Shown: positions 1-22,091 of the stretch, piece by piece
How positions within the stretch are numbered: the stretch's first letter is position 1
Layout: every line of letters begins with the position of its first letter
Virus record (IMG/VR): IMGVR_UViG_3300049489_001195
Span: 1 to 22,091 of that record
Strand: one strand, 5' to 3'
Source: a virus
Length of the DNA: 22,091 nt
Position numbers and translations under genes: made by a program
The notes under the pieces: generated by a model
The model's database searches: none
Told to the model about the DNA's origin: nothing
Seen by the model: only the letters and a program-made list of their open reading frames with translations

Positions 1-1880
1 GCCGCCGTCCCGCCCGCGCCGGAGGCGTTCGCCAGCCCGTCCGGGTAGCCTACCGTTTCGGCCGCTCCGCCCGCGCCGGCCGTGCCGCCAGACGCGCCAC
101 CATTCCCGGCCGCCGTCCCTGGGTTGCCGCCGCTTGGGCCAACCGCGTGCGTCCGGCAAAAGTTGACCTCGACGCCCGATCCGTTGTGCTGGAAGTACGT
201 GGCCGCACCGTTGGTGCCGGCGGTTCCGCTCCCCGCCGCCGCGCCGCCCGGACCTCCCGCGCCACCGGCACCGATCACCACATCGTAAGCTGTCCCTGGC
301 ACCACCGCGCACGGGATCGGCGGGCCCATGACGCACCCGTTGCCGCCGCCGCCGCCCTTGCCGCCGCCGCCGCCGCCCACGTTTGCGCTTGCGCCGGCTC
401 CGCCTCCGGACCCGCCGCCACCGCCGCCGGCACTCGGGATCCCGTACAGATTGACAATCGCGATTCCGCCCTCTGCCGTCCACGTGCCGGACGCGTCGAA
501 TCGCTCAAAGGCCCGATTGGACCCGAGCAGGTACCAGTCGGTCCCGTCGCACACGAGATCCCAAGATCCGTGTGCGGCCCGGAGGATCTTGTCCGCCGCG
601 AACCCGTTGATCTCCTCGGTCCCGTCGCGGAGTAGCGTCACGAGGTTTTGCGTGGCGCTCGTGATCTTCAGTTGCCAGCGCCGCGCGACCGGCGCCGGTA
701 GCTGTATGTCGACCGCGCCCGCCGAGTTGTCGATCAGCACCACGTCGTGCGTCGAGAGTAGATCGAACGTAGCCGCGTCGGTCGCCGTCGCGATCCCCGC
801 CGTGCCGCCGTCGTGCACGTGGTCCGCGCGCGGTACCTCGGCGGACGTCCCCGCGGCGTTTGCCCTACCAACCACGGAGAGGTCCCCCGCCTCGGCCCAA
901 TCGATCGACGCCATGACATTCGTAGTGTCGGTCACGTCCGCGCCGGCCTCGATGCCGTCGAGCTTCGCGCCGTCGACCGACAGGTCGCGACCGTCGATCG
1001 TCACGCTCGCGGTGACGGCGAGGTTGCCCGTGAGCGAGACGGACCCGTCCCGCGCCAGCGGCGAGACGTGCGGGTAGCTGTCTGCGACGTACGCGCCGGG
1101 CAACTCGGCCGCCCGCGCGGCGGACGCGCGCATGTAGTCGACGACGAGCGTGCGGTTGCCCGCGTGGACGTCCTTCTCCATGCGCATCGTCGGGAAGTAC
1201 GCCGCCTCGTCCGGCGCCTCCGCCGACGTGAAGACCGTGGCGTACGCGCCGTCGTCGGCCGCTGCCTCCACCACCGTGCCGGTCGGCGAGATCGTGAGCC
1301 TCACGCGCAGCCGCCCCGTGTAGGCGGGCAGCGTGATCGCCTCGCTCGTGAGCACGCCGCCCTGCACCGTCGCCAGCGAGTGCACGCCGTCGATGCCACG
1401 CACGGACACCGAGCTCTGCTCGTCCGACGACGAGACGCCGAGCGCCCACGCGCACTCGTCGTCCGTCTTCGTGCCCGAGTTGTAGACGCCGAAGGCGTAC
1501 TCGATCACGATGTCGTCGTCTGCGCCGAACACCAGGCCGCTCGGCTTGAGCACCGCGATCAGCGCAGAGGCCGTGGCGCTGACGCTGAGGAAGGCCAGGC
1601 CGCTCGACGGGAACCCGAGCGCGTTCGCGCTGCCGGCACCGCTGAGCGTGCCGCCCGCCGTCTGGTCCGTGACGAACCAGCCGTGCGGGGTGACGTCGAA
1701 GTCGTCGAAGACCGCGACGCGGTCCTCGGTGGGCACCTGTCCTGCGACGCTACCCTCCTCGAGATCGACAATCCGGTCGATGAGCTCGTTCCACTCCTCG
1801 GCCATGACGTCCGTCTCCGGTACGACCGTCCGCGCGAGAAGGCCGGACCGAGCCGCGTTCTGCTTGTGCGAGAGGGTCAT
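1..1880 (-). CDS. Tail fibre / receptor-binding protein, glycine-rich C-terminus (partial, runs off left edge)
   Basis: This frame stays open for 626 codons from an ATG at 1880 to the window edge, so the C-terminus is missing. The ATG overlaps the stop of the preceding gene (TGATG). The product probably forms a trimeric tail fibre attached to the baseplate. Residues 306-316 read KLDGIEAGADV, a motif very common in phage tail fibres. Residues about 375-455 look like the fibre domain beginning DNSAG..VDIQLPAP and ending CDGTDWYLLG. From residue 484 onward the chain is dominated by Gly runs (up to six) interspersed with Ala and Ser. It then has a VVPGTAYDVVIGAGGAGG segment typical of glycine-rich phage adhesin domains. 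The domain order suggests an N-terminal shaft and a distal glycine-rich tip that may contact the host. Family assignment is by motif; receptor binding is inferred. Confidence 0.85.
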   Translation of the reverse strand, partial: MTLSHKQNAARSGLLARTVVPETDVMAEEWNELIDRIVDLEEGSVAGQVPTEDRVAVFDDFDVTPHGWFVTDQTAGGTLSGAGSANALGFPSSGLAFLSVSATASALIAVLKPSGLVFGADDDIVIEYAFGVYNSGTKTDDECAWALGVSSSDEQSSVSVRGIDGVHSLATVQGGVLTSEAITLPAYTGRLRVRLTISPTGTVVEAAADDGAYATVFTSAEAPDEAAYFPTMRMEKDVHAGNRTLVVDYMRASAARAAELPGAYVADSYPHVSPLARDGSVSLTGNLAVTASVTIDGRDLSVDGAKLDGIEAGADVTDTTNVMASIDWAEAGDLSVVGRANAAGTSAEVPRADHVHDGGTAGIATATDAATFDLLSTHDVVLIDNSAGAVDIQLPAPVARRWQLKITSATQNLVTLLRDGTEEINGFAADKILRAAHGSWDLVCDGTDWYLLGSNRAFERFDASGTWTAEGGIAIVNLYGIPSAGGGGGGSGGGAGASANVGGGGGGKGGGGGNGCVMGPPIPCAVVPGTAYDVVIGAGGAGGPGGAAAGSGTAGTNGAATYFQHNGSGVEVNFCRTHAVGPSGGNPGTAAGNGGASGGTAGAGGAAETVGYPDGLANASGAGGTA

Positions 1881-2584
1881 CAGACGTTCCTCGGGCCGGG
1901 GTCGGTGATTGCGAGCTCGACCCCGTGCACCTTGTCGCCGCCAACCTCGTTCGCGCTGAGGATGAGGAGGAAGTAGTCCTTGGCCGTGTCGCCGTCGGTC
2001 ACGATCGCGAGGTCGCAGGTGATCGTGATGGTCTGCGCCGCGTCGGTGCCGTCGTCGGTCGCGTAGAACGCGACGACTGGCGTAGGCGCGGCCGGGGTCC
2101 CGAAGTTCGGGTCGACCGTGATGAGCGCCGCGTACATCCGATCGCCGGTGGCCGCGTTCGCTGCGACTGGGTCGACGATGATCTTGATCGTGTCGAGCTC
2201 CTGCCCGTTCCGCAGATAGTCGCTGAGCGGGAAGATCAGCGGCTTCTGCGCGCCGACGCTGAGCCACCAGTACTCCGTCGCCGGGTTCCCCGCGCGAGAC
2301 CAGTCGGCGGCCGTCCCGCTGTCGCCGTCGAACACCTGCGCGGCGAAGAGCGAGACGACCTTCTTCCGCGTCTTCGGCGTCTGGTACGTGTGCTCCTCGT
2401 TGCTGTCGAGCAGCGCCGCGAGCCACGCGACCCAGTCGACCGCGTACCCGAGCGCCCAGTTCGCCTTGCGCGGCGCGAACCGATACCCCTCGCGGAAGCC
2501 GTTGCTCTTCTCTCCGGCCTCGGGCTCGAGGCGCCGCGAGCCCCCCGTTGCGAAGCTCGGGGTCGTCGTCGGTCGTGCGACCAT
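1880..2584 (-). CDS. Tail fibre / baseplate-attachment structural protein, 234 aa
   Basis: The ATG at 2584 shares one base with the TAA of the preceding gene (TAATG), and GGAGGTGG lies just upstream, which fixes the start. The N-terminal 50 residues have a pattern common in phage fibre or baseplate-attached proteins: a PSFATGG segment, then K-x-x-GF-x-x-G, then an APRKANWALGYAVDWVAWL tract. The rest looks beta-rich, with no recognised enzyme motif. It lies between the gpI-like baseplate protein and the long fibre protein, so a role joining fibre to baseplate or forming a short fibre is likely. The exact family is not recognised. Confidence 0.75.
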   Translation of the reverse strand: MVARPTTTPSFATGGSRRLEPEAGEKSNGFREGYRFAPRKANWALGYAVDWVAWLAALLDSNEEHTYQTPKTRKKVVSLFAAQVFDGDSGTAADWSRAGNPATEYWWLSVGAQKPLIFPLSDYLRNGQELDTIKIIVDPVAANAATGDRMYAALITVDPNFGTPAAPTPVVAFYATDDGTDAAQTITITCDLAIVTDGDTAKDYFLLILSANEVGGDKVHGVELAITDPGPRNV

Positions 2585-3285
2585 TACGCCACCTCCGTCG
2601 TTGCGTGCTCGTACTCCATGACGCCGCCGGTCGTGCCGTCGTCGTCGCCCCAGCCGCGCGCCACGTCGGCCTGCTCGGCGTCCGCATCGGCCCACGTGAG
2701 CGCGTCGATCGCATCGCCCGACGGGTGCTCGAGCACGAACCGCACGCCGGCCGGCTTCGCTCGCGCGAGGAACCGGAACACGCTCGCGGCCTCGATCTCG
2801 TCGGCGAAGGGCTCGCCCAGGAGCACGAGCACCGCGGCTCGGCCGGGCTCCTGGATCGACACGAGCGAGAGCGCGAAGCCGAGCACGTCGAAGATCCCAA
2901 ACGTGTCGGGCCACGTGCCCTGGCTCCGCAGCGTGAGGACCTGCGCGCGCAGGAGCAGCCGATACGTCTCGTCGCCCCAGCCGAGCCGAGGCAGATTGAG
3001 CCGCCACCCGAGGTGGTCGAGCTGCACGCCGAGCGCGGTGTCGAGCCAGCGCTCGGTGAGGCACTGCCAGCACGCATCGTCGAGATCGGTGACGCCGGCG
3101 AGCAGCGCCCGCAGCATCGCCACGATGCGCGTCCGGTCCCGGAACTCGTCGATGAGCAGCGCCGCGCCGAGCTCGCCGTGGTCGGGGATCCACGCGAGCG
3201 GCGTGCCCTCGACCGTCTCGAGCGCGGCGGGTGGCGACCAGTCGCCGAACCGCCAGGGCAGCGTCTCCGGGAGGATGACCGGCAT
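2584..3285 (-). CDS. Baseplate wedge/tail protein, gpI-like (DUF2612-type), 233 aa
   Basis: The ATG at 3285 overlaps the stop of the J-like gene (TGATG). The order J-like then this gene matches P2 J-I and other myophage baseplates, where this protein closes the wedge and links to the fibre. The central segment, about residues 85-130, has LDHLGWRLNLPR...DETYRLLLRAQVLTLRSQGTWPDTFGIFDVLG. This is the pattern seen in DUF2612 proteins: a hydrophobic LD.lG..l.lpR stretch followed by a YR.LL.a.i....GT helix. The C-terminal tail is acidic and Asp/Gly-rich. The role comes from family and position; no enzymatic residues are seen. Confidence 0.8.
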   Translation of the reverse strand: MPVILPETLPWRFGDWSPPAALETVEGTPLAWIPDHGELGAALLIDEFRDRTRIVAMLRALLAGVTDLDDACWQCLTERWLDTALGVQLDHLGWRLNLPRLGWGDETYRLLLRAQVLTLRSQGTWPDTFGIFDVLGFALSLVSIQEPGRAAVLVLLGEPFADEIEAASVFRFLARAKPAGVRFVLEHPSGDAIDALTWADADAEQADVARGWGDDDGTTGGVMEYEHATTEVA

Positions 3286-4508
3286 CAGACGTCCTCCGCG
3301 ACGGTCACGTCGGCGCTCGCGATGCGGATGATCTGCCGGGTCGTCGGCGCCACGCTCGCGTCGTCGGGCGTCGGGTCGTCGGCCTCCATCGTGATCGTCG
3401 TGACGGCCTTCACGCTCGGCACGACGCGCACGCCGTCCTCGCTCTCGAGGATCGCGGCGATGAGCTGCGACACGTAGCCGCGCTCGGCGACGACGTACTC
3501 GTCGGCACGCTCCGAGACCGCCGTCTTCACCTGGGCCTCCCAGCCCGCGACTGCGTCGTCCTCGAGCACCGCCTCGAGGGACACGTAGACGCGGAGCTTC
3601 GTCGCCCGGGTGAAGCCGACGACGAACGCCGTCCCGCTCTCGTCGATGGCCGTCCCGCTGTCGGTCGGCCCCACGCCCTCCGCGTCGGCGCCGAAGCCCC
3701 ACGAGAGGATCCCCTCCGGCTTCGTGTCGTAGATCGCCTGAGCGATCTCGTCGTCGAGGGCCGCCGCAGGGTCCCCGTCCCAGACGATGACCTCGAAGCT
3801 CTTGCCGGGCCGGCCGGCACCGTCGGTGACCGAGGTCGAGTTCTCGATGACCGTCACCGAGATCACGCCATCGACCCGGGCGACGTTCGCGCGGATGGCG
3901 TCGACCGTGCGGAGCCCCCCCGCCGCCAGCTCGACCACGCGCTGCGTCCGGAGCTCCGGATCCCCGGCGACGTCGCGCCCGAGGGTCGCGTCAGTGGCGT
4001 TCGTGATCGCCGTCCAACCCGACGACGCCGTCACGATCACGGTGAGCAGGCCGGCAGGAGCCGCGATCGGGCCGGTGCGCAGGCACTCGAAGACGACGTC
4101 GAACGCCGCCGGCGACGCGCCGCTGTTCGTCACGGCCTCGACGCTCGCGAACTGCGCATCCGGATCGCCGTCCACCGCCGCCACCTTGCCCGCCGCGAGC
4201 GTCGCTCCGGCCGCGAGCGTCACCGACGCTGTCACCCTCGAGGCCGTCGCCGCCCGTCGGGTGGTCCCGGTGAGCGCCGCGACCTGGTCGAGCGCGAGGC
4301 CCGACGCCTCCGGGCCCTGCGCGCGGTAGATCGCCTGCAGCGTCTCCCACGCGAGCGTGAGCTCCTCGGAGAGGATGCCGATGATCTGCTGCTCGGGGCC
4401 CTGGCTGAGGTCGATGCCGGGGATCGCCGCGCGCACCGTCGCCTCGAGCAGCTCCTGGAGCTCGGGCTGCGTCCGGATCACGAGACCGTTGGCGGAAAGG
4501 CCGGCCAT
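3285..4508 (-). CDS. Baseplate J-like protein, 407 aa
   Basis: This is a baseplate wedge component of the contractile tail, of the P2 gpJ / T4 gp6 type. It begins MAGLSANGLVIRTQPELQELL, the usual J-family start with an N-terminal helical segment. SQGPEQQIIGILSEELTLAWE, about residues 35-55, corresponds to the conserved family helix near the N-terminus. The middle has repeated Ala/Val/Thr-rich beta segments, then DPELRTQRVVELAAGGLRTVDAIRANVARVDGV, a well-known J-family motif (about residues 175-210). The length fits the usual 350-480 aa. The ATG at 4508 is in a TGATG junction with the gp25-like gene, and its own stop overlaps the gpI-like start. Confidence 0.92.
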   Translation of the reverse strand: MAGLSANGLVIRTQPELQELLEATVRAAIPGIDLSQGPEQQIIGILSEELTLAWETLQAIYRAQGPEASGLALDQVAALTGTTRRAATASRVTASVTLAAGATLAAGKVAAVDGDPDAQFASVEAVTNSGASPAAFDVVFECLRTGPIAAPAGLLTVIVTASSGWTAITNATDATLGRDVAGDPELRTQRVVELAAGGLRTVDAIRANVARVDGVISVTVIENSTSVTDGAGRPGKSFEVIVWDGDPAAALDDEIAQAIYDTKPEGILSWGFGADAEGVGPTDSGTAIDESGTAFVVGFTRATKLRVYVSLEAVLEDDAVAGWEAQVKTAVSERADEYVVAERGYVSQLIAAILESEDGVRVVPSVKAVTTITMEADDPTPDDASVAPTTRQIIRIASADVTVAEDV

Positions 4509-4912
4509 CAGAACCCGACCTCCTGACCGACCTCGAGCGTCCGGCGCACGCCGTCCGTCGTGACGACCTCGACCGACGAGACGCGCATGCGCCGCGTACG
4601 CTTGTCGAGCGCGAGATCGATCCGCGCGACCTGGGCGACACCCTCGACGCGCAGCAGCTCCTTCCGGAGGACGGCACGGACGGTGCCCTCGCCGACGCCC
4701 TTCCGAAGGAGCGACTGCAAGTACGGGACGCCTCGGCTGCGGTCCAAGAACCACTCGCCGAGCCACCAGCGCAGGGCGACGTTGCACGCCTGGGTCACGC
4801 TGTCGCCAAACGACTCGAGGCGCGCGAGCCGCGAGCCCGAGATCCGCAGATCCCCGAGCTGCGGGTTCTGCGCGTCGATGCTCGTGACGAGCTGCCAGCC
4901 CAGGGCGGTCAT
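4508..4912 (-). CDS. gp25-like / GpW baseplate wedge protein, 134 aa
   Basis: This small baseplate wedge protein, related to T4 gp25 and P2 gpW, helps join wedge to sheath. It has the family length. The central WWLGEWFLDRSRGVPYLQSLLRKG segment (about residues 49-72) matches the family pattern of an aromatic-rich helix, Asp and Gly-x-P-W/Y. A following segment, VRAVLRKELLRVEGVAQVARIDLALDKRTRRMRV, corresponds to the family's terminal beta-alpha-beta part. The ATG overlaps the stop of the spike gene (ATGA), and the J-like gene follows, the usual order for these baseplates. Confidence 0.88.
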   Translation of the reverse strand: MTALGWQLVTSIDAQNPQLGDLRISGSRLARLESFGDSVTQACNVALRWWLGEWFLDRSRGVPYLQSLLRKGVGEGTVRAVLRKELLRVEGVAQVARIDLALDKRTRRMRVSSVEVVTTDGVRRTLEVGQEVGF

Positions 4913-5589
4913 TCGGCCCTCGTCTTCTGCGCCGCCACGCTCGCGAGGGTGCCGATCGGCACCGTCGGCGCGGTGGTATTCGCGCTCACGGGAGCCGGGA
5001 CCGGGTGCACGTGCGCGTCGAACGCTGCCTGGATCGTGTCGAGGCGCGCGTTGACGAGGTTCGCGAGGGCGACGAACTGGGACGCGGCGCCGAGGTCGAT
5101 CGTCGTGTCGCCGATCGTCATCGTGAGCCCGCCGGACTTGCCGATCGCGAGCTTCCCCGCGGGCAGGCCCGAGAGCGCGGCCGCTCGAGGGAAGAGACCG
5201 GGTACAGCGACCGCGTGCGCGAGGTGGTGCTGCCGATGGTCGATCGGATCACTGACATCGCCGGTCTGCCGCCACCGAGCGGCGTCTCGCTCGAGGCAGA
5301 CGAGCAGCACCGAGTCGCCCGCCTCAAGCGGCATGTGCAGGAACCAGCTCCCGACCCGCGGCCAGACCACCGGGACGGACCGCACGATCGGCATGTCCTC
5401 GGGGGTCGTGGTGCCCTCCACGTTGGGCAGGGCGCGCCGCACCATCGGCCGGACATCCGCGGTCTGCGTCGCCGCGTCGTAGCTCTCGACGCGGCCAGGG
5501 AGCGCCGTGTGCAGCTCCTCGGCGAACGCTCGCCGCTCGAGCTCGGCGAGGTCCTCGCGGGACAGGTCGTCGTCGCGGTCGACCGTCAT
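4909..5589 (-). CDS. Baseplate central spike, gp138-N-like, 226 aa, with HxH tip
   Basis: This is the likely membrane-piercing spike at the tail tip. The N-terminal region, about residues 20-115, has an OB-fold-like pattern of Gp138/gpV type: GRVESYDAATQTADVRPMV, then WPRVGSWFLHMPLEAGDSVLLVCLERDAARWRQTG. A short beta segment (about 145-168, KLAIGKSGGLTMTIGDTTIDLG) resembles the triple-helix rise. The C-terminus holds AFDAHVHPVPAP with His193 and His195. Spike-apex domains of P2 gpV-like proteins use such an HxH to bind iron. ATG at 5589 overlaps the hub gene stop (ATGA). Iron binding is inferred. Confidence 0.85.
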   Translation of the reverse strand: MTVDRDDDLSREDLAELERRAFAEELHTALPGRVESYDAATQTADVRPMVRRALPNVEGTTTPEDMPIVRSVPVVWPRVGSWFLHMPLEAGDSVLLVCLERDAARWRQTGDVSDPIDHRQHHLAHAVAVPGLFPRAAALSGLPAGKLAIGKSGGLTMTIGDTTIDLGAASQFVALANLVNARLDTIQAAFDAHVHPVPAPVSANTTAPTVPIGTLASVAAQKTRAE

Positions 5590-6446
5590 GCCGCCCGCAG
5601 CTCCGCGTCCGCGTACCAGTTCTGCTGGTGCGAATCGCCGTCGAAGACCACCGAGCGCACGAGGAACGGCCCGCTCAGCCGATCGTGGTCGAGCACCACC
5701 GTGCGCCCCGGCCAGATGTCGGGCGTGAGGAGCGACTTCACCTTCGCGCGGCCGCGCATTCCGCGCTCCGGCTCGCCGACGAGGCCGGTGTCCGTCGCGA
5801 GGCGCACGGCCTCGGACCGGAGCGCGGCGCCCGACGCGAGGACCTGCAGCGCCCCGTGCTGGATCGACCAGCTCAGGCCGAAACTCGAGAGCACCCTCGT
5901 GAGCTCGCGCGCCGCCGGGCCCGAGAGGACGGTCCCCTCCGGGAACGTGGCATCGGCACCCCCGGCGACGGCCGCCGCGATCGCCTCCGCGGTGTTGCCG
6001 ATGCCGACTCCCAGGCCCTCCGCGCACGACCGCACGACCGCGGTCACGCTGACGCCGGCCGCGAACGACGAGCTCACGCGACGCTGCTGGAAGTGCTCCC
6101 CGCCGTCGCGCCCCTCGATCACCGATACGGCATCGACGCGGTTCTCGACGTCGGTCCGGTTCGCGCGCTGCGAGAAGCCCGTGCCGCCGCCGGCGCCGCG
6201 GAAGACGTGCCCACGGAAGAGCTGCTCGAGCCCGCGCGCCTCGGAGTAGCCCGCCTCGACGACGAGCTGCTGCCCGACCGACTGCTCGATCTGCGCCTGC
6301 TGGCTGCGGGTGAGGTTCCAGATCTTGACGACCGCCTTGCCCGGTCGGGCGTGCAGCGTGCGCTCGATGTGGAACGCGACGCGGATCGGCGCCGAGACGC
6401 GGAGCGTCCCGACCGTCACCCGCCAGACGCGGCCGAACGAGGTCAC
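5586..6446 (-). CDS. Baseplate hub protein (gp27/gpD-like), 286 aa
   Basis: This probably forms the trimeric hub ring at the base of the tail tube, carrying the spike. It starts with GTG at 6446, whose GTGA overlaps the stop of the plug gene. The N-terminal part, VAFHIERTLHARPGKAVVKIWNLTRSQQAQIE, is the typical opening of such hub proteins: a strand pair then K-x-x-V-x-I-x-N-L. It continues with an oily VVEAGYSEA..LEQLFRGHVF segment (about 62-85). Near the end, IWPGRTVVLDHDRLSGPFLVRSVVFDGDSHQQNW matches the usual final strands with a W/Y-rich close. Its place between plug and spike supports the assignment. No hydrolase motif is visible. Confidence 0.85.
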   Translation of the reverse strand: MTSFGRVWRVTVGTLRVSAPIRVAFHIERTLHARPGKAVVKIWNLTRSQQAQIEQSVGQQLVVEAGYSEARGLEQLFRGHVFRGAGGGTGFSQRANRTDVENRVDAVSVIEGRDGGEHFQQRRVSSSFAAGVSVTAVVRSCAEGLGVGIGNTAEAIAAAVAGGADATFPEGTVLSGPAARELTRVLSSFGLSWSIQHGALQVLASGAALRSEAVRLATDTGLVGEPERGMRGRAKVKSLLTPDIWPGRTVVLDHDRLSGPFLVRSVVFDGDSHQQNWYADAELRAA

Positions 6447-6769
6447 GCGGCCTCCGCGTAGGCGAGGAAGACGACGTCGCCGAGATCGTCGAGCCCGGGG
6501 TCCGCCGGCGTCGCGCGCGGGTCGAGCGCGTAGATCTCGCCCGGCGGGAGCCCGGCGATCGCCTGGCGGTACTGCGCGAGCAGACCCTTGTTCGCGGTGA
6601 GCGGCCTCCCGAGGAGGAGCGACTCGCCGTCGACGTCGAGGAGGTCCAGGTACCAGACCTCCTCGCGCATCGACCAGCGCAGGCGGATCGAGTACTCGCG
6701 CCCGTCGAGCGTGACGCGCCGACGCGAGAACGGGACCGACGGCCGGACCGGGATGACGAGGAGGCTCAT
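6443..6769 (-). CDS. Baseplate plug family protein, 108 aa
   Basis: This small protein sits between the Dit-like and hub genes. It fits the phage baseplate plug family in size and pattern: an N-terminal IPV-x-PS-x-PFSRRRVTLDG, then SIRLRWSMREEVWYLDLLDVDG, then LL.GRPL..NKGLL, and a terminal LGDVVFLAY. The family is thought to fill or stabilise the tube-hub interface. Start and stop are in ATGA and GTGA overlaps. Function is from family and position only. Confidence 0.82.
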   Translation of the reverse strand: MSLLVIPVRPSVPFSRRRVTLDGREYSIRLRWSMREEVWYLDLLDVDGESLLLGRPLTANKGLLAQYRQAIAGLPPGEIYALDPRATPADPGLDDLGDVVFLAYAEAA

Positions 6770-7302
6770 GGGAGCACCACCCCAGACGCGAGGAGTGAGA
6801 CGAGCTCGTCGGGCGCGTCCTGCGTGGCGACGCTGCCCTCGTTCTCCTCGGCGCGGTCGCGCGGGCGGTCCGGCGTCGGGTCCTCGACGAGCTCGGTCGA
6901 CACCTGCCGGATCGGCTCGAAGACCAGGCGCACGCGGATCCACGTTCCGTCGGCCTTGGTCTGCGTCGTTGTCGCCTCGACGAGCACGCAGTCGTCGTAC
7001 GTGCGCAGCCCCGTCGTCACGATCGCCGGCAGCGCACGGTCCCGCGCGTCGAGCAACTGCGCCCACGCGTCCACGCGGCGCGTCAGCACGCGGTCGTCGT
7101 CGCCCGTCGGCGTGTCCGTGATGACGACCGCCAGCTCGATCGGGTCGTTGTTCGGCGCGAGGTGATCCGAGAAGCTCACCCCACGAGAGACCGGGTGCTT
7201 CGTCGCTGTCGCACTGATCCGATGGCCCTCGGACTCGACGCCGTCGAGGAACAGCGGGAGGAAGTCCGCCCCGTCCTGGAAGACGATCTCGACGGTCGGC
7301 AT
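6766..7302 (-). CDS. Dit-like / distal tail-baseplate protein, 178 aa
   Basis: It begins MPTVEIVFQDGADFLPLFLDGVESEGHRI directly after the tape measure gene. That is the usual place of the protein that starts the baseplate on the tube tip. The core reads as beta strands: SDHLAPNNDPIELAVVITDTP, then a helix RRVDAWAQLLDARDRALPAIVTTGLRTYDDCVLVEAT, then VRLVFEPIRQV. This strand-helix-strand plan is found in Dit-like and gp53-like proteins of compact myophage baseplates. The last 30 residues are acidic and probably flexible. The start ATG lies 3 bp after the tape measure stop. Confidence 0.75.
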   Translation of the reverse strand: MPTVEIVFQDGADFLPLFLDGVESEGHRISATATKHPVSRGVSFSDHLAPNNDPIELAVVITDTPTGDDDRVLTRRVDAWAQLLDARDRALPAIVTTGLRTYDDCVLVEATTTQTKADGTWIRVRLVFEPIRQVSTELVEDPTPDRPRDRAEENEGSVATQDAPDELVSLLASGVVLP

Positions 7303-7305
7303 GGG

Positions 7306-9093
7306 TCAGCCCCCCGCCGGGGCTGGAGCAAGGGGAAGAGCGTCTGCCGCCGCCCGGTTGCTTCGCCGATCGTACGCCTCGATCTCGCGCCGCACGCCCT
7401 CGGGATCGTGCGACGTGATGTTGTACGTCGGCGCGTGCGTGACCGAGACAGACGACGCAGCCTCACGCGCACGCTCGGCGATCGTCGGGTCGCCGGCGAC
7501 CTTTCGCGAGAAGAGCCGCCCCGCTTCTGTGGCGGTGGCGATCCGCTCGTCGGTCGCGAGCTCGTCCTCGGCCCGTGTCGCCACGTCCCCGAGCGACGCC
7601 GCGAGCGGGCCGAGGAGCGGTGCCAGGCCGGGGAGCACGCTGGCCATCGACGCCACCGTGGCGAGAGCACGGGCCACGCTGGCCTCGAAGCGCGTGAACG
7701 CGAGCCCGACCTGGTCGACGGCGCCGCCGAAGGTGAGCGCGACGCCGTGCGCGCGCAACCACTGCTCGACGAGCGCCCCGATCTCGGAGCGGCCGCCGCG
7801 GAACGCCGTGACGAGGTCCTCGAAGACGAGAAACGCCTGCAGCGCCGGGCGGACGACGGCCCAGATCATCAGGCCGAGCATCGTCAGCTGGTTCAGCAGG
7901 ATCGCGGCGACGGGCTCGAGCGCGCGCCACACGATCCACAGAGCGCTCGAGCGACCGACGACCGCGGAAGCGTTCGTCACGAAGTCGCTCGCCCACGTGA
8001 GGAACCGGTTGAGGGTCGGGAGGATGTACTGCGCAAGGCGCGACCGGAGCGACGTCAGGATCACGTCGAACTCCGCCATGGAGTCGTGTGCCTCCTCGGC
8101 GCCGGCGACGACGTCCTCGGAGAGACCGCCGCCCAGCTCGTCGAAGCGACCGCTCAGGCGATCGATCGCCTCGGGCCCCTCGTCGATGAGCGCGAGGAGC
8201 TGGGTGCCGCCCTCGCTGAAGATGCGCTGGGCGATCGCCGCGCGCCGCGTGCGGTCCTCGACGCCGGCGAGCGCCCGCACGGTGTCCGCGAAGAGCTCGC
8301 CCTGGTCTCGGAGCTCGCCGTTCCCGTCGCGCAGGGCGACGTGGAGGCGGCGGAAGTCGCGGACCGCTGGACCGCCGCCATGCGAGGCAGCCTCGACGTT
8401 GCGCGCGAGCGCGCCGAACGAGCTCGTCAGCGCCGTCGTCTCGAGGCCGGTCTGCTCGGCGATGAAGCGCCACCGCTGCAGCTCGGTCGTCGACACGTTC
8501 AGGCGCGCCGCGAGGTTCGCGAGCTCGTGCCCCTCGTCGATGAGCTCGCCGAGCATTTCGACCGCGGCACGCACCGCCGACGCGACGGCGGTTGCTGCCG
8601 CGGCGATCGCCGCGAGCCCGGCGACTGCCAGGTTCGCGGGGGTCGCCCACGCCCGAAGGCGCTCCTGCCACGTCTTGGCTTGGTCCGACGCCTTGCCGGT
8701 CGCCTCGGCCACGGGCGCGATCGCGCCAGGCAGCGCCGCCGTGTCCTCCTGCAGCTTCCTCGCGGCGGCCGCCGCTTCGCGCTCCTTCTGCTCGAGCGCG
8801 GAGATCTCCTGGCCGTACGCCTTGGCCGCGTCCTGGGCGCGGAACTGCGCGCGGCGAAGCTGCTCCACCTCGGCGGCGTCTGCCCCTTCGGCGGACTGCA
8901 GCCCGCGCAGGCGCTGGCCGAGCCGGCTCGCCATGTCGGCGGCCTCGGCCTGCTTCACGCGCAGATCCTCGATCGCCGCGTCGGCGGGCGCGAGGGACTG
9001 GACGTAGCGGTCGAGCTCGCGGTTCGCGGCCGTCACGGCGCCGGCGCCGCGCACCTTCACGTCGAGCTCGGCCAGCACCTCCCGCAGTCCCAC
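7306..9093 (-). CDS. Tail tape measure protein, 595 aa
   Basis: This sets tail length and fills the tube lumen until ejection. The start is GTG at 9093 with GAGAGG upstream; the frameshifted chaperone ends 6 bp before it. Residues 20-120 are charged and helical, rich in Ala, Glu, Gln and Arg, and are likely coiled coil. A hydrophobic segment spans about 153-180 and another lies around 400-425. Residues about 190-260 (LANLAARLNVSTTELQRWRFIAEQTG..) have the HELANLA-like motif common in tape measures. The C-terminus ends in a short Pro/Ala stretch. At about 0.15 nm per residue the length predicts a tail near 90 nm, which is an inference. Confidence 0.9.
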   Translation of the reverse strand: MGLREVLAELDVKVRGAGAVTAANRELDRYVQSLAPADAAIEDLRVKQAEAADMASRLGQRLRGLQSAEGADAAEVEQLRRAQFRAQDAAKAYGQEISALEQKEREAAAAARKLQEDTAALPGAIAPVAEATGKASDQAKTWQERLRAWATPANLAVAGLAAIAAAATAVASAVRAAVEMLGELIDEGHELANLAARLNVSTTELQRWRFIAEQTGLETTALTSSFGALARNVEAASHGGGPAVRDFRRLHVALRDGNGELRDQGELFADTVRALAGVEDRTRRAAIAQRIFSEGGTQLLALIDEGPEAIDRLSGRFDELGGGLSEDVVAGAEEAHDSMAEFDVILTSLRSRLAQYILPTLNRFLTWASDFVTNASAVVGRSSALWIVWRALEPVAAILLNQLTMLGLMIWAVVRPALQAFLVFEDLVTAFRGGRSEIGALVEQWLRAHGVALTFGGAVDQVGLAFTRFEASVARALATVASMASVLPGLAPLLGPLAASLGDVATRAEDELATDERIATATEAGRLFSRKVAGDPTIAERAREAASSVSVTHAPTYNITSHDPEGVRREIEAYDRRSNRAAADALPLAPAPAGG

Positions 9094-9099
9094 GGTCCG

Positions 9100-9662
9100 C
9101 TACCTCTCTGCGTCCTCGAACGCGTCGATCACCGCGTGCGCCTCGAGCGCGTCACGCCACGTCCACCTCGCTCGGATCTCCCAGGGAGGCGACTGGTAGC
9201 GGCCGCTCGTCGAGATCCGGTGCACGAACCAGTCGACCTCCTTGGGGATCCGGACTACCCGGCGTCCGCCTCCGACCCCTTCGCCAGTGCCGCCGGCACC
9301 GCGAAGACCTCCTCGAGCCCGTCGAAAAAATCGGCGAACTCGGCCTCCAGGTGCTTCCGCACCAAGAGCGCCAGCGCGAGCTTCCGGCCGCGCAGGTGCT
9401 CCCTCCGGTCGGCGAGCTTCGGCATGAGCTCCTCGCCGTCCACGACCTCCACGACACGCGTGTACTTCACGACGACGTCGACGAGCTCGCGCCAGTCGTT
9501 CGGCGAGATCGCGCCGAGCAGCCCCGCCGGCCCGCTCGCCCCCGCCGCCACGAGGACGCGGGCGAGGCGGAACATCCACGCCTGACCGTCGGGCACGGAC
9601 CAGGGCAAGAGCACGTACTCGGTGCCCTTGATCTCGTGACGGATCTGCTGCTCGTCGCTCAT
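9100..9662 (-). CDS. Tail assembly chaperone, long form by -1 frameshift (G-T-like), 187 aa
   Basis: This long product shares the first 113 residues of the short chaperone. It then shifts to the -1 frame at T-TTT-TTC (9330-9324) and gains 74 residues ending in HAVIDAFEDAER. The extension frame has no ATG or TTG between the short-form stop and its own end. Its only GTG is internal and would give about 40 residues, so a frameshift explains it better than a separate gene. The extension has a low-complexity Gly/Arg linker and then VDWFVHRISTSGRYQSPPWEIRARWTW, which looks like a folded domain. It ends 6 bp before the tape measure gene, as expected for a G-T protein bridging tape measure and tube. 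Frameshifting itself is inferred from sequence. Confidence 0.8.
9255..9662 (-). CDS. Tail assembly chaperone, short form (G-like), 135 aa
   Basis: This is the zero-frame product, ending at a TAG at 9257-9255. It begins MSDEQQIRHEIKGTEYVLLPWSVPDGQAWMFRLARVL, a strand pair followed by helices, the usual plan of tail assembly chaperones. These proteins coat the tape measure during tube polymerisation and are absent from virions. It lies between tube and tape measure genes, the conserved place for this function. The start ATG at 9662 is 3 bp after the tube gene stop. Most ribosomes are expected to make this form. Confidence 0.85.
   Translation of the reverse strand: MSDEQQIRHEIKGTEYVLLPWSVPDGQAWMFRLARVLVAAGASGPAGLLGAISPNDWRELVDVVVKYTRVVEVVDGEELMPKLADRREHLRGRKLALALLVRKHLEAEFADFFDGLEEVFAVPAALAKGSEADAG
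9279..9348 (-). promoter_or_regulatory. Programmed -1 ribosomal frameshift signal
   Basis: Three elements occur in order on the minus strand. GGAGG at 9348-9344 lies 13 nt before the heptamer T-TTT-TTC at 9330-9324, which is read as GAT TTT TTC in the zero frame. A hairpin follows at 9306-9279: CTTCGC pairs with GCGAAG, then a small internal loop, then GTGCC pairs with GGCAC around a GGC loop. The spacer between heptamer and hairpin is 17 nt, longer than the usual 5-9. The layout resembles E. coli dnaX. The slip leads exactly into the open frame that reaches 9100. Confidence 0.78.
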
Positions 9663-9665
9663 GGA

Positions 9666-10115
9666 TCAGGCGACGGGTGAGGAGCCCTTGATCTGTGCAT
9701 CGAGCTTGCCGACGAGCTTCCACTCGTTGGCCTTCGCGCTGCGGTCGTAGGACAGGTTCGGCGGCGCCTTCACCGCGAAGAACGGCCCGCGGTAGAGCGC
9801 GCGACCGTTCCGGTCGCGGATGAAGAGCGACCGGAAGCGACGTCCGGTGCCGCCCGGGTGCCACGCGCGCCGCGCCTCCTCGAAGACGTCGTTGGCGTCC
9901 GAGGTCTGCAGCACCTTCACCGTGATGATCACGGTGTCGTGCCCAGCGTTGCCCGAGACGACGAGCTCGCCGCTCGTGCCGGTGACGTGCTCGACGTTCG
10001 CGTTCTCGAACTCGATCGTGAGGAACTCGCCGTCGGCGGTCCCCTTGTTGATGTCCCGGCCGCCGAAGTCCATCGTGACCTCGTCGGCGTTCAGCTGCTT
10101 CGTCTCGCCCGACAT
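9666..10115 (-). CDS. Tail tube protein (DUF3277-type), 149 aa
   Basis: This is the inner tube subunit of the contractile tail. The ATG at 10115 follows GAGGAGG at good spacing. Near the N-terminus, EVTMDFGGRDINKGTADGEFLTIEF matches the DUF3277 opening: strand, FGG, I/D, G-x-ADG-x-F, strand. VSGNAGHDTVIITVKVLQTSDANDVFEEA (about 55-83) matches the family segment with T-x-x-L-Q-T-S-x-x-N. The length is normal for the family. It lies straight after the sheath gene, as in other contractile tails. High expression is expected, and the strong ribosome binding site agrees. Confidence 0.9.
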   Translation of the reverse strand: MSGETKQLNADEVTMDFGGRDINKGTADGEFLTIEFENANVEHVTGTSGELVVSGNAGHDTVIITVKVLQTSDANDVFEEARRAWHPGGTGRRFRSLFIRDRNGRALYRGPFFAVKAPPNLSYDRSAKANEWKLVGKLDAQIKGSSPVA

Positions 10116-10129
10116 GGTGGCGCCTCCTC

Positions 10130-10155
10130 AGGGTCAGGGTGCAGGGTCAGGGTGC
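10130..10155. repeat. Tandem 13-bp direct repeat at the sheath stop codon
   Basis: AGGGTCAGGGTGC occurs twice back to back on the plus strand (10130-10142 and 10143-10155). The copy at 10143-10155 contains the sheath stop codon. The other lies in the sheath-tube spacer, just before the tube gene ribosome binding site. It looks like a small replication-slippage duplication. Confidence 0.8.
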
Positions 10156-11856
10156 GACGGTGCCGCTGATGTCGAAGTGCCGGATCGCGCCCTGCACCTC
10201 GCCCCCGAAGCGCACCGAGCGGTAGCGGCGCGCCTGGCGGTCGGCCGCCTCGGTCTCCGCACGCGGCGTCGCCTGCGACGTCAGCGACGACTCGACGAGG
10301 ATGTTGTACGGCTCGCGCGCGGCGCGGAGCAGCACGTTCTGCACGACGCCGTGGTAGCGGTCGATCCCCGCATCCGTGAAGGGCACCTTCTCGGCGTTCA
10401 CGCGGAAGTCGAAGCTCGCGAGGTCGAGCTCGCTGTCGAGCCAGAGAAGACCCGTCACGACGTCGGCCCACTCGCCGCCCGAGACGAGACCACCGATCGT
10501 GATCGCCGTGCCCTCGTTCACGCCGGCCGGGATCGCCTCGACGTAGACCGTGCCGTTCTTGCCGGCGAGCGGGTCGGTCCCGGTCCCGACGATGCGGTTG
10601 ATCACGTCCTCGGAGAACGCGTCGGCCTCGATGCCGGGCAGCGTCTTGAACTCCCAGTCGGCCTGGCCGGGCACGAACGGCCCGTGCACCACGCCGAACG
10701 CGACCGCTTCGGGGAACCGGCCGTGGTTCTTCCGCGTGTGGAAGGGCTTGGTGTGGAGGTAGCCGAGGTCCTTGAGCGCGCGCGCCACGCCTTCCTCGTC
10801 GTCGGTCTCCTCGTCGCTGTCGATGTCGTGCGTGAGGAGGAGGACGGGCTCCGTCTCGGCCCACGCCGCAGCCTGGACGATCTGCGCCTCGCTCTGCGCG
10901 TCGGCGAGGATGAGACCGAACCAAGCGGCGTCCGCGTTGCGGAGGTTGGTGAGGTCGGTCGTGAGCGTCGTCCCCGGCACCGCCGTGCGGTCCTCGATCG
11001 CCCAGTTGTCGGTGAGGTCGCGCCACGCGTTCCACGCCCCTGCCGTGTCGCACGCGATGTCGACGTACGTCGTGCCGTCCGTGGCCGTGATGTCGAGGAG
11101 GCCGTCCTCGTCGAACTTGCCGCCCACGCCCATGAGGAGCGTGCCGTTCGTGCCCGACTGCGCCGGGATCGCGACGCCGGTGATCGACGACCAGAGCTTC
11201 GTGCCCGTGAGCACGGTGTTCCCGCCGTTCGGGATCAGGAAGTCCTCGGTCTGCACCCGCCCGTCCTCGTCGGTACCCGTGACGACCATCGTCGTCGCGT
11301 CCCAGTCGGCGTGGTTGTTGAGCGTGAAGGTGACGTTGCGCGGCGGCGAGATCGCCGTCTCGTCCATCACGCCGTTGAAGTCGGTCGCGTCGAGCGCCTG
11401 CGTGCCCGCCGTGCTGCCCTGCCCGCTCGCGATGATCGCGTCGGGGTCCGCGTTCACGAGGAGCGTGAGCGCCGCGGTGAGCTCGGCGACCGTCGGCGTC
11501 GAGTCGGCCGTGATCTCGAAGGTCACGCCGTGGACGGAGAACGAGTAGACCTCGGCCGCCGTCGGAGCCGACGGCGTGAGGCGCATCGACTGCGTCGGAG
11601 CGCCGGCGCGCTTGCCGACCTTGAACTGCGGCGGCCGGTCGCTGCTCGAGCAGAGCGCGACGGCCGCGAGGTAGATCGGGTGCGTCTCGGGCATCCCCAG
11701 GTCGAGGAGCTCGGACGGATCCGTGAACGTCCGCGACACCGCCGCCCAGAGAGCGTGGTAGCCGAGGATCATCGCCATCGAGAAGTTGGGGCGGCTCGAG
11801 AAGCGCGTCCGACGGACGATGCTCGAAGAGACGAAGCGCGAGAGAGACGTCGGCAT
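10147..11856 (-). CDS. Tail sheath protein (DUF3383-type), 569 aa, with inserted Ig-like domain
   Basis: This is the contractile sheath subunit. The ATG at 11856 has GAGGAG upstream. The N-terminus (SRFVSSSIVRRTRFSSRPNFSMAMILG) and the centre match the DUF3383 plan. The centre has a TVAELTAALTLLVN segment, then DLTNLRNADAAWFGLILADAQ and AAWAETEPVLLLTHDIDS. The C-terminal third (FRVNAEKVPFTDAGIDRYHGVVQNVLLRAAR) fits the conserved core where subunits interlock. Residues 169-246 form an inserted beta domain beginning ISPPR and ending in a Gly-rich stretch. This domain recurs in the capsid decoration protein of this window. The tube gene follows after 31 bp. Confidence 0.9.
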   Translation of the reverse strand: MPTSLSRFVSSSIVRRTRFSSRPNFSMAMILGYHALWAAVSRTFTDPSELLDLGMPETHPIYLAAVALCSSSDRPPQFKVGKRAGAPTQSMRLTPSAPTAAEVYSFSVHGVTFEITADSTPTVAELTAALTLLVNADPDAIIASGQGSTAGTQALDATDFNGVMDETAISPPRNVTFTLNNHADWDATTMVVTGTDEDGRVQTEDFLIPNGGNTVLTGTKLWSSITGVAIPAQSGTNGTLLMGVGGKFDEDGLLDITATDGTTYVDIACDTAGAWNAWRDLTDNWAIEDRTAVPGTTLTTDLTNLRNADAAWFGLILADAQSEAQIVQAAAWAETEPVLLLTHDIDSDEETDDEEGVARALKDLGYLHTKPFHTRKNHGRFPEAVAFGVVHGPFVPGQADWEFKTLPGIEADAFSEDVINRIVGTGTDPLAGKNGTVYVEAIPAGVNEGTAITIGGLVSGGEWADVVTGLLWLDSELDLASFDFRVNAEKVPFTDAGIDRYHGVVQNVLLRAAREPYNILVESSLTSQATPRAETEAADRQARRYRSVRFGGEVQGAIRHFDISGTVAP

Positions 11857-11859
11857 GGC

Positions 11860-12465
11860 TTAGGGCTCCTCGGGCAGGGAATCGATCTGCAGCGAGTCCC
11901 CCAGGACATCGCCGCCAGCGCTGGTGATCTGGCCAGCGCCGAGCTCGTCGAACGACGTGACCTGCGCCTCCTCGATGAACTCGATCGGCGCATCGGCATC
12001 GACGACGCCGTAGCTGATCGTGACGTCCAGCGCGGCGCCGCTCCGGAGGCGCGAGCTCTGCTCGACGTCCAGCGTGACGACGTCGGCGATCCGGACGATG
12101 CCGACGCCGAGCGCTCGGAGCTGCGCGAGCACGCTCGGGAACCGGAGGCGGGTCCGGAGGCGGGACGCGTACACGCGCGCGCTCTCCTCGAGCTTCTGGC
12201 TCGGCGACCACACCGACACCTGCAGCGTCTGCTCGCGCAGGCCGTAGACCGTCGGGATGACCTCGGTCGGCACGTCGGACGGGGTCGCGACGTACGCGAC
12301 CTCGTCGACGCCCAGGCCGATCTCGCCGAGGAAGTCGACCACCGCGCTCGCGCCGACGACGACCTGCTGCGGCTCGCCCCGAAGCGCGCAGGGGATCTCC
12401 ATCGCCGCGGCGAAGATCGCCGCGATGCCGGTCGTCGCGTGGCCCATCGCTGCGTACGTGGCCAT
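11860..12465 (-). CDS. Neck/tail terminator protein, LIC_12616-like, 201 aa
   Basis: It probably caps the tail and joins it to the head connector. The start ATG at 12465 overlaps the preceding stop (TGATG); the stop is 3 bp before the sheath start. The middle (VIPTVYGLREQTLQVSVWSPSQKLEESARVYASRLRTRL) fits neck terminator proteins of the gp12/LIC_12616 type: strand, L-Q-V-S-V-W-S, helix. A further IADVVTLDVEQSSRLRSGAALDVTISYGV resembles the family's closing strands. The order HK97-gp10-like, this gene, then sheath is the conserved connector order. The N-terminal Ala-rich segment is less typical. Confidence 0.78.
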   Translation of the reverse strand: MATYAAMGHATTGIAAIFAAAMEIPCALRGEPQQVVVGASAVVDFLGEIGLGVDEVAYVATPSDVPTEVIPTVYGLREQTLQVSVWSPSQKLEESARVYASRLRTRLRFPSVLAQLRALGVGIVRIADVVTLDVEQSSRLRSGAALDVTISYGVVDADAPIEFIEEAQVTSFDELGAGQITSAGGDVLGDSLQIDSLPEEP

Positions 12466-12920
12466 CAGCCGGCCTCCGCCACGATGCGTCCGCCGACCCG
12501 GCCCTCGATCGACTCCTCGAGGTGACCGGTGTCGCGGAGGCCGATGCGCCGCACCGTCGCCCGGACGAGCCGCTGCGCGCGAGCGGCCACCCGTCCGAGG
12601 GCGCGCTCGACGTGGCCCGTGTCCGAGCTGCCGTACATCGCGCTCTTGAGCGCGCGCTGCGCCGCCTGGCTCAGTGCCTTCTCGAGCTCGGGGCGCTTAT
12701 GGTCGATCGTCGAGCGCAGGAACGACTTCGGGCCCGCCGTCGGAGAGCTCCCGAACTCGGTCACGCCGGCGACCGTCGCGACCGTCGCCCTCGTCGGACC
12801 GCGGTGCTCCTGCGCGCCGGTGTCCTCGTGGACGCCGACGGTCACGCGCGGTGGGTTCGCGAGATCCCGGAGCGCGGCCTCGAGGCGGGCCATGCCGCGA
12901 TCGCGATCGATGGCGCTCAT
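12465..12920 (-). CDS. HK97 gp10-like head-tail connector/tail completion protein, 151 aa
   Basis: The ATG at 12920 overlaps the DUF4054 gene stop (ATGA). The segment VATVAGVTEFGSSPTAGPKSFLRSTID (about 48-74) is the key sign. HK97 gp10-like and related virion morphogenesis proteins carry a small-residue helix, EFG, then P-x-x-x-F-L-R. The remaining C-terminal half is helical and Arg/Ala-rich. A DTGHLEESI stretch (about 128-136) resembles the D-T-G-x-L-x-x-S-I motif seen in this family. It probably sits at the neck and aids head-tail joining. Confidence 0.82.
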   Translation of the reverse strand: MSAIDRDRGMARLEAALRDLANPPRVTVGVHEDTGAQEHRGPTRATVATVAGVTEFGSSPTAGPKSFLRSTIDHKRPELEKALSQAAQRALKSAMYGSSDTGHVERALGRVAARAQRLVRATVRRIGLRDTGHLEESIEGRVGGRIVAEAG

Positions 12921-13213
12921 TCGAGCACCGTCCGGTAGCCGAGCCCGATGCGCGCGGTGATCCGCTCGAGGGTCGCCTGGTAGGGCGTGCGCCCCTCGTC
13001 GTCGATAAGCTTCGCCTGCTGCCCGAACGGCGAGCGGGCGAGGGCATCGGCGGCCTTGAGGCGCTGGACGCGATCGGCCTCCGTGCCGCACGCCGTCGCG
13101 TCCACCTCCGCCAGGGCGTCGGCGAGCGCGGTCGTCACCATCGCCGGATTCGACGCGTGGAGCGCGGCGAACTCGGGATGCTGCTCGACGAAGCTGGCGG
13201 CGGAGACGGTCAC
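12917..13213 (-). CDS. DUF4054 head-tail adaptor, 98 aa
   Basis: The product is a small all-helical connector protein. The GTG at 13213 starts MTVSAASFVEQHPEFAALHASNP, the usual DUF4054 opening, where F-x-x-x-x-P-E-F is conserved. It continues with VTTALADALAEVDAT, ADRVQRLKAADALARSPFG, and TPYQATLERITARIGLGYRTV, three further helices as expected for an adaptor that plugs onto the portal. No strong Shine-Dalgarno sequence precedes the GTG. Earlier in-frame codons include no ATG, GTG or TTG back to the preceding gene, so this start is the best available. Confidence 0.82.
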   Translation of the reverse strand: MTVSAASFVEQHPEFAALHASNPAMVTTALADALAEVDATACGTEADRVQRLKAADALARSPFGQQAKLIDDEGRTPYQATLERITARIGLGYRTVLE

Positions 13214-13257
13214 GGCGTGTCGATCGGTCGGCTGGATCCTGGTGCGGTGCGGTGAGA

Positions 13258-13692
13258 TCAGCCGTTGCGCGTGGAGCGCATCGGCTTGTCGTCGGTCTTG
13301 GCGTCGGCCGTGGCGGCGGCCTTGAGCCGCGCCTCGAGCTCGGCGATGCGCGCCGAGAGGTCGCTCTCGATGGCCGCGGCGCGGGCCTCGGCGGAGCGCG
13401 CGGCCTTGGCGGCCTGCGAGAGCCGGGCCTCGATCTCGGCCTCCGACGGCAGCGCGATCTTGGTGCCTCCGTCGGTGACGGAGATCCCGTCGCGACGACG
13501 GTTGAAGACGGGCTTGAGGCCCTTCTCCGCGAGCAGCGCCGCGAAGTACCAGTCGGGCACCTCGATCTTCGGCGCGGGCGCGCCCTTCGCGGGCGCGTCC
13601 AGCACGGGCGCGCGGTACGCCTTCCCGTCCGGACCCATGCGCATCGGGAAGCTCCACGCGCGCTGGCTGCTGTCGTTGATGAGCGTGACCAT
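13258..13692 (-). CDS. Uncharacterised structural-module protein, 144 aa
   Basis: I do not recognise this protein with confidence. The ATG at 13692 follows GAGGAG, a strong ribosome binding site. The first 75 residues look like a small beta domain: MVTLINDSSQRAWSFPMRMG, a central VPDWYFAALLAEKGL segment, and a closing DGISV. This resembles short phage proteins that present a folded N-terminus. Residues 82-128 are Ala/Glu/Arg-rich with a heptad-like pattern (SEAEIEARLSQAAKAAR..), so a coiled coil is likely. It lies between the capsid gene and the connector genes. It could be a minor capsid or head-completion factor. Confidence 0.7.
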   Translation of the reverse strand: MVTLINDSSQRAWSFPMRMGPDGKAYRAPVLDAPAKGAPAPKIEVPDWYFAALLAEKGLKPVFNRRRDGISVTDGGTKIALPSEAEIEARLSQAAKAARSAEARAAAIESDLSARIAELEARLKAAATADAKTDDKPMRSTRNG

Positions 13693-13705
13693 CGTCGATC
13701 TCCTC

Positions 13706-13724
13706 GAGGCGTTCCTGACGCCTC
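13706..13724 (-). other. Perfect 7-bp hairpin upstream of the 144-aa protein gene
   Basis: On the minus strand GAGGCGT and ACGCCTC enclose a 5-nt loop (CAGGA). The ribosome binding site GAGGAG lies a few bases after it. It is the second of two hairpins in the 89-bp spacer after the capsid gene. No T-tract follows, so it is not a standard intrinsic terminator. Confidence 0.7.
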
Positions 13725-13725
13725 A

Positions 13726-13753
13726 GCCCCGCCGGGAACTTGTCCGACGGGGC
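13726..13753 (-). other. 10-bp GC-rich hairpin after the major capsid gene
   Basis: On the minus strand GCCCCGTCGG pairs with CCGGCGGGGC around an 8-nt loop, with one U-G pair. It begins 28 nt after the capsid stop. There is no U-tract after it. It could protect the capsid message 3' end, give partial termination, or be an RNA processing site. Confidence 0.72.
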
Positions 13754-13781
13754 GAGGTGACCGAACGCGCTGGGCGCCGGC

Positions 13782-14912
13782 TCAGTCGAGGTTCTGGACG
13801 TACAGCATCAGCTTCGGCTGACGCACCTCCACGCCGCCGCAGCGCGAGCGGGCGTTCACGAGCCACTCGAGGTTGCGCACCTCGGGCGGGCTCTCCTCGT
13901 ACTGGATCGAGAACGGCCAGAAGAGGACGTTCGGATCCGCCTTGAGACCGCCGCCGGGGCCGGTCGGGTAGAGGATGCCCATCGGCGCGTCGCTCGCCGC
14001 GACGTCGGGGGTGACCGCGTCGTCGAGCTTCACCCAGCGGACGATGTCCTTGATGATCCGCGCGTTGCGCAGGAAGTACTGCTTCACCGAGAGGTCGGTG
14101 ACGGTGCTGCCACCGACGGGCAGCGTCGCGAGGCGCCCCTCGTACGCCGTCGGCAGCACGAGGACGTAGCCCCCGGGCTGGTTGTCGCGCGCGGCGGCGA
14201 TGACCGTCTGCTCGAGCTCCGCGAGGTCGGCGAGGATGTTCGCGACGCTCTCGGTGAGCCACTCGCCCTGCGTGAGCGTGTGCAGCGTGACGCCGGCGTT
14301 GTTGAAGAAGCCCGTGAGCCCGGCGCCCGCGTCGCCGCTGCGGCCGATCTTGTCGAGCTTCCGCGCGATCGCGTTGCCGCACGCGACGGCCTTGTCGCGC
14401 ACGAGCGGGACGCCGGCGAGCGCCGCCGCCTCGAGCTCGTCGACGCTGTAGGCGTAGGCCGCCCGGACGTTGACGTACTTGTTGAGGTCCTCGCTCGCCG
14501 ACACGTCCACGCGCGGCGCGTCGCCCGCGAGGTCGTGCGTGACCGCCGCCTCGCCGCGCTCGTCCATGATGCGCGTCGAGTACGACTTCGCGCCGCGGGC
14601 GTGGCCGCCCTCGACCGGCACGAACTCCGCCGCGCGGAGCGCGTCGTAGATCACCCGCTCGACGGTCGCGCGCTGGAAGACGAGCTCCCGCGCGAGGAAC
14701 GCCGAGTAGTTCGCGTCCGTCCGGACGCGATCCTCGAGGCCCGGCATCTCGCGCAGGATGCGCAGGTTGCGCTCGACGAGCGCGTGGTTGCGCTCGAGGT
14801 AGGCGGCGTCCTGGCGCGCGGTGCGTGCCGCGAGGGCCTGGCGGTGCATCGGCGTGCCGACGACGTAGTCGGTGCCGTCGACGCGCTCGGTGCGGGGCTG
14901 GAGATCCATCAT
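13782..14912 (-). CDS. Major capsid protein (DUF2184 family), 376 aa
   Basis: This is the main shell protein, expected to have an HK97 fold. The start ATG at 14912 (or the adjacent ATG at 14909) follows GAGAGG. The N-terminal 60 residues are charged and helical. The core includes ELVFQRATVERVIYDALRAAEFVPVEGGHARGAKSYSTRIMDERGEA (about 75-121) and later SASEDLNKYVNVRAAYAYSVDELEAAALAGVPL (about 137-169). Both fit DUF2184 capsids, where a 'Y-x-Y-x-x-x-E-L' helix is typical. The C-terminal FWPFSIQYEESPPEVRNLEWLVNARSRCGGVEVRQPKLMLY matches the P-domain end. It is followed by a hairpin-bearing spacer, which fits its need for high expression. Confidence 0.88.
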   Translation of the reverse strand: MMDLQPRTERVDGTDYVVGTPMHRQALAARTARQDAAYLERNHALVERNLRILREMPGLEDRVRTDANYSAFLARELVFQRATVERVIYDALRAAEFVPVEGGHARGAKSYSTRIMDERGEAAVTHDLAGDAPRVDVSASEDLNKYVNVRAAYAYSVDELEAAALAGVPLVRDKAVACGNAIARKLDKIGRSGDAGAGLTGFFNNAGVTLHTLTQGEWLTESVANILADLAELEQTVIAAARDNQPGGYVLVLPTAYEGRLATLPVGGSTVTDLSVKQYFLRNARIIKDIVRWVKLDDAVTPDVAASDAPMGILYPTGPGGGLKADPNVLFWPFSIQYEESPPEVRNLEWLVNARSRCGGVEVRQPKLMLYVQNLD

Positions 14913-14970
14913 CGGGAGCCTCTCGGTAGGGGGACGGGACGTGCTGCTCAGGTGCCGGCGCGTGCGCCGC

Positions 14971-15825
14971 TCAGGTGAAGTCGACCTCGAGGACGCCGAG
15001 CTCGCCGGCGCTCCCGCTCGAGATGAGGCGCGCGCGCTTGCACGGCGCGGCGTCGCCGCTGTCGGTCGTCTGGACGCGGAAGCCGCCCAGCGCCTCGGCG
15101 CCGGCCGCGACCAGGCGCACGAGCACCACGTCGCCCGCGCGGAACGCGTTCTCGACGGTGACGAAGATCCGGCCCTTGCGGAGCACGGGCATCTGGTCGG
15201 AGTCCTCGTAGTTCTCGTTGTTCGAGCTCGAGGGGGTGATGAGGCCCTTCTGCGTCCGGACGCTCACGCCCATGACGTCGCCGCCCTCGAGCGAGACGCC
15301 GCTCACGCCGGCGACGCCGATCGCCGTGGTGCCGCCGGTCCCGCCCTGCGCCGGGATCGTCAGCGACGTGAAGTAGCTGTAGAAGAGCGTGCTCGTGAGC
15401 ACCTCGCCGCCCACGTCGGCGAAGGCGATGTTCTCGGTCACCGGCAGGCCGTTCTCGTCGAGGCCGGCCAGGACGGCCGTCACGGCGTCCTGGTTCGCGT
15501 GCGACGAGCGCGTGATCGTGATCTTGCGCGGCGGGCTGATGCGGCCGAGCGCGATGACGCCGTCCGCCTCCGTGTCGAGGACCTGCTGCGACGCGGAGGT
15601 CGCCAGCGCGACCAGGATCGCGTCGTCGTCCGCCGCGACCGCCGCCGGCGTCGAGACCGCGCGGTCGCCCCCCGACGTGCGCATCACCAGGAGCCCGGGC
15701 TCGATGGAGCTCCCCGGCGTTCCGTGGTCGACCACGGTCGAGACGATCTCGTTGAACGCCTCGTCGGCCAGGAGGCCGGGGTAGGCCTTGGCGGGGTCGG
15801 CGGTGAAGCTGGTCTGGGTGGCCAT
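14971..15825 (-). CDS. Capsid decoration / structural cement protein with Ig-like domain, 284 aa
   Basis: It lies between the protease/scaffold gene and the capsid gene, the usual place for a decoration or cement protein. Residues about 213-284 (PVLRKGRIFVTVENAFRAGDVVLVRL... to the end) match the cement-protein plan: G-R-I-x-V, then a long strand pair, then a terminal GxLGVLEVDF. The N-terminal FTADPAKAYPGLLADEAFN is also typical of these proteins. Residues 96-173 form a beta domain that is also in the tail sheath of this window, aligned without gaps. The ATG at 15825 has AAAGAG upstream. The domain probably projects from the capsid surface, which is an inference. Confidence 0.8.
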   Translation of the reverse strand: MATQTSFTADPAKAYPGLLADEAFNEIVSTVVDHGTPGSSIEPGLLVMRTSGGDRAVSTPAAVAADDDAILVALATSASQQVLDTEADGVIALGRISPPRKITITRSSHANQDAVTAVLAGLDENGLPVTENIAFADVGGEVLTSTLFYSYFTSLTIPAQGGTGGTTAIGVAGVSGVSLEGGDVMGVSVRTQKGLITPSSSNNENYEDSDQMPVLRKGRIFVTVENAFRAGDVVLVRLVAAGAEALGGFRVQTTDSGDAAPCKRARLISSGSAGELGVLEVDFT

Positions 15826-15877
15826 GGTCGTGCTCTTTCGGTGTCGAGAGGTCCGTGCGGCTCAGGGTCGACGGCGC

Positions 15878-16453
15878 TCAGCGCGTCGAGAGATCGAAGG
15901 GCGACGCCGGGTCGAGGTGCGGCGTCGGCGGCGCCGTCAGCGCGTCGCGGCGCGCGAGGCCGCTGGGGCTCGTGGGCTTCGGCGTTGCCGCCGCGATCCG
16001 GCCTTCGCAGCCGGCGAAGTAGATCTCGACGTACGTCGCATCGCGGGGCTTGCCGTCGGGGCCGATGAGCTTCGCGTCGCCGTCCAGCTTCGCGATGACC
16101 TCGCGGCGGATCGCGTCGCTCGTCTTGCCGTCGAGCTTCGCCTCGGCGCCGAGCACGCTCTTGGCCTGGGCGAAGAGGGCGGCGCGCGAGGCGATCCGCG
16201 CGTCCATCTTCGTCTCGTCGGTGGCCTCGCCGAGGTCCTTCTTCATCGCCGTGATCGTGGCGGTCGCGGCGTCGAGCGCGGCCTGCAGGCCGTCGCGCAC
16301 CTTGATCGCGTCGGCGAGCTTCGTCTTGAGCTCCTCGTTCTCCGAGGTCGCCTCCTCGAGCTCGGCGTCGCGACGGGCCTCACGGGCCGCGTTCGCTGCC
16401 GCCCACTCCGGCGAGCCGACCTCGTACTCCTTGCCGTCGATGCGCACCTTCAT
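15878..16453 (-). CDS. Putative nested scaffold protein from internal start, 191 aa
   Basis: An in-frame ATG at 16453 (Met213 of the fusion) is preceded by AGGGTGG with a 5-nt gap. It would make MKVRIDGKEYEVG followed by the helical scaffold part without the protease. The site sits exactly at the domain border after DPVIRVDS. Many phages make extra scaffold this way (for example lambda Nu3 within C). The evidence is the ribosome binding site, start codon and domain boundary. Expression is not shown. Confidence 0.6.
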   Translation of the reverse strand: MKVRIDGKEYEVGSPEWAAANAAREARRDAELEEATSENEELKTKLADAIKVRDGLQAALDAATATITAMKKDLGEATDETKMDARIASRAALFAQAKSVLGAEAKLDGKTSDAIRREVIAKLDGDAKLIGPDGKPRDATYVEIYFAGCEGRIAAATPKPTSPSGLARRDALTAPPTPHLDPASPFDLSTR

Positions 16454-17089
16454 GGAGTCCACCCTGATGACGGGATCCGGCCCGCCGCCGATGCGCACCT
16501 CGACACCGTCGAGGCGCAGGGACACGTCGCGACCCGCGCGGCCGGCACCAGCCGGGAGCAGGGCCACGTGGTTGTAGACGACGCCGCGCTGCACGGCGTC
16601 GTACGCCTCGCCCTCGGGCGAGGTGCCCGGCGTGGCGTCGAGCGTGCAGAGGTAGCCCGCCGAGATCTCCCCGAGCTGGCCCCTGTCGATCGCGTCGATG
16701 GTCGGCCCGTCGATGACGGCGAGCGAGGTCGCTACGAACTTCCCGTCGCGCTTGCCGACGTCGCGCACGTGGCCGACCGAGACCGCGCGTGCGGTGTCCG
16801 GCGTGACGAGCTGCGCGCGGGGATGATCGACCGTGACCACCGCGTCCTCGAGGGACTGCAGCGACTCCGCGCGGAAGGCCTCTTCGGGGGGCCGGTACTC
16901 GCGCACCACCGTCCCGTCGCCGCGCTGGTAGACCAGCACGCCGGTGCGCGCGATGCGCGCCGGAACCCGGATGCCGCCCGTCGGGGTGCGCTCGAGCTTG
17001 CCCACGCGCTCGAGGGTGGCGAAGTCGGCACGGGCGACGCGGCCCTCGGCCAGCTTCGTTCCCGCGTCGTCGAGTCGCACCGTCTGCAC
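15878..17089 (-). CDS. Prohead protease (DUF2213) fused to scaffold, 403 aa
   Basis: Residues 1-200 are a DUF2213 domain, which belongs with prohead serine proteases. Key residues are His89 in VTVDHP and Ser143 in GEISAGY, plus YNHVALLPAGAGRAG (172-186). The protease would cut scaffold and capsid proteins during head maturation. Residues 213-229 form a short beta motif (MKVRIDGKEYEVGSPEW). About 230-345 are charged helices likely to be coiled coil, typical of scaffolds. The start is GTG at 17089, with only a weak AGG upstream inside a small hairpin. The protease-scaffold fusion resembles lambda C-Nu3 in plan, though it is a different family. Catalytic assignments are by motif. Confidence 0.85.
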   Translation of the reverse strand: MQTVRLDDAGTKLAEGRVARADFATLERVGKLERTPTGGIRVPARIARTGVLVYQRGDGTVVREYRPPEEAFRAESLQSLEDAVVTVDHPRAQLVTPDTARAVSVGHVRDVGKRDGKFVATSLAVIDGPTIDAIDRGQLGEISAGYLCTLDATPGTSPEGEAYDAVQRGVVYNHVALLPAGAGRAGRDVSLRLDGVEVRIGGGPDPVIRVDSMKVRIDGKEYEVGSPEWAAANAAREARRDAELEEATSENEELKTKLADAIKVRDGLQAALDAATATITAMKKDLGEATDETKMDARIASRAALFAQAKSVLGAEAKLDGKTSDAIRREVIAKLDGDAKLIGPDGKPRDATYVEIYFAGCEGRIAAATPKPTSPSGLARRDALTAPPTPHLDPASPFDLSTR

Positions 17090-17091
17090 GA

Positions 17092-17107
17092 GCCGGAACC
17101 TGCCGGC
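17092..17107 (-). promoter_or_regulatory. Small hairpin holding the protease ribosome binding site
   Basis: On the minus strand GCCGG and CCGGC pair around CAGGTT, and the AGG of the loop is the only Shine-Dalgarno-like sequence before the GTG at 17089. It could limit initiation of the protease. The stem is only 5 bp, so this is tentative. Confidence 0.4.
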
Positions 17108-17127
17108 GTTCGCAAACGACCGCGAGC

Positions 17128-17162
17128 GATCTCTTCGATCTGTCCGATCCTGAGAGATCTCT
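17128..17162. repeat. Four GATC-centred repeats at 9-10 bp spacing
   Basis: GATC occurs at 17128, 17137, 17146 and 17156 on the plus strand, giving spacings of 9, 9 and 10 bp. The units are imperfect copies of CGATCTCTT, and the last lies in the perfect palindrome AGAGATCTCT (17153-17162). The array sits in the 114-bp spacer after the nuclease-like gene. It could be an operator for a DNA-binding protein such as the nearby ribbon-helix-helix protein. This is a sequence observation with an inferred role. Confidence 0.5.
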
Positions 17163-17184
17163 GGCGCGCGCCTGGGTCTCGAAC

Positions 17185-17200
17185 CACGCGCGCGCGCGTG
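17185..17200. repeat. Perfect 16-bp palindrome just after the nuclease-like gene
   Basis: CACGCGCGCGCGCGTG is self-complementary and starts 3 bp after the stop of the GIY-YIG-like gene. It could be a terminator-like stem or a binding site. In very GC-rich DNA a CG-alternating palindrome is not rare, so the weight is limited. Confidence 0.5.
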
Positions 17201-17203
17201 CGT

Positions 17204-17806
17204 TCAGCCGGCCATGATGCTCACAAGCAACCCGACCGAGCGGAAGCCGAGCCCACGGATCTGAATCACATCGCCGAAGGTGCTGGCTCTTTGTGCGAGC
17301 CCTATACGCCGCCACGTTCCTACGACGGTCCGCACTCGATCGACGGCGCGCGCCTCCTCGGCGGTTCTCGAGAGGACGCGCCCGAGATCGTCATCGCTTG
17401 GAAACGCCTCCCCCGCGATCATCTTCAAGAGAGTCAGCGCGCGTTCGGGCGTCGGTGCTGCGCGGAATCGGTCGAGCGCTGGTCGAACGAACGCTGGCAA
17501 CGAGAGCGTCGGAGCGCGCGCCGGCGACGAACTCTCAGCGGACGCGTCTGAGCGCGGCGGCGGAGACTCGCCGCACAACGCTGACGCGAGCTCGTCCGAG
17601 TTCAGGTCGAACCACTCGCCTCGCACTCGGCGAGCGTCGAAGAGTCGGTGCAGCCGCGCCTCCTCCGATCTGTCGCCGGGGAGCGTGCCGACCAGATCGA
17701 GCCGACTCGGCGAGCCGGTCTGGAGTCCGCGCAGGCGGGCACGCGGATCGTCGGCCTTTCCGATCTTCGTGTGCCCGGTGGCGTGGCAGCGAATGAAATA
17801 GATCAC
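17204..17806 (-). CDS. GIY-YIG nuclease-like protein (MUG113/T5orf172 type), 200 aa
   Basis: Residues 2-68 match the MUG113/T5orf172 branch of GIY-YIG nucleases. IYFIRC gives Tyr3 and GHTKIGKADD gives the KIG variant of the second motif. RARLRGLQTGSP holds the conserved Arg24. EEARLHRLF gives Glu49 and His53, and GEWFDL completes the fold (64-68). A Ser/Pro/Ala-rich linker (about 80-97) leads to a C-terminal helical domain ending IQIRGLGFRSVGLL. That end resembles the wing hairpin of OmpR-like winged-helix domains. The start is GTG at 17806 in a GTGA overlap with the RHH gene. It may be a homing-type nuclease or a DNA-cleaving accessory protein; target and activity are unknown. Confidence 0.78.
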   Translation of the reverse strand: MIYFIRCHATGHTKIGKADDPRARLRGLQTGSPSRLDLVGTLPGDRSEEARLHRLFDARRVRGEWFDLNSDELASALCGESPPPRSDASAESSSPARAPTLSLPAFVRPALDRFRAAPTPERALTLLKMIAGEAFPSDDDLGRVLSRTAEEARAVDRVRTVVGTWRRIGLAQRASTFGDVIQIRGLGFRSVGLLVSIMAG

Positions 17807-17991
17807 TTGGTCTTGTTGGAGCGCGTTTCCCGCTCGCGCAACGCGGTCTCGACGATCTCGAGCAAGATCAACCCGCGAGAGAGCGGCACGCGCGCCTCCG
17901 CCTCGCGGTCGCGCTGGTACCGATCGAGTCGAGCCAGCATCGCGTCATCGACGCGAAGCGCGAGCGTGTTGTCCCGCTTCCCGCGTGTCAT
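17803..17991 (-). CDS. Ribbon-helix-helix (CopG/Arc-like) DNA-binding protein, 62 aa
   Basis: The small protein has the ribbon-helix-helix order. NTLALRVDD (8-16) is the strand. AMLARLDRYQRDREAEARV is helix A. LSRGLILLEIVETALRERE is helix B, after the usual P-L-S-R turn. Such proteins bind DNA as dimers and often repress their own operon or act as antitoxins. The ATG at 17991 overlaps the stop of the 52-aa gene, and its TGA overlaps the nuclease-like GTG. It may regulate this cassette or nearby structural genes. A specific target is not known. Confidence 0.75.
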   Translation of the reverse strand: MTRGKRDNTLALRVDDAMLARLDRYQRDREAEARVPLSRGLILLEIVETALRERETRSNKTK

Positions 17992-18146
17992 CGCCGGTGG
18001 ATCCTCCAGCCAAAGCGCTCGAGGATGGCGAGCACCTGATCCCCCGCGATCTTGTCGAACTCCGCGGAGCCGCAGCGACCTCCGTCACGTAAGAACGTGA
18101 GCGCCCACGCGTGCCCGTCCCAAAGAGCGTCCACGTCGCCGGTCAT
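17988..18146 (-). CDS. Small uncharacterised protein, 52 aa
   Basis: The frame runs from ATG at 18146, which shares one base with the portal stop (TGATG), to TGA at 17988-17990, which overlaps the RHH start (ATGA). Coupling at both ends strongly suggests a real gene. The translation begins MTGDVDALWDGHAWALTF and ends ILERFGWRIHRR. It is Trp-rich for its size (Trp9, Trp14, Trp47). No family is recognised and no membrane segment or signal peptide is seen. Confidence 0.6.
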   Translation of the reverse strand: MTGDVDALWDGHAWALTFLRDGGRCGSAEFDKIAGDQVLAILERFGWRIHRR

Positions 18147-19846
18147 CACCCCTCCGTCGCCGAGGGGTCGCCGCCGGCGTTGAAACCCGGCGAGCCCTGG
18201 GGTGCGCCCGCTCCCTGCCCGAGCTGCGGCGCCGGTGCCGGCCCGGGCGTGCCCTTCGGCGGCCCGGTCACCGGGACCGCGGGCTCCGGCGGCAGCAGGC
18301 GCTCGGCGTCCTCGGGCGTGAGCCGGTGCACGACCTCGAGCAGCGCCTTCGCGTTCGCGCGCGGGTAGGTCCCTGCGGCCGTCTTGGCGATGACGTCACC
18401 GATCGCGGCGCTCCTCGGTGCCACCGTGCCGAGCTCGGCGTTGTCCTTCGGCGGCTGCGCGGCGAGATCCTTGCGCCGCTGGAGAGCGGCCGAGACCTCC
18501 GCCGTGTCGAGCACCACCGCGCCCGACGACGTCGACGTGAAGCGCCCGAGGGCCACGCTCTCCGGCGTGTAGACGCCCTTGTCGATCATCACCGCATCCG
18601 TCTCGGCGACGAGCTTCGAGAGCTCCGCGGCCTCCTTCGGCTTCGGCGTCCGGAGCGGCCGGTACTGCACGCGCCACGTCTCGGGCTCCTTGCCGGAGAC
18701 GGGACCCTTCTTGGCGAGCAGGCAGAGCCGCGCGATGCGCGTATGCCGCGGCAGGAGCACCTCGCGCTGCCAGCTCTCGACCTCGCCGTACCACGTCTCG
18801 AGCTCGCTCTCGCCGCTCGCTCCCGTCGGCGGCCGCCCGACGAAGACGGTGAGCGGGATGCCGGCGGCGATCGCCAGGCGCTCGACGCTCTTGTCGATGA
18901 GCGTGTCGACGCCCGCGATCGGCTGCGTGACGTTGACGACGTCCTCCTCGGTGTCGATCACCAGCGCCCGCGATCGCGATCGCGACGCATCGAGCAGGTT
19001 CATGCGGCGCCGGAAGTCGGGCTCCTTCGCCGTGATGATCGCGCCGAGCCCCTTGATCTTGAAGACGAACTGCGAGATCCGCGCGAGAAGCTGGCTCTTG
19101 CCCGAGTAGTCCTCGCCCGTCTGACGCAGCGCCTGCCAGCAGCGCTCGAGCACCGAGTCGTCCCAGCCGGCACGCTCGAGCTTGCGCTGGTCGGTCGTGC
19201 GCTCGCCCGGCCACACGATCACGCGCGACTCGTGCACCACCGCGCCGCCGGCGAAGTGCGCGCCGCCGAGCGCGGCGACTGCGGTCACGGTCTGTGGGTA
19301 GATCCGGAACGTCTCGGGCTGCTGAAAGCGGGGATGGTCCGGATGCGCGTACCGCGTCTCGACGACGACGACGCGGCGGTCGAACGTGTGCAGCCAGCCG
19401 ATCGATTCGATCGCGGCCTCGTCCACCGGCATGTGCGGGGCGCGCCCATCGTCCACTCCGATCCACGTGACGGCGCCGCCAAAGAGCCGACCCCAGCACG
19501 CGCCGAGCGCCATCTGCTCGGCGACGCAGAGCACCTCCTCGAGGACCTCGTACGCGGCGCGCTGCTCGGCGCTCGCCTTCGGGTCGCCCGGGAGCACGAG
19601 GTCCCAGCCGCGGCGCATCCCGTGCCGCACGATGCACTCGACGACCTTCGCCGCGAAGTGGTCCTCGACGTAGAGGGCCTCGAGCGTCGGGTCCGAGAGG
19701 CCGAGCCCGCGTGTCGAGAACGTCGTGTAGACGCTCGGGTCCTTGCTCCCGCCGATGCCGAGCATCTCGTTCGACCAGTCGTCCGCGCGCGCGACCGCGT
19801 CGATCACCGCCGCTGCGCCTGCCTTCACCAGCTCCGCTCCGCTCAT
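18146..19846 (-). CDS. Portal protein (DUF1073 family), 566 aa
   Basis: This forms the dodecameric portal ring for packaging and ejection. The ATG at 19846 is in an ATGA overlap with the terminase stop, with GGGAGG 5-6 nt upstream, so the upstream in-frame extension into terL is not used. The DUF1073 signature is clear: AIAAGIPLTVFVGRPPTG, then SGESELETWYGEVESWQ (about 326-360). An earlier segment with an aromatic-rich core (DHFAAKVVECIVRHGMRRGWDL, about 62-83) is the usual clip/wing part. The last 50 residues are Pro/Gly-rich and probably disordered. A Mu gpF-like protein often follows such portals, but here it is absent. Confidence 0.92.
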   Translation of the reverse strand: MSGAELVKAGAAAVIDAVARADDWSNEMLGIGGSKDPSVYTTFSTRGLGLSDPTLEALYVEDHFAAKVVECIVRHGMRRGWDLVLPGDPKASAEQRAAYEVLEEVLCVAEQMALGACWGRLFGGAVTWIGVDDGRAPHMPVDEAAIESIGWLHTFDRRVVVVETRYAHPDHPRFQQPETFRIYPQTVTAVAALGGAHFAGGAVVHESRVIVWPGERTTDQRKLERAGWDDSVLERCWQALRQTGEDYSGKSQLLARISQFVFKIKGLGAIITAKEPDFRRRMNLLDASRSRSRALVIDTEEDVVNVTQPIAGVDTLIDKSVERLAIAAGIPLTVFVGRPPTGASGESELETWYGEVESWQREVLLPRHTRIARLCLLAKKGPVSGKEPETWRVQYRPLRTPKPKEAAELSKLVAETDAVMIDKGVYTPESVALGRFTSTSSGAVVLDTAEVSAALQRRKDLAAQPPKDNAELGTVAPRSAAIGDVIAKTAAGTYPRANAKALLEVVHRLTPEDAERLLPPEPAVPVTGPPKGTPGPAPAPQLGQGAGAPQGSPGFNAGGDPSATEG

Positions 19847-21507
19847 GTCCGCCTCCCGTGCTCCCGAGCCCATGCCTCGACGTCGATCACCGGCCGCTCG
19901 CGCGCCTGCTCCTCGCGCCACGCTGCATCCTTCGCGTCCGCCGCCGCCTTCGCCTTCGCGAGCGCGTCCGCCTCGAGGCGCGCGCGCTGGCCGATCGCGT
20001 CGACGGTCGAGACCGTGCCGACCTCGAGCACCTGGACCGCGCACGAAATCGCGTCGATGAGATCGTCCTTCTTGCCGTTCGGGAACGGATGCGTCTGCCG
20101 GCGCAGCTTCGCGTTCCACTCCGCGCGGCGCGCGTAGACGCGCCCCTGCTCGGCGAGCAGCGCCCACGGCTTGGCGAGCGCCTGCTTCGCCGGCGAGCTC
20201 CGCTCCCGCTTCTTGCTCGAGCGCCGCGCTGGCTCGGGGTCCGTCTCGTTCGACCGGCGTGCGCTCGACACGATGCGCGCCGAGAGCCGGAGCTCCTCGA
20301 GCAGCGCCGCCGTCGTCTCCGCGTCGCGCTTACCTGCGGCGCCGGCGTCCTGGAAGATGGCCTGCTCGACCAGCGGCCCGTCGCGCTCGGCCACCCGCTC
20401 GACGAAGCGCGTCGTCGCGATCGGACCGAGCTGCGCCGACGCCACGTCCTCGATGTAGATCTCGCCGCCCTCGCACCAGGACACGCGCGCGCCCTCCGTC
20501 CAGTCGGGGTTCGGCTCCTTGCTCGTCGGCTCGCTCGAGCCGAAGTCCCAGCCGCGCGCCGTTCGCACGATCCGCGACGGCGGCGCGTCGACGAACCGAA
20601 TCGCGTCGAGCGCGAAGAAGTCTCCGGCGACGTCCTGGTTGAGCCAGTTGCCGCCGCGATCCTCGCCGCTCTCGCCGAAGAGCCGCAGCCGGTCGCGGCG
20701 CAGGAGGTTCCGCATGCGGCCGCGGTAGCCCGGGTCGTGCTTCGAGAGGCGCCGGTTGTCGCTCGTGCGCGCGAGCACGAACGTGAAGCTCATCACCTCC
20801 TCGGGCCCGAGCTCGGGGTTGGCCGCTCGCGCCTCGAGCTCCGAGTCGAACCACTCGAGCTCGTCGGTGAGCTCGCTCCGCACGAACCACCGCACCACGC
20901 CCGAGCGCTCCGGCCTGATGTAGCCGTCCTCGCCGATCCACCCTCCGCCGTCGAGCAGCTTCGCCAGCCACGAGTCGGGCTCGGCGTTGCAGCTCGCGCG
21001 CATCCGGGGCCGCAGCCCCGTCGTGCTCCGCATGCGCGAGACGAGGTACCAGAACTGCGACTCCTCGAAGTCCTGCAGCTCGTCGAAGATGACCAGGTCC
21101 TGCTCGCTCCCGTCGTACTCGCGGACGCTGTCGACGCTGTGCAGGTGCTGGAAGTCGATCCGGTGCTGGTCCTCGATGCGCCCGCTGCTCGCCTCGAAGA
21201 CAACCGACTTGTCGTCGCGCAGCACGCGCCCGCCGAACGCCGGCAGCATCATCGTCGCGCGGTCCCACAAGGACCCGCCCTTGAGCAGCGCGACCTCCGT
21301 CCGCCGGAACGCCGTCGCGCGCATCGCGCGCACGTGCGCGAGCTGCGTCAGCTTCGCCCCCTCGTAGAGCAACGACACGCTCTTGCCGCCGCCGGGGCTC
21401 CCGCCGATGACCGCGATCTCCGCGCTCGTCGTCGCGAAGACGTACTGCGGCCCCTCCTGCGGGGTCCACGCCTCGGCCGGATGCTGCTGCTGCGCCGCGC
21501 TACCCAC
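19843..21507 (-). CDS. terL: Terminase large subunit, 554 aa
   Basis: This is the packaging motor ATPase and headful/terminus nuclease. Walker A is GGSPGGGKS (35-43), Walker B is LVIFDE (138-143), and ASCNAEP (about 171-177) is the coupling motif. The C-terminal RNase H-like nuclease has Asp321 in RGWDFGSS, Asp387 in IFQDAGA, and Asp481/482/485 in KKDDLIDAIS. This arrangement is of the T4 gp17 type. The start is GTG at 21507 and overlaps the small-subunit stop by 8 bp. The C-terminal 60 residues are Ala/Glu/Lys helical. All catalytic motifs look intact. Confidence 0.95.
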   Translation of the reverse strand: MGSAAQQQHPAEAWTPQEGPQYVFATTSAEIAVIGGSPGGGKSVSLLYEGAKLTQLAHVRAMRATAFRRTEVALLKGGSLWDRATMMLPAFGGRVLRDDKSVVFEASSGRIEDQHRIDFQHLHSVDSVREYDGSEQDLVIFDELQDFEESQFWYLVSRMRSTTGLRPRMRASCNAEPDSWLAKLLDGGGWIGEDGYIRPERSGVVRWFVRSELTDELEWFDSELEARAANPELGPEEVMSFTFVLARTSDNRRLSKHDPGYRGRMRNLLRRDRLRLFGESGEDRGGNWLNQDVAGDFFALDAIRFVDAPPSRIVRTARGWDFGSSEPTSKEPNPDWTEGARVSWCEGGEIYIEDVASAQLGPIATTRFVERVAERDGPLVEQAIFQDAGAAGKRDAETTAALLEELRLSARIVSSARRSNETDPEPARRSSKKRERSSPAKQALAKPWALLAEQGRVYARRAEWNAKLRRQTHPFPNGKKDDLIDAISCAVQVLEVGTVSTVDAIGQRARLEADALAKAKAAADAKDAAWREEQARERPVIDVEAWAREHGRRT

Positions 21508-22045
21508 CGGCGTCCTTCGGGTTGAGCACGAGCGTCAGCTTCGGCGGCGAGCTCGGGGCAGCCGGCGCTGTCGGCAGCGGGATCATCGGCTGGCGTCCGG
21601 CGCCTCGAGCGCGCGCCGGTTTGCGCTCGCCCTCGAGCTCGGCGGCGAGACCGATCGCCTGCACGCGCTCGCGCACCGGCGCCTTCTTATCGCGCGCCAT
21701 CGCCATCAGGAGCTCGACGCGCTCCGTCGCCGTCCCGCGGCCGCGACCCTTCACCAGCGCCGGACCAGGCGCCTCGACCGACGGCAGCGGCACCTCGGGC
21801 GCTGCGAGCGCCGCCGCACCCAGGCGGGCCTCGATGCGCGCCCTCACCCCGGGGTGCCGCAGGAGCTGGGAGGCCCGGACTTGCACCGTCGCGTCCGTGC
21901 CCTGGTAGCCCGCCGCTCGAGCTGCGGCGGTCCCGGTCCCCGAGCCGGCCCAGGCGTCCGCGAACGCCCGCATGCGTGCGGTGAGCGGCGCCGTCACCGA
22001 CCACCCCCGGCGTCGAGGTGGGGGGCCGAGCCCTCGCCGTTGCAT
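21500..22045 (-). CDS. terS: Terminase small subunit, 181 aa
   Basis: This recognises phage DNA and hands it to the large subunit. The segment PLTARMRAFADAWAGSGTGTAAARAAGYQG (about 20-49) is the N-terminal DNA-binding helix-turn-helix of Terminase_2-type proteins. VRASQLLRHPGVRARIEARL (about 56-75) then completes the family core. The centre and C-terminus include TERVELLMAMARDKKAPVRERVQAIGLAAELEG, a helical segment. The ATG at 22045 has GGGGGAG (22058-22052) at a 6-nt gap. A GTG at 21997 would give a 165-aa form closer to the family start, so the first 16 residues are uncertain. It precedes terL. Confidence 0.85.
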   Translation of the reverse strand: MQRRGLGPPPRRRGWSVTAPLTARMRAFADAWAGSGTGTAAARAAGYQGTDATVQVRASQLLRHPGVRARIEARLGAAALAAPEVPLPSVEAPGPALVKGRGRGTATERVELLMAMARDKKAPVRERVQAIGLAAELEGERKPARARGAGRQPMIPLPTAPAAPSSPPKLTLVLNPKDAGG

Positions 22046-22051
22046 ATGACG

Positions 22052-22058
22052 CTCCCCC
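22052..22058 (-). promoter_or_regulatory. Ribosome binding site for terminase small subunit
   Basis: On the minus strand GGGGGAG ends 6 nt before the ATG at 22045. It favours that ATG over the GTG at 21997, which has only GGGGGTGG ahead of it. Confidence 0.6.
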
Positions 22059-22091
22059 GGCGGGTAAGCCGGCCGCTCCCCACCCCACGAC

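Follow-up and report, generated by a model that had tools for sequence, protein, structure and literature searches.

It is well known that phage heads and tails carry accessory beta domains and that these are exchanged horizontally (PMC8718954, PMC11821841). In T5, Ig-like domains decorate the capsid decoration protein and the tail tube alike, and for Ig-like accessory domains of virions weak binding to sugars of the cell surface has been proposed (PMC8718954, PMC11821841). Those of T4 Hoc, T5 pb10 and pb6, lambda gpV and Sf14 gp20 are non-essential beta domains carried on head or tail. Contractile tails have additions of their own: a survey of sheath proteins places their additional domains away from the tail tube and proposes that they act as adhesins or stabilisers (PMC9230969). 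On the head, the E217 cement protein gp24 forms trimers that protrude from the capsid at the three-fold axes (PMC10329688). Work on such domains has usually dealt with single proteins, and what the domains do is mostly a matter of conjecture.

We analyzed a viral stretch of 22,091 nt, IMG/VR record IMGVR_UViG_3300049489_001195 (the window), in which a tail sheath gene and a capsid cement gene, both on the minus strand, carry copies of one inserted module, here module A. We liken module A to the Ig-like virion domains listed above, with several differences. The two copies in the window are clear sequence homologues, they are internal inserts rather than terminal appendages, they match no Ig family, and their carriers are a cement and a sheath. 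T4 Hoc is a separate decoration protein made of a capsid-binding domain and a string of Ig domains, whereas module A is internal to the cement itself. Like the additional sheath domains of the survey, module A is beta-rich, is added to a sheath core and invites proposals of adhesion or stability; unlike the phage in the window, no phage in the consulted parts of that survey is reported to repeat its sheath domain in a protein of the head (PMC9230969). Searches of the open-access literature brought up no account of a cement and a sheath with inserted homologous copies of one module, nor of a convergent second case. What seems new is the homologous module in both proteins, while decoration of phage virions by accessory domains was already known.

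One module in two virion proteins

The virion genes of the window run in the order TerS-TerL-portal-DUF2213-cement-MCP-neck-terminator-sheath-tube, with baseplate genes next, and the order from cement to tube is conserved, being the same in relatives (Table 1). Between the portal gene and the gene for the DUF2213 protein, the structural cluster also holds a gene (17204-17806, minus strand) encoding a MUG113/T5orf172-domain protein; this domain is nuclease-like and often of the selfish-gene type.

Table 1. Coordinates of module-bearing and neighboring genes in the window, and loci of module B in other phages
Feature	Position	Strand	Evidence or remark
Tail tube-like virion protein, without module	9666..10115	-	phrog_280; PF11681
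Tail sheath, 569 aa, with inserted module	10147..11856	-	phrog_205 E=3e-55; PF11863 DUF3383 51.8 bits (cut-off 34.9)
Module A copy 1, sheath residues ~136-247	11116..11451	-	Profile from other phages' copies; missing in solved sheaths
Tail terminator, without module (module B found here in other phages)	11860..12465	-	PF23961 42.3 bits (cut-off 27)
Neck/tail completion protein, without module	12465..12920	-	phrog_222 E=2.5e-15
Major capsid protein; its gene lies between those of cement and sheath	13782..14912	-	PF09950 88.9 bits; phrog_264
Capsid cement/decoration protein, 284 aa, with inserted module	14971..15825	-	PF22758 Phage_cement 69.2 bits (cut-off 27), two stretches
Module A copy 2, cement residues ~62-173	15307..15642	-	Profiles; empty site in module-less cements
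Module B loci	L111, L117, L119, L127, L135, L139, L145, L149, L152, L153, L155; contigs G011-G021		

An earlier, sequence-only reading of this DNA had pointed to a 78-residue resemblance between the two proteins, and its coordinates and count hold for the minus strand, where sheath residues 169-246 (11119-11352) align without a gap to cement residues 96-173 (15307-15540), with 37 of 78 residues identical. The full-length proteins match by BLASTP at E=4e-17, and their Smith-Waterman score of 215 compares with a mean of 44 and a maximum of 75 over 1000 shuffles. Once the module is masked, no sheath-cement similarity is left at E<=10, bearing out the statement that the rest of the two proteins is unrelated. 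Profiles of other phages' copies, with the window excluded, match the sheath at residues 136-245 (E<=1e-44), and profiles match the cement at 62-172 or, with the window left out of the family profile, at 65-172 (E<=1e-32). Shuffles and family profiles together exclude a chance or low-complexity resemblance, an outcome that the reading had named as fatal to it. The 78-residue boundary, by contrast, is too short. Because the family profiles cover a longer span and module-less homologues lack that entire stretch, the inserted unit is about 112 residues long. Within it the motif IPAQxGTxGT is the most conserved, and the segment HADWDATT is among the conserved residues too.

The larger host protein is a contractile tail sheath by family (phrog_205/DUF3383) and by predicted fold. 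Its AlphaFold model (mean pLDDT 84) matches the solved sheaths of Bas63 (9mt4; Foldseek E=7.7e-24), Sf14 (9c3b) and PhiTE (9cba), and the core and N-terminal additional domain of these sheaths and of 9zdk gp76 align over their full length with the window's. In contrast to the window's sheath, the solved DUF3383-type sheaths (384-473 aa, six distinct sequences) are without the 112-residue module. Three alignments with solved sheaths place a gap exactly at the module position, where the flanking residues join directly (135/142 in 9mt4, 130/135 in 9zdk). Ordinary sheaths of the phrog_205 type measure about 435-455 aa, against typically about 550-570 aa for those with the module.

The smaller host protein is a capsid cement, again by family (PF22758) and predicted fold. 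Its core around the insert belongs with E217 gp24 and Pam3 gp6, both by sequence and in the AlphaFold model (mean pLDDT 81), for which Foldseek finds the Pam3 cement 8hdt_G (E=5.6e-7, prob 1.00, TMt 0.71) and E217 gp24 8frs_f (E=1.7e-4). The Pam3 cement (166 aa) and module-less relatives (165-180 aa) are without the module, and E217 gp24 (211 aa) is also shorter than the window's protein. The phage cements of 165-180 aa that lack the module have a cleanly empty site following the 'RLP' strand, and module-bearing ones are typically about 280 aa long. The module, dispensable over evolution, occupies sites of insertion in proteins of head and tail. By analogy with the solved relatives, it would face outward on both.

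In sheath and cement contexts alike, AlphaFold predicts an all-beta module of eight strands. Cement strands at residues 100-106, 115-122, 128-135, 151-157 and 166-171 have sheath counterparts at 175-181, 188-195, 201-208, 224-230 and 239-244, so that the two patterns correspond when shifted by about 73 residues, close to the sequence offset; structure prediction, proposed earlier as a check, thus gives similar strand patterns in both proteins. The fold could be assigned to no known family. Searches with 45 module copies against Pfam returned no significant Ig-like family (I-set, FN3 or Big), the single Big_9 match having E=0.26, and comparison with Pfam, PHROG and PDB gave no family match and recognized no carbohydrate-binding family, which rules out the known domain families as the identity of the module. 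A structure search with the cement model gave no confident match over the module region, and a fold search among predicted viral structures yielded proteins of the cement type and no counterpart of the module. The earlier proposal therefore stands for a single module common to a head-surface and a tail-sheath protein and inserted in each, while its Ig-like label is left unproven by the searches of Pfam, PHROG and PDB.

Distribution of module A

Full-length sheath or cement used as a single-protein query against viral contigs found no relatives. We recovered them with a degenerate DNA pattern for IPAQxGTxGT, which gave 47 viral stretches, nearly all encoding the module and many of them having two copies, some 3.7 kb apart. 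In all, the module is present on about 47-50 IMG/VR contigs, most often as a sheath and cement pair 3.6-4.2 kb apart, and the pair, for which a profile search had been suggested, recurs in dozens of relatives. Both genes are readable in 47 phages, of which 19 bear the module in both, seven in the cement only, three in the sheath only and 18 in neither; the searches were partly seeded by the module, so these frequencies are biased, and co-occurrence tests on independent pairs are low in power. Close relatives can differ, the sheath of L061 having the module and those of L047 and L050 lacking it. Pair-bearing relatives of 20-46 kb, searched over their whole contigs, have exactly two copies each and no third.

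Copies also occur in other arrangements. The L021 sheath contains two exactly adjacent 114-residue copies (3710-4393, plus strand), at residues 136-249 and 250-363. Phages more distantly related have the module elsewhere. On the 185-kb contig L087 it lies in a different protein, directly downstream of the major head protein, and in MW202476 it is found in another protein near the MCP. One protein of the 195-kb contig L091 (7422-8522, plus strand) has module A twice; a module A protein on the 38-kb contig L089 (7767-8531, plus strand) shares its gene neighborhood, and the neighbors scanned at the two loci gave no PHROG family match. Since relatives exist without the module, with one carrier only and with two tandem copies, we take module A to be a plug-in domain outside the assembly core of either host protein.

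Such a pattern might also arise if recombination spread the module among virion genes at little or no benefit, the pair reflecting only the tolerance of exposed loops for insertions. Patchy presence, tandem duplication and copies in unrelated virion proteins are what this reading would lead one to expect, and horizontal exchange of Ig-like domains between phage proteins is known (Fraser 2006, as cited in PMC9230969). Yet the pair has been kept despite large divergence (identity of module copies to the one in the window's sheath is 35-57%), IPAQxGTxGT is strongly conserved, and an unrelated module has been placed independently on head and tail in the same way (see below). We regard neutral spread as unlikely.

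History of the two copies

The two copies in the window share 61% of their DNA, so their duplication is not recent. In a 60-row module tree, copies cluster by role, with 5 changes between sheath and cement against about 19 when group labels are shuffled. L027 joins the window's cement copy in one group, which in a wider sense takes in the cement copies of L048, L008 and L057; the window's sheath copy has those of the L008 and L057 sheaths as its nearest. As best partner for the sheath copy, the window's own cement copy ranks only 10th of 16. A single ancient split into sheath and cement lineages does not describe the window's clade either, as constraining its sheath copies to one group is rejected (AU p=0.02).

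The pattern differs in L094, whose two copies are sisters with support of 99/99. L041_C1 and L060_S1, which belong to one contig, are sisters in a large tree (98/89) and are not resolved in a smaller one. Identity is 50.5% within phages and 46.7% between them, with p=0.15 when L060 and L094 are left out. Judged from these trees, homogenization within a phage does occur, in L094 and probably in L060, and is not the rule; it appears to be absent from the window's history. The case of L094 suggests that the two copies are able to do the same job.

These data bear on the idea that the window's own pair results from recent duplication or gene conversion between its two genes. The sister copies of L094 and L060 indicate that such events do take place in the clade to which the window belongs. 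For the window itself, however, the DNA divergence and the low rank of the partner speak against it, and forcing the two copies to be sisters costs 10.5 log-likelihood units (AU p=0.07, short of formal rejection). We consider this origin highly improbable. The anticipated tracking of one copy by the other is thus seen in L094 and, less strongly, in L060, and not in the window, where each copy groups with same-role copies from other phages.

A second, unrelated module

Using the sheath core rather than module A as the query, we found phages with a different insert, module B, of about 88 residues, common to sheaths of 630-860 aa and cements of 260-290 aa (BLASTP E down to 2e-20). It also occurs in a head/neck protein (phrog_939) and in the tail terminator (phrog_7975; L153, L155), and the baseplate wedge (phrog_6) has two copies. 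Eight matches are spread over four virion proteins on contig G017 (L119), and six over four on G012 (L127), the fourth protein of each being called a baseplate wedge by its length and position, with the family match run on the homologue from L139. Modules A and B are not homologues (hhalign probability 0.9%). Profile comparison of module B with the sheath's own N-terminal beta-alpha domain gives a probability of 77% (E=2e-5), and this resemblance means that part of the module B story may be internal duplication within the sheath.

Cultured Rhizobium phages have module B in the sheath. The sheath of Rhizobium phage RHEph12 (MW980064; L173, 8155-10482) contains two copies and would offer a laboratory system for module B function; in the stretch examined, module B is confined to that protein.

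What the module may do

We propose that an all-beta accessory module of about 112 residues has been spliced into a loop of the trimeric head cement and into the outer additional domain of the contractile sheath. Because both are exterior proteins, each particle would display hundreds of copies across head and tail, which most likely give the two one common surface property. The favored property is weak multivalent binding to a glycan of the host surface or the environment, which would keep the particle near cells; ligand and adhesive role are both inferred. We give this explanation, a shared surface property that is most likely weak multivalent adhesion, an even chance. Recurrence over many phages and the existence of a second module argue for selection on a shared exterior property. 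On the other side, the searches recognized no carbohydrate-binding or Ig family in the module, and in most phages the copies diverge by role, their likeness within a phage being weaker than strong selection for a single ligand would predict.

The main competing function is mechanical: neighboring module copies might touch each other or the next subunit and so reinforce the head and sheath shells. One of the host proteins is already a cement (PF22758; PMC10329688), the additional sheath domains of phage 812 are proposed to stabilize the sheath disk (PMC9230969), and the inserted beta-sandwich of a YSD1 tail protein makes inter-subunit contacts (PMC8718954). Against this, one module would have to fit two unrelated sets of contacts, those of icosahedral trimers and those of a contracting helix; it is variably present among close relatives, as in the sheaths of L061 and of L047 and L050; and module B occurs in proteins of the neck and the baseplate, with yet other geometries. 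Given that the lattices of head and sheath are completely different, and that module B extends to neck and baseplate, a role that requires exposure only, be it adhesion or shielding, is more economical than one that depends on specific lattice contacts, and we judge stabilization rather unlikely.

The sharing of modules between head and tail, extended by module B to neck and baseplate, and its occurrence with two unrelated modules would make the selected trait a surface property of the whole particle. We put forward, tentatively and with less than even confidence, a broader 'uniform coat' rule for phages with this type of sheath and cement: the same module would be placed on most exterior parts (cement, neck, sheath and baseplate wedge), at least two unrelated modules would have been recruited in this way, with recombination inside the genome now and then keeping the copies alike, and the whole surface would have to present one ligand-binding or shielding activity. 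As one purified module should explain both sites, the question of adhesion versus stability is now testable, and phages that naturally have both copies, one or none are at hand for comparison.

A genome search for the host of module A matched one of 84,980 genomes, a Myxococcales MAG with a cement (L053), which hints at a host among the Myxococcota. In L053 the module and the C-terminal part of the cement lie in overlapping open reading frames of different frame (5666-6403 and 5988-6293, plus strand), a split due either to a frameshift in the sequencing or to decay of a prophage.
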